DNA of 64,000 nt, from positions 372,001 through 436,000 of the forward strand of contig CAMKEG010000001.1 of the NCBI GenBank assembly GCA_946411505.1, in the 5' to 3' direction. The DNA comes from an uncultured Treponema sp. (GTDB taxonomy: Bacteria > Spirochaetota > Spirochaetia > Treponematales > Treponemataceae). Under the pieces are notes generated by a model. The model saw nothing but the letters and a program-made list of their open reading frames with translations. It did no database searches and had not been told where the DNA came from. Below, piece by piece: positions 1 to 64,000 of this stretch (positions within the stretch are counted from its first letter, which is position 1; every line of letters starts with the position of its first letter). A program made the translations under genes and the position numbers.

Positions 1-1
1 A

Positions 2-340
2 ATCCGCAAAGTGATAATCTACGCCAACGGAAACACAATCTCGGGCCAGCGCCGCGCCCTAAACTACGACGACCCAAACGAAATTTGGAACTACACCGGC
101 GACGGGCAAATCGTGGAGCTTGAAATGGCGCTTGATGAAAAGGGCTTTTTCGCGCTAAACTACAAGAAATCTTTTATCAGCGCCTACACTCCGCAAGGGG
201 AACGGAGTCCTGTCATCAAACGGCTAGACGAAAATTTCATTCACTCCTTAAGAGAAAACGGCGAGAAAAAAAATTCAAGATACTACGAGGCGCGTTTGGA
301 AGCGCTCAAAAAAATTAAGGAAATTTGGACATGGCGATAG
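2..340 (+). CDS. Partial hypothetical protein (C-terminal end)
   Basis: The reading frame is already open at base 2, so the true start lies upstream of the window and the GTG at 11 is probably internal. The visible part, about 112 residues, is rich in charged and aromatic residues and has no signal peptide, membrane segment or motif I recognise. Its stop codon at 338-340 overlaps the start of the downstream helicase gene, so the two are probably translationally coupled. Function unknown. Confidence 0.6.
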   Translation: MRKVIIYANGNTISGQRRALNYDDPNEIWNYTGDGQIVELEMALDEKGFFALNYKKSFISAYTPQGERSPVIKRLDENFIHSLRENGEKKNSRYYEARLEALKKIKEIWTWR

Positions 341-2916
341 ACTACAAAAAGCTTCCCGTATACGAGCAAAAGCAAAAAATTTTGGACTGCTTGGAGCAAA
401 ACCAAGTGATTGTCGTTCAAAGCCCCACAGGAAGCGGAAAGACGACGCAGATTCCGGTCATTCTCCACGAGGCGGGCTACTCCCAAAACGGCGTGATTGC
501 CGTGACCCAGCCGCGCAGAATCGCCGCGCTTAGCGTGAGCGAGTTCATCTCAAAGCAGTTGGGAACAACGTATCCCGGACTAGTCGGCTACAAAATGCGC
601 TTTGAGGACAAGACCGACCTTACGACAAAAATAAAAATCATGACCGACGGAATTCTTTTGCAAGAGATGAAGCTTGACCCGATGATGATGAAGTATTCGG
701 TCATCATGGTTGACGAGGCGCACGAGCGGAGCCTTAACATAGACTTTGTCCTTGGCCTATTAAAGCGCTGCCTTGAAGTCCGAAAGGACCTAAAGGTCGT
801 CGTTTCTTCGGCCACGATGAACGCCGAGGCCTTTTCAAAATATTTTGGCGACGTGCCAATCGTAACGATAGAAACGCAAACCTTTCCCGTAACGCTTTTG
901 TACGACCCGCCCGCGCTTCCGGCAAGCACGCTGACCGAGGCGGCGATGGAGGCGATGCTGGCAAAGATTGAGGACACAATCGGGCGCGTCTTGGACAACG
1001 GCGAAGAAGGCGGCATTTTGATTTTCCTTCCCGGCGAAAAGGCCATTCACGATTGCGTCCGGCGCTTGGAACACAGCTACTACGGCCGCCGCCTTTTTGT
1101 CCAGCACTTGTACGGCAGGCTTCCCAAAGAGGAGCAGGAACGAATTTTTGTTCCCGCTCCCAAAGGAAAGATAAAGGTTGTAGTTTCCACCAACATCGCC
1201 GAAACTTCTGTCACGATTGACGGAATCACAACGGTAATAGACAGTGGCTTGGCGAAGCTTAACTTTTACAGCCCGCGCACGTTCACTTCAAGCCTTATTG
1301 AAACGCCCATCTCGCGCGCAAGCTGCCAGCAAAGGCGCGGGCGGGCCGGACGGACCGCGCCCGGTTCCTGCTACCGCCTCTACCCCCGCCGGGACTTTGA
1401 GACGCGCCAGGAATACACGACCGAAGAAATTTTCCGCGCCGACCTTAGCGAGGTTGTCCTTCGCATGGCCGAGCTTGGCATCAAGGACTTTGAAAAATTT
1501 GACTTCATCTCCAAGCCGTCTTTGGAAGGAATCAAGGGCGCGATGGAAACCTTGTTCATGCTAAAGGCCTTGAACGCCGACCGGACGCTCAGCGACATCG
1601 GAAAGATGATGGTTTGGTTTCCGCTTTTGCCGCGAATCAGCCGCATAATCGTTGAGGCGATTTTGCGCTATCCCGACATTTTGCAGGAAGCGATAATCGT
1701 TTCGTCATTCCTGTCAACGCACTCGCCTTTTGTTCTTCCGCCCGGAGAAGAAATGGAGGCCCGCGCCGCCCACCACCGCTTCAACGACATTCAGGGCGAC
1801 TTTATCGGCTACATAAAGCTTTACCGCATTTACGAAAAGTTCCAGACCGAAGAAGAAAAGGAAAACTTTTGCCAAAAGAACTACCTTGACTACAAGGTCA
1901 TGGCCGAGATTCAAAACATCTACGAGCAGCTTAGCCAAATCGTGAGCGACCAAAAGATTCCGATTTCAGGCGGCGGCTCTTACGACGACTGCCTTTGCGC
2001 CATCGCCTCGGGAATGATACAGTTTGTGGCCGTCCGAGAAGGCCGCGACAATTTTAGGACGCTGACAGAAGGCCACATTTCGATTCACCCCGGCTCGTCG
2101 CTATTCAGGACAGACCCGCTTTACATCGTGGCCGGAGAGATTGTCCGCACAAGCCGAATGTTCGCGATGAGCATTTCTCCGCTTACAAAAAAGCTGATTA
2201 ACAAAATCGACCCCGACTTGGAGGCCAAGCTTGAGGCCGCCCGCAAAAAGAAGGGAGACCGCGACGACAGACAAGACCAAAAGGCGCGCGGCCGGGACGG
2301 AAAGAAAGGCCAAAAAGGCGACGGGCGCGGCCAAGACAAGGCGCAAGACCAAAAAGCGGCCGCTTGGTCGCTCGGCAAATCCGCCTTCGCCATTGAAAAA
2401 GTCAAGGGCAAAAAAATCGTCGTTCTTCCTTGGCGGGAACTGCAATCCGCCGTCGAGCCTTACGACATGGAGGCTCTTGAAGCTCGTTCGCAAGGCTTGC
2501 GCGGCCGCGTTCTTTTGGACGGCGGCCTAAAGCTTATGGACGGCGAAAAGCTTGTGACAATCGTAAAGGCGGCAAAGCTCTTTGGCTTTTCGCCGCTTGA
2601 CGAAAAGAATTTTGACAGGAAGCTCAACATCGACTTGACGCAGGAAGGAGCGGCCGCCGTCCTTTGCAAGAATTTGCGCTCCCTTATGAAAGTGGCGCAG
2701 GCCAAGGCCAAGGGCCGCGAGATGGGTTTTGCCGCGCTCTACACCGACCAACGCGGCTCCTACTGGTTCAAGGTTTCGCGCGGCTTTTCGACGGCGATTT
2801 CAGAAAGCGCCGCGAGCCTTGAATTTTTGGCCAGCGACAGCGCCGCGCGTTTGACCGACGAGCAAAAGCGCGAGGCCGGCGCGGTCTACGCAAAGCTCCG
2901 CGCGTTCTACGAATGA
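331..2916 (+). CDS. DEAH-box ATP-dependent RNA helicase (HrpA/HrpB-like)
   Basis: A superfamily 2 helicase that should unwind RNA using ATP. Seen: Walker A GSGKTTQ (about residues 34-40), DEAH box (128-131), SAT motif (160-162) and motif VI QRRGRAGR (334-341), followed by a helicase-associated region. Near residues 640-680 there is a highly charged Lys/Asp/Gly/Gln linker, then a C-terminal domain I cannot assign. At 861 residues it is much shorter than E. coli HrpA, so the exact subfamily is open. I chose ATG 331 over the TTG at 325 because a TAAGGA-like ribosome binding site sits about 9 nt upstream. The start overlaps the end of the preceding gene. It converges on the HEAT-repeat gene. Confidence 0.9.
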   Translation: MAIDYKKLPVYEQKQKILDCLEQNQVIVVQSPTGSGKTTQIPVILHEAGYSQNGVIAVTQPRRIAALSVSEFISKQLGTTYPGLVGYKMRFEDKTDLTTKIKIMTDGILLQEMKLDPMMMKYSVIMVDEAHERSLNIDFVLGLLKRCLEVRKDLKVVVSSATMNAEAFSKYFGDVPIVTIETQTFPVTLLYDPPALPASTLTEAAMEAMLAKIEDTIGRVLDNGEEGGILIFLPGEKAIHDCVRRLEHSYYGRRLFVQHLYGRLPKEEQERIFVPAPKGKIKVVVSTNIAETSVTIDGITTVIDSGLAKLNFYSPRTFTSSLIETPISRASCQQRRGRAGRTAPGSCYRLYPRRDFETRQEYTTEEIFRADLSEVVLRMAELGIKDFEKFDFISKPSLEGIKGAMETLFMLKALNADRTLSDIGKMMVWFPLLPRISRIIVEAILRYPDILQEAIIVSSFLSTHSPFVLPPGEEMEARAAHHRFNDIQGDFIGYIKLYRIYEKFQTEEEKENFCQKNYLDYKVMAEIQNIYEQLSQIVSDQKIPISGGGSYDDCLCAIASGMIQFVAVREGRDNFRTLTEGHISIHPGSSLFRTDPLYIVAGEIVRTSRMFAMSISPLTKKLINKIDPDLEAKLEAARKKKGDRDDRQDQKARGRDGKKGQKGDGRGQDKAQDQKAAAWSLGKSAFAIEKVKGKKIVVLPWRELQSAVEPYDMEALEARSQGLRGRVLLDGGLKLMDGEKLVTIVKAAKLFGFSPLDEKNFDRKLNIDLTQEGAAAVLCKNLRSLMKVAQAKAKGREMGFAALYTDQRGSYWFKVSRGFSTAISESAASLEFLASDSAARLTDEQKREAGAVYAKLRAFYE

Positions 2917-2925
2917 CAGTCCGCG

Positions 2926-4638
2926 CTAGCGCTCGTTTGACTGCGCGGCGGGAGCGTTCTTTGTTTCCGCCGGCTTTTTAGGCGCTTCTTTTTTTTCTTC
3001 TTCTTCCTCGATTCCAAGAATGTTCATCGCGCGCTTTTTGTTCAAGCCGGCCTTGGAGTCGCCGGCAATCGCGCGGACTTTTGGCTCGCAGGAAGAAAAT
3101 TTTCCGGCCGCGTAAATGTCAAGGCCAACGGAGCAAGTGTCCCTGTCTTGGCTTGCCAAAAAGGCCGCGCAGGCGCCGCTAAAGGCCGAGTCTGGATAGC
3201 GGGCCAACAACTTTCCCACTTCCTTCCTAAAGGCTTTCTTAGTGTCGTCGGAAGCCAAGCTTTCGGCCCACTTTCCTATTTCCGAACGGCCGGCCTTTCC
3301 GTGCTTCAACAGGGCTTCGGCAGACTGCCTTTTAACCGCGTCGCTTGTCTTTTTGTCTTCGATTTGGCCGACCAAAAATTTGTCGGCATCCGCGTCTCCA
3401 AAGGCGGCGAGCTTTTCGTAGGCCTTCTTTTTTACGCTGGCCTCGGGGTCGCTTTTCGCGCGGTGGACAATGTAAGGAATCGAATCCTTCAATTTCATCT
3501 TTGAAGCGGCGTCAATCGCGTCAAGGCGGACCTTATACTGGCTGTCCTTTATAGCCTGAACGACGACGCTCGCCGCCTCCTTCGTCTCAAAGTAAGCCAA
3601 GCCCTTGACCGCGTAGCAACGAAGCGTTGGGTCTTGTTCCTCATAAAGTTTTGAAAGGATTTCAACCGACTCGGGCTTTTTCATCGCGCCAATCGCTTCG
3701 GCGGCGTAGGCGCGCACAAAAATGTTTTCGCCGTCGTCTTGCGCAATCTCAACAAGCGCGTCCCAAGTTTGCGAGGCGTTGATTTTTCCCAAAACTTTCA
3801 TCAAGGCCTGCCGCTGCGCGGTGGTCAAGTCGGAGCGGTCAAGGAACTGAACCAAGTATTCCGCCTCCGCCTCGCCGCCCAGCTCGCCCAAGGTCGTCAG
3901 CGCCGGAGTGAAATAGCCTTCGTTTTCGCTTTCCAAAAGAGTCACCACGGCCGGAATGGCGGCCTTGGTCTTTACCGTCGCCGTGTATTTAAACACTTGC
4001 TCCACCGTCGACGAGCGGACGTCGTAGGGGTCGTTCAACACAGTCACGGCGTAGTCTTCCAGGCAAGGGTCCTCAAACTTGGTGAAGTATTCCAAAATTC
4101 TTTCGCGAACGGCGGGGCTTTTTGTCTCTTGAAAAAGTTCGTAAAGCTCGTCGGAATAGCGCGGGTCGTCGTTTTCGATAAGCTTTTTCACAAGCTCGTT
4201 AAGCTCCGGCTCAATTCCATATTTTATCGTGTCGCGTCTTTTTTGGTCCGAGTCCTTCTCGTCCTTTTTTTCGGCTTCGGCCGCCTTTTGCAAGTCCGGC
4301 TTTTTGGGCTTTTTTGCGGGCGGAACTTCCGCCACTCCGGCAAGCTGAATTCTTGGCTTTTCGTCGGAGTCTTTTTTTGCGGAACTTTTTGAATCGCCGC
4401 TTTTTATGTCCAGCTCTTCCGGATTGTCGACGACTATTTCTTGGGCTTTTGGCTCGGCGGCGTCAGCCGACTCGGCGGCATCTTCGAGCGCCTCGACTGT
4501 TCCCAAGATTTTCTCGCCGGCCGCGTCCATGACAGACTGGCTTTCCTGCAAGCCGGAATCTGGCTGGGCCGCCTCCTGCGAGAAAAGTTCAAGAGAAAAA
4601 ACAAAAAACGCGAGCGCCAAAAAAGCAAAAAATTTCAT
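2926..4638 (-). CDS. Secreted HEAT-repeat protein
   Basis: The first 20 residues form a hydrophobic signal peptide ending near LFSQEAA, so the protein should be periplasmic or membrane-attached. An acidic Lys/Glu/Asp-rich stretch follows (about residues 30-140). The rest is repeated alpha-helical units with Ala/Leu-rich patterns and recurring phrases such as VRLDAIDAASK and VKKKAYEKLAAFG, typical of HEAT or PBS-lyase repeats. A second Lys/Glu-rich tail closes the protein. Such solenoids usually bind partner proteins; the partner is unknown. It is the last gene of the long nusA-pnp-tgt unit, 3 nt after tgt. The final residues SNER and stop are encoded by the same 15 bases that end the TPR gene at 63365. 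Confidence 0.75.
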   Translation of the reverse strand: MKFFAFLALAFFVFSLELFSQEAAQPDSGLQESQSVMDAAGEKILGTVEALEDAAESADAAEPKAQEIVVDNPEELDIKSGDSKSSAKKDSDEKPRIQLAGVAEVPPAKKPKKPDLQKAAEAEKKDEKDSDQKRRDTIKYGIEPELNELVKKLIENDDPRYSDELYELFQETKSPAVRERILEYFTKFEDPCLEDYAVTVLNDPYDVRSSTVEQVFKYTATVKTKAAIPAVVTLLESENEGYFTPALTTLGELGGEAEAEYLVQFLDRSDLTTAQRQALMKVLGKINASQTWDALVEIAQDDGENIFVRAYAAEAIGAMKKPESVEILSKLYEEQDPTLRCYAVKGLAYFETKEAASVVVQAIKDSQYKVRLDAIDAASKMKLKDSIPYIVHRAKSDPEASVKKKAYEKLAAFGDADADKFLVGQIEDKKTSDAVKRQSAEALLKHGKAGRSEIGKWAESLASDDTKKAFRKEVGKLLARYPDSAFSGACAAFLASQDRDTCSVGLDIYAAGKFSSCEPKVRAIAGDSKAGLNKKRAMNILGIEEEEEKKEAPKKPAETKNAPAAQSNER

Positions 4639-4641
4639 AGC

Positions 4642-6862
<2,221 letters not shown>

Positions 6863-6866
<4 letters not shown>

Positions 6867-8164
6867 TTTTTTCTGGCAAAGAAATAAAATATAAAGGCCG
6901 CCAGCCCCACCACGGCGTTCGGAAGCCACATCAAGACAAATCCGTTGAATCCGTTCCTGTATCCCAATTGAATTCCGACGGTCATCATGGCCCAATACAA
7001 AAAGGAGATGAAAATTCCCACGACCAAGCCGATTGTCTGTCCGTTAATCTTTCCAAAAAGCAAGGCCAAAGGCATCGCCAAAAACGCGAAGAAAAAGGAG
7101 CCGAACGGAAGCGAAAACTTTTTGTTGTATTCCAAAACGTTCATGTTCAATTCCCTTGGAATCGTGTTTGGATTTTTTTTCATCTCCCTGATTTTCACGC
7201 CCAAATCGTGGCTTGTCAGCTCGGAAGGCGACACCATCCGCTCAAAGTTAAAGACTGTGCTTTCAAAAAGATGCAGCGACATCACTTTGGACTTAAGAAG
7301 GTCAAAGTCGTTCATCTTGTCCTTGTCCAAAACAATTACAGTCGCGTCGTTCATCTCAAAGCGCATGCTGACGCCCTTGTATTCTCCGGAATCGACGTGG
7401 GTGCCGCCGGCTATTATTATGCGCTGGTTGCCGGACTCGTCAAGGTCAAACAAAATCAAGTCGCTCACGTCCTTTTCCTTTACGTCTCCAAAAACGACGG
7501 TCGTGTTGTTCATTCGCTTTACGCTTCTGGCCTCTATTTCCATCGTAGGATTTTGCGAAATGCTTTTTCTAAGCTGGTCGCGGGTCTTTGACGTTCCCAA
7601 GGGCAAAAGATAGTCGTTCATAAAAAAAGAAAAAACGGAAATCACGGCGCCCATCACCAAAATGGGCCTCAAGAGCAAACGGCCTATATGATAGCCGGAA
7701 GCCTTGAAAATCAAAATTTCGTTGTCGGTGTTCATTCGGCCAAGGCACATCAAAAAGCCTGTCAGCGTCGCGAACGGCGCGGACTGGGCCAAGACAAATG
7801 GAAGCGAATAAAACATCAGCTTCATCGCGTCCACAAAGGGAATGTGCTTTCCCAAAAGCTGCTTCATAAAAAGCATGATTTGGTTTACAAAGAAAATCAA
7901 AAAGAAAAAAAGATACATCACAAAAAAATACGCGGTCAACTGCTTGACGATGTAGCGCATGAGTTTTTTTTCGCGATAGTTTCTGCGCCTAAATTGCAGC
8001 TGAACGTAAGTTTTTTTTAGCTTGGAAAAATAAAAAAGGCCTTTGTCAAAAAGTTTTTGAACAAGCCCGATTTGAAGAATTTTACATTTTAGAACATGGC
8101 AAAGCGCCGCGAGCTTGCGACGGACGCGGGCAATTTTTTCGCGGGCAAAGTCCTGAACGTCCAT
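6863..8164 (-). CDS. LptF/LptG-family permease (first of a pair)
   Basis: The partner of the gene downstream, with the same layout: two or three membrane segments, a periplasmic beta-rich domain (about residues 160-330), and three C-terminal membrane segments. The start at 8164 gives an ATGA overlap with the dut stop and adds about 68 basic, soluble residues before the first membrane helix. An alternative ATG at 7960 begins MRYIVKQLTAYF, closer to normal family length, but I see no ribosome binding site for it. The coupling favours the longer start, though the basic extension is unusual. It lies in the operon between dut and the second permease. Confidence 0.8.
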
Positions 8165-8604
8165 CACTTTCCCGTCGAGCCAAAACCGCCCGAACCGCGC
8201 TCAGTTTCGTCAAGACTTTCCGCGGTCTCAAAAAGGCCGCGCGTCACAGGAGCGACGACAATCTGCGCGATTCTGTCGCCCTTGTTCACGGTGAAATTTT
8301 CTTTGCCCAAATTAACCAGAATGACCTTAAGCTCGCCGCGATAGTCGCTGTCTATCGTTCCGGGCGTGTTCAATACGGTCACTCCGTTTTTGGCGGCCAA
8401 ACCCGAGCGCGGCCGCACTTGAATTTCGTAGCCGTCGGGAATGGCAAAAAAGAGGCCGGTTCCAATCAAGGCCTTGTCGCCCGGCTTTAATTCCACAGGA
8501 GAGCCGACAAGCGCGCATATGTCCGCGCCCGCCGCGCCCGTAGTCTTGTATTCGGGAATCGCGGCTCCTTCCAAAGCCTTGACCTTGATTGAAACTTCGC
8601 CCAT
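8164..8604 (-). CDS. dut: dUTP diphosphatase
   Basis: Hydrolyses dUTP to dUMP, keeping uracil out of DNA and supplying dTMP synthesis. The conserved motifs of the trimeric family are present in order: AAGADI (motif 1), RPRSGLA (2), [10 protein letters not shown] with the catalytic Asp (3), GDRIAQIVV (4) and [10 protein letters not shown] (5). Length 146 is typical. It begins 3 nt after the pnp stop and its own stop overlaps the next start, so it is translated as part of the pnp operon. Confidence 0.96.
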
Positions 8605-8607
8605 ATT

Positions 8608-10707
8608 TTACTTCTTTTGCTCGTCCAAAGCGTCGATGTAAGAAAGCTGCAAGCGACCCCTCTGGTCGACTTCCAAAAGCTTGACAGGGATAACCTGTCC
8701 TTCCTTAAGAACGTCCGTCACCTTTTCAACTCTTCCGTGAGAAAGCTTTGAAATGTGGCAAAGGCCTTCCTTGCCGGGAAGAATCTCGATGAAGGCGCCA
8801 AAGTCCTTGATGCTCTTGACAGTTCCCTGGTAAATCGTTCCGGGCTCCGGATCTTCGGTGATGCCCTTTACGGCCTTCTTCGCCTCTTCGGCGGCCATGC
8901 CGGTCTTTCCGTAAATCGTGACCGTTCCGTCTTCGTCAGTGTTGATTGTCACGTCGTACTGGGCGCACAAGGCCTTGATGTTCTTTCCGCCGGGTCCGAT
9001 GAGCGCTCCGATTCTGTCAATCGGAATCTTCATCGTAAGGATTTTCGGAGCGTAGGGAGAAAGCGGCGCGGGCTTTGAAATGCACTTTTCCATGATTGAA
9101 AGAATGTGCAAGCGGCCGACGCGGGCCTGCTCCAAGGCCTTTGTCATGATTTCTGTCGTAACGCCAGGAATCTTGATGTCCATCTGGAAGCCTGTGATTC
9201 CGTCCTTTGTTCCGGCGACCTTAAAGTCCATGTCGCCAAGGTGGTCTTCCTCGCCCAAGATGTCAGACAAAATCTTGTATTTTTCGTAGTGCTCGCCTTC
9301 GGTGATCAAGCCCATCGCGATTCCGGCGACCATCTTCTTAAGCGGAACGCCGGCCGCGAGCATTGACAAACAGCCGCCGCAAGTGGAAGCCTGCGATGAC
9401 GAGCCGTTTGACTCAAGGATTTCAGAAACGACGCGGACAGTGTACGGGAATTCTTCGCGGCTGGGAACCATCGGCGCCAAAGAGCGGCGGGCAAGGTTTC
9501 CGTGGCCGATTTCGCGGCGGCCTGTAGTGAGCTTTCCTGTCTCGCCTACTGAATAAGGCGGGAAGTTGTAGTGCAAAATAAAGTGCTCGCTTCTCTCGCC
9601 GTCAATGTCGTCGTATGACTGCTCGTCCTGCAAGGTTCCCAAAGTTGTCACGGCCAAAGACTGGGTCTCGCCGCGGGTGAACAAGGCGCTTCCGTGCGGA
9701 CGCGGCAAAACGTTCACTTCGCAAGTAATCGGGCGGATTTCGTCGCACTTTCTACCGTCGATGCGCACTCCTTCCTCCAAAATTGACTTTCTAAGAAGCT
9801 TGTACTGGATGTCGTCGAACAAGGCGTCAAAAAGCTTTTTCTGTGTTTCGTCCTCAAGCTGCTCGGCGTATTCGGCGGCGATTTGCTTTTTTACGGCCTT
9901 GACCGCTTCGCCGCGGGCCTGCTTTCCTGGGCGGAAGTTGGCTTCCTTTACAAGCGGAGTGGCTTTGGCCTCAATCTCGGCGGCGTTGGCCAATGTCACG
10001 TCAAGCGGCGCGAGCGGAAGCTTTTCCTTTCCGGCTTTCTTCACCAATTCTTCCTGAAGCAAGCACATGTCGGTGATGAACTTCTGGGCCTCGTTGAGGG
10101 CGCCAAGCATAACTTCCTCGCTAACCTCGTTGGCGCCGCCTTCTACCATAGTGAAGCCGTCTTTTGTTCCGGCCACTACGATTTCAAGCTGAGCCTTTTC
10201 CTGCTCTTGGAACGTGGGGTTGATGATGTATTTTCCGTCCAAGTAACCCACGCGGCAAGCGGCGACAGGTCCGTGGAAGGGAATGTCCGAAATTGAAACG
10301 GCCGCGCTTGAAGCGATTACGGCCAAAATGTCGGGGGTGTGGATTCCGTCCGCGCTAACGCAGGTCGGAACAATCTGGATTTCGCGTCCGAAAGACATTT
10401 CAAAAAGCGGACGCATCGGGCGGTCGATAAGGCGGCTGACCAAGATTTCCTTGTCCTTGGGGCGGCCTTCGCGCTTGACAAAGCCTCCGGGGATTTTTCC
10501 GGCGGCATAAAATTTTTCGTTGTATTCAACAGTAACAGGAACGTAGTCCATTCCTTCAACTACCGTGCTCGAAGCGCAAACTGTGGCGATTACCGCAGTT
10601 CCGGCGAATTGGGCATAGACGCAGCCGTTGGCCTGCTTGCCGATTTTTCCGGTTTCAAGAATCAATTCCTCGTCGCCGATTTTGTAAGTCACTCTTTCTA
10701 CAGACAA
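8608..10707 (-). CDS. pnp: Polyribonucleotide nucleotidyltransferase (PNPase)
   Basis: A phosphorolytic 3'-5' exoribonuclease and degradosome component in the cytoplasm. Seen: two RNase PH-like repeats, the first with [14 protein letters not shown] and the second with [14 protein letters not shown] and the [10 protein letters not shown] active-site region. These are followed by a KH domain with GPGGKNIK (about residue 560) and a C-terminal S1 domain ([15 protein letters not shown]). Length 699 is normal. Its leader contains a perfect 8-bp hairpin (10760-10780) between rpsO and pnp, the place where other bacteria have the terminator or processing site used for pnp autocontrol. Confidence 0.98.
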
Positions 10708-10759
10708 TTCTTTTTCCTCTTTATCTTCTTTTCCGTTTTAAGGAGCGGTGCTCACTAAA

Positions 10760-10780
10760 TTGCCGCGACAAGCGCGGCAA
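10760..10780 (-). terminator. Hairpin in the rpsO-pnp spacer
   Basis: A perfect 8-bp inverted repeat, TTGCCGCG / CGCGGCAA, with a 5-nt loop, just after the rpsO stop. On the minus strand it is followed by TTTAGTG, a short T run, so it may be a weak terminator or an RNase processing stem upstream of pnp. The location matches the regulated rpsO-pnp junction of enterobacteria; the mechanism here is inference. Confidence 0.5.
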
Positions 10781-10786
10781 TAAAAA

Positions 10787-11056
10787 CTACTTGCGGAGTC
10801 CGAGCTCTTTGATGAGGGCGCGGTAGCCTTCCAAGTCCTTTCTCATCAAGTACTTGAGGAAGCGCTTGCGCTGGCCTACAACCTTCATCATGCTGCGCTT
10901 GGCGCTTGAGTCCTTGGGAAAGCGGTTCACGTGGTCTGTAAGCTGCTGGATGCGGCTTGTCAAAAGCGCGATCTGAACCTTTGTGTTTCCTGTGTCGTTT
11001 TCGTTGGCTCCAAACTTGCTAACGATTGAGTGTGACAATTCCTTTGAAAGTGCCAT
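10787..11056 (-). CDS. rpsO: 30S ribosomal protein S15
   Basis: A primary 16S rRNA binding protein of the small subunit platform. All 89 residues fit the family: the N-terminal helix with KFG.NENDTGNTKVQIALLT, the QLTDHVNRFPKDS motif and the basic RKRFLKYLMRKD helix. A good ribosome binding site (AGGAG) precedes the ATG. It sits between ribF and pnp, the classic bacterial order truB-ribF-rpsO-pnp. Confidence 0.98.
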   Translation of the reverse strand: MALSKELSHSIVSKFGANENDTGNTKVQIALLTSRIQQLTDHVNRFPKDSSAKRSMMKVVGQRKRFLKYLMRKDLEGYRALIKELGLRK

Positions 11057-11080
11057 ATTTTTCTCCTAAAAATTCGATTT

Positions 11081-11093
11081 GCCCCAGCGGGGC
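11081..11093 (-). other. GC hairpin between ribF and rpsO
   Basis: A perfect inverted repeat, GCCCC-agc-GGGGC, immediately after the ribF stop. The T run (TTTTT) lies on its plus-strand side, so in the direction of transcription it is not a standard terminator. It may stabilise or mark a processing point for the rpsO message. Low confidence in any function. Confidence 0.35.
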
Positions 11094-11096
11094 TTT

Positions 11097-11981
11097 TTAT
11101 AAGAATTCAATTTCTTGAATCGTTGAAGAAACTTTTTGCCCAAGCGGAAATTCCAGGCGAAGGAATTGGCCTTCCGCGCAAAAAAAGGCTGAACTTTTTT
11201 TGCCGGCAAAAACAACGCCAACCGGATGCCGTCCGGCTTTTGGCAAAACTTGCGTTGTCCTTCCGTTCGCAATCAATGACAGACTTGAGTCCGACGAACT
11301 TGCCTTCCACTTTATGGAAGAACAGTCAAGGCGGTACGGAAAGCCAAGAAGTTTTTTCGCAAAAGCGAAATCGCCGTCCTGGACCGCGCCGCGAATCAAG
11401 CTTGAACTGACGCGCTTTTTGTCAAGCGTGACGTCGTCCAAAACTTTCAGTTCCAAACCGTTTTGGGTCGCGTAATCAGCCAATTCGGCAACGCCGGTGT
11501 CTAAATTATGCCCGCAACGGAAATCGGAGCCTGCCGCCAAAAATTGCGCAGAGCAAAATTTTCTCAATTGGTCAAGAAAATTCCTTCCTACTATTTTACT
11601 GAAATCTTCGGAAAAGTCAATCATTACGCAAAAATCAAAGCCCCTTTTTTCCAAAAATTCCAGCTTCATTCTCTCCGTCATAAGGTCGCCCGGATAAGAT
11701 TCGCTCTTAAAGGCTCCGGGGGAACGGGTGAAGGTGACCGCGCCGGCCAAACAAGCGCCGCTAACATTTTGCAAGCCCAAAAGGTCCGCCCGCGCGCGCT
11801 TTTCCTTCCATTCAAAAACCGCGTCAAAAAGCGCCTGGTGGCCCAAGTGCATTCCGTCAAAGCCGCCGACTGTAACGGCTGACGGCCCAAGACCGGCGCT
11901 TGAATTGCCCGCAAGCCCAAGACTGCCGGCCGCGCGGCTTTCCGCGCCCCTTGCAACATCGTTCCAAGAATAGACTTTCAT
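11097..11981 (-). CDS. ribF: FAD synthetase of the RibF family, kinase domain degenerate
   Basis: RibF normally makes FMN from riboflavin and then FAD. The N-terminal adenylyltransferase domain is clear: VTVGGFDGMHLGHQ, the region ending SDFRCGHN, and the KRVSSSLIRGAVQDGDF motif (about residues 190-205). The C-terminal kinase domain is short (about 90 residues) and I do not see its usual G(F/Y)PTANL motif, so kinase activity is doubtful. There is also a Gly/Ala/Ser-rich insert before the first glycine motif (about residues 12-34) and another near 65-78. The start overlaps the truB stop. The position in the truB-ribF-rpsO order supports the name. Confidence 0.85.
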   Translation of the reverse strand: MKVYSWNDVARGAESRAAGSLGLAGNSSAGLGPSAVTVGGFDGMHLGHQALFDAVFEWKEKRARADLLGLQNVSGACLAGAVTFTRSPGAFKSESYPGDLMTERMKLEFLEKRGFDFCVMIDFSEDFSKIVGRNFLDQLRKFCSAQFLAAGSDFRCGHNLDTGVAELADYATQNGLELKVLDDVTLDKKRVSSSLIRGAVQDGDFAFAKKLLGFPYRLDCSSIKWKASSSDSSLSLIANGRTTQVLPKAGRHPVGVVFAGKKSSAFFCAEGQFLRLEFPLGQKVSSTIQEIEFL

Positions 11982-12952
11982 TTTGCCGCCTCGCTTTTGG
12001 AAACGACATACTCATACGACGCGCGGCCGCCCTCTTTTTTTACGGCGCCCATAAAGGCTTTGCTGGAAGAAAAAACCGCGCTTGCCCCTTCTTTTAGCGG
12101 CTCCTCAAAAAAGGAGAAGCGCAAGGGCCGGCCGTTCCAAAAATTCTCCTCCTGCCCGGCGCGCAAGTAGACCGCGTTCAAGCCGCAAAGGCGCGCGGTC
12201 TCCGCGTCCATTTCCCGCAAAGAAGAGGCGCAAATCGTGTCTTCGTCGCAGGCGTCCGAAAGATTAAAGTTTCCGACGCGCGTTCTTTTCAATGTTTCAA
12301 GGCGGCCGGCGGAGGCGCAGTCCTGGCCTATGTCGCGCGCGAGGCTTCGGATGTAAGTTCCCTTGCTGACCAAAAAGCGGACGCGCGCGGATTTTACCAA
12401 AGCGCGCTCGTTTGCAAGACCACAATCGTTGGAGGCGGCGCGATCGTTTGCAAGACCACAATCGTTGGAGGCGGCAGCCTCAAGCTCCACGTCCAAAAGC
12501 TGGGCTTCGTAAACTTCTATCGGACGCTCTGGAAGCGCGGCTTCCTTTCCCGCCCGAGTCAAGTCGCTGGCCCTTTTTCCGCCGATTTTTATCGCAGAAA
12601 ATTCCGGCGGCCGCTGCATAAGCTTTCCTGTAAATTTTTTAAGGGATTCCTTTAGCGCGACCAAGCTTGGAAGCGGCGCTGTCTTCACGACTTGGCCGGT
12701 CGGGTCAAGCGTGTCCGTCTGCTCGCCGAATATTATTTGCGCTTCGTATTCTTTGTCAAAGGCCGTGACAATCCCGGCCAAGCGGGTAAGGCTTCCTACG
12801 CAAACGACAAGCAGCCCCTGCGCGAACAAGTCAAGGGTTCCCGTGTGGCCGACTTTTTTTGTGCCAAGAGTTTTCTTGATTTTTCCCAAGGCGGAAAAGC
12901 TTGTGACGCCAGGCTTTTTGTCGTAAAGAATAATGCCGCTTGGACCGGTCAT
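11978..12952 (-). CDS. truB: tRNA pseudouridine-55 synthase
   Basis: Forms pseudouridine 55 in the T-loop of tRNAs. Seen: the N-terminal DKKPGVTS motif, the catalytic motif GHTGTLDLFAQGLL with Asp about residue 41 (the usual Pro after Asp is Leu here), and SKGTYIRSLARDIG. Just before this last motif lies a 12-residue tandem duplication (SNDCGLAN repeated) encoded by a 36-bp direct repeat. It looks like an inserted DNA repeat tolerated in a surface loop. Length 324 is slightly above the usual size. It is operonic with rbfA (8 nt upstream) and overlaps ribF. Confidence 0.94.
   Translation of the reverse strand: MTGPSGIILYDKKPGVTSFSALGKIKKTLGTKKVGHTGTLDLFAQGLLVVCVGSLTRLAGIVTAFDKEYEAQIIFGEQTDTLDPTGQVVKTAPLPSLVALKESLKKFTGKLMQRPPEFSAIKIGGKRASDLTRAGKEAALPERPIEVYEAQLLDVELEAAASNDCGLANDRAASNDCGLANERALVKSARVRFLVSKGTYIRSLARDIGQDCASAGRLETLKRTRVGNFNLSDACDEDTICASSLREMDAETARLCGLNAVYLRAGQEENFWNGRPLRFSFFEEPLKEGASAVFSSSKAFMGAVKKEGGRASYEYVVSKSEAAK
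12408..12475. repeat. 36-bp tandem duplication inside truB
   Basis: Two copies of a 32-nt identical block start at 12408 and 12444 (period 36 bp, so the frame is kept). The core TGCAAGACCACAATCGTTGG (12413-12432) recurs with 17 of 20 matches upstream of rfbB (19625-19644). A related sequence occurs in hemW (about 56643-56665), so this is probably a dispersed short repeat. Confidence 0.85.
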
Positions 12953-12959
12953 CGCAAAT

Positions 12960-13358
12960 TTAGTCCTCGGACGAGCCGGAAGCTTGCGCGGCGGCGGATT
13001 TTTCGGCGTCGCTTTTTACCAAGTCCTCAAGTTTTTTGGACATTTCGTAGCCGTCGCGGATTGACGTGTCGGCCACAAAATGCAAGTGGGGAAACTGGCG
13101 TATCGTAAGCTTTTTGGCTATCGTGGACTGGATAAAGCCCGCCGCGCTTGTAAGGCCTTCGACGCCGCGATTAAGTTCCGATTCCGACATGAAAGTGGAA
13201 ACGTAAACTTTCGCGTGCGCCAAGTCCTTGGCCACCTCAACGCGGTTGATTGTCAAAAAGTTTGACACGCGCGGGTCTTTTATTTGCGCTCGCAAAATCA
13301 TGTTTGCGATTTCGCCCCTGATTTGCTCGCCAAGCTTTAAAAGCCTATACTGTCCCAT
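12960..13358 (-). CDS. rbfA: 30S ribosome-binding factor A
   Basis: A small KH-fold protein that binds immature 30S subunits and assists 16S rRNA maturation. Seen: the N-terminal YRLLKLGEQIRGEIANMIL helix and VSNFLTINRVEVAKDLAHAKVYVS, the family core. The last 25 residues are a charged, Ala-rich tail. The start overlaps the infB stop by one base, and truB follows after 7 nt. Canonical operon order. Confidence 0.95.
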   Translation of the reverse strand: MGQYRLLKLGEQIRGEIANMILRAQIKDPRVSNFLTINRVEVAKDLAHAKVYVSTFMSESELNRGVEGLTSAAGFIQSTIAKKLTIRQFPHLHFVADTSIRDGYEMSKKLEDLVKSDAEKSAAAQASGSSED

Positions 13359-16162
13359 CAGGCCTGTCCTTCGCCATTGTTAGCGGGCGGAACGGCATGG
13401 GGATTCACGCCGTGGGCGCCGGGCTTGGCTTGCTCGGCTTCCTTTCGCGCGCGGGCGGCGGCCTTTTCGGCGGCGATTTTTTCCGCTTCCTTGGCGGCCT
13501 CTTCGGCGGCGCGGGCTTCGGCCTCGCTTCGCTGTTCGGCGGCTGCGGCTTCGTTCTTGGACTTGTCGTCAATCAAAGCGTCGCCGAGCTTTCGGGCAAC
13601 CTCGATGTATTCAAAGCATTCGATTTGGTCGCCGACCTTGATGTCCTGCCAGTTCTCCAAGCCTACGCCGCATTCGTAGCCCTTGGCCACTTCCTTGGCG
13701 TCGTCCTTAAAGCGCTTGAGCGAGGTGACTTTTCCAGTATAGATTACGATGCCTTCGCGGATAAGGCGGACGCCGCAATTTCTCTTGATTGTTCCGTCCG
13801 AAACGTAACAGCCGGCAATCGTTCCAATCTTGGGAACTTTGAAAGTGTTCTGGACTTCGACAGTTCCGATGACCTGCTCCTTTGTGTCGGGGCTGAGCAT
13901 GCCTTCCATGGCGGCGGTGATTTCGTTGACGCATTCGTAAATGATTGAGTACTTGCGAATCTCGACCTTTTCCTGCTCGGCCAAAAGCTTTGCCTTTGGC
14001 GTCGGGCGGACGTTGAAGCCGACGATAATCGCGTTGGAGTCCGCCGCGGCCAAAATGACGTCGCTTTCGTTAATCGCGCCGGCCGACGAGTGGATGACCA
14101 CAAGGCGGATGTCCTTTGTGGAAAGTTTTTCCAAAGCGACCTTAAGGGCTTCGGCGCTTCCCTGCAAGTCGGCCTTGATGACAACCTTAAGCTCCTTGAC
14201 TTCGTGCGCGTCAATCGTCTGGTACAAGTTGTCGAGCGTGACTTTCTTGACGGCCTTGGCGTCCTCAAAGCGCTTAAGCTCGACGCGCTTTGTGCTGATC
14301 GCGCGGGCCTCTTTTTCGCTTTCGGTGACTTGGAAGGGGTCGCCCGCGTTGGGCATGTCTTCGATTCCGATAACCTCAACCGGCTGGCTGGGCGTGGCTT
14401 CCTGGATGCGCTTGCCCCTGTCGTTGAACATCGCGCGGACGCGGCCTGAATAAATGCCGGCCACAAAGGGGTCGCCCTGGCGCAAGGTTCCTCGCTCCAC
14501 GACAACAGTTGAAACTACGCCTCGGCCTTGGTCGATGCGCGACTCAAGGACTTTTCCTTCGGCGCGGCAATCCCAAACGGTCTTAAGCTCAAGCATTTCG
14601 GCCTGGAGCAAAATCGCGTCCAAAAGCTCGTCGATGCCCTCGCCCTTCAAGGCGCTGATGTTTACGTATTGAGTGTCCCCGCCCCAATCTTCGGGCGTAA
14701 GTCCAAGCTCGGTAAGCTGGGTGCGCACGCGGTCCGGATTGGCGTCGGGCTTGTCTATTTTGTTGACGGCCACGATAATCGGAACCTTTGCGTCCTTGGC
14801 GTGGTTGACGGCTTCCAAAGTCTGGGGCATGACGCCGTCGTCGGCCGCCACGACCAAAACTACTATGTCGGTGATTTGGGCGCCGCGCGCTCGCATCATC
14901 GTAAAGACTTCGTGGCCAGGAGTGTCCAAGAAAGTGATTTTTCCCTTTTCGGTCTGAACGCTGTAGGCGCCGATGCTCTGGGTGATTCCGCCGGCCTCGC
15001 CTTCGGCGACATGGCTGTGGCGAATCGCGTCCAAAGTCTTGGTCTTTCCGTGGTCAACGTGGCCCATTACGGTCACAATCGGCGGACGGGGCTCCTGCTT
15101 GTCTTCGTTCCTTGTGTCGCGCGCGATGACCGTTTCGTCGTAAAGGCTGACCAAGTGGACTTCGCAATTGTATTCGGCGGCCAAAAGCGTGGCCGTGTCG
15201 CTGTCGATTGACTGGGTGATTGTCACCATCTGGCCCATCGACATAAGCTTTGCGATGATTTCGCTGGCCTTGAGGTTCATCTTGCGGGCCAAGTCGCTTA
15301 CGGAAACTGTTTCCATAATGTCGATTGACTTGGGAACGTCGCTTACCTGAACTTCGGCCTTCTTCTGGCTTTCGTAGAACTTGTCCTCGTCAAAAGCCTC
15401 TTCCTTGTCCTTGCGGCTGTATTGCTGCTTCTTTCCTTTGAATGTTTTCTTAGGAGCGTTCTGGCTGGGCTTTCCTCCGGCCATGTTGTTGGGGGAGAAC
15501 GAAGCTCCGCCGCCAAATCCGCCGGCAGGCCTGTTGCCTCCAAAGCCGCCTTGGCCGCCCCTGTTGAAGCCGCCCTGTCCGTTCCTATTGAAAGAACCTT
15601 GTCCGTTTCTGTTGAAATTTCCCGGACCGCGGTTAAAGCCGCCCTGTCCGTTTCTGTTGTCGCGCTCGCGGTTTTGGTAGCCGGCGCGGGCTTGGGCTCC
15701 GGTAAAGCCGCCCGGCCTGCCTTGGCCGTTGTTGTTGTAGCCTCGGCCGCCGCCGTTCCTGTTCCAAGAGCCCTTGGAATGGTCGCTCAAATTTCCGGCC
15801 TTCACATTGGGGCGCGACGAGTTCAATGAGAATGAGGAAGCCGGCCTTCTTGCCGGAGCGGCCGTTTGGGCGGCGGATTTTTGAGGCGCCGGCTCTTTTG
15901 AGGCTTGGGCCGCAGGAGCGGCGGCGGGCTTTTTGGCCTCCTGCTCCGCGTCTTGCGGCTTGGAAGCGGCAGAAGCTTGCGCGGCGCCGTTTGCCGTCGC
16001 GGACGGCACGGCGCGCCTCTTTACTAAAACAACCTTCTTCTTTTTTTCAGCGGGAGCGGCTGATCCGCCGGCGCTTGCGCCGGCGCCGCCATCCGACGAT
16101 TTTGGAGCCGCCGCCTTTTTGTGCAAAACCACGCCGTTTTTCTTTTCTGTTTCTTCTGCCAT
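13358..16162 (-). CDS. infB: Translation initiation factor IF-2
   Basis: A GTPase that delivers initiator tRNA to the 30S subunit. The long N-terminal region (about residues 1-290) is low complexity: an Ala/Lys/Pro-rich part, then repeated Asn-Arg-Gly-Gln-Phe units such as [11 protein letters not shown]. After an IF2_N domain come the G motifs GHVDHGKTK (G1), DTPGHE (G3) and NKIDKPDA (G4), then domains II, III and IV. A Glu/Ala-rich coiled tail follows position 880. At 934 residues it is of usual size for an IF-2 with an extended N-terminus. It lies 6 nt after nusA. Confidence 0.98.
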
Positions 16163-16168
16163 TAACTA

Positions 16169-17662
16169 TTATTCCTCGTCCTCTTCAAATTCAAACTCTA
16201 CCCCGCACTTGGGACAATGTGTCATGTCGAGAGTTATCACGGCGCCGCATTCCGGGCAATGGTACTCTTCCGAATCTTCTGAAGAGGCCTGCTCCGCTTC
16301 GGCGTTCTGTGAAGGAGCCTGCTCTTGTGCGTCGTCCTCCACAAACTCCACGTTCTGGTTTATAAGCTCGTTGATTTTTTCCAAGTCTTCCTTGGAAACG
16401 CCTTCAACGTTAATGGACTCGTAATTGTCGACAAACTTTTGGACGTCCTCGATTCCCGCTTCCTTAAGAAGGCCGGCGACCCTTTCGTCAACGCCGGGCA
16501 ATTCGGAAATTGTCGCGATTTCCTCGTAGTCGTCGTTAAAGAGGCTCTGCGCGTTCTGCCTTGTGGCGATTTCGCTAAGGTCAAGCTCGGCGGCCTGCTC
16601 TTCGGTCTTTACGTCGATGTTCCAGTCGCAGAGGCGGTTGGCCAAGCGAACGTTGAGGCCCTGCTTTCCGATGGCCAAAGAGAACTGGCTTTCGGGAACG
16701 ATGGCCAAAGCCTGCTTTTTGTCCTGGTCAAGAATGATGACGCGGCCAACTTCCGCAGGGCTCAAGGCGTTCTTGATGAAGGCCGTCGGCTCGGGATCCC
16801 AGCGCAAGACGTCGATTTTTTCGCCCAGCAATTCGTGGATTACGTTCTGGATGCGAACGCCCTTAAGGCCTACGCAGGCTCCGACAGGGTCGATGTCCTC
16901 GCGGGCGGAAGAGACGGCGATTTTCGTGCGGTAGCCGGCCTCGCGGACGATTTTGTTGATTTCGACAGTTCCGTCCAAAACTTCGGGAACCTCAGCCTCA
17001 AGAATCGAGCGGACCAGCTCAGGAGCCGAGCGGGAAAGAATCAACTGAATTCCGCTGGGCGTCTTTGAAATGTCGACGACCAAGGCGCGGATTCGCTCGC
17101 CCTTTTCGTATTTTTCGCGCGGAGACTGGTACTTGACCGGAAGCACGCCTTCAACCTTTCCAAGGTCGACGTAAATCGTGCCGTTGCGCTCGCGCTGGAA
17201 GTAGCCGATGATGATGCCGCCGACCTTGTCCTTGTATTCGTTGTAAAGGTTGTCCTTGTAGCTCTCGTTAAGCCCCTGGTGTCCCTGCTGCTTTCCCGTA
17301 GAAACCGCGGAACGGTCGTAGCTTTTGGGGTCTTCGGGAATGTCAAGCTCGTCGCCGATTTCGCAATCGGGGCTAAGCTGGCGGGCTTCCTCCAACTCAA
17401 TTTCCGTGACGGGGTCGTAAACGCCGTCAACGACTTCCTTTCTTGAATAAAGGGTGACGTCCGTGGGAATGCCGCTCTCGTCCTCCTCAAAAGTGACGAC
17501 GGCGTTCTCGTTGGTTCCGTGGGCGCGCTTGTACGCGGCCTTCAACATATTTTCAACTGCAAGCTTCACCGCGTCCGGGGAAAGCCCTCTTTCTTCAATA
17601 AGTTCCTTGATTGCCTCCGCCATTGACGACGAGTTGTCTTGAACTTTTTTCTTGCCTGCCAT
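16169..17662 (-). CDS. nusA: Transcription termination/antitermination factor NusA with C-terminal zinc ribbon
   Basis: Binds RNA polymerase and nascent RNA and controls pausing, termination and antitermination. Seen: the N-terminal polymerase-binding domain, an S1 domain, two KH domains (GACVGLKGVRIQNVIHEL and AIGKQGLNVRLANRL), then a helix-hairpin-helix segment (LPGVDERVAGLLKEAG). Unusually it ends with a zinc-ribbon-like CPECG and CPKCG pair in an acidic tail. I chose ATG 17662 over the in-frame GTG at 17671 because AGAGGTGG gives a well-placed ribosome binding site. It follows rimP. The operon leader carries a terminator-like hairpin, a plausible target for NusA itself. Confidence 0.96.
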   Translation of the reverse strand: MAGKKKVQDNSSSMAEAIKELIEERGLSPDAVKLAVENMLKAAYKRAHGTNENAVVTFEEDESGIPTDVTLYSRKEVVDGVYDPVTEIELEEARQLSPDCEIGDELDIPEDPKSYDRSAVSTGKQQGHQGLNESYKDNLYNEYKDKVGGIIIGYFQRERNGTIYVDLGKVEGVLPVKYQSPREKYEKGERIRALVVDISKTPSGIQLILSRSAPELVRSILEAEVPEVLDGTVEINKIVREAGYRTKIAVSSAREDIDPVGACVGLKGVRIQNVIHELLGEKIDVLRWDPEPTAFIKNALSPAEVGRVIILDQDKKQALAIVPESQFSLAIGKQGLNVRLANRLCDWNIDVKTEEQAAELDLSEIATRQNAQSLFNDDYEEIATISELPGVDERVAGLLKEAGIEDVQKFVDNYESINVEGVSKEDLEKINELINQNVEFVEDDAQEQAPSQNAEAEQASSEDSEEYHCPECGAVITLDMTHCPKCGVEFEFEEDEE

Positions 17663-17680
17663 AAGTTCCACCTCTATTAA

Positions 17681-18139
17681 TTATGAATGTAAAAATTTCG
17701 CTTTTGCGATGTCTTCATATTTATAAACTTTTTTTTCTCCGCCGCAGTCAAGCGTCACGGAATTGTTGTCGGCCGCCTCAATCTTTCCCGAAACCCAATC
17801 GGAAACATTCTTGTCCCAAACGCGGATTTCCGTTCCTTTGAAAAGCGCGAACTCCGCCGCGTTCTTAATGTTGCGGTCGGTGCCCGGCGACGTAAGCTCC
17901 ATGTAAGTGTCGTCGCGGCCAAGCAAGGCCTCAAGGCGCGGCAAAAGCGCGTGATGGACCTTTGAGCAATCCTCGACGCCGATTGTCTTTGCCGGATCTT
18001 GGCTCGCGATTACCGCGCTGATTTTAACGGTCGTCTTTTGCGGAATGATTTTTAGGTCAACAAGAACATAGCCAAGGGAACGAACCAAAGGCTCGCAATC
18101 TGAATAATGAGGAATTGTCTTTAGGTCAATAAAATCCAT
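17681..18139 (-). CDS. rimP: Ribosome maturation factor RimP
   Basis: Needed for assembly of 30S subunits. The 152 residues show the family pattern: GYVLVDLKII near the N-terminus, the EDCSKVHHALLPRLEALL helix region, YMELTSPGTDRNIKNAAEF and a C-terminal SH3-like part. It is the first gene of the rimP-nusA-infB-rbfA-truB unit, transcribed from the promoter at 18212-18240 with a leader of about 66 nt containing the attenuator hairpin. Confidence 0.95.
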   Translation of the reverse strand: MDFIDLKTIPHYSDCEPLVRSLGYVLVDLKIIPQKTTVKISAVIASQDPAKTIGVEDCSKVHHALLPRLEALLGRDDTYMELTSPGTDRNIKNAAEFALFKGTEIRVWDKNVSDWVSGKIEAADNNSVTLDCGGEKKVYKYEDIAKAKFLHS

Positions 18140-18152
18140 CTAAGTCCGCGCC

Positions 18153-18179
18153 AAAAAAAAAGACCTGCTTTCGCAAGTC
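18153..18179 (-). terminator. Leader terminator/attenuator of the rimP-nusA operon
   Basis: On the minus strand: GACTTGC, a GAAA tetraloop, GCAGGTC (one G-T wobble), followed by nine T. This is a textbook intrinsic terminator shape, placed inside the 5' leader between promoter and rimP start. It should end a fraction of transcripts. B. subtilis is known to autoregulate its nusA operon through a NusA-dependent terminator in the leader, so the same logic is likely here. Confidence 0.8.
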
Positions 18180-18211
18180 CACTTTAAAAGGAGATTAAAA
18201 TGTACGCTCAT

Positions 18212-18240
18212 AATGTAGCGAATGGGAAAAAAAATGTCAA
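18212..18240 (-). promoter_or_regulatory. Sigma-70-type promoter of the rimP-nusA operon
   Basis: Minus strand -35 TTGACA (18240-18235), 17-nt spacer, -10 TACATT (18217-18212). Predicted start near 18205, giving a leader of about 66 nt before rimP. Confidence 0.8.
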
Positions 18241-18267
18241 GTGTCGCCGCGCAAAAAAAAGACAAAA

Positions 18268-18583
18268 TTTCCGCATTATGGAATGAAAACAAAAAACGCG
18301 AGAAAAGCGACTTCCAGTCGCCGCGCGATTGTCGGAACCGCTCGACTCCTTCTCGTCGCTTTTCTCGCGTTTTAACCTCCTTCCGTAACGGTTGCCTGGG
18401 CTTCCGCATTTCAAACAATTAAAAACGCGTAGGGAGAAGGCGGACGGCCGCTTGCTTTGCGGCTGCCAATTTCGCGAAGCGAAATTGATTTAAATGTACA
18501 CCTTCCATTGCAGCCGCAACCGCAAGAAAGGCCGTTCGATTCTCCCGAGAGCGTTTTTATTTTCATTCAATTATGCGGAAGCC
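18268..18583. repeat. MITE-like structured intergenic repeat, copy A
   Basis: This fills most of the 18140-18638 gap. The ends are similar inverted sequences: CCGCATTATGGAATGAAAAC at the left and, read inward from the right, TTCCGCATAATTGAATGAAA. Inside are a perfect 19-bp inverted repeat (18293-18311 with 18355-18373) and a second nested structure (18421-18567) whose centre is CAATTTCGC-gaa-GCGAAATTG (18467-18487). The block at 18376-18418 reappears inverted at about 54771-54814. The inner structure reappears inverted at 24553-24690. No coding capacity was recognised. Confidence 0.75.
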
Positions 18584-18602
18584 ATGGCAAAAAATCGCGC
18601 GG

Positions 18603-18631
18603 TTGAACAAGGAGCTTTTTTTTGCTATAAT
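18603..18631 (+). promoter_or_regulatory. Promoter of rfbD, predicted leaderless
   Basis: TTGAAC (18603-18608), 17-nt spacer, TATAAT (18626-18631). Only 7 nt separate the -10 box from the ATG at 18639, so transcription should start at or within a base or two of the start codon. No ribosome binding site would be in the message. Confidence 0.75.
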
Positions 18632-18638
18632 TCGCTCC

Positions 18639-19592
18639 ATGATTTGGGTAATCGGTTCTACAGGAATGTTGGGCGCGGAATTTTGCCGGCTCCTTCAAAA
18701 GAATAAAATTCAGTTTGTCGGAACCTCAAGCGACGTCGACGCGCGCGACTTCATGACGCTAAAGGCCTTCGTTGACAAATGGGAAAGGGACAACTACGTT
18801 TCGGCCCACAAAAACGGCGAGTCGGGACGCATCCAATGGATTGTCAACTGCTCGGCCTACACAGCCGTGGAAAAGGCGGAAAGCGACAAGGACGCGGCCC
18901 AAGCCCTCAACGTTGACGCGGCCAGAAACATCGCCCGCGTCGCCAGGGAAATCGGCGCCAAGCTGATACACATTTCCACCGACTATGTTTTTGACGGAAA
19001 AGCCTCAGTCCCCTACAAGGAAAGCGACGCAAAAAGCCCTCTCGGAGTTTACGGAAAGACAAAGTCCGACGGCGAGGACGAAATTGAAAAGACGATGAAC
19101 CAATATTTCATAATAAGAACGTCCTGGCTTTACGGATTCGGCCGCCCCAACTTTGTCTACACGATGGCAAAATTGATGGGCTCAAAGGAAGAGATAAAAG
19201 TGGTCGACGACCAAAGGGGAAGCCCCACGCTCACCGCCGACTTGGCTGGAGCGATTCTTTCCATAATAAAGATTTGCGACAAGGCCGGAACAAACATTTT
19301 CAGCAAGGAGACAGTTCCCTACGGCATTTACCACTTTACCGACGAGGGGGAAACAAGTTGGTTCGGCTTCGCGGAGGAAATCCACAGGCTTTTGAAAAAG
19401 CACAAGCTTCTTTCAAACGAATGCAAGGTCTTGCCCTGCTCTACGGAAGAGTTCGGGGCAAAAGTGGAGCGGCCGGCATATTCTGTTCTAAGCAAGGAAA
19501 AGACAAAGGCCGCGCTTAGGATAAAAATCCCCAAATGGCAGGACAGCCTGGAGCGCTTCATCAAAGACGCGCGCTTTAAAATCCCTCAGTAA
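18639..19592 (+). CDS. rfbD: dTDP-4-dehydrorhamnose reductase
   Basis: Catalyses the last step of dTDP-L-rhamnose synthesis, for surface polysaccharide or glycan. Seen: the N-terminal Rossmann motif GSTGMLGAEF, NCSAYTAVEKAESD, STDYVFDG, and the catalytic YGKTKSDGE (YxxxK). The frame could start at 18573, but ATG 18639 gives the correct Rossmann N-terminus (MIWVIGSTGMLG) and sits right behind a strong promoter. It is followed on the same strand by rfbB; genes rfbA and rfbC are not in the window. Confidence 0.93.
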   Translation: MIWVIGSTGMLGAEFCRLLQKNKIQFVGTSSDVDARDFMTLKAFVDKWERDNYVSAHKNGESGRIQWIVNCSAYTAVEKAESDKDAAQALNVDAARNIARVAREIGAKLIHISTDYVFDGKASVPYKESDAKSPLGVYGKTKSDGEDEIEKTMNQYFIIRTSWLYGFGRPNFVYTMAKLMGSKEEIKVVDDQRGSPTLTADLAGAILSIIKICDKAGTNIFSKETVPYGIYHFTDEGETSWFGFAEEIHRLLKKHKLLSNECKVLPCSTEEFGAKVERPAYSVLSKEKTKAALRIKIPKWQDSLERFIKDARFKIPQ

Positions 19593-19624
19593 GAGCGGCA
19601 ATGACAGCGGCAATATAAAACGAA

Positions 19625-19644
19625 TGCAAGACAACAATTGTTTG
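19625..19644. repeat. Short dispersed repeat upstream of rfbB
   Basis: TGCAAGACAACAATTGTTTG matches the truB repeat core with 17 of 20 identical bases. Here it lies in non-coding DNA between rfbD and rfbB, about 40 nt before the rfbB start. Confidence 0.55.
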
Positions 19645-19681
19645 CTGGCCGCATGATCGGCAAAACGACAAGGAGAACGTT

Positions 19682-20812
19682 ATGAGAAAACTTAAAAATA
19701 TTTTGGTCACAGGCGGCGCGGGCTTCATCGGCTCGAACTTCATCCGCTGCCTTTTTGGCATGAGCGCCTCGGGAAAAAGCCAGTTTAATTTTGACGACTT
19801 TTCAGGCCGCGTCGTGAATCTTGACGCTTTGACTTACGCCGGAAACTTGGAAAACCTTTCCGACGTGGAAGAAAAATTCGGAAAGGCGGCCGGGGCCGGC
19901 CAGCGCTACTTCTTTGAGCGCGCCGACATTTCCGACCGCGCCGCCGTCGAGCGCATTTTTAAGGAATACGACATCGACACTGTCGTCCACTTCGCCGCCG
20001 AAAGCCACGTTGACCGTTCGGTACTGGATCCGGAGGCCTTTGTCCGCACAAACGTTTTGGGAACCTACACCCTTTTGGACGTCGCCAAAAATTACTGGGG
20101 CTGCTCGCTTGACAATCTCCGCGACGACGTTTTGTTCCACCACATATCGACAGACGAAGTTTACGGCTCGCTTGGCCCCACAGGCTACTTTACCGAAACG
20201 ACGCTCTACGACCCCCGCAGCCCCTACTCGGCTTCAAAGGCCTCCAGCGACCATTTGGTTTTCGCCTACCACCACACTTTTGGCCTTCCGATAACGCTTT
20301 CAAACTGCACCAACAACTATGGGCCATACCAGTTCCCCGAAAAGCTGATTCCTCTTATGATTCTTAACATTTCGCAGGGAAAAAACCTTCCTGTCTACGG
20401 CGAAGGAAAGAACATCCGCGACTGGATTTACGTGGAGGACCACAACCGGGCGGTTTGGCTGATTTTGAAAAACGGCGCCAACGGCCAAAAATACAACATC
20501 GGCGGCGAAAACGAATGGCAGAACGTCCAGCTTTTGGACAAGCTTATAGAAATAGCGTCAGCCAAGCTTGGAAAGGACGCGGCCGCCGTCCGCCAAACGA
20601 TTGTCCACGTAAAGGACCGCCCGGGCCACGACGCGCGCTACGCGATTGACTGCTCAAAAATAAAGGGCGAGCTTGGCTGGAAGCGCGAGATGACTTTTGA
20701 GCAAGGCCTTGAGCTTACGGTTGACTGGAACTTGAACAACAAAAAATGGATTGAAAACATTCAAAGCGGCGACTACCTTAAGTGGGTCGAAAAAAACTAC
20801 TCCGCGCGCTGA
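19682..20812 (+). CDS. rfbB: dTDP-glucose 4,6-dehydratase
   Basis: Converts dTDP-glucose to dTDP-4-keto-6-deoxyglucose, the second step towards dTDP-rhamnose. Seen: the NAD-binding motif GGAGFIGSNF, HFAAESHVDRS, STDEVYGSL and the catalytic YSASKASSDH. Length 376 is slightly above average because of an insert of about 15 residues near position 25. A good AAGGAG ribosome binding site precedes the ATG. The spacer from rfbD (89 nt) contains a copy of the short repeat also found in truB. A divergence from the usual rfbACBD order is visible. Confidence 0.95.
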   Translation: MRKLKNILVTGGAGFIGSNFIRCLFGMSASGKSQFNFDDFSGRVVNLDALTYAGNLENLSDVEEKFGKAAGAGQRYFFERADISDRAAVERIFKEYDIDTVVHFAAESHVDRSVLDPEAFVRTNVLGTYTLLDVAKNYWGCSLDNLRDDVLFHHISTDEVYGSLGPTGYFTETTLYDPRSPYSASKASSDHLVFAYHHTFGLPITLSNCTNNYGPYQFPEKLIPLMILNISQGKNLPVYGEGKNIRDWIYVEDHNRAVWLILKNGANGQKYNIGGENEWQNVQLLDKLIEIASAKLGKDAAAVRQTIVHVKDRPGHDARYAIDCSKIKGELGWKREMTFEQGLELTVDWNLNNKKWIENIQSGDYLKWVEKNYSAR

Positions 20813-20821
20813 CAGTTCCTG

Positions 20822-22357
20822 ATGAAAAAACTTTTCGCCCTTTTTGCCGCAATTCTATTGACCCAGAATCTTTGGAGCCAAGACGCAAGCCTTGACGCCG
20901 CCCAAGAAAGTTGGATTCTAAAAGACATAGTCTTTGAGCCGGCCGGCGGAACAAAGGCGTCCGCGCTAAAAAGAAAGATAAACGCGGCTCCGGGCAAAAG
21001 ATTTAAAAGCCGCAAGGACCTTGACGCCTTCATAGTCGACATAAAGCAAAGGTTGATTAACGAGCGCCTTTTTGAAAGCGTGGAAATAGACGTCGAAGAA
21101 AGCGGAACGGAAAACGGCTCGGGCGAAGCCACGCTCAAAGTCAAGACGGTGGATTCTGGCCACTTTCTTTTTATGCCCTACCCAAAATACGACTCCAACG
21201 AAGGCTTTGAATTTAAAGTAAAGCTTAAGGACGACAATTTTCTGGGGCTAATGAATCCGCTTTCTTCCGACGTGTTCGTTCAATACGAAACAAAGGAAGG
21301 AAAAAGCGACGACTTTGTGACAGGCGCCAGCTTGGAATACCAATTGCCCTTTGAGATGGGGCCGATACAGGCGTCATGGAACAACGACTTGTTCTTCAAG
21401 TACGCTTTCATAAGGTCGGAGCCCGAATGGAATTTGAAGACGGGATTCACCTTTGTCCTCCCATTCGACAACCACTCCCTGCGCCTTGACTTGACACAAG
21501 GCTTTGTCCGCGACTCCGACTACAAGGTTTTCAACGACGAGCTTTACTGGGTCGAAAACGCCAAGTTTTCTATTCCCATTGTTTTGGAGCGCTTTAAAAA
21601 AATCGGAAACCTTACCTACACTCCAGCAGTTGAAATCGACGGAAAGTGGACAGTCGACGGAATCAATCCTACGGACGAAGACTTGCTTTCCCCAAAGCTG
21701 ACTTTTTCCCACGGCCTCAGCTTGGGCCAAGTGAACTGGATTGGAAACTTTAGGAAAGGCGTTTCCGCCAGCGCGACGCAAAGCATGGCCTACAATTTTT
21801 ACCTGAACGAATTCCAGCCGGGCGTAAAAATAGCCGCAAACGCCTTCGCCGCGTGGAAATACGCGGGAATAAATTCCCGCCTGACGATTTTTGCCGAAAA
21901 GAACACTTTTGTCCGCTTTGGAAAGCATTTGCGCGGAGTTTCGGACGACCAATACTTCGCGGGCTTCCCAAAAACGCCTAACGGCTACGCCACAAAAGGC
22001 GCCGCCGCGATTATCCTTAACTTGGACTTTCCTATCCATTTTATGACCGCGCGCTGGCGGGATTGGGGCGTTCCCTTCCTAAGCTTCTTTGACTGCGAAG
22101 TCCAAGTGGTTCCCTTTGTGGACTTGGCCCTTGCCGCCAACCGCGTCACAAAGAGGGTGTTTGACCCTCGCGACGGCTTTTATTGCGCAGGACTTGAAGT
22201 GATTGTCTTTCCTGAAAAATGGAAGAGCGTTCAAATCAGGACAAGCTTGGGCCTTGACATTGGCCGCCTTCTGCTGAAAGACAAAATCGACACAAGCTGG
22301 CGCGACGCAAAATCAAACAAGTTTGAATTGACCGTCGGCATCGGCTTGTTCTATTAG
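20822..22357 (+). CDS. Omp85/BamA-family outer-membrane protein with one POTRA-like domain
   Basis: A signal peptide (MKKLFALFAAILLTQNLWSQ) is followed by a POTRA-like segment (about residues 30-110: IVFEPAGGTKASALKRKI, then RLFESVEIDVEE). The remainder has alternating beta-strand character and ends in a terminal aromatic (GIGLFY), as in outer-membrane barrels. Full BamA has five POTRA domains, so this is a short relative that may insert or export proteins, or act as a surface channel. It begins 9 nt after rfbB and probably shares its transcript. Exact role unknown. Confidence 0.7.
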   Translation: MKKLFALFAAILLTQNLWSQDASLDAAQESWILKDIVFEPAGGTKASALKRKINAAPGKRFKSRKDLDAFIVDIKQRLINERLFESVEIDVEESGTENGSGEATLKVKTVDSGHFLFMPYPKYDSNEGFEFKVKLKDDNFLGLMNPLSSDVFVQYETKEGKSDDFVTGASLEYQLPFEMGPIQASWNNDLFFKYAFIRSEPEWNLKTGFTFVLPFDNHSLRLDLTQGFVRDSDYKVFNDELYWVENAKFSIPIVLERFKKIGNLTYTPAVEIDGKWTVDGINPTDEDLLSPKLTFSHGLSLGQVNWIGNFRKGVSASATQSMAYNFYLNEFQPGVKIAANAFAAWKYAGINSRLTIFAEKNTFVRFGKHLRGVSDDQYFAGFPKTPNGYATKGAAAIILNLDFPIHFMTARWRDWGVPFLSFFDCEVQVVPFVDLALAANRVTKRVFDPRDGFYCAGLEVIVFPEKWKSVQIRTSLGLDIGRLLLKDKIDTSWRDAKSNKFELTVGIGLFY

Positions 22358-22358
22358 C

Positions 22359-23459
22359 TTATCGCTTTCCTAAATTCTTTGCGGCCGAAGCCCAATACTC
22401 GTCGGGACAAGAGGCGGCCATAATTTCAAGCAAGCTGGAGCCAAAGGAGTTCCAGCCGTTGTCCTTGGCGCTCACGGCCATTTCGTAAAAGCCCTTCCAA
22501 ACGCTGTTCTTTCCGGCCCAAGCCATCACGTCCTCGTAGCGGCCGCATTCCGTAAAAAAGCCAGCCAAGCCGTCAAAAGAATATTCCGGGCTTCTGTCCT
22601 TCAAAATTTCAAGGGTCCAAGTGAAGGCGCAAACCACGCCGGACGCGGTCATGTTCCAAGCGTCGCGGCTTCTTTTTTGCTCCTTGTACAGCCGGCCCAA
22701 GTCAAAGTACGCCCTTATCGAGTTTAGGGCGGAATGCCTGTTCAGCATAAAAAAATAGTCGACAAGGTCTTTTCTTTTTAGTCCGGCGGAACGGGCCATC
22801 GCTCGCTTGGCCGCCTCGTCCTTGTACAGGCCGTCGTCAGCCACAATCAAAAGCAAGGAGCCTTCCCATTCCTTAGTGTCGCCCATAACCTTGGCCAAGT
22901 CCGCGGTCTCGTAAAGGATGTCAAATTTTTGGGCGGGCACGTCCAGCAATTCGGCATAGGCCCTGGCGTTTTGCAAAAAGCCCAGCGCCATGCCGTACTC
23001 GCCTTCAAGCCTGTAGATTTTTGCCTGCAAGAAGTCGCATTCCGGATACTCCTTTAGGCGCGTCAAAAACTCGTAAAGGTTGGGCAGGGAATTTCCAAAA
23101 TAGGCCGAGCCCCTTTTTCCAAGCCAATAATTTATTATGTCCAAGGCGTCAAAATCTTCGCGCTCCTTCAAAATCGGCATCAAGTCGGAAATGAAGGGGC
23201 CGCTCTTCTTGACTTCCGGCGCGTGAAGGGTGTTTTCCATCACGTATCGGTTCCACTCGACTTCCTTGGCGCGGGATTGCTTGGCGGCCTCGCACAAGGC
23301 TATGGCGTCGCCGTAATCGCCCTTGTCAAAGGCCACTTGCGCCCTGGCCAAAACGCGCCAGCTTTGCTCGCTGACCTTGGGCTTTACGGGATGCTGCGCG
23401 GACAAGATTCCGCCAAGAGCCGACAATATGATTGCGATAAAAAATACTTTCCTTTTCAA
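22359..23459 (-). CDS. Secreted TPR-like protein of unknown function
   Basis: The N-terminus (MKRKVFFIAIILSALGGILSAQ) is a signal peptide. The body is helical with Ala/Tyr/Leu-rich pairs resembling tetratricopeptide repeats (AQVAFDKGDYGDAIALCEAA; AKIYRLEGEYGMALGFLQNA), pointing to a protein-binding solenoid outside the cytoplasm. Its start overlaps the ispG stop as ATGA, so it is co-translated with ispG, though no functional link is evident. It converges with the Omp85-like gene with one base between the stops. Confidence 0.65.
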   Translation of the reverse strand: MKRKVFFIAIILSALGGILSAQHPVKPKVSEQSWRVLARAQVAFDKGDYGDAIALCEAAKQSRAKEVEWNRYVMENTLHAPEVKKSGPFISDLMPILKEREDFDALDIINYWLGKRGSAYFGNSLPNLYEFLTRLKEYPECDFLQAKIYRLEGEYGMALGFLQNARAYAELLDVPAQKFDILYETADLAKVMGDTKEWEGSLLLIVADDGLYKDEAAKRAMARSAGLKRKDLVDYFFMLNRHSALNSIRAYFDLGRLYKEQKRSRDAWNMTASGVVCAFTWTLEILKDRSPEYSFDGLAGFFTECGRYEDVMAWAGKNSVWKGFYEMAVSAKDNGWNSFGSSLLEIMAASCPDEYWASAAKNLGKR

Positions 23460-24541
23460 AGCGAATTAAATTCCTCTTCAAAGGCATTATCGGCATCTTT
23501 CTCGTCAATTGTTCGGATTATTTTTCCTTTTTTAAATATTATCGCCTTTCCGCCGGCTCCGGCAATGCCCAAGTCGGCGTATTTTCCCTCTCCGGGGCCG
23601 TTGACCGCGCAACCCATTATGGCCACGGTGACGTTTTTGTCGCTGGCCAAAAGGCGGCTCTGCCAGCGCTCGACAAAGGAATGGACGTCAAAGCCCTGCC
23701 TGCCGCATCGGGGGCAGGAAACGATTTGGACGCCGCCGCTTCTTATTCCACATTCGCGAAGGATTTCGCGGCCGGCTATGACTTCGTTTTTGGGCGTCGA
23801 AGAAAGGCTTACGCGGATTGTGTTTCCGATGCCTTGGCCAAGCAAGCGGCTAAAGGCCAGCGTCGACTTTACCACGCCGCCGATAAGGGGGCCGGCCTCG
23901 GTGACTCCAATGTGCAGTGGAATGTCAAATTTTTTGGCGAACTCCTCGTTGCAGTCCACAGTTTCTTGGACGCTCGAAGCCTTCATGCTGACAACGACTT
24001 GGTCAAAGGCAAGTTCGCCAAAAACTTCACATTCGCGGGCGGCGGCGGCGGCCAAAGCCTCGGCGCGGCCCATAGTTCCAGCCTCAACTTGGCTTCGCAA
24101 GTCTTGCGGAAGGCTTCCGCTGTTCACTCCGATGCGAATCGCCGCGCCCTTTTTTTTGCAGGCGTTGACGACGGCCTCGACGCGCTCGCGGCTTCCGATG
24201 TTGCCGGGATTTATGCGTATGGCCGCCACGTCGCCCTTAAGGCATTCCAAGGCCAGCCTGTAGTCAAAGTGGATGTCGGCCACAAGAGGAACTGACGTTT
24301 TGGCGGCGATTTTGCAAAGGCCAGAGGCGCTGGCCATGTCAGGAACGGCAAAGCGGATTATGTCGCAGCCAAGGCCTTGAAGCTCTTGGATCTCCGACAA
24401 AATCCGCTCTAACTTTGACGGATTGGAATCAAGGTCGTCAATTCCCTCTTTCCACATCGTTTGTATGGAAACAGGCTCCGCTCCTCCAATCCCAATCCGC
24501 CTTACGCGGCCTGAGCCGCCTAAAAAAACTGTTCTAGTCAT
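23456..24541 (-). CDS. ispG: 4-hydroxy-3-methylbut-2-enyl diphosphate synthase
   Basis: An iron-sulfur enzyme of the methylerythritol phosphate isoprenoid pathway. Seen: the TIM-barrel start SIQTMWKEG, RFAVPDM, ADIHFDYRLAL, IRINPGNIG, and the C-terminal cluster ligands SCPRCGRQGFD and GCAVNGPGEGKYADLGIAG. Length 361 is that of the short bacterial form. No clear ribosome binding site precedes the ATG; the leader is T-rich and directly abuts the structured repeat at 24553-24690. Confidence 0.97.
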   Translation of the reverse strand: MTRTVFLGGSGRVRRIGIGGAEPVSIQTMWKEGIDDLDSNPSKLERILSEIQELQGLGCDIIRFAVPDMASASGLCKIAAKTSVPLVADIHFDYRLALECLKGDVAAIRINPGNIGSRERVEAVVNACKKKGAAIRIGVNSGSLPQDLRSQVEAGTMGRAEALAAAAARECEVFGELAFDQVVVSMKASSVQETVDCNEEFAKKFDIPLHIGVTEAGPLIGGVVKSTLAFSRLLGQGIGNTIRVSLSSTPKNEVIAGREILRECGIRSGGVQIVSCPRCGRQGFDVHSFVERWQSRLLASDKNVTVAIMGCAVNGPGEGKYADLGIAGAGGKAIIFKKGKIIRTIDEKDADNAFEEEFNSL

Positions 24542-24552
24542 AAATAAAAAAC

Positions 24553-24690
24553 AAACGCTCCCGGTCGAATCGGCCGGCCTTTCTCGCGACTGAGGCTGCT
24601 AGGAAAGGTGTACATACACACAATTTCGCTACGCGAAATTGTCAGCCTCAGAGCGAGCGGCCGTCCGCCTTCTCCCTCGCGCGTTTGATG
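24553..24690. repeat. Structured intergenic repeat, copy B
   Basis: The inverted counterpart of 18423-18567. The centre is CAATTTCGC-tac-GCGAAATTG (24621-24641), flanked by TGAGGCTG (24591-24598) and CAGCCTCA (24643-24650). In copy A the same arms are GCGGCTG and CAGCCGC, so a base pair has changed on both sides. Both copies share TGTACACCTT next to the hairpin and GGAGAAGGCGGACGGCCGC outside. It occupies the atpK-ispG gap (24542-24732) and may double as a transcription end point for the ATPase operon. Confidence 0.75.
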
Positions 24691-24732
24691 TCTTTACCAA
24701 AAATGCTTGTTAATGTCGGTTCTGCCCGCGCA

Positions 24733-25170
24733 TTAGCATACGATCATGCCGAATACCATGCTGAACAAGGCGATGGTTTCGCAAAGACCTACTACCATGA
24801 TGTAGTTGGTGAAGCCTTTTCCTGTTTCGCCAAGAGCGTCAGAACCGGCGGCGCCGGCCTTTCCCTGGGCAACGGCTGACATGCACATTGACAAGCCGCA
24901 GGCAAATCCCAAGCCCATCAAGAAGCACTGCTTGGCGATGTCGGCGCCTTGGGCGGCGGCCAACATGGACTGCATCAACAAGAAGCCGTAGATTGTCTGC
25001 GTCAACGGAGCGCCGGCGAATACCACCAAGAGGAAGGGCGCGGGCTTGTTGTTCAAGTAGCAGCGCTTCCAAGAGCCGATGGCTCCCTGTCCGGCAATTC
25101 CGATTCCAATCGCGCTTCCCAAAGCGGCGATACCCATAACAACACCGGCTCCAATCATACCCCAGTTCAT
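24733..25170 (-). CDS. atpK: V-type ATPase proteolipid subunit K (c subunit)
   Basis: A membrane rotor subunit of the V-type ATPase. The 145 residues form four membrane helices in two similar hairpins (GSAIGIGIAGQGAIG and GLSMCMSAVAQGKAGAAG loops). The ion carboxylate is the Glu in GLCETIALFSMVF of the last helix. PLTQTIYGF in helix 2 and SAVAQG in helix 3 match the positions that hold sodium in the Enterococcus hirae K ring, so a sodium-coupled rotor is possible. It is the last gene of the operon, preceded by a 153-nt spacer packed with hairpins, as might suit a subunit made in high copy number. Confidence 0.94.
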   Translation of the reverse strand: MNWGMIGAGVVMGIAALGSAIGIGIAGQGAIGSWKRCYLNNKPAPFLLVVFAGAPLTQTIYGFLLMQSMLAAAQGADIAKQCFLMGLGFACGLSMCMSAVAQGKAGAAGSDALGETGKGFTNYIMVVGLCETIALFSMVFGMIVC

Positions 25171-25182
25171 AATTTTCTCCTT

Positions 25183-25266
25183 ACCACTTTTGTGGTCAAA
25201 CCGCCATCGCGGTTCGCCGCTTTTCGCGGCCTTATTATTCTATTTTTAGGCGGAACAAAATCCGCC
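25183..25266 (-). other. Cluster of four hairpins before atpK
   Basis: Four successive perfect stems lie in the atpI-atpK spacer: ACCAC/GTGGT (25183-25196), AACCGC/GCGGTT (25199-25214), GCCGC/GCGGC (25216-25230) and GGCGGA/TCCGCC (25249-25266). The last stem before the gene adjoins the AAGGAG ribosome binding site. None is followed by a T run on the minus strand, so these look like processing or stability elements rather than a terminator. Confidence 0.6.
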
Positions 25267-25323
25267 CTTTGTCCATTCAATTAAGCCCGCGCCCGATTTT
25301 TGGCCAGGCCAGGCTTCCCGATT

Positions 25324-27267
25324 TTATGAAGCGGATTCCGCGTCGGCGAAAGGCCGATACTTGGTTCCGCTCCAAGCCATTCCCAAGTGCTGGGAAAATT
25401 CCAAAGTGTTCAAACGAACGCCGTGAACGATTACCGAAAGCAAGTTCAGAATCATGTTCAAGCCGTGGCCGAACACCAAGAGAATCACGCCGAAAACCAC
25501 CATCGCAAGCTTTCCGAACATCGGGCCCGCCATCGCGTTCACCGTTCCGCTTATCGCGGCTCCGGCCAAGGCGACCGCCCACAAGCGAATGTAGGAAACG
25601 ATGTCCGAGAAGACGTTGACGATTCCCAAGAAAACGCTGATGATGTTCTTCAGGCTTTCCAAGATGGACTTGCCGACGCTTCCCTCGTAGTTTGAGAAGA
25701 TGAAGTTCAGCGTAAAGCCGAATCCCAAAACGCCCAAACAAATCGTCGGGAAATAGCTCGGCGCCGTCAAGCCGAACAAGTTGACCGGCTGTCCGTTGTC
25801 CATAAGCGGGAACACATAGTTCACGCCGTCGGCCACAACCATGCTCAAGACCACGTAGAAAGTTCCCCACAATTGCAAGAGGCTTCCAAAGTCGCCCAAG
25901 CATTTGAGGCTCTTCCTGTGCGCGGCCGTGCAAGTTATGTGCGCCACGCTAAGCTGCAGCAAGGCAAGGACAAAGCAGAAGACCTGCTGGTTCTTGTCGG
26001 CAAGGCTCTTGGCCGCTTCCGCCCCCATTCCCAAAGAAACAAGCTTGGGCTGGGAGAAGATTCGGCTTGAGATTTGGATAAAGGCCGGCGGCAGTTTTTC
26101 CGCGGGAATTCCAAACCAAGAGCAAGTCAAGACGCCCCATGCGCCGGTGCAGAGGCCCAGCAAAATGACCAGAACGGGAAGGCTCCTCTTTCCTTTTTTG
26201 GCCTTCGCCAAAAGCAAAAAGCCGACCAGCGCGATAAGGGCGCCGTAGCCCGCGTCCGCGAAAATCATCGCGAAGAAGACGCAGAAGAAAAGCAGGAACC
26301 AAGACGAAATGTCAAATTCGTGGTAGCCCGGAGTGACGTCCAAGAAGTCGGTCAACGGATAAATCAAGCTGACCAGTTTGTTGTTCTTAAGCTTTGTCGG
26401 AACGTTGTCCTCGTCGGAAGGATCGTCGGAAGCCAAGGCCCAATGGTTTTTGGCGGCCTCGGCCTTGAGCGCGTCCATCGAGTCGACGGGAACGTAGCCG
26501 GTAAGCCAAGAAAGAGTCGTGTTCTTTTCCTCGGCCTCCTTTTCCATTCCCGAATAGACGTTCTCAAACTCAATGTCCTTTTCCAAAGACTTTTGGGCGG
26601 CCAAAATCGCCTTTAGGTAGACAGCGTTGGCGGCCAAGTCCTTTTCGATTTGGGCGCTCTCGGCCTCGTAAGCCTTTATGTCAGCCGCGATTTCCTCGGT
26701 TGACTTTTCGGGCATGACGACCTCGTAGGCTTCTGGCGGAAGCCCCGCCGGCCGCTCGCTGTCGGCGCTCTCCTGAATCAGCAAAAAGCGCTTTCCGCTC
26801 TTTGAAGAGTTTACAAGCAGGGCCTTGACGTCCTCGCCAATCAAGCGCCACTTGTCGTTAGGAACTTCATACATCTTAAGATGCAGGCCCTTTTCTGACA
26901 AATAGGCAAAGTCGGCGGGGTTGACGCTTCCCCAAGCTGAAAGGCGCTCGATTTCCGTCGCGGCGGCCGCGATTTTTTCAAAGAGGCTCTTTTTGCGCTC
27001 GGTAAGCTCTATGGCCTTTTTGGCCTTTTCGAGCGCCTCGTCCTTGGAAAGGTCGGGGCATTGCGTCTTTTTGGGCAGTTTTATTTCGCCCAAGTAGCCC
27101 GCGGCCGACTGCAAGGCAGCGTAGTCCGCCTTTAGAGCGGAAAGCTTTTCGCCTTTTCCTTCAACAGGCTCCAGGTGAACGAGGCCGGCCTTTCTAAGCG
27201 CCTTAAGGGCGCTTTCTTTTTCCCTGTCCAAAATGACAAGGGAAACTTTTTTCATAGGCGCTATCAT
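25324..27267 (-). CDS. atpI: V-type ATPase subunit I (stator a subunit)
   Basis: The membrane stator that carries ions past the K ring. The N-terminal half (about residues 1-330) is soluble and partly coiled coil; the C-terminal half has seven or eight membrane helices (for example SWFLLFFCVFFAMIFADAGYG and VFGVILLVFGHGLNMILN). The conserved arginine region YIRLWAVALAG is present. Length 647 is typical. Its start overlaps the atpD stop as ATGA. Confidence 0.95.
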   Translation of the reverse strand: MIAPMKKVSLVILDREKESALKALRKAGLVHLEPVEGKGEKLSALKADYAALQSAAGYLGEIKLPKKTQCPDLSKDEALEKAKKAIELTERKKSLFEKIAAAATEIERLSAWGSVNPADFAYLSEKGLHLKMYEVPNDKWRLIGEDVKALLVNSSKSGKRFLLIQESADSERPAGLPPEAYEVVMPEKSTEEIAADIKAYEAESAQIEKDLAANAVYLKAILAAQKSLEKDIEFENVYSGMEKEAEEKNTTLSWLTGYVPVDSMDALKAEAAKNHWALASDDPSDEDNVPTKLKNNKLVSLIYPLTDFLDVTPGYHEFDISSWFLLFFCVFFAMIFADAGYGALIALVGFLLLAKAKKGKRSLPVLVILLGLCTGAWGVLTCSWFGIPAEKLPPAFIQISSRIFSQPKLVSLGMGAEAAKSLADKNQQVFCFVLALLQLSVAHITCTAAHRKSLKCLGDFGSLLQLWGTFYVVLSMVVADGVNYVFPLMDNGQPVNLFGLTAPSYFPTICLGVLGFGFTLNFIFSNYEGSVGKSILESLKNIISVFLGIVNVFSDIVSYIRLWAVALAGAAISGTVNAMAGPMFGKLAMVVFGVILLVFGHGLNMILNLLSVIVHGVRLNTLEFSQHLGMAWSGTKYRPFADAESAS

Positions 27268-27878
27268 GCTGTCTCCTCCCCTGCCTTTTGCTGCAGTTTC
27301 TTCTTAGAAATCTTGGAGCGGACAACGGCCGCGACCTGCTCGTCTCCAAGATATACCGTAATCTTCTTTATGTTCGCCTTTGTTTCGGGAATCTTCACTT
27401 TTTCAAAAAGATTCACGCGCTGCGTCGTTACGCGCAGCTCTTGCGAAAGCAGGCGAACTTGTTCCTCTAGCGTGTCAGCCTCAAGGTCCAAGGACAGCGC
27501 CTTTTCCATGCGGTCGGCGGCCAAGTCAATCCACAAGGGGGTTGAGTAAAGGTCGTAGTCTCCGCGAGAAAAGTCCGCTCCCTCGTAAACGGGAATCGTG
27601 ACGCCGGCGATGTTGCCGGTTCCCTTCCTGATGTTCTTTACAGAAACCATTCCGGGCTTGAAGGCGTCTTTTTCGCCAAACACGCTGATCCAAACTTCAA
27701 ATTCCTTTTCAAGGTTTTTGCGTTGTTCGCGCACTTCTTTGGCGCGCTCCTCTATGGAGCGGATTTCCGTTTGAAGCTGCTGCTTTTTGAGCGTCAACGT
27801 AGGAAGATAGCGCTTGTACATTTTAAGCGCGTCTTTCTGGGTCTTGAGCTCGTTTTTTGTCAGCTTAATCTTCGCCAT
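27264..27878 (-). CDS. atpD: V-type ATPase subunit D (central stalk)
   Basis: The central rotor shaft linking the A3B3 head to the K ring. The 204 residues are mostly two long helices (LTKNELKTQKDALKMYKRYL at the N-terminus and RVNLFEKVKIPETKANIKKI at the C-terminus), with the conserved TLKKQQLQTEI segment. It lies between atpB and atpI, overlapping atpI. Confidence 0.94.
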   Translation of the reverse strand: MAKIKLTKNELKTQKDALKMYKRYLPTLTLKKQQLQTEIRSIEERAKEVREQRKNLEKEFEVWISVFGEKDAFKPGMVSVKNIRKGTGNIAGVTIPVYEGADFSRGDYDLYSTPLWIDLAADRMEKALSLDLEADTLEEQVRLLSQELRVTTQRVNLFEKVKIPETKANIKKITVYLGDEQVAAVVRSKISKKKLQQKAGEETA

Positions 27879-27931
27879 TAAAAATCCTATAAATTATAGC
27901 AAAAATCGTTAAACCAAAGGCCGCAAGGCCT

Positions 27932-29224
27932 TTAATTTGGCCAGTGTTCCTCAATGAGCTCAGTCTTAATTCCAACTTCGTCTTTGTCAAAGCAGGACTT
28001 AAGAATCTTCCAGCCCAAGTCCAAGGCGTCCTCAAGCGCGATGTTCTTTGAAAGGTCCATCATTTCGCGCTCGAACATTTCGCCGTATTTAAGGAGCTTT
28101 TCGTCCCACGCGCTCATGTTGAAGCCCATGCTCTTCTTTTCGAGCGTGTCCTTGTACTGCGCGTAAAGGCGGATCATGCCGTCCATAAGGGCGCGGTGGT
28201 CGTTGCGGGTCTTGCCGTTGACGTTCTGCTTAAGGCGCGACAATGAGCCGAACGGCTCGATGCGGCCGCCCTTAAGGTAGTACTGGCCCTCGGTGATGTA
28301 GCCCGTGTTGTCCGGAACCGGGTGGGTTACGTCGTCGCCGGGCATCGTCGTTACGGCGAGAATTGTGACCGAGCCTGAGTCTGCGAAGTCGACGGCCTTT
28401 TCGTAGCGGGCGGCCAACTGGGAGTAAAGGTCTCCCGGGTATCCGCGGTTAGACGGAACTTGTTCCTGCGTAATCGCGATTTCCTTCATTGAGTCGGCGA
28501 AGTTCGTCATGTCGGTAAGAAGGACAAGAACGTCCTTTCCCTGCAAGGCGAACTGTTCCGCGACGGCAAGCGAAAGGTCGGGAATCTTCTTGCATTCTAC
28601 CGACGGGTCGGCGGCCGTGTGCACGAACATTACCGTGCGGCTTAGGGCGCCGCCGTTTTCGAGCGTGTTCTTAAAGTACAAGTAGTCGTCGTACTTAAGT
28701 CCCATTCCGCCCAAGACGATTACGTCGACTTCGGCCTGCATGGCGATGCGCGCCAAAAGCTGGTTGTAGGGCTCGCCAGAGATGGAGAAAATCGGAAGCT
28801 TTTGAGAGACGACCAACGTGTTGAACATGTCAATCATCGGGATTCCGGTGCGAATCATGCGGCGCGCCATAATGCGCTTTGTCGGGTTTACCGAAGGGCC
28901 GCCAATCGTTACCAAGTTTTCGGCGAGCGCGGGTCCGTTGTCGCGCGGCTCTGCCGAACCGTTGAAGATGCGGCCAAGGAGGTTGTCGCTAAAGCTGACT
29001 TCCATTCGGTGGCCAAGGAATTTGATGTGGTCGCCGGTAGAAACGCCGCGGCCGCCGGCGAACACCTGGAGCGAAACGTTGTCGCCCTGAATGTTCGAGA
29101 CCTCGGCCAATGACTTTCCGAATCTTGTCTCAATTTCAGCCAATTCGCCGTAAGCTACGTCAGTGGCCTTTACGGTGATTACGCTTCCGTTGATTGATTC
29201 AATTTTGCTGTAAACTTTGTTCAT
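27932..29224 (-). CDS. atpB: V-type ATPase subunit B
   Basis: The non-catalytic nucleotide-binding-fold subunit of the A3B3 head. Seen: the N-terminal beta barrel ([18 protein letters not shown]), [36 protein letters not shown] in place of a true P-loop, and [21 protein letters not shown]. Length 430 is normal. It begins directly at the atpA stop. Confidence 0.97.
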
Positions 29225-30987
29225 TATTCACCGTCCTTAAGAAGGGCCTCGCCCGCTTTTGTGAGCGCGCCTTTTTTCTGTGAATAAATTGAGTCAATCT
29301 CTTTTTCAAGAGAATTGAATTTATCCGATTTGAATTCAACGTAGTTCCAGTCGCCGAATGTCTTCCTGAGCTGGTTGAAGAAGGCGCGAGCCTCGTCCTT
29401 GTCCTTAAGGTCAAAGTCACTGGCCATGACCATAAGAACCTTTTTAAAGGTGTATGTCTGGCGCTCGACCGAACAGGCCGCGTCGATTTCGTCGAAGGAG
29501 TTTTGCTGGAAGTAAACCGCGTCAAGGAATTCGCTCTTTAGGTAGGCCACAAAGTCTTCCGTGGTCGTTCCTTCTTCGCCTACAACCTTCATCATTTGGT
29601 TCACTTCGGTTCCGCGCTTGAACTCGGCGCGCGCGTAGTCAACCCAGTCCTTGCGGATAACGGGGTTGTACTTTGACCAAGAGGCTATCGGGTCGATGGC
29701 CGGGTATTTGCGGGCGTCGGATCTTTCGCGGGTTAGTCCGTGGAAGGCTCCGACAACTTTTAGCGTGGCCTGAGTTACGGGTTCCTCAAAGTTACCGCCG
29801 GCAGGAGAAACGGTTCCGCCGATTGTGACAGAGCCCTTGCTTCCGTCGCGAAGGCGAACTTGGCCCGCGCGCTCGTAGAAGGCCGCGATGTAGCTTTCCA
29901 AGTAAGCCGGGAAGGCTTCTTCGCCCGGAATCTCTTCCAAGCGGCCTGACATTTCGCGCAAGGCCTGCGCCCAGCGGGACGTCGAGTCGGCCAAAAGCAA
30001 AACGTTGAGGCCCATCTGGCGGTAGTACTCGGCCAAGGTGACCGAAGTGTAAACCGAAGCTTCGCGCGAGGCGACCGGCATTGAAGAAGTGTTGCAAATG
30101 ATGATTGTTCGTTCCATCAAAGAGCGGCCCGTGCGGGGGTCCTTTAGCTCGGGGAATTCGGTGATTGTCTCTACGACTTCGCCCGCGCGCTCGCCGCAAG
30201 CCGCGATGATTACGATGTCAACGTCGGCGTTTCGGCTGGTAGTGTGCTGGATGACCGTCTTTCCGGCTCCGAAAGGCCCCGGAATGCAGTAGGTTCCGCC
30301 CTTGGCTACGGGGAAGAAGGTGTCTATCAAGCGGGTCTTTGTGACCATCGTTTCCGTCGGCTCAAGGCGCTCGGCGTAGCAGTCTACGGCGCGCTTAACC
30401 GGCCAGTAGAAGGCCATCGTAAGCTTCTTTTCGTTTCCCTTTTCGTCTGTCACGACGCAGAGGGTGTCGTCAAGCTTGTATTTTCCGGCGGGAACGATGC
30501 TCTTTACCTTGTAGCTTCCGAGCATGTCGAAGGGCACCAAAATCTTGTGGGTAAAGGGTCCTTCGGGAACGGAGCCAAAGTAGTCGCCGCGGTAAAGGGT
30601 GTCGCCCGGCTTTGAAATCGGCGTAAAGTCCCATTCAACGTTTGTCGGAAGGGGCTCGACGTAAAAGCCGCGCTCCAAGAAGTAGCCGGCCTTTTCGGCC
30701 AATTCGGGAAGCGGGTTCTGGAGACCGTCGTACACGTGGCCCAAAAGTCCCGGTCCCAAGCGGACGGCAAGCATTTCGCCGGTGAACTCAACGTCGCAGC
30801 CGACCTTGATGCCTTCCGTCATCTCAAAAATCTGCATTTGGGCCGTGTTTCCGCGGATGCGGATGATTTCGCCCTTAAGCTTTGTGTTCTCGACCTTAAC
30901 GAAGCCCACTTCGTTCATCGTGACGTTTCCGTCAAACTGAACGGAGACCATGTTTCCGTTAATGCCGATTACTTTTCCATTGGTCAT
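29224..30987 (-). CDS. atpA: V-type ATPase catalytic subunit A
   Basis: The catalytic ATP-binding subunit. Seen: the P-loop [11 protein letters not shown], the catalytic region [35 protein letters not shown] (a V/A-type hallmark), and the extra non-homologous region of V/A-type subunits (about residues 110-200). Length 587 is typical. The start overlaps the DUF2764 gene stop (ATGA). Confidence 0.98.
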
Positions 30988-31526
30988 TTTGACTCCTCTA
31001 GTATTTCATCGTAAATTTTATGGTAGGAAGCTTTGCCCGTCTCCACGTCGAACTTCTTCATGCGCTGGGCAAGCATCAGCTTTAGTCCATAGGCTATGAC
31101 CGCGTCAACGCTAAAGCTGTCGAGCGGCGCCAATGAATTGAGCGTTTCCATCCGATACTCGTTAAGGAACTCCTCGGCGGCAAGGGGGCTGTCCATTCCG
31201 ACGGCGGTTCTGGCCGCCTGTATTATGTCGGCCGTGCAGCCCGCGGGAAGCATTTCCGCCTCTTTTTTCATCTTGAGCGCGCGGACTTGAGCCAAGGCGA
31301 AGCGCAGGCAGCGTTCCTTTTCGTTCCACTTGTCAAGGAAGGCCGAGCCTGTCTTGCCCTCTTTTTTTGGCGGCTCAAGCGAAAGATTTTGGATTATCTT
31401 TACGCTCTTTGCGTCAAGAAAGCGGCCGCAGAGATCCCTGTAGTATTGTTCGGTAATCGGAAGCTGCCTGGAGTCGAGGTTTTCGACAGAAGGAAGCTGC
31501 GACACCAAGTAGTACTGCTTTGACAC
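30984..31526 (-). CDS. DUF2764-family protein of the V-type ATPase operon
   Basis: 180 residues beginning MSKQYYLVSQLPSVE, matching the DUF2764 family that accompanies bacterial V-type ATPase operons of spirochaetes, Bacteroidetes and chlamydiae. It is largely helical with no membrane segment. Its place between atpE and atpA, with ATGA coupling to atpA, suggests a complex subunit. Since no C-subunit gene is present, it may occupy the C or F role; this is inference. Confidence 0.85.
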   Translation of the reverse strand: MSKQYYLVSQLPSVENLDSRQLPITEQYYRDLCGRFLDAKSVKIIQNLSLEPPKKEGKTGSAFLDKWNEKERCLRFALAQVRALKMKKEAEMLPAGCTADIIQAARTAVGMDSPLAAEEFLNEYRMETLNSLAPLDSFSVDAVIAYGLKLMLAQRMKKFDVETGKASYHKIYDEILEESK

Positions 31527-31529
31527 TCT

Positions 31530-32147
31530 TTAAGCCTCTTTTGCGGCGGCCGCTACGAGCGCGGCGATTTTTGGATTCAAGTAAGCGGCGAAAAGGTCGG
31601 CCACGCTTTCGGCTGAATAGTCGTAGTAAGCGCTTCCGTCCTTGACTCCAATCCTAAAGCCGGACGCCAAGGAAGCGTCGGACTTGATTTCCATTCCCTT
31701 GGCGATTTGGTCCTTGAGCGCGCCCTTGAGGCCGCTTTCCAAAGCGTCCAAGTCCGCCTTTGAAAGAAGAACCGCCAGGTCGCCGGTCTCGGCCTTGGCC
31801 GCCCAAGCCTTTACGGTCTCGGGAATAAGCTTTGCCAGCAAGTCCTTTGAGTAGGTCTTGGCCGTCTCGTCCTGAACGATGGCCTTTAGCTGCGCGTTGA
31901 TTCCGTCGCGGAATGAAATAAGAAGGTTGCGGGAGGCCTGCTTTACGGCGTCTTCGCTTGCCTTTTGGAAGCGCTCGCTTGTAGCCTTAGCTTCTTTTTC
32001 AATGCTCTCTGCCTGTGACTTTGCGTCATTCACAATTGAAGCGGCTTTTGCTTCCGCTTCGGCGATAATCTTGGCGGCTTGTTCTTCCGCCGACGCAACG
32101 CCGTCCTTTTTGATCTTGTCGATCAATTCTTGCAACTGAACGTCCAT
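31530..32147 (-). CDS. atpE: V-type ATPase subunit E (peripheral stalk)
   Basis: A peripheral stalk subunit bracing the head against the membrane part. The N-terminal half is an Ala/Lys/Glu-rich coiled coil (AAKIIAEAEAKAASIVNDAK); the C-terminal half is globular with GFRIGVKDGSAYYDYSAESV, as in family members. It is first in the operon, with an AAGGAG ribosome binding site and a promoter about 50 nt upstream. No separate G (H) stalk subunit gene is visible next to it. Confidence 0.9.
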   Translation of the reverse strand: MDVQLQELIDKIKKDGVASAEEQAAKIIAEAEAKAASIVNDAKSQAESIEKEAKATSERFQKASEDAVKQASRNLLISFRDGINAQLKAIVQDETAKTYSKDLLAKLIPETVKAWAAKAETGDLAVLLSKADLDALESGLKGALKDQIAKGMEIKSDASLASGFRIGVKDGSAYYDYSAESVADLFAAYLNPKIAALVAAAAKEA

Positions 32148-32199
32148 TCATGCTCCTTATAATGCGTGAAAATTCAAAAAGCGATTATGTAATGGAACG

Positions 32200-32229
32200 A
32201 TTATAGCACAGATTTTGGCAAAAAACAAG
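32200..32229 (-). promoter_or_regulatory. Promoter of the V-type ATPase operon
   Basis: Minus strand: -10 TATAAT (32205-32200) preceded by TGC, an extended -10, with a weak -35 TTGTTT at 18-nt spacing (32229-32224). Predicted start near 32193, giving a leader of about 45 nt. Confidence 0.7.
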
Positions 32230-32230
32230 A

Positions 32231-32282
32231 AAAAAGCGCCAGAAATTTTATTTTTTAAAACCCTAGATTTTTGACTGGCGCG
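32231..32282 (-). terminator. Second terminator downstream of galM
   Basis: On the minus strand GCGCCAG (32282-32276), a 32-nt AT-rich loop, CTGGCGC (32243-32237), then TTTTTT. It lies between the galM terminator and the ATPase promoter, insulating the two operons. Confidence 0.6.
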
Positions 32283-32337
32283 CAACGCCAACAAACGCGC
32301 TCGCGTACAGCTCGCGCGTTCAGGCGCCGGATGGAAA

Positions 32338-32361
32338 TAAAAAACGCCCCGAAAACGGGGC
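32338..32361 (-). terminator. Intrinsic terminator of the fliA-galM transcript
   Basis: GCCCCG-tttt-CGGGGC followed by six T on the minus strand, starting 8 nt after the galM stop. A strong rho-independent terminator. Confidence 0.9.
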
Positions 32362-32369
32362 ATTTTGAA

Positions 32370-33425
32370 CTACCAAGAAAAGCCGTAGACGGTGACGGCG
32401 TTGTAGGTTTCTTTGGGCTTTAGGATGCAGGGCGGGAAATCCGGCTTGTTGGGAGCGTCGGGAAAGCGCTGGCTTTCTAGGCAAATCGCGCCGTGCTTTT
32501 GCATGCGCCTTCCGTTTTTGCCGGAAATGCCCTCAACCCAGTTGGCCGTGTAGACCTGGACGCCCTCTTGGTTTGTCTCCATCGTCATTTTGCGGCCGCT
32601 CTTGGGGTCGGTCAAAACGGCGCAGCGGAAAAGCTTTTTGGGGTCGGGAGCGACTCCCTTTCCCTTGTAGGCCGGAGTCACGTAGCAGTGGTCGTAGCCG
32701 GGAGCAACTTTGTCGATGTCGCGGCCGATTGCCTTGGCCTTGGTGAAGTCAAAGGGGCTTCCGGCAAGGTCGATGATTTTTCCGGTGGGAATGAGGTTTT
32801 TGTCAACTTCCAAGTAGCCCTTGCAGTCGGACTGCAATTCGTGGTCAAGAATGGTTCCGCTTCCGGCAAGGTTGAAGTAGGCGTGGTTGGTGAAGTTTAC
32901 CGGAGTGGCCTTGTCGGTCTTGGCCTTGTATTGCATCGTAAGCTTGTTGTCCTTGCTGAGCGTGTAGGTCACCGTAACGTCAAGGTTTCCGGGAAAGCCC
33001 TGCTCTCCGTCGGGGCTGCGGCGCTTGAACTCGACTCCGCAAGAAGACTTTGACTCAATGGCCTTGGCCTTCCAGACCTGGTGGTCCAGGCGGAAAAAAC
33101 CTCCGTGCAAGGTGTTGATTTTATTGTCGTTTTTGTCAAGCTGGTATTTTTTTCCGTCAACGGTAAAAGAAGCGCCGCCGATTCGGTTGGCGAAGCGGCC
33201 CACGATTGAGCCGAAGGAATAGCCGTCCGACTGGACATATTCGGGCAAAGTCGAGTAGCCCAAAAGGATGTCGTTTACTGGGCCGTTTTTTTGCGGAAGA
33301 TAGATTCCCGTAAGGGTACAGCCGTAGTCTGTCACCGTAAAGGACATCTTTCCGTTTGAAACCGTGAACAAGTGGACTTCGTCTCCGTTTGTCAACGTGG
33401 CCAATTTTTGTTTTTTTACGCTCAT
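32370..33425 (-). CDS. galM: Aldose 1-epimerase (galactose mutarotase)
   Basis: Interconverts alpha and beta anomers of galactose, glucose or related sugars. Seen: VTDYGCTLTGIYLP at the N-terminus, GRFANRIGGASF, NTLHGG, the catalytic His motif NHAYFNLAG, and the catalytic Glu motif CLESQRFPDAPN. Length 351 is usual. No signal peptide. It follows the DUF6115-like gene by 18 nt and is the last gene before a strong terminator, so it rides on the fliA-cluster transcript; a metabolic reason for that is not evident. Confidence 0.95.
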   Translation of the reverse strand: MSVKKQKLATLTNGDEVHLFTVSNGKMSFTVTDYGCTLTGIYLPQKNGPVNDILLGYSTLPEYVQSDGYSFGSIVGRFANRIGGASFTVDGKKYQLDKNDNKINTLHGGFFRLDHQVWKAKAIESKSSCGVEFKRRSPDGEQGFPGNLDVTVTYTLSKDNKLTMQYKAKTDKATPVNFTNHAYFNLAGSGTILDHELQSDCKGYLEVDKNLIPTGKIIDLAGSPFDFTKAKAIGRDIDKVAPGYDHCYVTPAYKGKGVAPDPKKLFRCAVLTDPKSGRKMTMETNQEGVQVYTANWVEGISGKNGRRMQKHGAICLESQRFPDAPNKPDFPPCILKPKETYNAVTVYGFSW

Positions 33426-33443
33426 ATTTGTCTCCTGCCTTTA

Positions 33444-34181
33444 TTAGTTCATGTCCAGAACAAGCTGGACTTCCGTTGTCGAATGGTCGGTGGCGGCCGC
33501 GATTTCCTCCACCGTCTTTCCAAGCGCGGCCAACTCCTCGACGCGGCGCTTGAAGGACTTTTTAGGCTTTATCGGATCGTCGCTGGCCAAAATTTGCGTC
33601 TTGACAATCGGAACCTTTCCGTAGGCGTCGCCGTCCTTTGTGACCGTTATTTGCGGCTCCTCAAAAAGCGACTTTTGCGCGTTTTCCTTAAAAAGCCCCG
33701 TAAGGGCCACGGCCTCGTCCTCGCCGGGAAGCTCGTTTTGCTTGTAGGCCGCCGCCGCCCTTGACGAAGAGCCTCTTGAAGCCGCCCTGGAGCCTGTTTT
33801 TGCAGGCGACGAAAGCGAAGCCTTTGCCCGCGTTTTTTTCGCGGCGGGCTTGGACAAGGCTTGCATTGAGGACGCCTCCGTCTGGAGGGCGAGCTGGGCT
33901 TGGAAGGCGGCGGACTTTTCCGCGCCCTGCAGTTCATGGCGCAAAAGGGCCACCTTGCGCTCCGCCTCGGCGCTAGCGGCCTTAAGCTCCTTTGTCTTTT
34001 CCTCAATTAGATTTATGTTGGCCAAAGTGTTCCGCTGGGCGTCCTTCAAAAGGCTTTCCATTCCGTCGCGAAATTTGGTCATCGTGTCGTCGGTGGAAAA
34101 AAGCTTTTTAAAGCGCGCCAAAAAGACCAGCCACAAAAGAAGATTTATCAATGTAAGGGAAGAAACCAAAAAAACGCCCAC
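33444..34181 (-). CDS. Membrane-anchored protein with C-terminal helix-turn-helix (DUF6115-like)
   Basis: An N-terminal membrane helix (FLVSSLTLINLLLWLVFLAR) is followed by a coiled coil (about residues 40-95), an Ala/Lys/Ser-rich linker, and a C-terminal segment KSFKRRVEELAALGKTVEEI with EIAAATDHSTTEV that resembles a helix-turn-helix. Proteins of this layout accompany flagellar gene clusters in several bacteria, but the role is not established. It lies between a small unknown gene (3 nt) and galM in the fliA cluster. Confidence 0.55.
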   Translation of the reverse strand: MGVFLVSSLTLINLLLWLVFLARFKKLFSTDDTMTKFRDGMESLLKDAQRNTLANINLIEEKTKELKAASAEAERKVALLRHELQGAEKSAAFQAQLALQTEASSMQALSKPAAKKTRAKASLSSPAKTGSRAASRGSSSRAAAAYKQNELPGEDEAVALTGLFKENAQKSLFEEPQITVTKDGDAYGKVPIVKTQILASDDPIKPKKSFKRRVEELAALGKTVEEIAAATDHSTTEVQLVLDMN

Positions 34182-34184
34182 AAG

Positions 34185-34517
34185 TCACCTCGTTATGTTT
34201 ATATGGACGCCAATCGCGGGGTCTGTGATTTCATACGCCTTTTTTTCTTGCGTCTCATCCTGCCCGGCTTCCTTTTTCTTTTTTCCGCCGGAATTTTGCC
34301 CTTGCCCGCCCTTGCCGTCAGCCTTGATTTTCCCTGTTTGAGCCTCGTTGGCCGCCGTTTTTTGGACGCTTTGGGAGGCCTGCAAATTTTGGTTGACGAG
34401 CCCTTGCGTTTGAATAGACTGAGCCAAGGCGGCGCCCTGCCCTTCGCTGGCGACCCGCTGCGCCATGTTGGCCATTTGAGAATACATTGTTTGCAAGTCG
34501 ATAGGCTGCACGCCCAT
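34185..34517 (-). CDS. Small Gln/Lys-rich hypothetical protein
   Basis: 110 residues, starting MGVQPIDLQTMYSQMANMAQ, rich in Gln, Ala and Lys with a low-complexity centre (GKGGQGQNSGGKKKKEAG) and ending AYEITDPAIGVHINITR. No signal peptide or membrane segment. Its stop lies 3 nt before the next gene and it begins at the fapA-like stop, so it is a genuine operon member. Probably a small flagellar-cluster accessory protein; function unknown. Confidence 0.55.
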   Translation of the reverse strand: MGVQPIDLQTMYSQMANMAQRVASEGQGAALAQSIQTQGLVNQNLQASQSVQKTAANEAQTGKIKADGKGGQGQNSGGKKKKEAGQDETQEKKAYEITDPAIGVHINITR

Positions 34518-36490
34518 TAGCTGGAGTATCCTTCCGGCATCTCAAGTCCGGTCAAATCGGGCGCCTCGTACTTTCCTGTGCGGATAAAGCCTCCTTCCAT
34601 AAAGTACGTGACGTTCTTTGTGTCGGCTCGGACTTCCTGCAAGGTGTCACGAATGTAAATCTTGACTCCCGCAAAGACGTTTCCTTCCGCCTTGACTTTT
34701 CCAAAGACCTTAAGCTCGTGCAAGTGTTCCTGTATTTGGTCGATTTCCTCAGAAATTTTTTCTGACTCGATGGTAATCTCTTGTTTGCGGCCCTTAAGCT
34801 GGGCAAGAGTCTCTTCCTTTTCCTTGGGAAGGGTTCGGCGCGCCTTTTTGTAGTTTTCCAAAGTAAGAATGTTGTTCTCGACGTCCTCAAGCTCGCGGAC
34901 CAAGTCGTTTTGCTGGCCCTGAATGAATTCCAGCCGGTGCTTGGCGCGGGGGTCAAAGCCGACTTCCAGAATTGTTTCCGTTCCGCCGCCCGGAGAGCCG
35001 ATGTTGCGCGCGGCGATTTCCTCGGTGGCAAAGAGGTGGCCGCCGGTAATCTGGGCCTTCTTTCCGTTAAGGACGATGCGCTTCATCGCGCTGACTTCAC
35101 TGTTCATTATGCTGTCGGAAACAATGCAGAATTCCTCGACCTCGATTTTGGCGCTCTGAATGAACTTGGCCCACAAGGATTTTCCGCAATGGACCTCGCC
35201 CTCGTCGTGGCCAAAAATTCCGGCGGAAACGATGATGTTGCCGCGCTCGCTCTTGATGAAGCTTTTTCCGACAGTGCCGGAAATTTCGATGTCGCCGGTG
35301 GCCTTGATTTCGTAGCCGTCGTCCACGTTTCCCTTGACGATGACGCTTCCCAAAAAGTCGATGTTGCCGGTCTTGATTCCGACGCTTTCCAATTCCAACA
35401 CGGGTTCGACGTTGATTTTTTGGTCGTCAAAGTGGACGCGGCCGGCCTCGCTCGCTATTACGGTGACTCCGTCCTTGTCAAGCTCGACGTTCTTGCCCAA
35501 AGGAATCTTTATGTCCTTGCCGTTCTTTGCCTCAAGGTAGCGCCCGAACAAGGTCTTTCCGGCCTTTCCGCGTTCCGGCTGCATTTTTGTGGCCAAGGGC
35601 TGGCCTTTCACGACGTTTTGAATTTTGTTGAGTTCCTTGAAGTTGACCTTTCCGTCGCCGGCTTCCTTAATCTTAAGCTTTGTGGGGTCCGTCTCAAAGT
35701 TGAAGGCGATGTAGGCGTCGCGGCCGTCTTGGGGCATAATGGCGTGGGCCACTTCGCAAGGAGCGCCGTAAACGGGATTGTCGACCCACTCGGCGATTTT
35801 GTCTTCCTCTATTCCGGCGACGACGCCCTGGGTTTCCAAGGCGCGCCTGATTTGGTCGGCCGTGATTTCCCCTCCGCTCATCGCCGGGGCGGTGGCCGTC
35901 AAAGTGGCCTCCATCTCGTCCTTTGAAATGTCAATAATCAACATGGCGTCGCCGGCCTTGATGTGCTTGTAGATGCCTATGGCCTCGTACTTGCCGTCGG
36001 TTCCCTTCTTGGCGAATTCCTTTATCTTTCCTTCCTCTATGCTGACAGTGTCCGAGCGGCGGGCGTCGTTGATGATGTCCTTGGCGTCCACGGGACGGCC
36101 TTTTCCAACCGGAAGAAGAACCTTGAGCATGATGTCGTCGCCGAAGTGGCGGATGTAGTAAAGTCCGTCCCTGTCGACAATCTTGACCTCTTCGTCAAGC
36201 TCGTCGCTCGCGAAGGCGTCCTGGGCGGCGGCCTTTTTCTTTTTGGCGAGAAGGGAGGCGGCGTTTTGATAGATGCGGAGCTTCCAAGGCTTTTTGGCCA
36301 GGCCTAAAAAGCCGTCGCTTCCCTTTTCCAAAACTTCGTATTCCAGGTTCACAACCCTTGCGTCAAGCTGCGTCGCGGCGTCGGCCAAGGCCTCGTCAAG
36401 AGAGTCGGCGTTGACCTCAATCGCGTTGAGAGACTTGTCCTGCTCAAGCAGGGCTTCCATGTCCTTTCTAATGACGTCAAGAGCGACCAT
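34517..36490 (-). CDS. FapA-family (DUF342) polymer-binding protein with Jag-like N-terminus
   Basis: The N-terminal 80 residues (IEVNADSLDEALADAATQLD, then YEVLEKGSDGFLGLAKKPWK) resemble the Jag_N domain. The rest fits the FapA/DUF342 family: repeated beta-helical units such as GNVDDGYEIKATGDIEISG, GNIIVSAGIFGHDEGEV and ITGGHLFATEEIAARNIGS, then a coiled coil (about residues 510-590) and a short beta-rich end. FapA-type proteins occur beside chemotaxis and flagellar genes and are thought to bind polymers at the membrane. It lies immediately downstream of fliA (3-nt gap). Confidence 0.8.
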   Translation of the reverse strand: MVALDVIRKDMEALLEQDKSLNAIEVNADSLDEALADAATQLDARVVNLEYEVLEKGSDGFLGLAKKPWKLRIYQNAASLLAKKKKAAAQDAFASDELDEEVKIVDRDGLYYIRHFGDDIMLKVLLPVGKGRPVDAKDIINDARRSDTVSIEEGKIKEFAKKGTDGKYEAIGIYKHIKAGDAMLIIDISKDEMEATLTATAPAMSGGEITADQIRRALETQGVVAGIEEDKIAEWVDNPVYGAPCEVAHAIMPQDGRDAYIAFNFETDPTKLKIKEAGDGKVNFKELNKIQNVVKGQPLATKMQPERGKAGKTLFGRYLEAKNGKDIKIPLGKNVELDKDGVTVIASEAGRVHFDDQKINVEPVLELESVGIKTGNIDFLGSVIVKGNVDDGYEIKATGDIEISGTVGKSFIKSERGNIIVSAGIFGHDEGEVHCGKSLWAKFIQSAKIEVEEFCIVSDSIMNSEVSAMKRIVLNGKKAQITGGHLFATEEIAARNIGSPGGGTETILEVGFDPRAKHRLEFIQGQQNDLVRELEDVENNILTLENYKKARRTLPKEKEETLAQLKGRKQEITIESEKISEEIDQIQEHLHELKVFGKVKAEGNVFAGVKIYIRDTLQEVRADTKNVTYFMEGGFIRTGKYEAPDLTGLEMPEGYSS

Positions 36491-36493
36491 AGC

Positions 36494-37282
36494 TTACATG
36501 ATTCCTTTCCGCAAGTTTGTCAGCTTGGCCCTAAGGCGCAAGTTGGCCTTTGTGTGCAACTGGCTTATGCGCGACTCGCTGACTTCCAAAACTTGGCCGA
36601 TTTCCTTGAAGGTCAAGTCCTCGTGGTAATACAGGACGATGACCATCTTTTCCTTTTCGGGAAGCTCGTTTATCGCTTGAATTATGATTTTTCTGATTTC
36701 CTCGCGCTCGACAATGACGTCCGGGTTGAGGCTTGAGGGAGACTCAATGCTGTCTCCGATTGACATATGGTCGTTGTCGTTGCCGCTGTACCAAACGTCG
36801 TTGAGGGAAAGGACGCTGGTGCCCGAAAGCTTCATGACCGTCTGCTGGTACTCTTCCTCGCTGACGCCCAGCTTTCCGGCGATTTCGGCGTCGCTGGCCG
36901 TGCGGCCAAGTTTGGCTTCCAAATCGCCGATTGTGTCTTCGATTTCGCGCGACTTTTGGCGGACGCTGCGGGGAACCCAGTCCAACTGGCGAAGCTCGTC
37001 AAAAATCGCGCCGCGAATTCTTGTGACGGCGTATGTCTTGAATTTTACGTTTTTGTCCGGATCGAATTTTTCGATGGCGTCAAGAAGGCCAAACTGGCCA
37101 AAGCCCACCAAGTCGTCAAATTCCACGCTGGAGGGCATTCCGACTCCGACCTTGCCGGCGACATATTTTACAAGCGGCATGTACTGCCTGATGATTTTGT
37201 CCCGCAAGTCAGGAGACCTTGTCTTCCTGTATTCCTTCCAGAGTTCGTCTTCTGTCTTTTCTTCAACAAGAGCTGTTCCCAT
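36494..37282 (-). CDS. fliA: RNA polymerase sigma factor FliA/WhiG
   Basis: The sigma-28-type factor for late flagellar and motility genes. Seen: region 2 (IIRQYMPLVKYVAGKV; DLVGFGQFGLLDAIEKFDP; KFKTYAVTRIRGAIFDELR), region 3 (VPRSVRQKSREIEDTI) and region 4 with helix-turn-helix (YYHEDLTFKEIGQVLEVSES). Length 262 is normal. In treponemes this gene sits near the flagellar operon, as here. It follows an unknown membrane protein gene with a 16-nt gap. Confidence 0.95.
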   Translation of the reverse strand: MGTALVEEKTEDELWKEYRKTRSPDLRDKIIRQYMPLVKYVAGKVGVGMPSSVEFDDLVGFGQFGLLDAIEKFDPDKNVKFKTYAVTRIRGAIFDELRQLDWVPRSVRQKSREIEDTIGDLEAKLGRTASDAEIAGKLGVSEEEYQQTVMKLSGTSVLSLNDVWYSGNDNDHMSIGDSIESPSSLNPDVIVEREEIRKIIIQAINELPEKEKMVIVLYYHEDLTFKEIGQVLEVSESRISQLHTKANLRLRAKLTNLRKGIM

Positions 37283-37298
37283 ACTCCACCCTACTCTT

Positions 37299-38132
37299 TT
37301 ATTCTTCGTTCTTCAATATCGTTCTAATCGCTTCCGCCATAATCGGAGCGTCTTTTACGTCCGCGACCTTTCCGTCCGCAAACTCCGTCTGCCTTTTTGG
37401 CTGAGCGGTTCCTTCCTGGGCGAACTCGCTGTCCTCAATCACCTCTTCCTGAGCGGAAGCCGAGCCGCCGCCCAAGTTTCCGATGTCGGGCAAATCGTCC
37501 AGCTCGTCCACGACAGAGTTGGAAGCCGACGCCGCGGGAGCGGCGGGAGCCCGCTCGCTTTCCTGGCCGGCCGGCTCGGAACTTTTTGCGGCCAAATCTA
37601 TCGGAGCGAAAGCCGGCTTGGCCTCTTCGGCGCTTCCGGAACCGCCCCCTCCGGCGGCCAAAACGCCGTCGGCCTTTTTAGCTATGTTTTGCGCGGCCTT
37701 TTCTTCCCTGACCTTTTCGGCGGCGTCCAAGGCTTCGTTTTGACGCTCGACCGAAAGCGCCGGATCCTTGGAAGGCGCCGGAGCGGCCGCGGCGTTTGCC
37801 TTTATGTCGTCGTTGTAGACGAAGTGCTTTCCGTCGACAAAGAAGCTGGGGCCATCCTTGTCTTCAGGCAAGTCCTCCTCGCTGACGACCAAATCGACCT
37901 TGCCGCCGAGAGGCTTGGAGTCCTCGGCGGCCGCCTCTTGCGGAGCGGCTCCGGAGGACAAAAAGTTGGCGTAAAGAAACTGAACGCCAACGGCCAAGGC
38001 GCCGAACACAAGGGCAAAAATCACAGCCTTCAGCAACGAGACAGGCAAGCCCGACTTTGCGAAAAGGGCCGTGAAAAAGGAAAAAACGAAAGCCGACGCG
38101 GCGCTAAAAATTATAGGCTTAATTTTTATCAA
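37299..38132 (-). CDS. Membrane protein of unknown function in the fliA cluster
   Basis: Two N-terminal hydrophobic segments (IIFSAASAFVFSFFTALFA and AVIFALVFGALAVGVQFLYA) form a hairpin. The remaining 200 residues are acidic and Ala-rich with low complexity (AAPAPSKDPA; EEAKPAFAPIDLAAK), ending ADVKDAPIMAEAIRTILKNE. The start codon is TTG at 38132, with GGGGAAAA upstream. A conserved-position gene between flhG and fliA in treponemes; function unknown. It has its own promoter (38162-38167), so the fliA cluster is separable from the flagellar operon. Confidence 0.6.
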   Translation of the reverse strand: MIKIKPIIFSAASAFVFSFFTALFAKSGLPVSLLKAVIFALVFGALAVGVQFLYANFLSSGAAPQEAAAEDSKPLGGKVDLVVSEEDLPEDKDGPSFFVDGKHFVYNDDIKANAAAAPAPSKDPALSVERQNEALDAAEKVREEKAAQNIAKKADGVLAAGGGGSGSAEEAKPAFAPIDLAAKSSEPAGQESERAPAAPAASASNSVVDELDDLPDIGNLGGGSASAQEEVIEDSEFAQEGTAQPKRQTEFADGKVADVKDAPIMAEAIRTILKNEE

Positions 38133-38161
38133 TTCGTTTTCCCCACATAAAAATTCAATAT

Positions 38162-38167
38162 ATTATA
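38162..38167 (-). promoter_or_regulatory. Extended -10 promoter of the fliA cluster
   Basis: Minus strand TGTGCTATAAT: a consensus -10 with TGN extension and no convincing -35. It lies about 30 nt before the TTG start, giving a leader near 23 nt. The same TGTGCTATAAT string drives the V-type ATPase operon. Confidence 0.6.
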
Positions 38168-38198
38168 GCACACTTTTCAAAAAAATGCTACAAAAATG

Positions 38199-39080
38199 TT
38201 ATTTTTTAAATCCCAAAAATTTCTTCAAGAAATTTGACACGCCCTCGTTGTCAGGCGCGTCGGTCTTTTCGATTCTGCCCACAATATGCTTGACGCACAT
38301 GGCCGGCTTTGACTGCGGAGCCACGACGATGAAGGGCTTCTGCCTGATGACCGAATTTTGCACGGCCGCGTCCTCGTAGACAAAGCCGACGTAGTTGACC
38401 TTGTAGTTGAGGAACTGGCCAACGATGCTGATGATGCGGTCGGCGATTCGCTTTCCTTCGTCGGCGGAATGGACGCGGTTTACCAAAAGCTGGATGTTAA
38501 TCTCGCGGTCTTCGATTTCCGTCGTGATGATTTTAATCATTCCGTAGGCGTCGGTGATTGCCGTGGGCTCGGGCGTGGTGACTACGTAAACTTCGTCGCT
38601 GGCGGCCACAAACGAAAGGACGTTGTTTGAGATTCCCGCTCCCGTGTCTATGATGATTATGTCGGCGTTTGAGAGCGAGGAGAACTGCGTGGCAAAGTAG
38701 TCAAGCTCGTCCTTGCTCAAGTTGGCGATTTTTGAAAAGCCGTTGGCGCCCGCGATGAATTTTATTCCGTATTCGGAGTCAAGGATTATTTCCTGCATCG
38801 TCCTTTGCTTGTTAATCACTTGAAGCAAGTTGTATTTGGGAACGACGTTGAGCAAAACGTTGACGTTGGCCATTCCAAGGTCGCCGTCAATCAAGATGAC
38901 TTTCTTTCCCAGCTGGGAATACGCGATGGCCATGTTGACGGCAAGGTTGGACTTTCCTACGCCGCCCTTTCCGCTGGTTATCGCGATGATTCTTGTCTTA
39001 TGGCTGTCGCGCGGCTTCGGCGCCTCCGCCCCTCCCCTCATAATCTCCCTAAGTTCGCTGATTTGATCTTCCATAGTCAT
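38199..39080 (-). CDS. flhG: MinD-like ATPase FlhG (FleN/YlxH)
   Basis: A deviant Walker A ATPase that works with FlhF to set flagellar number and position. Seen: GKGGVGKSNLAVNMA (about residues 33-47), LIDGDLGMANVN, IIIDTGAGISNNVL. The C-terminus (SNFLKKFLGFKK) is basic and amphipathic, as in membrane-targeting MinD proteins. Length 293. The start overlaps the flhF stop as ATGA. In T. pallidum the homologous pair is also at the end of the flagellar operon. Confidence 0.93.
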   Translation of the reverse strand: MTMEDQISELREIMRGGAEAPKPRDSHKTRIIAITSGKGGVGKSNLAVNMAIAYSQLGKKVILIDGDLGMANVNVLLNVVPKYNLLQVINKQRTMQEIILDSEYGIKFIAGANGFSKIANLSKDELDYFATQFSSLSNADIIIIDTGAGISNNVLSFVAASDEVYVVTTPEPTAITDAYGMIKIITTEIEDREINIQLLVNRVHSADEGKRIADRIISIVGQFLNYKVNYVGFVYEDAAVQNSVIRQKPFIVVAPQSKPAMCVKHIVGRIEKTDAPDNEGVSNFLKKFLGFKK

Positions 39081-40300
39081 TCTTCTCCAAATTTTTCTTC
39101 GACATGAATTCTGTCAACATTAAAGCCCGCAAGCCGTATCAAAAAGTCCACGACTCCCGCGCGCTGAATGTTTCGGGAAATCACTTGTCCGTCTGTCCAG
39201 TATGAAATCGCCTTTCTCTTTTCGTTCAGAACGCTTATTATGTTGCCAAAGCGCGTCGTTTCGTCGCACTTTGTGACAATCACCGATGTATAGCCGAAAG
39301 GCTCGTAGTTTTGCATTATGTTCTCAAGGTCGCGCGCCTTTGTGGAGGCGGTGACGGCCAAATAAACGTCAGGACGCAGGCCGTCAACGTTAAGGGCGCT
39401 CTTGAGGCGGCCGATGTTTTCCGAATCGTTGGGGCTGTATCCCGAAGTGTCGATGTAAATGATGTCGTTGTCGGCCTTGACGGAGTCGAAAATCTTTTTC
39501 AAGTCCTCCGCGTCCTCGGCCTTTTGGACCTGCAAATCCAAGACCTCGCCAAAAGTCCTGAGCTGGTTTTCGGCGCCGATTCTTGTCTTGTCGATTGTAA
39601 TCATGGTTATGCGTATTGGCGGCATGTCAGGAGACTTTTTCCTGATTATCACGTTTTGCGCGGCAAGCTTTCCGATTGTGGTGGTCTTTCCGACGCCCGT
39701 AGGGCCTACGATTACGATCACTCGCGGAGGCCTGTGGGCCTTGGCCTTGGCGATTTCGATGGACTCGCCAATCCAGTCGACAACCTGGCGCTCCACCTTT
39801 GAAAAGTCCTTCAAGTCGTCAAGGGAAAATTCCTTTTTCAGGCGGGCGCAAATGTCGGCGATATAGTCCTTTGTAAACTCGTTGTCCTCAAGCAATTCCT
39901 CAACGCGCTCGATGGACTCGATTTTTTCCTCGCCGGAAGCGCGGGGCAGCCTTTGCATCGCCGCCGCGATTTCGTTCACCTTGCTGCTGATTTCCGATAT
40001 TTGAATTTCAGCGGCGGACTTTCCGCCCGAAGCCCGACGAATTATTTCGTCCCTAATAAGGCGCTGGGTCTCCTCGTCGCTTTCAAAGGCGGAAGGCCTT
40101 TCAACGCGGCGGTTGACGACATAGTTGACCTTGACGCCCGGCTTTGAAAGCAAGCCAAAAGGACCGCGTTTTTGGACAACGCTCTTGCGCTCCACGATGT
40201 CATAATTGGAGCCGTACATTTTTGCCAGCTGCTCGCGGCAATCGTCCAATGTGTCCGCTGTCAGAGTCAAAACCTCATCGCTTTTGCTTTCCGAAAGCAT
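39077..40300 (-). CDS. flhF: Flagellar GTPase FlhF
   Basis: An SRP-family GTPase that localises flagella. The N-terminal basic region is followed by the NG domain with GPTGVGKTTTIGKLAAQ (G1, about residue 200), ITIDKTRIGAENQL, YIDTSGYSPNDSEN (G3) and VTKCDETTRFGN (G4). G3 has Thr-Ser-Gly in place of the usual Ala-Gly, as in other FlhF proteins. Length 407. Coupled to flhA (ATGA). Confidence 0.95.
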   Translation of the reverse strand: MLSESKSDEVLTLTADTLDDCREQLAKMYGSNYDIVERKSVVQKRGPFGLLSKPGVKVNYVVNRRVERPSAFESDEETQRLIRDEIIRRASGGKSAAEIQISEISSKVNEIAAAMQRLPRASGEEKIESIERVEELLEDNEFTKDYIADICARLKKEFSLDDLKDFSKVERQVVDWIGESIEIAKAKAHRPPRVIVIVGPTGVGKTTTIGKLAAQNVIIRKKSPDMPPIRITMITIDKTRIGAENQLRTFGEVLDLQVQKAEDAEDLKKIFDSVKADNDIIYIDTSGYSPNDSENIGRLKSALNVDGLRPDVYLAVTASTKARDLENIMQNYEPFGYTSVIVTKCDETTRFGNIISVLNEKRKAISYWTDGQVISRNIQRAGVVDFLIRLAGFNVDRIHVEEKFGEE

Positions 40301-42429
40301 CAGCTTACCCCCTCAACTTTTTGCTTTATTTCTCCCAGTGTTTCAACGACCACGCTGTTTTCAGCGGCGATGACTTCGTTTATCGAAAGGACAACGATTC
40401 CAGGAAGCTCGCGCTCCGTGGAAGCCTTGACCAAACCGCGGACTTCCGAAGGGCACAAAATTATCGGAACAAGGCCGCGCTCCTGCATCGCCGCAAAAGC
40501 CGAGCTGACGTCCTCAATCCACCTTCTGCCGTCAACAGGGTCAAGCGCGGCGTAAGGCCGCGAGCCGTCGGGCGACGGAACTTGGTGGCTCAGCAAAAGC
40601 TCGGCGTAGTCCTGGCCCAAATTCATGACGCGAAGCTTGTGGTTTTCGTCCGCGTACTGAAGGCATATTTGCTTTCCCAAGGCCTCGCGCACCCTCTCGG
40701 TCAAAATCCAAGAGCCGACAGAAGGGTTGTAGTTGGCGAGCGTCTCCAAAATAAGAACGATGTTGCGGATTGAAACTTGCTCGCGCAAAAGGTTTTGCAA
40801 GACCTTTTCTATTTGTCCGTAAGTGAACTTGGCCGTGTCCAAAACTTCGTCAACGACAACTTGGTCGGTTTCCTTAAGTTTGTCGATGATTTGCTTGACT
40901 TCCTTGCGGCCAAGAATTTCGGCGGCGTGGCTTCTGATTATTTCGGTCAAGTGGGTGGCGATTACAGTAGGCGGGTCGACAACCGCGTATCCGGCGCGCT
41001 CGACGTCCGCGCGCTTGTCTTCGGGAATCCAAATCGCCGGCATTCCAAAGGCCGGGTCGCGGGTGGGCTCGCCCTTGACTTCCTCGCGAATGTCGCCGGT
41101 GTTGATGGCCATATAGTAGCCCATCTTGAGCTTTGAGCGGCCCGCTTCGATTCCGCGAATTTTAAAGGCGTACTCGTTGGGGTCAAGCGTCATGTTGTCG
41201 ACGATTCTTATGCTGGGGACGACAAGGCCCAGGTCAAGCGCGGCCTCCCGCCTGATTCTTGTGACGCGCTCCAAAAGCTTGGCGCCCTTGTCGGCGTCAA
41301 CAAGCGGAATCAAGGCGTAGCCGATTTCAAGCAAGAGGTCGTCGAGCTTCACGACCGGCGAAACGTCGGCGGGATTTTGGCCGGTCTGCGTCTTTCCGGC
41401 GGCGGCGGCCTCCGCCTGTTTTTTGGCCAGCTCTTGCGCGGCTTGAGAGCGCTGCATCCTTATTCCGGCAAATACGCTGATTCCGCCAAGAGGAATCAAG
41501 ACGTACCACGGCATTCCCGGCAAGATTCCAAGCAAGGCCATGGCGGCGCCGGCTATAATATATGTCGTTCCGGAGCTTGAGAACTGTTTCTTTAAATTTT
41601 CGCTCAGCTGGACGTCGGAATTGCTTGCGGTCACCAACATGCCGGTGGAGAAAGAAAGCAAGAGGGACGGAAGCTGGCTTAGAAGGCCGTCGCCTATCGT
41701 CAGCCTTGAATAAGTTTCAATCGCGCTTCCAAAAGGCTCGCGGCGCAAAACCATTCCGGTGATGAGGCCGGCGACTAAGTTTATTACGGTGATGAAAATT
41801 CCGGCGTTGACGTTTCCGCTTACAAATTTTGAGGAACCGTCCATCGCGGAATAGAAGTCGCTTTCGTTCCTTATTTCCGCGCGCTTTTGGCGGGCCTCCT
41901 CTTCCGTAATCGCGCCGGAGTTAAGCTCTTGGTCAACCGCGAAATTCTTTTGCGGCATCGAGTCCAAGGCAAAGCGGGCGGCGACTTCGCTTACGCGGGT
42001 GGCGCCTTTTGCGATTACGATTGTTTGAATCACAATCAAGATGACGAAGATTACCATTCCGACCACAAGGCCGTCGCTTCCCTTGTCGCTTCCCACGACA
42101 AAGGTTGAAAAGGCGCGGACCATGCGGCCGTCAAAGCGCTCGCCTTGGGTCAAAATCAACCTTGTGGAAGAAACGTTTATTCCCAAGCCAAAAAGAGTGA
42201 CAAGCAAAATTATTTGCGGAAAGGTCGTAAGCCGCGACGGCTTGGGCGTAGTAATCACAGTAAGCAAAAGCAAGACGGAAATCGCCAAGTTCATCGCCAT
42301 GAAAACGTCAAGCAAGACTGTCGGAAGCGGGATGACAAGCATAAGGAACACAAGAATGGCCACAACCGGAATATAGTTCCTTCCCGCGAATGAGAGAAAA
42401 TTATTCTGTCTTACTTGCTCTTGCGCCAT
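40300..42429 (-). CDS. flhA: Flagellar export gate protein FlhA
   Basis: The major inner-membrane component of the flagellar type III export gate. Eight membrane helices fill the first 330 residues, including the conserved FHIPEP-type region (RLILTQGERFDGRMVRAFST; MPQKNFAVDQELNSGAIT). A linker (KKQAEAAAAGKTQTGQNP) leads to the cytoplasmic docking domain (residues 360-709). Length 709 is typical. Located between flhB and flhF. Confidence 0.97.
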   Translation of the reverse strand: MAQEQVRQNNFLSFAGRNYIPVVAILVFLMLVIPLPTVLLDVFMAMNLAISVLLLLTVITTPKPSRLTTFPQIILLVTLFGLGINVSSTRLILTQGERFDGRMVRAFSTFVVGSDKGSDGLVVGMVIFVILIVIQTIVIAKGATRVSEVAARFALDSMPQKNFAVDQELNSGAITEEEARQKRAEIRNESDFYSAMDGSSKFVSGNVNAGIFITVINLVAGLITGMVLRREPFGSAIETYSRLTIGDGLLSQLPSLLLSFSTGMLVTASNSDVQLSENLKKQFSSSGTTYIIAGAAMALLGILPGMPWYVLIPLGGISVFAGIRMQRSQAAQELAKKQAEAAAAGKTQTGQNPADVSPVVKLDDLLLEIGYALIPLVDADKGAKLLERVTRIRREAALDLGLVVPSIRIVDNMTLDPNEYAFKIRGIEAGRSKLKMGYYMAINTGDIREEVKGEPTRDPAFGMPAIWIPEDKRADVERAGYAVVDPPTVIATHLTEIIRSHAAEILGRKEVKQIIDKLKETDQVVVDEVLDTAKFTYGQIEKVLQNLLREQVSIRNIVLILETLANYNPSVGSWILTERVREALGKQICLQYADENHKLRVMNLGQDYAELLLSHQVPSPDGSRPYAALDPVDGRRWIEDVSSAFAAMQERGLVPIILCPSEVRGLVKASTERELPGIVVLSINEVIAAENSVVVETLGEIKQKVEGVS

Positions 42430-42466
42430 AAGTCCCCACCCAGGCCTTTACAACATTCCCGTCCCG

Positions 42467-43570
42467 CTAAGACGAGCGTTTTTCAAATTTTTTCAAATGG
42501 CTATACACGATGGAAATAGCCTTAAAGTACATGTCCGGTATTATAGCGCCAAGTTCGACGTCTGCATAGAGGCCTCGGGCCAAGGGCCGGTTTTCCACTA
42601 TCGGAACGTCGTTCTCGCGCGCTATTTCCTTTATTCTTTGCGCCATGAAGTCCTCGCCCTTCGCGTTGACCATAGGCGCGTCCGTCTCGGCGGCGTCGTA
42701 TTTTAGCGCCACGGCATAATGCGTCGGGTTTGTGATGACCACGTCGCTTTCAGCCACGGCGCGAGGAATGTTTGAGGCCAGCAATTGGCGCTGCGCCTGC
42801 TTGATGCGGCCCTTGACTTCCGGGTCGCCCTCCATTTCCTTGTATTCCTCTTTTTGTTCCTGCTTTGTCATTTTGAGGGAATCGATGAATTCCTTTCGCT
42901 GAATCACATAGTCAGGAATCGAAATGACAAAGAAAAAAATCGCGGCCGTGAACAAAAGCTTGAAGGCGATCGAGGCGATTTTTCCGAAGGCTCCCAAAAT
43001 GTTTCCGTTTTGGTGGACGATAAAAAGCAGCTCGCCCATGTTGGACCTTATTATCGTAAAGGCCGCTAAAACCAAAACCGCCACTTTTGCGAGAGACTTG
43101 GCGATGTTGAAGGCGCCCTGCCTTGAAAAAATCGTTTTCTTAAAATACTCGCCGAAATGCGGAAGAATTTTCTTGAAGTTTGGAGTTATCGGCTTAAGGC
43201 TGAACATCCAGCCCCGGTTTTGGATTATGTTTCCAGCCACGCCGGCCACAAGGGCGACAAAGGCGATTGGCAAGACCATCTTTGTGAAGTAATTGAAAAA
43301 AACGACGGCGCTTGTTCCGCTGACGGCGTTTCCCTGGGCGCTTCTTGTAAAGAAGAAAACCAATATTTCCTCAAAATTTTTCAAGAGCCATTTTGCCAAA
43401 AGGAGCAGCGTCAAGACTGAGAACAAAAAGACAAAGGCGCCGTTAACTTCCTGGCTTTTTGCGACGCGGCCTTCCTTGCGCGCTTTTTCAAGCTTAAGGT
43501 CCGAGGGCTCCTCGGTTCTTCCCTCGTCTTCGGCGGCAAACCACTGCAAGTCTATGTCTTCAAAGCTCAT
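42467..43570 (-). CDS. flhB: Flagellar export switch protein FlhB
   Basis: The export apparatus protein that switches substrate class. Seen: four membrane helices, the connecting KMTKQEQKEEYKEMEGDPEV region, and the autocleavage motif NPTH in VVITNPTHYAVALKYD, followed by the C-terminal domain with VPIVENRPLARGLYADVELG. Length 367. Overlaps fliR at its start. There is a 37-nt gap to flhA. Confidence 0.97.
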   Translation of the reverse strand: MSFEDIDLQWFAAEDEGRTEEPSDLKLEKARKEGRVAKSQEVNGAFVFLFSVLTLLLLAKWLLKNFEEILVFFFTRSAQGNAVSGTSAVVFFNYFTKMVLPIAFVALVAGVAGNIIQNRGWMFSLKPITPNFKKILPHFGEYFKKTIFSRQGAFNIAKSLAKVAVLVLAAFTIIRSNMGELLFIVHQNGNILGAFGKIASIAFKLLFTAAIFFFVISIPDYVIQRKEFIDSLKMTKQEQKEEYKEMEGDPEVKGRIKQAQRQLLASNIPRAVAESDVVITNPTHYAVALKYDAAETDAPMVNAKGEDFMAQRIKEIARENDVPIVENRPLARGLYADVELGAIIPDMYFKAISIVYSHLKKFEKRSS

Positions 43571-44382
43571 ATCCTCTTGCCCCCCAAAGCCAAAAACAAC
43601 TGCTCCAAGCGGCTGAAGCCGCCCTCGAAGCAGCGTGAAAAAGCGTCTATCAGGCTTGGCATCAAAGCCGTCAAAATGAAAAAGGACGTCAAAAGCATGA
43701 CCGGAAAGCCTTCGCTCAAAAGGTTCATTTGCGGCGCGGCCTTTGACAAAATGCCGGTTGAAATCGTAATCAACATCAAAGTTCCGATAATCGGAAGCGA
43801 AATCACAAGCGCGTTGGCAAAAAGCTCGGTCAAGCCCTTCATCATAAAGCGCGGCAAGATTCCGCCTGAAAGCATGTCGTTAACGATTGAGTAAGCGTTT
43901 AACGTCTTAAAGCTTGAAACCAAGCCGCCCAAAAAGAGCTTTTGGAAAAGGCGCGTTTGCATGAATATCAGCATGGCAATCAAATTGAGGTATTGGCCCA
44001 TCAGGGGGTTCTCCACCTGGCTAAGGGCGTCGTAAACTTCGCTGGCCGAAAAGCCCATTTGAAAGGCGAAGAACTGGCCTGCCGCGCTAAAGGCGGAAAA
44101 GATTATCGTGATGTAAAAGCCGGTGATGACGCCAAGCAAGGCCTCTCCGACCATCAGCATGATGAATTGCACCGTAAAAGTTTGCTCGGGCGCGAGCAGG
44201 CTTGAGTAAGCGGAATAGTCGACCTGGCCGTAAATGTTGAAGGCCATAAAGCCCGCCAAGGCAACTTTCGCCGCGCTCGGAATGTTCCGCATGCTAAACA
44301 AGGGCAGCGTCATCAAAAGCGAGAAGCATCTTATAGCGACAAGCAGGAACGCAGGCGCCTGCGACAAAAGCTGGCCAAACAA
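43567..44382 (-). CDS. fliR: Flagellar export protein FliR
   Basis: An integral membrane component of the export core (FliPQR). Six hydrophobic segments; starts MFGQLLSQAPAFLLVAIRC and contains GEALLGVITGFYITIIFSAF, as in the family. Length 271. Coupled to flhB and separated from fliQ by 13 nt. Confidence 0.93.
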   Translation of the reverse strand: MFGQLLSQAPAFLLVAIRCFSLLMTLPLFSMRNIPSAAKVALAGFMAFNIYGQVDYSAYSSLLAPEQTFTVQFIMLMVGEALLGVITGFYITIIFSAFSAAGQFFAFQMGFSASEVYDALSQVENPLMGQYLNLIAMLIFMQTRLFQKLFLGGLVSSFKTLNAYSIVNDMLSGGILPRFMMKGLTELFANALVISLPIIGTLMLITISTGILSKAAPQMNLLSEGFPVMLLTSFFILTALMPSLIDAFSRCFEGGFSRLEQLFLALGGKRI

Positions 44383-44395
44383 AAACTATCCTCTC

Positions 44396-44659
44396 CTACA
44401 AGCTCGGTATGGCGCTAAAAAGCGTCATCGTGTAATCGCGCAATTCCGCGAACATCCAGCCGCCCAAAAGCGCCAAGACGGCCAAAATCGTCAGCATCTT
44501 TGGCAGAAAGGTAAGCGTCTGCTCTTGGATTGAAGTGGTCGCCTGAAAAATCGCGACGAGCAGGCCGACAATCAAGGCCGCTCCCAAAACAGGCGCTATC
44601 AAAACAAAGACTTGCATTATGCCCGCCCGCATTAAATTTGCAATCTGGCCTATGTCCAT
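44396..44659 (-). CDS. fliQ: Flagellar export protein FliQ
   Basis: A small export core protein with two membrane helices (VFVLIAPVLGAALIVGLLVA and MLTILAVLALLGGWMFAEL), joined by the conserved loop IFQATTSIQEQTLTFLPK. The 87 residues match the usual length. It is 3 nt from fliP. Confidence 0.95.
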   Translation of the reverse strand: MDIGQIANLMRAGIMQVFVLIAPVLGAALIVGLLVAIFQATTSIQEQTLTFLPKMLTILAVLALLGGWMFAELRDYTMTLFSAIPSL

Positions 44660-44662
44660 GCG

Positions 44663-45532
44663 CTACCTCAACACCGAATAAAAAAGCTGCTGGGTCAAAA
44701 GGCCCCAGCCGTCAACCAAAACAAAAAGCATCAGCTTGAAGGGCATGGAAATCTGCACAGGAGGCAGCATCATCATTCCCATGCTCATCAAAATGCTGGC
44801 CACGACCATGTCTATGATGATGAACGGAATGTACAAGTAAATGCCGATTTTAAAGGCCGCCGTAAGCTCGTGCAAAATGTACGAGGGAACCAAGACGTAA
44901 GTGGGAACGTCGTCAAGATTGTTGGGCTTGTCCAAGCCGCGCATGTTCATGAACATCTTGATGTAGCTGGTGTCGTCCGCCATCTGCCTGTACATAAAGT
45001 AGCGGACCGGCTTTTGCGCGGCGTCAAAGGCGGCCTCGACGCCTATCTGGCCGTCCCGCATCGGCTTGAAAGAATTGTCATAAATATTGGTGAACGTCGG
45101 CCACATCACAAAAAGGGTCATGAAAAAGGCGATGCCGTTCAAGACGCTTGTGGGCGGAACCTGCTGCAAGGAAAGCGCTCTCTTGATGAAGTCCAGCACG
45201 ATTGAAAAGCGCAAGAAGCAAGTGAGCAAAATCAAAAGGCTTGGAGCCAGCGTCAAGAGCGTGAGCATTATCAAAAGCTGGACGCTGAAGGCCACTTCCT
45301 CGCCGTTTTCGGGCCTTCTTATGTTTATGTCGACATTCGGTATTTGAACGGGATTGACGTTTCCCTGCATTTGCATCGTTCCGCGCGTGGAGCCTTGCGG
45401 AAAGTTTGGGTCGTCGACGGCGCGTCCCGAAGCTTGCGAAGAAAGCGGAAAGGCGCAAAGAAGGCTCAAAAAGGCAAAGACCGCTAGACGAGAAAAATGT
45501 TTTCGTAAAAAGAAGCGCCTCTTATTTTCCAT
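44663..45532 (-). CDS. fliP: Flagellar export protein FliP
   Basis: An export core protein with an N-terminal signal sequence (LAVFAFLSLLCAFPLSSQAS) and four later membrane segments. Conserved parts: LLTCFLRFSIVLDFIKRAL, VPPTSVLNGIAFFMTLFVM, VPSYILHELTAAFKIG and MMMLPPVQISMPFKLMLFVL. Length 289. It overlaps the end of fliO by 11 nt. Confidence 0.97.
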   Translation of the reverse strand: MENKRRFFLRKHFSRLAVFAFLSLLCAFPLSSQASGRAVDDPNFPQGSTRGTMQMQGNVNPVQIPNVDINIRRPENGEEVAFSVQLLIMLTLLTLAPSLLILLTCFLRFSIVLDFIKRALSLQQVPPTSVLNGIAFFMTLFVMWPTFTNIYDNSFKPMRDGQIGVEAAFDAAQKPVRYFMYRQMADDTSYIKMFMNMRGLDKPNNLDDVPTYVLVPSYILHELTAAFKIGIYLYIPFIIIDMVVASILMSMGMMMLPPVQISMPFKLMLFVLVDGWGLLTQQLFYSVLR

Positions 45533-46202
45533 TTTTGAATTTCTCTTTTTGCTTGTTAAAGAATTCAGATATCGAGCTGGAGGCGCTTCTTTCGCCTTCA
45601 GTCGTGTCTGGATTTTTTGGATTCAAGAAAAGCGAAAGCACGTCGGCGAAATTTCTGGCGCGGGCCACGTTTTGCTTTCGGTCAGCGTTAAGGTTCATCG
45701 CGTCAACCAATTCCTTGTCCTTTATCTCGCCAAGCAAGTCGATGGAATTGTCGGTGACGCCGATTAAGTACGCCTTTTCCAAAAGGGTCACAATCTGAAC
45801 CGTCTTTCCAGGCGCGACGGAGACTTGCGCGACTTTGCGCAAAAAAGTGTCGTCGTCCGCCTGCTCTCCGCCCATCTTTCTCCGCATAAAATTCATCACA
45901 AGGTAAATGCACGCCACGACGACAATCAGGACAAAAATCATTCTAAAGAAAACCCAAAGCGTCGAGCCGGAGGAAAGCCTTGCGGAGCCGTTTTGGGCTG
46001 CAGCCGCGGGAGCGTCGTCAATTGGCAAAGTGGATTCGTCCGGCAAGGCGGACCTGGCGTTTATTGTTGACTGGGACGAGCCTTGGTCCTGCGAAGAATT
46101 TGCCTGCGAATAAGCGAGGCTTAAAAAAAGAGAAAAAGCGCAAAAAAACGCCAATGATGCTTTTGAAAATTTCAAGTTTTCCCCCACCACTTTTAAATTC
46201 AT
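45522..46202 (-). CDS. fliO: Flagellar assembly protein FliO
   Basis: A chaperone-like membrane protein that helps FliP assembly. An N-terminal signal-like helix is followed by a Gln/Ser-rich periplasmic segment, one membrane helix (FRMIFVLIVVVACIYLVMNF), and the cytoplasmic FliO domain (VSVAPGKTVQIVTLLEKAYL, IGVTDNSIDLLGEI). Length 226. Its ATG is inside one arm of a perfect 12-bp inverted repeat (46196-46234). It is separated from fliY by a 146-nt spacer with a terminator, so its expression may be set apart from the upstream switch genes. Confidence 0.88.
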   Translation of the reverse strand: MNLKVVGENLKFSKASLAFFCAFSLFLSLAYSQANSSQDQGSSQSTINARSALPDESTLPIDDAPAAAAQNGSARLSSGSTLWVFFRMIFVLIVVVACIYLVMNFMRRKMGGEQADDDTFLRKVAQVSVAPGKTVQIVTLLEKAYLIGVTDNSIDLLGEIKDKELVDAMNLNADRKQNVARARNFADVLSLFLNPKNPDTTEGERSASSSISEFFNKQKEKFKNGK

Positions 46203-46234
46203 AATTCGTAATTAAGAATTAGGAATTATGAATT
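46196..46234 (-). promoter_or_regulatory. Inverted repeat covering the fliO start codon
   Basis: AATTCATAATTC and GAATTATGAATT are perfect 12-bp arms with a 15-nt loop; one arm contains the fliO ATG. A TATAAT lies at its upstream edge (46237-46232, minus strand) with a weak TTGGGG 18 nt upstream, so an internal promoter is possible. In RNA the hairpin would hide the start codon. Confidence 0.5.
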
Positions 46235-46275
46235 ATAAATGAACGGAAAGCGGCTCCCCAACCGCTTTGCTATTG

Positions 46276-46300
46276 CGGCGCGAGAATTTTTTTCGCGCCG
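46276..46300 (-). other. GC hairpin in the fliY-fliO spacer
   Basis: Perfect 8-bp arms CGGCGCGA / TCGCGCCG with a 9-nt loop, directly after the fliY terminator. A further hairpin AAAGCGG/CCGCTTT lies at 46247-46268. Together with the terminator this makes a heavily structured spacer. Confidence 0.55.
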
Positions 46301-46349
46301 AAAAAGGAACGTGTCAAGGCTTTAAGCGTTAGCGCGCCTTGACCGTTCC
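46301..46349 (-). terminator. Intrinsic terminator after fliY, inside the flagellar operon
   Basis: On the minus strand GGAACGGTCAAGGC pairs with GCCTTGACACGTTCC (small bulge), then TTTTT. The stem starts at the fliY stop codon. It should reduce transcription into fliO and the export genes. Confidence 0.75.
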
Positions 46350-47563
46350 TACCTAATCTCCGAGACTCGCTCCTGCGGAGAAAGGATTTCCGTGATACGA
46401 ACGCCGAAGTTTTCGTCGATAACCACGACCTCTCCCTTGGCAATCGGCTTGTGGTTGACCAAAATGTCAACCGGTTCGCCGGCCAGCTTGTCCAGCTCGA
46501 TGATTGTTCCTTCGCCAAAACCAAGGATTTCTTTTATCGGCTTTTTTGTGCGTCCAAGCTCTACGGTCATTTCCATGAAAACGTCCATCAAAAGACCGAT
46601 GTTTCCTTGGTCCGTAGGAGCTCCGCCGCCCATCAAATTTGGATACTGCAAAGACTGGACGTTAGGAGGAGTTCCCATCATGCCTCCGCCCATAGCGCCA
46701 CCCATCGGAGCGCCCATGCCGCCCATCTGCATTCCGCCCATAGGCATTCCTCCCATCGGAGCGCCGCCCATAGCCATGCCTCCCATGGGCATTCCACCCA
46801 TCGGGGCTCCGCCCATCGCCATGCCGCCCATAGGAGCGGCGGCGCCGCCGGCCATTCCGCCAAGGGCCGCCATGTCAGCGGCGTTCAAGGCTCCGCCGGC
46901 GGGAGCGGCAGGAGCGCCGCCGCCCAAAGCGCTCGCGATTGACTGCGAGGCCTCTCCGCCGACAGCCTCCCACAATGTGTAGGCCTGGCCGTCAATGGTC
47001 AACGGGAACGTGAACAAGGCGAAAGTGTTTTGCGGAATGCGGACCATCGCCTTAGGAACGCTGATTGACTCCGCGGGATTGCAAGCCAAGCCCGACAACT
47101 TTCCGGTTTTGTCAAGGGCCGTGATTTCGTCGTTAGTGTGCGTCGACAGCGTCTCGTTGATGACGCTCATCGCCATGTCGTCAAGGGCCGCGTTCTCCTC
47201 TTTGTTTACGAGGCTGACCAACTTTTGCGCGCACTCGGTGGAGATTACGTAAAGGTGGTCGCCCTTTATAGTGTTTGAAAAATCGGCGGTCGTGGCGATG
47301 ACCATTTCCGGAAGCTTCGCCAGGAACTGGTCGCGCGTGGCGGCCTCGGCCGTAGGAGCGCCGGCGGAAACTTCCACTCCCGTCATTTGCTTCAAGTTTT
47401 CAACAAGGGGATCCTTAAGGTCGCCCGCGAATTTTGTCAGAGTCGCCGCGTCTATGTTCACCGACGGCGCGCCGGAAACCTGTCCCGACGCGTTAAGGCC
47501 GTCCATTGGAACGCCCGAAAGCAGCGCGTCGATTTCATCTTGGGAAATTACGCCATCACTCAT
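46349..47563 (-). CDS. fliY: Flagellar motor switch protein FliY/FliN
   Basis: A C-ring protein. It begins MSDGVISQDEIDALLSGV, the same EIDxLL-type N-terminus as FliM, which binds phosphorylated CheY. A CheC-like middle (residues 30-210) is followed by a 75-residue Gly/Met/Pro/Ala linker made of repeated MGGMPMGG-type units. The C-terminal surface-presentation (FliN) domain is LLMDVFMEMTVELGRTKKPI, then LDKLAGEPVDILVNHKPIAK. At 404 residues it is the long FliY form. Its start overlaps the fliM stop. Confidence 0.93.
   Translation of the reverse strand: MSDGVISQDEIDALLSGVPMDGLNASGQVSGAPSVNIDAATLTKFAGDLKDPLVENLKQMTGVEVSAGAPTAEAATRDQFLAKLPEMVIATTADFSNTIKGDHLYVISTECAQKLVSLVNKEENAALDDMAMSVINETLSTHTNDEITALDKTGKLSGLACNPAESISVPKAMVRIPQNTFALFTFPLTIDGQAYTLWEAVGGEASQSIASALGGGAPAAPAGGALNAADMAALGGMAGGAAAPMGGMAMGGAPMGGMPMGGMAMGGAPMGGMPMGGMQMGGMGAPMGGAMGGGMMGTPPNVQSLQYPNLMGGGAPTDQGNIGLLMDVFMEMTVELGRTKKPIKEILGFGEGTIIELDKLAGEPVDILVNHKPIAKGEVVVIDENFGVRITEILSPQERVSEIR
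46680..46865. repeat. Met-Gly-Gly repeat tract inside fliY
   Basis: An imperfect tandem DNA repeat encoding alternating MGGMAMGGAPMGG and MGGMPMGG units (roughly a 33- or 24-nt period). It forms the linker between the CheC-like and FliN domains and is a likely site of length variation by slippage. Confidence 0.8.
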
Positions 47564-48594
47564 ACTGTTTCATCTCCTTCTACGGAAAGCTCTTCAAATT
47601 CATCAGCGCCCTCGTCCGCGAGTTTGCCTGTAACCTGAACCGCCATTTTTTTGCCCACAACGCCGGGCTGGCAAAAGTATTTTTTCTTGTCTCCAATATT
47701 CAACGTCAGCTGGTCGCCGACCTTTGTGTTCGAAAGCTTGACAACGTCGCCGCACCTTAAGCTCAAGACGTCGCGAATCGGCAGGTTGATTGAGCCGATT
47801 TCGGCAACAACGTCCATGTCCACCGTCGAAATTTTTTCTTTCAACGTTCCCAAATACTGGGTCGTGCTGCTTCTTCGCACGGAACTGAACCAGAACTGCG
47901 AAGACAGCTTTGAGATGATCGGCTCGATTGTCAAGTAAGGAATGCAGAAGTTAATCATTCCCTCTTCCTCGCCGACCTTCGTCTCAAGCGTGACCAAAAC
48001 GACCATTTCTGTCGGAGGAACAATCTGCGCGAACTGGGGGTTGGTCTCAATCTGTCCCAAGCGGGGGCGCAAGTCGATTACCTGCGTCCAAGCTTCGCGC
48101 ATGTTGGCCAAAATGCGGACGATGATTCCTTCCATTACGCTTGACTCAATGTCGGTAAGGTCGCGGCTCTTGTTGCCGGTGACCGCGCCCGTGCCGCCGA
48201 ACAAGCGGTCAATCATGCTGAAGGTGATCGCCGGGTCGATTTCCAAGACCGCGTTTCCTTTGAGCGGATCCATGTTGATTACCGCAAGGGTTGTCGGAGT
48301 CGGAATCGAGCGGATGAATTCCTCGTATGTCAACTGGTCTACGGTCGCCACGTGAACGTGGACCAAAGAGCGCAGCTGGGCCGAAAGCGATGTCGTCGTA
48401 AGACGGGCGAAAGTTTCGTGCATGATTTGCACGGTGCGAATCTGTTCTTTTGAGAATTTGTCAGGGCGCTTGAAGTCGTAAATTTTGATTTTACGGGTGT
48501 CGGAAACCGCCTTGTAGTCGTCGGTTTCGGACTGGCCCGTGTTAATCGCGTTGAGCAGTTGGTCAATTTCGTCCTGTGAAAGAACATCTGTCAT
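47560..48594 (-). CDS. fliM: Flagellar motor switch protein FliM
   Basis: The C-ring protein that receives CheY-P. Seen: N-terminal LSQDEIDQLLNAI, IYDFKRPDKFSKEQIRT, RLTTTSLSAQLRSLVHVHV, the middle CheC-like domain with MIDRLFGGTG, and the C-terminal FliN-like domain (PIRDVLSLRCGDVVKLSNT). Length 344. It lies 21 nt from fliL and overlaps fliY. Confidence 0.98.
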   Translation of the reverse strand: MTDVLSQDEIDQLLNAINTGQSETDDYKAVSDTRKIKIYDFKRPDKFSKEQIRTVQIMHETFARLTTTSLSAQLRSLVHVHVATVDQLTYEEFIRSIPTPTTLAVINMDPLKGNAVLEIDPAITFSMIDRLFGGTGAVTGNKSRDLTDIESSVMEGIIVRILANMREAWTQVIDLRPRLGQIETNPQFAQIVPPTEMVVLVTLETKVGEEEGMINFCIPYLTIEPIISKLSSQFWFSSVRRSSTTQYLGTLKEKISTVDMDVVAEIGSINLPIRDVLSLRCGDVVKLSNTKVGDQLTLNIGDKKKYFCQPGVVGKKMAVQVTGKLADEGADEFEELSVEGDETV

Positions 48595-48615
48595 CTAAAA
48601 TGCCCGCCTCTTTTT

Positions 48616-49170
48616 TTATTGAGCGACTACGTTCAACTTGTCAAACGATATGCTCTTGATTTTTCCTCTGTTCAAAATCGTGTCGTTGATTTCGTTGCGT
48701 ATCTCAATTTTAATTTTTCCTTCGTTTCGGGGAGTCAACTCCTCCGCCGTCTTGGCCGCGAAATAGTTTCTCAAGAAGTCGCGGATTGGAATTCTCTGGG
48801 CCGTGATTTCGGTCGAAGTGACCTTGTCCTCTTTTTTATAACCCAAGAAAATGTTGACAACCACGCTGGCCGGAATCGGGTCGCTCGTGCGCGTTTGAAT
48901 TTCGCTGAGCGAAGTGTACCATTCCAGCTCTTCCGCGATTTCCTTGTAGTCCTCGCTCACAGGAATCGCGGCCTGCGCCGGCTTGTTGCTTCCCATAATG
49001 TTCATCGTAATGATTACGACGGTCACTATAAGAATTATCGCTCCCAAGCCGAGCGCTATGTATTTTAACAAAGTGGGAAGCAAGCCTCCAATTCCGCCTT
49101 TTTTGGCGGGGGCCGCCGCGGCGCCTTCTTCGTCGCCAAGGTCGTCGCCTACATTGTCTTCATCAGCCAT
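48616..49170 (-). CDS. fliL: Flagellar basal-body-associated protein FliL
   Basis: A single-pass membrane protein that surrounds the stator. An acidic N-terminus (ADEDNVGDDLGDEEGAAA) precedes one membrane helix (YIALGLGAIILIVTVVIITM) and a periplasmic domain ending in LTPRNEGKIKIEIRNEIN. Length 184. Located between motB and fliM, the standard spirochaete order. Confidence 0.92.
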   Translation of the reverse strand: MADEDNVGDDLGDEEGAAAAPAKKGGIGGLLPTLLKYIALGLGAIILIVTVVIITMNIMGSNKPAQAAIPVSEDYKEIAEELEWYTSLSEIQTRTSDPIPASVVVNIFLGYKKEDKVTSTEITAQRIPIRDFLRNYFAAKTAEELTPRNEGKIKIEIRNEINDTILNRGKIKSISFDKLNVVAQ

Positions 49171-49195
49171 TTTTTTCCTCCGTTACAATCTAGCA

Positions 49196-49930
49196 TTAAA
49201 AATGCCCTTCGTCTAGAATTATTATGTCGACGCGACGGTTGTAGGCCATCGCCTCTTCCGTGTCGCCTTCAAATTTAGGACGGGTGTCCGCGTAGCCGGC
49301 GATTGAAAACTGTCTTTCGGGAGCGCCAAAGTCGGCCAGATAGTGCAGGACGTTCATCGCGCGCGCGGCCGAAAGCTCCCAGTTGCTCAAAAAGCCGCTT
49401 TCGTCGGGGTCGACCGGCGTTTTGTCGGTGTGGCCCTCTATCCTAAATCTTCGGTTTTTTTCAATTAAATCTTTATCACTAAAAAATTCGCTCAAACGCA
49501 AAAGCGTGTCGCGGGTGTCCTCAATGTCCAAGTCCGCGCTGCCCTTCTTGAAAAAGGAGTCGGCGGCCAGCGTTATTATCAAGCCCCGCTCGTCGCTGGT
49601 AATCGTTATGCGGTTGCTCTTGACGTCGGGCGCGAAAAGCGACACGGCCTTTTTCTTGGCCATGCCGAGCGAGCGGCCTTTTTCCACGGAAGGCAGGGCG
49701 CTGATCATGTTTCCCAAATCCGCCAAGCGGCCCGCGCTGAGCGACATTCCGCCAGAAGTGCTTTCAGTTTGGTTCATCTGAAGGCTTTCTGTGATAGTGG
49801 CGAGTTGGGTCACGTCAATTTCCGACGGGTTGTACAACATGACGAAGAAGCAAAGCATCAAGGTAATCATGTCGCCATAGGTGCCTTGCCAGGCTGTTGA
49901 CGGTTTTTCAGGCTCTTTCTTCTTGCCCAT
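49196..49930 (-). CDS. motB: Flagellar motor stator protein MotB
   Basis: The peptidoglycan-anchored stator subunit. The N-terminal helix ([16 protein letters not shown]) contains the ion-binding Asp (about residue 20). The C-terminal OmpA-like domain has [29 protein letters not shown] and [12 protein letters not shown]. Length 244. Three bases separate it from motA. Confidence 0.96.
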
Positions 49931-49933
49931 CTT

Positions 49934-50716
49934 TTAATCCTTAAGGACTTCCGAAGCCACGGCTTTTCTTGTGACCGGATCCAAATATGTCAAAAGCTTT
50001 TGCGCGATTACGCGCGAGTTTTCGCCCGCCTGAATCGCCAAAACGCCTTCAATTACCATTTCCTTGACGCGCATTTCCATCGCGTTCTGGCCGATGAGGT
50101 TTTGTCCAAAAGGAGTCAAGAGCCAGTTGGCCATCATTGAACCGTACAAGGTCGTGATCAAGGCTACGGCCATGTTAGGACCGAGCGAGCTCTTGTCTTC
50201 CAAGTTGTTCAACATACCAATAAGTCCAAGAACGGTACCCATCATTCCAAAGCCAGGGGCGAAGCCGGCCCACTGGTTTATGCAGTTGACCCATTCCATG
50301 TGGCGGGCTTCCGTCTGGTTCATTTCGTTTTCCATGATTTTGCGGACGACGGCGCCGTCAGTGCCGTCGATTACAAGGCGAAGGCCGCTTTTAAGGAACT
50401 GGTCGTCCAAGTCCTCAAGGCCGTCTTCCAAAATCAAAAGGCCTTCGCGCCTGGCCTTGTCCGAAAGGTTGACTATGTTCTGGACCAGGGATTTTTCGCC
50501 AAAATCCGGAATCTTGAAGGCCTTTCCCATAACCTTGAAAAGGCCGATGGCCTTGTTGAGCGGAGAAAGGATGAACAAGGCCGCGTATGAGCCGCCTACA
50601 GTCATGAATACGGACGGAATGTCGATGATTCCGCCCAAGGTGCCGCCTGACGTCAAGACTGACATGACGATACAAGCCGCGCCGCCCGCGATTCCGATTA
50701 TTGTCGCTATATCCAT
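49934..50716 (-). CDS. motA: Flagellar motor stator protein MotA
   Basis: The ion-channel stator subunit. Four membrane segments, with FMTVGGSYAALFILSPLN near the start, the cytoplasmic region of charged residues (SDKARREGLLILEDGLEDLD), the GFAPGFGMMGTVLGLIGML helix and VALITTLYGSMMANWLLTP. Length 260. Separated from flbD by one base. Confidence 0.96.
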   Translation of the reverse strand: MDIATIIGIAGGAACIVMSVLTSGGTLGGIIDIPSVFMTVGGSYAALFILSPLNKAIGLFKVMGKAFKIPDFGEKSLVQNIVNLSDKARREGLLILEDGLEDLDDQFLKSGLRLVIDGTDGAVVRKIMENEMNQTEARHMEWVNCINQWAGFAPGFGMMGTVLGLIGMLNNLEDKSSLGPNMAVALITTLYGSMMANWLLTPFGQNLIGQNAMEMRVKEMVIEGVLAIQAGENSRVIAQKLLTYLDPVTRKAVASEVLKD

Positions 50717-50717
50717 T

Positions 50718-50915
50718 TTATACCTCTTGGGTGTTTATGCCAATTCTCTTTCGATAATCAACAATTTTATTTATAATGTCTTCCGGGGAATTTCTTACTA
50801 TGACTTTTTTTCCGGAGAGCATCGTTATAGTCAAGTCGGGAAGGCTTTCCATCGACTCAATCATATGCGGATTGATATAATACTTTGTTCCGTTGAGACG
50901 CTCAACTTCAATCAT
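50718..50915 (-). CDS. flbD: Flagellar protein FlbD
   Basis: A small 65-residue protein matching the spirochaete and Firmicute FlbD family: MIEVERLNGTKYYINPHMIE, then TITMLSGKKVIVRNSPEDII. Its biochemical role is not established. It is the first gene of this flagellar operon here, with a promoter about 85 nt upstream; in T. pallidum flgE precedes it. Confidence 0.88.
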   Translation of the reverse strand: MIEVERLNGTKYYINPHMIESMESLPDLTITMLSGKKVIVRNSPEDIINKIVDYRKRIGINTQEV

Positions 50916-51002
50916 ATCTAAATTATTTCCCCACTAATAAAGATATGGAAGCGCAGGCAAATTCCTTGTCTCGCAAAAATTTTGCCTATGCTACTATTCT
51001 TC

Positions 51003-51031
51003 ATAGTACCACACCTTGCCAAAAAAAGCAA
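51003..51031 (-). promoter_or_regulatory. Promoter of the flbD-flhG flagellar operon
   Basis: Minus strand -35 TTGCTT (51031-51026), 17-nt spacer, -10 TACTAT (51008-51003). Predicted start near 50996, leader about 80 nt. It is sigma-70-like rather than sigma-28-like. The gap 50916-51101 also holds the divergent response-regulator promoter. Confidence 0.65.
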
Positions 51032-51063
51032 GTTTATTCTTATAAATTTTCGGTATTTTTTTA

Positions 51064-51092
51064 TTGAATATTAGGATAAAATCGGATATACT
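51064..51092 (+). promoter_or_regulatory. Promoter of the two-component operon, near-leaderless
   Basis: TTGAAT (51064-51069), 17-nt spacer, TATACT (51087-51092), then 9 nt to the ATG at 51102. The predicted transcript has a leader of only 2-3 nt and no ribosome binding site. Confidence 0.7.
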
Positions 51093-51101
51093 TGAGCCGC
51101 T

Positions 51102-51830
51102 ATGGAAAAAGCCAAAATTTTAATAATTGAAGACGTCCCTGAAATGGCGGATTTGATGGCCCTTTACGTACAAAAGGCCGGAATGGAGCCCATGACATTT
51201 TTCACCGGAGAGGACGCTTTTTTGGCCATGAGAGGCAGGGCGCCGACCGCTGTCCTGCTTGACCTAAACTTGCCGGGAATGAGCGGCATGGATTTTTTGA
51301 AGAAATTTCGCGAGGAATACAAGGATTCCATTCCCGTAATAATCGTAAGCGCGCGCGACGCCGACGAAGACATAATAACCGCGCTTGACTTGGGCGCCGA
51401 CGAATTTGTCACAAAGCCTTTCAGCCCCCGCGTCTTGATAGCCCGTCTGGAAGCGAATTTGCGCCGCATGACAAAGACGGAGGCGGCGGCCGAAGAGTCG
51501 ACAAGCTTTGGCGAATACACGATTTTGGAAAATTCCTGCGTCTTAAAGCGGGGCGCCGCGAAAGTCCGTTTGAGCGCGCGCGAATTTGACGTCTTGGATT
51601 ACCTTGTCCACCACGAGGGCGAAAACCTTTCCCCCGACAAAATATTCAACGCCGTTTGGAAGGTTCCGTTCGGGGACGTGACGGCCGTGGCCGTGTACAT
51701 TCAGCGCCTTAGAAAAAAAATCGAGCGCGACCCGCAAAACCCCGAATACATAAAGACTATTTTCAAGTTCGGATACCGCTTTGAGGACCCCAGCAAAAAC
51801 GCGGCGCGCGCCGCGGCCAACGACAAATGA
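51102..51830 (+). CDS. OmpR/PhoB-family response regulator
   Basis: The receiver domain (residues 1-120) has the acidic pair E10-D11, phosphoacceptor D54 in LLDLNLPGMSG, and K105 in VTKPFSPR. The C-terminal winged helix (about 135-230) carries RLSAREFDVLDYLVHHEGE and VAVYIQRLRKKIERDP. It should bind DNA when phosphorylated by the kinase encoded next, which it overlaps by ATGA. It is divergent from the flagellar operon. A role in motility is possible but not shown. Confidence 0.93.
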   Translation: MEKAKILIIEDVPEMADLMALYVQKAGMEPMTFFTGEDAFLAMRGRAPTAVLLDLNLPGMSGMDFLKKFREEYKDSIPVIIVSARDADEDIITALDLGADEFVTKPFSPRVLIARLEANLRRMTKTEAAAEESTSFGEYTILENSCVLKRGAAKVRLSAREFDVLDYLVHHEGENLSPDKIFNAVWKVPFGDVTAVAVYIQRLRKKIERDPQNPEYIKTIFKFGYRFEDPSKNAARAAANDK

Positions 51831-53221
51831 AAATACGAAGCTATTTCACCATCGTCATCCTTGCGCTGACGGCGGTTCCGCTCCTCTTTCTTTCCGGATT
51901 CGCCGTCTACCTTTACATAATGTCGCCGGAGCGGGCGATTATGAAAAACCTTGAGAAAGTCCAAGGCTACAACCAAGAGACCTTGTCCAAAAGCGACAAG
52001 ACGACAATCGCCCGCTTTTTGCGCGAAAGGCCGCCGGACCTTAGCGAGGCCTTCTTTTTTTCAGACGGACAGACAATATCGTCCACGATTCCGTCCATTC
52101 CAAACGAGGGATTCTTGGACTTGAACAAGCTGACCCTAAGCATGATGGGCGGAAACGAAAAATACTTTTACCAAATAAGCTCCCTGCCCTTTGGCGACAG
52201 CGACAAAAAGCTCATGCACATAGTCCGCTTTCCAAAAGACGTGGCGGCGAAAGGCGCGCTAAAAAACGGAACCCTGCCCCGCCCGCGCGACTTTGTGGCC
52301 CTTTTCGCCGTAATATTCGAGGCGATATTCGCCGCGCTTTCAATCTTCATGCTCAGCAGGATAGCCCAGTCGGTAAAGCTTGTCGAAAGCGAGGCAAAAA
52401 AGCTTGACAGCGGCGACATTGAAAACGCAATAAGCATTCCGCTGGACAAGGGCCACTCCAACGAAATCACCAGCCTGCTTGTCCATTTGGAAAGCTTTAG
52501 AAAAACGTTCCTGCAAAGAAAAAAACAGAGGGACAGCTTTGTGATGGGCTTGAGCCACGACCTTAAGACGCCCCTGGCCGTCATAAAGGGCTACACGGAA
52601 GGAATTGCCGACGGCCTTTTCGAGGACCCCAAAAAAAAGGCCGAATGCCTTGAGCTGATTCTTCAAAAGACCGCGCAGCTGGAAATGATGGTGGACGACC
52701 TTGTAAGCTACGTCAAGATGAACGAAACAGACTGGACAAAGGATCTTGCCGACGCCGACTTGCGGCTTTTTCTGGAGGGATTTTCAAAATACATAAAGCC
52801 CACTTGCGAAATTTTCAAAAGGGACTTTGAATGCTCCATCGACATTCCGCCCGGAGTGAGCGTCAAGCTTGACGAGCAAATGGCGTCGCGGGCGCTTGGA
52901 AACATTTTCGCAAACTCGGTCCGCTACTCCAATCCGGGCACGAGCGTAAGCCTTGACGCAAAAATCGTCCAGGGCCAGGCGCGAATAACCATCTCAGACC
53001 AAGGCGTCGGCATGAGCGAAGAGGACACGAAACGGGCCTTTGAGCTTTTTTACAGGGGAACGAAATCCCGCCGCGAACAGGGGCACGGAATCGGGCTTTC
53101 AGTCGTAAAGACCGTGGCGGACATCCACGGCTGGGACATAAAGATTGAAAGCGAGCTTCAAAAAGGAAGCCGCTTCATAATCACGATTCCGATTGCGGTA
53201 AAGCCGGACCTTATTTCCTAG
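51827..53221 (+). CDS. Sensor histidine kinase
   Basis: A membrane sensor with helix 1 at about residues 8-31, an extracytoplasmic domain (32-155), helix 2 (156-177), a HAMP-like linker, and the dimerisation domain with H244 in GLSHDLKTPLAVIKGY. The catalytic domain has the N box (NIFANSVRYSNPG), G1 (DQGVGMSEED) and G2 (GHGIGLSVVK). It phosphorylates the upstream response regulator. The signal is unknown. Its 3' end overlaps the convergent gene by 11 nt. Confidence 0.92.
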   Translation: MKIRSYFTIVILALTAVPLLFLSGFAVYLYIMSPERAIMKNLEKVQGYNQETLSKSDKTTIARFLRERPPDLSEAFFFSDGQTISSTIPSIPNEGFLDLNKLTLSMMGGNEKYFYQISSLPFGDSDKKLMHIVRFPKDVAAKGALKNGTLPRPRDFVALFAVIFEAIFAALSIFMLSRIAQSVKLVESEAKKLDSGDIENAISIPLDKGHSNEITSLLVHLESFRKTFLQRKKQRDSFVMGLSHDLKTPLAVIKGYTEGIADGLFEDPKKKAECLELILQKTAQLEMMVDDLVSYVKMNETDWTKDLADADLRLFLEGFSKYIKPTCEIFKRDFECSIDIPPGVSVKLDEQMASRALGNIFANSVRYSNPGTSVSLDAKIVQGQARITISDQGVGMSEEDTKRAFELFYRGTKSRREQGHGIGLSVVKTVADIHGWDIKIESELQKGSRFIITIPIAVKPDLIS

Positions 53222-54122
53222 TCCACTTGACGTCGACGCTCGCGGGCTGGACGACGCCGCCTGCGGCCACCAAAGTCTTCTTTTTTCCTTCCAGCTCGCC
53301 GCTCTTGTTCAAGGTCAAATTCCATTCGATGGGGGCGGCGCTTTCCGCGAAGCCCAAGATTGTCTGTCTGTCGATGTCAGGATAGAAGGAGGCGTTGAAT
53401 TTGTCGCGCTGGACGATTCGCAAGGAGGAGCCGCCGTCCTGGACAAAGACGCTAATGTTCATCGTGGCGCCGTTGTTGAACACGATGAAGCCGCGGCCGC
53501 TCCTCATCAAAAGTATTTTGTTGACGTTGCTCTCTCCGCCCCAAGTCCCCGCGACGCTGTCCGCTCCTGCCGCTGGCGCCTCCTGCCTTGGGCTGGCGGC
53601 TTTTTGCGCGGTTTCCCCTTCCGGGGCGCCGGAACTTTCGGCCATAAGCGCCTGAATCAAATTTTTGGCGTCGGTCAAGATTTTATAGTAGGAGTCGTAG
53701 CTTTTCCCCTTTGAGCTGATTTCTCCGCTCTGGCAGTTTTTGGCGAAAAAAACGCACTCCCATTTTTCGTCGCTCCTTGGCCTGTAGATTCTGGCGAAGA
53801 ACAAAATTGAGTCCGGCGAAGAAGCCAAGTCTTGGGGAACGTATTGGAAAAAGGCGTCGCCGCCGTCTTCCGGCCTTATGTCGGCGTAGGAGTCCTTAAT
53901 GGGGTCGTCGCGCAAGTCGCGGGCGTCAAGGTAGTTGATTCCCCTAAGCTGCGCGAAGAACAAGTCTTGCGTGATGTTGAGCATGTTCTGGTCGTTGACG
54001 TTGGTGACGACGCCGTAGTAATAGAGGTTGAATTTTTTTTCTTGGGCGCAAAGAGTTCCTTGCGCGAAAAAGCGTAAAAGAAAGAGAAAGAAAAATGTCG
54101 AACACAATCTTTTTCTATTCAT
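53211..54122 (-). CDS. Secreted protein of unknown function
   Basis: A signal peptide (STFFFLFLLRFFAQGTLCAQ) is followed by an alpha/beta N-terminal domain (YYYGVVTNVNDQNMLNITQD) of about 150 residues, a Pro/Ala/Ser/Glu-rich linker (about 165-190), and a beta-rich C-terminal domain (residues 190-303) with a hydrophobic-ligand look (GTWGGESNVNKILLMRSGRG). I recognise no family. Its start overlaps the smpB stop by 8 nt, so it is co-transcribed with smpB. Confidence 0.6.
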   Translation of the reverse strand: MNRKRLCSTFFFLFLLRFFAQGTLCAQEKKFNLYYYGVVTNVNDQNMLNITQDLFFAQLRGINYLDARDLRDDPIKDSYADIRPEDGGDAFFQYVPQDLASSPDSILFFARIYRPRSDEKWECVFFAKNCQSGEISSKGKSYDSYYKILTDAKNLIQALMAESSGAPEGETAQKAASPRQEAPAAGADSVAGTWGGESNVNKILLMRSGRGFIVFNNGATMNISVFVQDGGSSLRIVQRDKFNASFYPDIDRQTILGFAESAAPIEWNLTLNKSGELEGKKKTLVAAGGVVQPASVDVKWTRK

Positions 54123-54579
54123 TCAGTCTCTTCTTAAATTCCCTGGCCAGCATCCTGTCAGTGTCCCTGGCCTTTATGGTCTCGCGCTTGTCAAAGGCCT
54201 TCTTTCCCTTGCAGACGCCGAGCGTGACTTTGACGCGGCCGTTCTTAAGGTAGAAGTCCAAGGGAATCAAGGTGTAGCCCTTTTCGTCAACCTTGCGCGA
54301 AAGGCGCTTTATTTGGTCGCGGTGGAGCAAAAGCTTTTTGGCGCGGTCGGGATTGTGGTTGAACACGCTCGAATACGAGTATTCGGCGATATGAAGGCCT
54401 TTTACCCAAACCTCGCCCTTTATAATTTCGGCGAAAGCGTCCGGAAAAGACAGGTTTCCGCCCTTGACGCACTTGACTTCCGTGCCCTCAAGGACAATTC
54501 CGCATTCAATGGAGTCTTCAATAAAATAGTCAAACCGTGCTTTCCGGTTTTCCGCGATTTTTTTTCCGCCTTCTGCCAT
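54115..54579 (-). CDS. smpB: tmRNA-binding protein SmpB
   Basis: Partner of tmRNA in trans-translation, rescuing stalled ribosomes. Seen: ENRKARFDYFIEDSIECGIV, LEGTEVKCVKGGNLSFPDAF, LLHRDQIKRLSRKVDEKGYT and the basic tail GKKAFDKRETIKARD. Length 154 is typical. Its promoter lies only 8 nt before the ATG. The tmRNA gene itself is not in the adjacent spacer. Confidence 0.97.
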   Translation of the reverse strand: MAEGGKKIAENRKARFDYFIEDSIECGIVLEGTEVKCVKGGNLSFPDAFAEIIKGEVWVKGLHIAEYSYSSVFNHNPDRAKKLLLHRDQIKRLSRKVDEKGYTLIPLDFYLKNGRVKVTLGVCKGKKAFDKRETIKARDTDRMLAREFKKRLNE

Positions 54580-54587
54580 AACCTAAC

Positions 54588-54616
54588 ATTCTACTACTAA
54601 TTGCGTTTGTTTGCAA
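54588..54616 (-). promoter_or_regulatory. Promoter of smpB, predicted leaderless
   Basis: Minus strand TTGCAA (54616-54611), 17-nt spacer, TAGAAT (54593-54588), 8 nt before the ATG at 54579. Confidence 0.65.
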
Positions 54617-54631
54617 GCGATAATTGCAAGG

Positions 54632-54990
54632 CTTCCGCATTATGGAATAATAATAAAAACGCTCTCGCGGAAATTCAAACGGCTGCGAACGAGGTGCTTT
54701 TAGGGCAAAGAGATTAGCATAACGCGTCCTATGTTCGCCCCGTTTGCCTTTCCGCTACGCATTTTTTATCGTTTGAAATGCGGAAGCCGGGCAAACGCTA
54801 CGGAAGGAGGTTAAAGCGGCGCGAAGGAGCGGTCGGTATTGCGAAAACTCTCTGTCTGCGGCCGTCGCTTTAGCGGCGGCGTTAATAGTTTCAAGACGCA
54901 GACAGCGAGTAGCGACAATATCGAGCGGTTTCGCGATGCCGACCGCGACTGGGAGCCGCGTTTTTTATTGTCTTTCCATATTATGCGGGG
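54632..54990. repeat. MITE-like structured intergenic repeat, copy C
   Basis: This fills most of the 54580-55038 gap. The ends are inverted: CCGCATTATGGAATAATAAT at left and, read inward from the right, CCGCATAATATGGAAAGACA. Internal stems include AAACGG..GCGAAC / GTTCGC.CCGTTT, an 18-base pair of arms matching at 16 (GCGGTCGGTATTGCGAAA against TTTCGCGATGCCGACCGC), and CTGTCTGCG / CGCAGACAG nested in it. The block at 54771-54814 is the inverse of 18376-18418. No gene or tmRNA was recognised inside. Confidence 0.75.
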
Positions 54991-55003
54991 TTTCTGGCGA
55001 TAA

Positions 55004-55032
55004 TTGACCTTGGCCGATTTTTGCGCTAGATT
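55004..55032 (+). promoter_or_regulatory. Promoter of lepB, predicted leaderless
   Basis: TTGACC (55004-55009), 17-nt spacer, TAGATT (55027-55032), then 6 nt to the ATG at 55039. Confidence 0.65.
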
Positions 55033-55038
55033 GTAAAA

Positions 55039-55737
55039 ATGAGCAAAAACAACAACATCTACGAAATTTCATACTCGCTTAGGCAGGAACGGCGGCGCTT
55101 CATAAGGCGGGCCGCGCTTTTTGTCGCGGCTTTTTTCATAACAATGAACTCCATTTTAACGTTCGTCCTTTGCCCGGTCGAGCAAAAGTCGCGCTCAATG
55201 GAACCCAACGTTCCCGGAAATTCCTTTGTTTTTGCCACGCCGCTCGGAGGAAAAATCAAGCGCGGCGAAATAGTCATCGTGGCGCCCAGGGCCAAAAAGC
55301 TTTCCTTCAAGCAAAAGGCCGCCGATTTCTTGGCGGGAGCGGCCACGTTCCAAAAGGCTCATCCTTGGACAAACGAAAATTCGATGATGCGCCGCGCGGT
55401 GGCCCTTCCAGGCGACACGATTTACATGAAGGACTTCATTCTTTATGTAAAGCCGCAGGGCCAAAAGCATTTTTTCACGGAATTTGAGCTGAACCAAATT
55501 CCATACAGCGTAGACATAACGGTTCCGCCGACAGGCTGGAGCCCGGAAATCGGCGTGAGAGGCTCCTTTGACAAAATCACGCTTGGCGAAAACGAATACT
55601 ATGTTTTGGGCGACAACCGCCTTTCTTGCGTGGACTCAAGAATTTTTGGAAAGGTTAAGGAGTCTTCGATTCAAAAAAGGGCGCTGATGATTTTCTTTCC
55701 GTTCAAGCGCGCTAAAATTTTCGTCTCAAAAAAGTGA
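55039..55737 (+). CDS. lepB: Signal peptidase I family protein with atypical general-base position
   Basis: A membrane protease that removes signal peptides. One N-terminal membrane helix (AALFVAAFFITMNSILTFVL) is followed by box B with the nucleophile Ser (SRSMEPNVPGNSF), box D (MMRRAVALPGDTIYMKD) and box E (GDNRLSCVDSRIFG). In box D the Lys that normally acts as general base (KR.xGLPGD) appears as Arg here. Activity may therefore be altered, or this copy may be specialised. Length 232. It overlaps hemW, whose GTG shares the TGA stop. Confidence 0.85.
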   Translation: MSKNNNIYEISYSLRQERRRFIRRAALFVAAFFITMNSILTFVLCPVEQKSRSMEPNVPGNSFVFATPLGGKIKRGEIVIVAPRAKKLSFKQKAADFLAGAATFQKAHPWTNENSMMRRAVALPGDTIYMKDFILYVKPQGQKHFFTEFELNQIPYSVDITVPPTGWSPEIGVRGSFDKITLGENEYYVLGDNRLSCVDSRIFGKVKESSIQKRALMIFFPFKRAKIFVSKK

Positions 55738-57098
55738 GGCCGCCCCTTTACGTCCACATTCCCTACTGCCTCCAAAAATGCGGCTACTGCGATTTTTTTT
55801 CCGCGTCCGCGCCTTGCGTTCCGCCGGAATACGTCAGGGCCGTCGCCCGGCAGCTTGAACATTTGGCTCGCGCGTTTTGCGTGGAGGGATGGAAGAGCGT
55901 CTACATCGGAGGCGGAAGCCCCAGCCTTTTGGGCGCGGAGGACTTGGAATTTTTATGCGCTTCCATAAAGGCCGCCGCCCCCTTGGCCGCAAATTGCGAA
56001 TGGACAATCGAGATGAATCCAGAGACAGTTTCGCGCCCGCTTTTGGAAAAGGCGGCCTCATGCGGAATAAACAGGCTAAGCGTCGGAATCCAATGCAAGA
56101 ACGACAAAGTGTTGCGCGCGATTGGACGCAGGGCGAGCGAGCGCAACATCGAGAAAGCGGCGGAGCTGATAAAAAACTTTTGGCCGCATGAATGGTCGGC
56201 GGACATGATAGCGGGCCTTCCCTTCCAGACAAAAAAGGACATCGAACGCGACATAGATTTTATCGAGCGGAACGGAGCCAAGCACGTCTCGCTCTACTCG
56301 CTCACGCTGGAAGATGGAACGCCGCTAAAAGGCGCGATTGACGCGGGAAAGATTCCATACGACGAAGAGGCCGCGGAGGAACTGTGGCTTTACGGCCGAG
56401 ACCTTTTGGAGGGCAAAGGCTTTGCCCAATACGAGGTCAGCAACTTTGCCCGCCCTGGCTTTGAAAGCCTTCACAACGGGGCCTACTGGGCGCAAGAAAG
56501 CTATCTTGGCGCCGGAGCCGGAGCGGCCGGAACGATTTACGGAAAGCCCACGGGCTGGCGCTACACCAACGTTTTGGACGCGGCGGAGTATATGGCGTTT
56601 TGGAACGGGGAACGGACGCAAAACCAAGAGGCGCGCGGCCAGGATTGTTCGCAAGGCCAAAACTGCGGCGGACAACCAAAAGGCTTCACTGACCTTAACG
56701 CTGGCGGCGCGAAACAAGAGGCGTCACAAGACCAAAACGTCCGCGCCGCGCTCGCCTTTCCCTGCCAGCTGGAAGCGCTTGACATGGCCACGCAAGAGTT
56801 TGAATATATCATGACCAATTTGCGTACCCGGCGCGGCGCGAGCGCCGCCGAATACCAAGAGCGTTACGGAGGCGACCTTGCCGCGCGGCTGGGCTGCAAA
56901 GAGGCGGCGCGCGTCCAAAAGGCGGGCGGCGGAGCCTGCCAGAACGGCCAAGACGCAAGCCGCCAACAAAAAGGCTTCACTGGCCAAAAGGCCGGGGCGG
57001 CCGCATGGCTAACAAAAACCGAGCGCTCAGGCGACACCTTTTACTCAATGACGCGTGAAGGCCTATTGTTTTTAAACCGATTTTTGGAGGAATTATGA
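55734..57098 (+). CDS. hemW: Radical SAM haem chaperone HemW-like protein
   Basis: Related to HemN but lacking its longer N-terminus. Seen: the radical SAM cluster motif CLQKCGYCDF (CX3CX2C, from about residue 12), YIGGGSPSLL, EMNPETV, RLSVGIQ and SLYSLTLEDGTPL. HemW delivers haem rather than oxidising coproporphyrinogen. At 454 residues it is longer than the usual 370-400 because of two Gln/Gly/Ala-rich inserts (DNA about 56611-56755 and 56915-57005). Both inserts contain QKGFT/PKGFT phrases and look like repeat expansions. The start is GTG, overlapping the lepB stop. Confidence 0.88.
   Translation: MRPPLYVHIPYCLQKCGYCDFFSASAPCVPPEYVRAVARQLEHLARAFCVEGWKSVYIGGGSPSLLGAEDLEFLCASIKAAAPLAANCEWTIEMNPETVSRPLLEKAASCGINRLSVGIQCKNDKVLRAIGRRASERNIEKAAELIKNFWPHEWSADMIAGLPFQTKKDIERDIDFIERNGAKHVSLYSLTLEDGTPLKGAIDAGKIPYDEEAAEELWLYGRDLLEGKGFAQYEVSNFARPGFESLHNGAYWAQESYLGAGAGAAGTIYGKPTGWRYTNVLDAAEYMAFWNGERTQNQEARGQDCSQGQNCGGQPKGFTDLNAGGAKQEASQDQNVRAALAFPCQLEALDMATQEFEYIMTNLRTRRGASAAEYQERYGGDLAARLGCKEAARVQKAGGGACQNGQDASRQQKGFTGQKAGAAAWLTKTERSGDTFYSMTREGLLFLNRFLEEL
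56643..56665. repeat. Dispersed short repeat inside hemW
   Basis: GATTGTTCGCAAGGCCAAAA resembles the plus-strand truB repeat GATCGTTTGCAAGACCACAA (about 16 of 20). In hemW it is read in the sense direction, in truB in the antisense direction, and both keep the reading frame. Confidence 0.5.
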
Positions 57099-57718
57099 AA
57101 CTATTCATCTTTGACATGGGCGGCGTCGTAACCACAAACGCGTCGGAAGTCCGCGGCCGCCCCGCAGCCGCCCTTGGCGTGACGCAGGAAGAAATGGACC
57201 GCGCGACAGGCGGCCTCTTTGACCAGCTTACAGTCGGAAAAATCACGACAAAAGAATTTTGGGCGTCTGTCGGCGAGCGCCTGGGAAAGAAAATCGACAC
57301 GGATTATTTTCACTTGTTCTTCCACCCTGTCTTGAACGAGGAGACAAAAAAAATAATTTTGGGCTTGCGAAAAAAAGGCTTTCGCGTCGTTTGCGGAACA
57401 AACACAATCGAGAGCCACTACTTAAACCACATGACGCGCGGTGACTACGCATTCTTTGACCAAACATACGCGTCGCAGCTTATGGGCGCAAAAAAGCCCG
57501 ACCCGCTTTTTTGGAAGCTGATTTTGGACGCAGAAAAATGCGAACCAAACGACGCCTTCTTTACCGACGACCTAGAGGCCAACGTCCAAGCCGCCGCCGC
57601 GCTGGGCATCCACGCAGTTCAATTTACCGACGCAAAAAAATTGCGCGCAGATGTACGGGAGTTTTTGAGGGAATATAAAAAAAAACATCTATTGACAATA
57701 TTGGGAATTGATATATAA
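57095..57718 (+). CDS. HAD-superfamily hydrolase
   Basis: A phosphatase-like fold. It starts MKLFIFDMGGVVTTNASEVR (motif I, first Asp), has GTNTIESHYL (motif II region), AKKPDPLFWKLIL (motif III Lys) and AFFTDDLEANVQAAAALGI (motif IV Asp pair). Length 207 fits a small acyl-phosphate or sugar-phosphate phosphatase; the substrate is unknown. Its last 12 or so codons run through the promoter of the toxin-antitoxin pair, so its C-terminus was probably remodelled. Bases 57590-57670 are repeated at 58631-58711 (72 of 81 identical). There the paralogous copy ends earlier, at FLRK. Confidence 0.85.
   Translation: MKLFIFDMGGVVTTNASEVRGRPAAALGVTQEEMDRATGGLFDQLTVGKITTKEFWASVGERLGKKIDTDYFHLFFHPVLNEETKKIILGLRKKGFRVVCGTNTIESHYLNHMTRGDYAFFDQTYASQLMGAKKPDPLFWKLILDAEKCEPNDAFFTDDLEANVQAAAALGIHAVQFTDAKKLRADVREFLREYKKKHLLTILGIDI
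57590..57670 (+). repeat. Left copy of the 81-bp direct repeat (HAD 3' end)
   Basis: Identical at 72 of 81 positions to 58631-58711, offset 1041 bp. It lies within the intact HAD gene. The pair flanks the toxin-antitoxin genes and the lectin-fold remnant, as attachment-site or duplication repeats would. Confidence 0.85.
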
Positions 57719-57719
57719 T
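57692..57719 (+). promoter_or_regulatory. Promoter of the toxin-antitoxin operon
   Basis: TTGACA (57692-57697), 16-nt spacer, TATAAT (57714-57719). It lies inside the 3' end of the HAD coding sequence. Predicted start near 57726. Confidence 0.8.
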
Positions 57720-57725
57720 AGATTT

Positions 57726-57739
57726 GTGGGATTTCCCAC
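57726..57739. promoter_or_regulatory. Probable operator of the toxin-antitoxin operon
   Basis: GTGGGATTTCCCAC, a perfect 6-2-6 palindrome at the predicted transcription start, directly before the AAAGGAGG ribosome binding site. It is a natural site for autorepression by the antitoxin or the complex. Confidence 0.6.
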
Positions 57740-57757
57740 TTTTTCAAAGGAGGGCTT

Positions 57758-58015
57758 ATGCCGGCAACCGTTATAAAATCTTACGACGCGAAACTCGACA
57801 TAAAAAAAAGAATCACATTGCGGAACGTTCGCTACGAATATTATCATGTGGAAGAGTTTGGCGACGGAAGAATCGTTCTTGAGCCGCGCGAACTTACAAA
57901 GCCCTTCCAAGTTTCGGCCAACACGCTAAAAGTTATGGACTCAAGCATAAAAAACCTCAAAAAAGGCCGCGCTTCAACGCCCATTGACCTTTCAGCCTAT
58001 GAGGACATTGAATAG
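57758..58015 (+). CDS. Antitoxin-like protein (AbrB-like fold suspected)
   Basis: 85 residues: KLDIKKRITLRNVRYEYYHV followed by FGDGRIVLEPRELTKPFQVS resembles the swapped-hairpin (AbrB/MazE) DNA-binding pattern. A helical tail (ANTLKVMDSSIKNLKKGR) could bind the toxin. A strong AAAGGAGG ribosome binding site precedes the ATG. Its stop overlaps the next start. It pairs with the downstream gene as a type II module under one promoter with a palindromic operator. Confidence 0.7.
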   Translation: MPATVIKSYDAKLDIKKRITLRNVRYEYYHVEEFGDGRIVLEPRELTKPFQVSANTLKVMDSSIKNLKKGRASTPIDLSAYEDIE

Positions 58016-58392
58016 TGTTCAAGATTAGAATGGGCGTTCCAGAAATGAAAGAATTTTGGGACGAGTTGGAAAAGAAAATCAAAGACAACACCGCAAAAAA
58101 GAACGAGAAAATCTTGTTCAAAAAATTGGTGGCTTGCCTAAAAAAAATCGCTACAGACCCAAGATATCCAGCGCTTTGCAGTCACGAAATCGAAGCTTTG
58201 ACAAAACGCTACGGCCAAAAAGTCTGGGAATCCTATTTTGAAAACAACAAGCCCGCCGCCGGCAGGCTCTTTTGGGTTTACGGCCCCAACAAATCCGACA
58301 TAACAATCATCGGCCTTGAGCCCCACCCCAACGACAAAAAAGACGCGTATCAAAAAATCACGCTTTCGGCAAAAAGCGGGAGAGAGGAATAA
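58015..58392 (+). CDS. Toxin-like protein (RelE/ParE-type suspected)
   Basis: 125 residues, basic and helical at the N-terminus, with a beta-rich C-terminal half: ALCSHEIEALTKRYGQKVW, AAGRLFWVYGPNKSDITIIG and LEPHPNDKKDAYQKITLS. The layout (helices, then strands ending in GLEPHPND) recalls the RelE/ParE toxin fold and small plasmid-type addiction toxins. The pairing with the antitoxin gene, with overlapping ends, is the main evidence. The target (ribosome, gyrase or other) cannot be told. Confidence 0.65.
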   Translation: MFKIRMGVPEMKEFWDELEKKIKDNTAKKNEKILFKKLVACLKKIATDPRYPALCSHEIEALTKRYGQKVWESYFENNKPAAGRLFWVYGPNKSDITIIGLEPHPNDKKDAYQKITLSAKSGREE

Positions 58393-58394
58393 GA

Positions 58395-58431
58395 CAAAAA
58401 GGCGGCCCTTCCCGCTTTGGGAAAGACCGCC
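58395..58431 (-). terminator. Terminator, best oriented for the minus-strand remnant
   Basis: GGCGG-cccTTCCC-gcttt-GGGAA-aga-CCGCC (58401-58431). On the minus strand it is followed by TTTTT, so it terminates the lectin-fold remnant gene. It could also stop the toxin transcript less efficiently. Confidence 0.75.
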
Positions 58432-58473
58432 ATCTTAGGTCAATCAAGCAGCGTTCGCTAGAACGCGGCGAAA

Positions 58474-58519
58474 CCGCTCGCAATAACGCTTACGGTCTTG
58501 CAAGCAACAATACGAGCGG
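58474..58519 (-). other. Nested hairpin at the remnant stop codon
   Basis: CCGCTCG (58474-58480) pairs with CGAGCGG (58513-58519). Inside, the minus strand has GCTTGC-aagacc-GTAAGC. The structure abuts the stop codon of the lectin-fold remnant, the position of the stem-loop that assists retrohoming in diversity-generating retroelements. Related CGAGCGGTTTCGC sequence also occurs in repeat copy C. Confidence 0.55.
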
Positions 58520-58643
58520 CTAGTTGCTTGGCGCGTTGCGAACCACGCGGAAGCCAAGGTCGCCGCGGCGGTCGCTCGGCGAGATGCAGTTCCGGAAAGC
58601 AACCGAACAGAAGTTAGCGATATAGTTCCAGCCGCCGCCGCGC
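58519..58643 (-). pseudogene. C-terminal remnant of an FGE-sulfatase/C-type-lectin-fold gene (putative DGR variable region)
   Basis: Read on the minus strand, about 41 codons up to a TAG at 58519-58521 encode RGGGWNYIANFCSVAFRNCI, then SPSDRRGDLGFRVVRNAPSN. This is the characteristic end of formylglycine-generating-enzyme-like lectin-fold proteins (RGGSWN...GFRVVR). The positions where treponemal diversity-generating retroelement targets carry Asn blocks hold mixed residues, all encoded by NNY codons. The 5' part of the gene is absent: at 58632-58643 the sequence changes into a HAD fragment through the shared tract GCCGCCGCCGCG. No start, promoter or reverse transcriptase is present. Confidence 0.75.
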
Positions 58644-58717
58644 TGGGCATCCACGCAGTTCAGTTCATAGACGCAAAAAAATTGCAGGCGGATGTAAGGG
58701 CGTTTTTGAGGAAATAG
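58631..58717 (+). pseudogene. C-terminal fragment of a HAD hydrolase paralogue
   Basis: Encodes AAALGIHAVQFIDAKKLQAD followed by VRAFLRK and a stop, in frame, matching the end of the HAD protein at 57095 but diverged (9 of 81 bases, several non-synonymous). No upstream HAD sequence is present. It shows where the HAD gene may originally have ended. Confidence 0.8.
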
Positions 58718-58727
58718 ACGTTACTTT

Positions 58728-59132
58728 TTAGTATTGCGGGTTTAGGTAAACGACCGATTCTGTGGTAGCATAAATTCCATATTTTGAAATCCACCCCATT
58801 ATGACTTCATCGATTACATACCTCCCAGAAGTCGTTCCGTTCAGTCGCTCGGCCGCACTAAATGTGTAAACAAAATTTTCCACGAGCTCTGCATCAGAGA
58901 ACGGAAGGATGTAGCACGTAGTCGTGTAGTCCCATACGGAGACCGCAAGGCAGAAGAAGCCTTTGGCGTAGTTTGGATTTTCATCCGGACTGTAAACCTG
59001 CACTATATACTTGTCAGTGCACGCTATTGTCTTGTTGTCCGAAGCGTGTGCAGATATTGGCCAAATAGTCGCTACAACAAAAAGTGCAAAAGCACAACAA
59101 ATATAAATGACACATTTCTTTGTATTGTTCAT
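58728..59132 (-). CDS. Small secreted protein, AT-rich, unknown
   Basis: 134 residues with an N-terminal hydrophobic signal (YICCAFALFVVATIWPISAH) and a short mature domain holding two or three Cys, many Tyr and Thr (DYTTTCYILPFSDAELVENF). I recognise no family. Codon use (ATA, AAT, ACA) is visibly more AT-rich than in neighbours, suggesting acquisition. It has a good AAGGGGG ribosome binding site and a consensus promoter, so it is likely expressed. Confidence 0.6.
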   Translation of the reverse strand: MNNTKKCVIYICCAFALFVVATIWPISAHASDNKTIACTDKYIVQVYSPDENPNYAKGFFCLAVSVWDYTTTCYILPFSDAELVENFVYTFSAAERLNGTTSGRYVIDEVIMGWISKYGIYATTESVVYLNPQY

Positions 59133-59162
59133 ACAATTCCCCCTTTCGGAAAAACATGGCTT

Positions 59163-59191
59163 ATTATACCACTAAAAAACCAAATATACAA
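59163..59191 (-). promoter_or_regulatory. Promoter of the small secreted protein gene
   Basis: Minus strand TTGTAT (59191-59186), 17-nt spacer, TATAAT (59168-59163). Predicted start near 59156, leader about 24 nt with AAGGGGG. The rest of the gap to 59269 is AT-rich with no other feature seen. Confidence 0.75.
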
Positions 59192-59269
59192 CCTATTTTT
59201 TTCATAAATATGGCTTATCAAGATATTTTGATTATTGCAAATTGCCATTAAAATTTAATTTATAAAATT

Positions 59270-59599
59270 ATGAAAGGCTCGGAAATACAAACGCGGCTAG
59301 CGCAAAACCTCAAAAGAATACGAAAGGCTCAAAAGCTCACTCAATTTGAACTGGCGGAAAAGGCTAAAGTTTCTGACGAAACAATCAAAAACATTGAGCT
59401 TTGCAAAACCTGGACAAGCGAAAAAACGCTTGCGCAACTTACTGACGCGCTAAAAATTGACATTCACGCTTTGTTTCTTCCCGTTCCTTCAACATTTGAC
59501 AAAAAAGTTTCCGACGACAAAAAACAGATAAAAGCCAACATCGTGGAAAATCTTCGCCGCTTTGTTGAAACCAGCCTAAAAGAAATTGAAGCGGAATAA
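59270..59599 (+). CDS. XRE-family transcriptional regulator
   Basis: 109 residues. The N-terminal helix-turn-helix (LAQNLKRIRKAQKLTQFELA, then KAKVSDETIKNIELCKTWTS) is a Cro/C1-type domain. The C-terminal 40 residues form a charged helix for dimerisation (KADDK.. to KEIEAE). No ribosome binding site is visible; TATAAA lies 3 nt before the ATG, so a leaderless message is possible but uncertain. It may regulate neighbouring accessory genes. It lies at the right edge of the AT-rich island. Confidence 0.85.
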   Translation: MKGSEIQTRLAQNLKRIRKAQKLTQFELAEKAKVSDETIKNIELCKTWTSEKTLAQLTDALKIDIHALFLPVPSTFDKKVSDDKKQIKANIVENLRRFVETSLKEIEAE

Positions 59600-59668
59600 A
59601 ATTCGCCGCCCTAGTCACTTCTAGACTTCCACAAAGCAATTTCCCCACTAGAATTTTTCCCCGGCCTA

Positions 59669-59677
59669 TGCTACAAT
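59669..59677 (+). promoter_or_regulatory. Extended -10 promoter of xseA, predicted leaderless
   Basis: TGCTACAAT: a TG extension plus TACAAT (59672-59677), then 6 nt to the ATG at 59684. No clear -35 box. Confidence 0.6.
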
Positions 59678-59683
59678 TCAGCC

Positions 59684-60922
59684 ATGCCTCAAACCTTCTA
59701 CCAAAGCGACACAGTTTTTACGGTAACTCAGCTTACAAACCTAATCAAGGACATGGTGGAAGGCTCGTTCCCCGAAATTGTTCTTGAGGGCGAAGTTTCA
59801 AACTACAGGCCCAGCTCAAGCGGCCACGTTTATTTTGTCATAAAGGACGCGGGAGCGCAAATCGCGGCTGTCATGTGGAAGGGAACGGCGGCGCGCTTGT
59901 CTTTCGCTCCCCGCGACGGAAACCTTGTTCGCGTAAAAGGAAAGCTCACCGTCTACCCCCAGCGCGGAAACTATCAAATCGTAATAAGCTCAATGGAATT
60001 GGCCGGAAGCGGAAACATCCTTTTGATGCTTGAGGAACGGAAGAAAAAACTCAACGCCGAAGGCCTCTTTGACGAAGCGCGAAAAAAGCCCCTTCCCGCC
60101 TTTCCTGACACAATCGGAGTTGTCACAAGCCCCACAGGCGCGGCCTTGCGCGACATCCTTCAAATCACCCGCAGGCGAAGCAAGTACGTCAACGTCATTT
60201 TGTTCCCGGCCATCGTGCAGGGCGACACTGCCGCCGCGAGCATAGCGCGGCAAATACAAACCGCCAACGACTTCAACATGTGCGACGTTTTGATTGTAGG
60301 CCGCGGCGGCGGATCCTTGGAAGACCTGCTTCCTTTTAGCGAAGAGATTGTCGTCCGCGCGGTGGCCGGCTCAAAGATTCCTGTAATAAGCGCGGTGGGC
60401 CACGAGATTGACTGGGCCATTTGCGACTTTGCCGCAGACAGGCGCGCTCCAACGCCCAGCGCCGCGGCCGAGCTTGCAGTTCCTGTATTGGACGACGTTC
60501 TGTATTATTTTGAGCAAAAGGAAGCGGAGTTTGAGACCGAAATAAAAAACCGTCTGCAAAAATTGCGCCTTATGGTTCAGGAATTTTCGCCGGAGAATTT
60601 GGAGCTTAAATTCCGTTCCATCGAGCAGCCCTTGCTGCAGCGCTTTGACTACGCCAAGGACGACTTGACAAGCAGCATGGAAGACAGAATCAAGGACGCG
60701 CGCCAAAAGCTTGAAAAGCAAATTTTGGTTTTGGAAAACGCCAACCCTTCGGCGCTCTTGCAGCGCGGATATTCGATGGTTCGCGACGCGGCCACAGGAA
60801 AAATCATCCGCTCGGCAGACGAGGTCGCTCAAGGCTCAAAAATAGAAATAGTTCCCGCCAAGGGAAAAATCATAGCCACGGTGGAGGAAGCCAGCGGCGA
60901 CGCAAACGGTGGACAACCATAA
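59684..60922 (+). CDS. xseA: Exodeoxyribonuclease VII large subunit
   Basis: Degrades single-stranded DNA in both directions together with XseB. Seen: the N-terminal OB fold (EGEVSNYRPSSSGHVYFVIK; DAGAQIAAVMWKG), the catalytic core with GVVTSPTGAALRDIL, GRGGGSLEDLLPF and SAVGHEIDWAICDFAADRRA (the metal-ligand region), and a C-terminal coiled coil. Length 412 is normal. It is followed by xseB after an 80-nt spacer. Confidence 0.97.
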   Translation: MPQTFYQSDTVFTVTQLTNLIKDMVEGSFPEIVLEGEVSNYRPSSSGHVYFVIKDAGAQIAAVMWKGTAARLSFAPRDGNLVRVKGKLTVYPQRGNYQIVISSMELAGSGNILLMLEERKKKLNAEGLFDEARKKPLPAFPDTIGVVTSPTGAALRDILQITRRRSKYVNVILFPAIVQGDTAAASIARQIQTANDFNMCDVLIVGRGGGSLEDLLPFSEEIVVRAVAGSKIPVISAVGHEIDWAICDFAADRRAPTPSAAAELAVPVLDDVLYYFEQKEAEFETEIKNRLQKLRLMVQEFSPENLELKFRSIEQPLLQRFDYAKDDLTSSMEDRIKDARQKLEKQILVLENANPSALLQRGYSMVRDAATGKIIRSADEVAQGSKIEIVPAKGKIIATVEEASGDANGGQP

Positions 60923-61001
60923 TGGAAAGACGCCGCATAAGCCGCAACATTCGCGCTCGCAAAACTCGCGCGAACAGCGGCAATGAATGGAGGTTTTATA
61001 A

Positions 61002-61280
61002 ATGAAAAACTTTGAAGAAAACTTGGACAGGCTTGAGGAAATCAGCCGCTCGATAAAGGATCCCAACGTAAAGCTTGAGGACGCGCTCAGCGCCTTTGAA
61101 GAGGGAATCAAGCTTGCCAAGGGAATGGAAAAAGAAATCGACAAAATCGAAGGAAAAATCCAAGTCTTGATGAACCAGCCTGTGGCCAGCGCGGGCGACA
61201 GCCCCGAATTGGACTTGTTCAGCGGAGCGGACGAATCAAGCGGCTCGGCCGGAGCGCCAACATCGGGCCTAAGGCAGTAA
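61002..61280 (+). CDS. xseB: Exodeoxyribonuclease VII small subunit
   Basis: Forms a helical partner of XseA. Seen: NFEENLDRLEEISRSIKDPN and LEDALSAFEEGIKLAKGMEK, the family core. The last 25 residues are a Ser/Gly/Ala-rich tail that makes the protein (92 residues) a little longer than usual. A GGAGG ribosome binding site is present. It is 24 nt upstream of mutL. Confidence 0.94.
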   Translation: MKNFEENLDRLEEISRSIKDPNVKLEDALSAFEEGIKLAKGMEKEIDKIEGKIQVLMNQPVASAGDSPELDLFSGADESSGSAGAPTSGLRQ

Positions 61281-61304
61281 GCGAAAAAAGCGCGCGGCAT
61301 TTTT

Positions 61305-63368
61305 ATGGCGGAAGAAAAAGAGCGGCGAAAAGTTAAAATCCTCAACGCGGAAACGGCGCGGAAAATCGCGGCCGGCGAAGTCATCGACCGCCCCGCTTCG
61401 ATTGTCCGAGAGCTTTTGGACAACGCCGTTGACTCCGGCGCGACTGAAATCAACGTCGAAATCGAAGGCGGCGGCATAGACAAAATCCGCGTCCAGGACA
61501 ACGGCTGCGGAATGAGCCGCGAAGACTTGGCGGTGGCCGCGCATCCGCACGCCACAAGCAAAATTTCAAGCGACACGGACTTATTGAACCTTACGACTCT
61601 TGGCTTTAGAGGCGAGGCTCTTGCCTCCATCGCCGCCGTGGCGCGCCTTACGATTTCTAGCGGCGAATGGAAGATGCGCTGCTCGATTACGGAAGACCAT
61701 ATAATTGAGCCGCGCTCTCCTATAGCGGGAACGGTCGTATCTTCCGAAAACTTGTTTGAAAATTTTCCGGCGCGCCGCCAGTTCCTAAAAAGGCCTGCAA
61801 GCGAAACAAAAATGTGCCGGCAAACTTTTTTGGAAAAAGCGCTGCCCCGCCCCGACATCGCCTTTAGGCTAAGCGTCGACGGCCAGCTTAGGAACGACTT
61901 TAGGGCCGGCCAATCCTTGCGCGAGCGCTTTTACGAGGCGCTTGGAATCCAGCAAAGCCCGGACTTGTTCTACGAAATAAAAGGAAGCGGATTTGGCTTT
62001 TCATTCAGCCTTGTTGTCGGAGACCCCTGCGTCGCGCGCCAGGACAGAAAGGACATTTACATTTACGTCAACGGCAGGCGGATCGCCGAATACTCTTTGG
62101 TTCAGGCGATTGAATACGGAACGCAAGGCTATTTTCCAAACGGAACTCACCCAGCCGCCGCCCTTTTCGCTCAAGTACAGCCCGACATGGTTGACTTTAA
62201 CATTCACCCGGCAAAAAAAGAGGCGCGCTTTAAGGACATCGCGGGCCTGCACCACGGCGTAAGCTCCGCGCTGCGAGAGTTTTTTAGGGCGCTAAGCGTC
62301 AGGCAAATGAAATCCGGCCTTGACGGAACGGAAGAAGAGCGGCAAAACGCTTTTTCTTTTAGCCAAGAATCTTTTGAAAGGCCTAAAAGCGCGGCCTCGC
62401 TTTCCGACTTGGCCGACCTTGCAGGAGAAGGGGCAAGCCCCGCCGCTTCCTGGGCTACCCAAAAGCTCACGGGCGCCGCTTCTCCGCTAGGAACGCAATC
62501 GCCCGCGCCGCAATCATACGCAAGCCCAAAAAGCGCAGGGCTTTCGGGAGCCGCGCAGTCTTGGTCTTCCGGCCAATCGCCCACCGCGCGGTCTTGGCCA
62601 AGCGGCGCGCTTCCTTCCTACGGAGCGGGACGCGCGCCCCGCATCTCCGAGCGGCCGCAAAACCTGCGCGTCGCAAGCCCCGCCTTTTCGGCCGGCCAAA
62701 ATATTGCGGACGCGGCCGCTTCCTGGTCTTACGACAAATCCGCGGCGCCTTCCGCCGGCCAGCAAGCTTATGAAAGCCCAAAAAGCGCGGCCGCCTCTTG
62801 GGCTTCCGAGCAATCCTCGGACGCGGCGGGCTTTAAATACATCGGCCGCGCGCTGGGAACTTTCATCATCGTGGAAAAAAACAAGGCGCTTTACTTTGTG
62901 GACCAGCACGCCGCGCACGAGCGCTATTTGTTCGACAAAATAATGGACGGCCAAACGCAAAGGCAGCCGCTCCTGGTTCCGGAAAAAATCGAGCTTGAAA
63001 GCGAGGCCGATGACCAATACATGGCTTCAATCGCGGATGAATTAAAGCGCTACGGCTTTGAATGCGAGCGTACCGGCGACGCGCGATGGGCTTTCAGCTC
63101 GTTCAACTCCCTGTGGAAGGGCGGCATAATCGAGCTTAAAAAATTGATTTTTGAAAAGCGGATCGAGCCAAAAGAATTGATAAGAAAAATCGCCGCGATG
63201 GCCGCCTGCCGTTCCGCCGTAAAAGACGGAGACGTGATAGACGACGCGGCTGCGGTTGACTTGGTCAAAAAGGCCTTCGCCCTCCCCGACCCCCACTGCC
63301 CCCACGGCCGCCCCTGCTGGACGGTCGTGACAAAGGACAAACTGTTCGAGCTTGTAAAGCGAACCTAG
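61305..63368 (+). CDS. mutL: DNA mismatch repair protein MutL (endonuclease type)
   Basis: The N-terminal GHKL ATPase has IAAGEVIDRPASIVRELLDN, DNGCGMSREDLA and TLGFRGEALASIA. At the place of E. coli Glu29 (ELVEN) there is Asp (ELLDN). The C-terminal domain has DQHAAHERYLFD (close to DQHAxxExxxxE, last Glu replaced by Asp), ACRSAVKDGD and CPHGRP, the metal-binding motifs of nicking MutL. A 160-residue Ala/Ser/Pro linker (about 350-510) joins them, with repeated SPKSA and ASW phrases, longer and more repetitive than usual. Its stop overlaps that of the convergent TPR gene. Confidence 0.95.
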   Translation: MAEEKERRKVKILNAETARKIAAGEVIDRPASIVRELLDNAVDSGATEINVEIEGGGIDKIRVQDNGCGMSREDLAVAAHPHATSKISSDTDLLNLTTLGFRGEALASIAAVARLTISSGEWKMRCSITEDHIIEPRSPIAGTVVSSENLFENFPARRQFLKRPASETKMCRQTFLEKALPRPDIAFRLSVDGQLRNDFRAGQSLRERFYEALGIQQSPDLFYEIKGSGFGFSFSLVVGDPCVARQDRKDIYIYVNGRRIAEYSLVQAIEYGTQGYFPNGTHPAAALFAQVQPDMVDFNIHPAKKEARFKDIAGLHHGVSSALREFFRALSVRQMKSGLDGTEEERQNAFSFSQESFERPKSAASLSDLADLAGEGASPAASWATQKLTGAASPLGTQSPAPQSYASPKSAGLSGAAQSWSSGQSPTARSWPSGALPSYGAGRAPRISERPQNLRVASPAFSAGQNIADAAASWSYDKSAAPSAGQQAYESPKSAAASWASEQSSDAAGFKYIGRALGTFIIVEKNKALYFVDQHAAHERYLFDKIMDGQTQRQPLLVPEKIELESEADDQYMASIADELKRYGFECERTGDARWAFSSFNSLWKGGIIELKKLIFEKRIEPKELIRKIAAMAACRSAVKDGDVIDDAAAVDLVKKAFALPDPHCPHGRPCWTVVTKDKLFELVKRT

Positions 63369-64000
63369 CGCTCGTTTGAGGAAACCGACGTGGCCGCCAA
63401 AAGCTTGTCCACTTCCGCCTTTTTGTAAGTGGGATTTTTTTGCTGCAAAATCTTAAGGTAGCTTTCGGCGCTGGCCAAGTCCTTCAAGGCGATGAAAACT
63501 TTTGAAAGCTCTATGTAAGTGTCAAAGTTGTTCGGCTCCGAATTAAGGATGTCCAAATAGCAAGTCTTGGCGTTCTCAAGCTCGCCCGCTTCGGCGTAGC
63601 ACTTGCCCAAATTAAAGCGGACAGTCTGGTCCTTGGGGCTTCTTTTTAGAGCCTTTTGAAAATATGTTATGGCGTTGGCGTAATCCTTCTTGGCAAGGAA
63701 GGCGCTTCCCAAATTGTTCTCAAGCTCAAAGCTCGCCTCAACCTTGTAGGCGTCAAGGAAAAAGGCCAGGGCCATGTCCGCGTCTGGCGGATTCATCGCC
63801 ATGAACATAACGCCAAGGTTGGTCTTAGTCTTTGCGTTGTCGGGATCCAAGGCCAAAACTTCCTTGTACAGAGCTATCGCCTGCTCCTCCTTTTTCATCG
63901 CGTCTTCAATCAAGCCGTAATTGTAAATGACGTCAGCCTTTGACTTGTCGTTTTTAACCGCGTCCTTTTGGTCATAGGAAAGCTTGGCGTACTTTTCCGC
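63365..64000 (-). CDS. TPR-repeat protein, 5' end outside the window
   Basis: The frame is open to the last base of the window, so the gene continues beyond 64000 and the TTG at 63913 is internal. The visible 211 residues are tandem tetratricopeptide repeats (for example EEQAIALYKEVLALDPDNAK; NAITYFQKALKRSPKDQTVR; ELENAKTCYLDILNSEPNNF). Such solenoids bind partner proteins. It ends SSNER, encoded by the same bases as the end of the HEAT-repeat protein at 2926. The two proteins may be functionally related. Confidence 0.8.
   Translation of the reverse strand, partial: AEKYAKLSYDQKDAVKNDKSKADVIYNYGLIEDAMKKEEQAIALYKEVLALDPDNAKTKTNLGVMFMAMNPPDADMALAFFLDAYKVEASFELENNLGSAFLAKKDYANAITYFQKALKRSPKDQTVRFNLGKCYAEAGELENAKTCYLDILNSEPNNFDTYIELSKVFIALKDLASAESYLKILQQKNPTYKKAEVDKLLAATSVSSNER

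Follow-up and report, generated by a model that had tools for sequence, protein, structure and literature searches.

How did a tail of about 40 codons, carrying the codon pattern of a diversity-generating retroelement (DGR) target, come to lie in this Treponema genome with neither a template nor a reverse transcriptase (RT) near it? We examined the window, that is, the whole stretch of 64,000 nucleotides analysed here (C1:372001-436000), together with the whole assembly (2.82 Mb, 14 contigs). It is very probable that this tail is what remains of a TvpA/FGE-type C-type-lectin target of a DGR, namely its variable region (VR), stop codon and 3′ homing context, most likely left in situ and now probably frozen.

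The variable region and its template repeat

Three features form the tail itself.

58538..58639, minus strand: VR, homologous to the template repeat at C1:457318-457454 (-); 102 nt compared
58520..58537, minus strand: native end of the former target gene, NAPSN codons and TAG stop, 3′ of the VR
58501..58530, minus strand: candidate stem-loop just 3′ of the VR, CAAGCAAC / GTTGCTTG, from an inverted-repeat scan

The minus strand from 58643 to 58520 translates as RGGGWNYIANFCSVAFRNCISPSDRRGDLGFRVVRNAPSN followed by the TAG stop. The preliminary description, made from the letters of the window, had singled out 14 codons as the footprint of adenine mutagenesis, and these were confirmed as NNY in 14/14 and NNC in 13/14 cases. 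Given the third-base use of three neighbouring genes, and with positions picked by eye and post hoc, the chance probability is about 1.6e-4 for 14/14 NNY and about 3.5e-5 for 13/14 NNC or more. The DGR footprint was recognisable from the VR alone, before any template had been seen. The end of the coding sequence at 58520..58537 (AACGCGCC..) is of the type seen in one other target of this genome, C10a, and unlike the TR flank. The candidate stem-loop, found by a scan without shuffle control, has an 8-bp stem and a 14-nt loop and is, by analogy with the Bordetella DGR (PMC12875486), a possible homing stem-loop.

A search of the whole genome returned near copies at C1:457318-457422 (-), C1:457646-457718 (-), C10:10902-11014 (-), C10:376-488 (-) and C9:1151-1251 (+), and a single RT, matched at C1:456625-457173 (+).

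C1:457318-457454, minus strand: template repeat (TR), reading SSGSNRVNRGGSWNNDANNCSVANRNNNSPNNRNNNLGFRVVR; 26.7 kb from the window VR
C1:456421-457311: DGR RT, IGNLTSQ and YMDD motifs; RVT_1 74 bits

A matching TR and a DGR-type RT with an HRDC gene thus lie 26.7 kb away, and nearly all differences between VR and TR fall on template adenines. The near copy beside an RT gene that the preliminary description proposed to look for does exist. Its expectation of AAC at all 14 positions held as AAY for 13; the TR carries AAT exactly at the sole NNT codon of the window (TAT), and the exception is a GAC, which reads AAC in the TR of a relative (G019). Adenines were changed at 17/28 positions and other bases at 3/74 (Fisher p = 1.7e-9), in agreement with the proposed adenine mutagenesis; the opposite outcome, no template or differences away from template adenines, did not occur. 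Codon bias as the source of the NNY pattern is rejected by the same TR comparison.

Similar results were obtained for the rest of the family. Five VRs are present in the genome, namely the window VR and four more, three of them in FGE/TvpA-type genes and one in an orphan tail. Changes at adenines and at other bases amounted to 17/32 versus 3/105 and 24/32 versus 7/105 in two of these, to 22/32 versus 0/105 in C10b and to 21/32 versus 4/98 in the orphan tail (C9:1151-1251). The divergence is adenine-specific in all five VRs, with p from 1.7e-9 to 4.2e-18 and below 1e-9 in each of the other four; the VR beside the TR of the relative G099 behaves likewise (18/34 versus 0/93). Since C10b shows no difference outside adenines, the DGR was active until recently. 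The three non-adenine differences of the window VR each occur in a related TR (AGC and AAC in G019, GCT in G099) and two are common to the C10a VR, which suggests, on a post hoc reading, that they reflect an older version of the template. The orphan tail on C9 (L027, + strand) reads SSGSSRVLCGGCWSDDALICSVALRFYNSPRLRDNFLGFRVVRTAN-stop, with no target body upstream.

The DGR cassette and its probable damage

The RT carries the motifs (I/V/L)GxxxSQ and YxDD, its start is overlapped by the HRDC accessory gene, the TR lies close by, and the VRs are found at five places. The target gene adjoining the TR encodes an FGE-domain protein that, among solved structures, comes closest to the T. denticola variable protein 2y3c (E = 1.9e-54), in support of the TvpA-type reading given in the preliminary description. 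Its statement that TR and RT are missing is true within the window, but both are present elsewhere in the genome: the VR is an orphan with respect to its own gene body, not to a TR and an RT. The reading that the genome has lost them is rejected, both being present on C1.

The TR and the adjoining target lie downstream of the RT and, being on the other strand, are convergent to it. Among 18 RT loci in 17 genomes of the genus, this inverted layout was found in three, those of the present genome (G000), G099 (Treponema sp. RGIG7863, from water-buffalo reticulum) and G019, whose RTs group in a single clade (support 100/100); the other 15 have the TR upstream of the RT and co-oriented with it. The cassette occupies about 2.8 kb between ruvA and ruvC (L025:5923-8750, or C1:455922-458749), two genes that adjoin each other across a short gap in seven relatives (G157, G064, G176, G045, G192, G099 and G035). 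Judged from this gene order, with ruvA, ruvC and also xseA named by inspection of their translations, the cassette has been inserted at this place.

G099 has two copies of the 9-bp repeat AGCGGAGCG, one close to the RT 3′ end and the other 239 bp beyond it, where the TR has its 3′ edge. One copy is left in our genome, where the RT 3′ end is fused to the TR (L025:7300-7500, or C1:457299-457499). About 240 bp are deleted, comprising the RT C-terminal block, which aligns in all 17 relatives compared, and the TR 3′ spacer. The RT gains some 60 residues from antisense TR, while the TR has lost its whole 3′ flank and bears the antisense RT 3′ end in its place, so that the spacer RNA expected 3′ of the TR in a DGR is missing. 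A copy of the G099 spacer was not found elsewhere in the genome; this spacer diverges fast between relatives. On RNA folding, the replacement flank gave a z-score similar to those of true spacers, without discrimination, and the spacer argument therefore rests on sequence only.

The spacer of the Bordetella DGR (BPP-1) serves to recruit the RT complex and to prime cDNA synthesis (PMC12875486). With its TR spacer replaced, the element here looks like a damaged DGR rather than an intact one, and removal of both the RT C-terminal block and the spacer makes it probably inactive now. Compared with that of G099, the RT has a dN/dS of about 0.15-0.16 (dN and dS of 0.15/1.04 in one half and 0.16/1.02 in the other); such low values indicate that it was long under constraint and that the damage is probably recent.

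The locus and the loss of the gene body

The surroundings of the tail are composed as follows.

57095..57718, plus strand: HAD-hydrolase gene, one border of the locus; Pfam HAD hits, 3′ end duplicated (repeat D1)
58445..58537, minus strand: 3′ flank in common with the intact target of G192, same locus
58640..58716, plus strand: 3′-end fragment of the HAD-hydrolase gene, fused to the VR at the position of the target body; 87% copy of 57584-57675
59684..60922, plus strand: xseA-like gene, the other border; 88% match in G192, with the intact target beside it

No target gene body is left at the window VR because the sequence upstream (58640-58716) is a copy of the HAD-hydrolase 3′ end; there is no in-frame ATG. 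What had been called a degraded lectin-fold gene is present as a tail with its stop, but without a body. The VR is a remnant and not a TvpA-type target gene, as the complete FGE/C-type-lectin domain upstream is missing. At this locus G192 has an intact FGE/TvpA-type gene (L132:6731-7879), of the same orientation and flanked by xseA and the HAD gene. Window positions 58445-58642 align with L132:7766-7959 at 76.5% identity over the target 3′ end and about 75 bp beyond the stop. The gene body is thus lost here, where the HAD fragment abuts the VR, and intact at the same site in a relative. Comparison of the locus across relatives, as the preliminary description had suggested, bears out a VR left behind in the case of G192 but not in the closest relatives by xseA (G157, G176 and G064), which have no VR in this interval. 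The VR-HAD junction falls inside GGCGGCGGCT, a 10-bp microhomology present both in the HAD gene and in C10a-type VRs.

At the 3′ end of the HAD gene (57628-57718, +), the allele is unlike that of close relatives, while the remainder is 93% identical to G157; this allele switch points to local recombination. Two small adjacent ORFs of 85 and 125 aa in a toxin-antitoxin-style layout follow at 57758-58392 (+), the 125-aa second one having no Pfam hit.

Most likely, the window VR is an in-situ remnant that lost its gene body and whose 5′ edge was fused to the HAD fragment. TR RNA would have been reverse-transcribed with errors at adenines, and the resulting cDNA would have replaced the window VR while the target gene was still intact. 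A microhomology-mediated rearrangement would then have removed the target gene body, and an independent deletion of about 240 bp would have fused the end of the RT gene with the TR, with loss of the last conserved RT block and the TR 3′ spacer. Since then the window VR has probably been frozen. A different history, in which recombination brought in the tail in truncated form from another Treponema, along with the HAD 3′ end and the adjacent small gene pair, and in which it never belonged to an intact gene in this lineage, is suggested by the missing VR in the closest relatives and the uncommon HAD 3′ allele; duplication of the HAD 3′ end around the segment also fits. We regard such an import as possible but rather unlikely, the intact G192 target having the same place and orientation and a shared 3′ flank; moreover, it would alter the history only and leave the DGR origin unaffected.

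Other arguments concern the present state of the VR. It could still be a live homing acceptor that goes on being rewritten without a gene, if the altered RT and the spacer-less TR work or if a gap in the assembly holds a second, intact DGR; with the assembly 94.7% complete and two VRs near contig ends, another DGR could be hidden. The nearly intact framework (3/74 non-adenine differences), the candidate 3′ stem-loop, from a scan without shuffle control, and the recent activity shown by C10b (0/105) agree with this. We nevertheless consider it very unlikely: the RT has lost its C-terminal block and the TR its 3′ flank, the place of the spacer that serves recruitment and priming in BPP-1 (PMC12875486), one RT only was found in the genome, and recent loss explains the low framework divergence equally well. 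That the tail is a plain FGE-domain pseudogene whose codons are biased and which never belonged to a DGR has next to no probability. FGE-domain genes are indeed common in this genome (16 hits) and several have a GFRV ending, but the comparison with a real AAC-rich template (adenine-specific differences, p = 1.7e-9) already refutes this reading, and NNY is not kept at the corresponding positions of C4:100657, an FGE gene that does not belong to the VR set.

Known systems and relatives

In T. denticola, isolates have as many as seven targets at dispersed sites, truncated ones of 58-136 aa are known, targets occur also in strains without RT or TR, and an HRDC gene overlapping the RT has been reported (PMC4891356). 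Our system resembles this DGR (PMC4891356; 2y3c) in having one TR, one RT with an overlapping HRDC gene, and several dispersed FGE/C-type-lectin targets. It differs in that the TR and the adjoining target are downstream of and opposite to the RT, that RT and TR are fused by deletion, and that the orphan VR lacks any gene body and abuts a HAD fragment. As T. denticola has published examples of remote, truncated and RT-less targets, the orphan VR belongs to a known kind: the window VR is a well-supported fossil of that kind and not something new. By layout, with the RT on one strand and TR and VR on the other, the cassette can be likened to the inverted (group 4) DGRs described in Shewanella, Vibrio and Photobacterium (PMC3521204), from which it differs in belonging to a clade of Treponema and in having HRDC as its accessory gene. 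With the Bordetella phage BPP-1 DGR (PMC12875486) it has in common the adenine-specific logic of TR-to-VR transfer and possibly the inverted repeat 3′ of the VR, here a candidate; unlike in BPP-1, an HRDC gene stands beside the RT instead of avd and the spacer 3′ of the TR is deleted.

The known DGR mechanism is unchanged by these findings. They present a case of how a DGR may die, in which a single small deletion apparently hit both RT and template and several scrambled targets are still there, and they add an inverted DGR clade in Treponema and a ruvA-ruvC cassette insertion confined to one lineage. Neither the inverted Treponema clade nor the specific RT-TR fusion was found in the literature searched, whose coverage was incomplete.

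By DNA search, VR-like ends were detected in ten relatives besides G099. Nine of these have no RVT_1 match; G192 and G018 among them are 99% complete, most others being incomplete MAGs. The tenth, G058, has an RVT_1 match, but one that was not matched by the RT query at 1e-30. Targets and VR tails that persist in RT-less genomes of these Treponema might form a standing acceptor pool for RT-TR cassettes coming and going as small insertions (here at ruvA/ruvC), with the window VR as one landing site, rewritable by the next cassette; we consider this idea speculative and unlikely.

Separately, at C2:340680-341509 (+; L095) a very long ORF of 2416 aa has an FGE domain at its C-terminus, and its last 26 nt are almost the same as the 3′ end of the DGR targets. 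Most of the codons that would be variable are NNY, and the ORF is possibly an old or chimeric DGR target.
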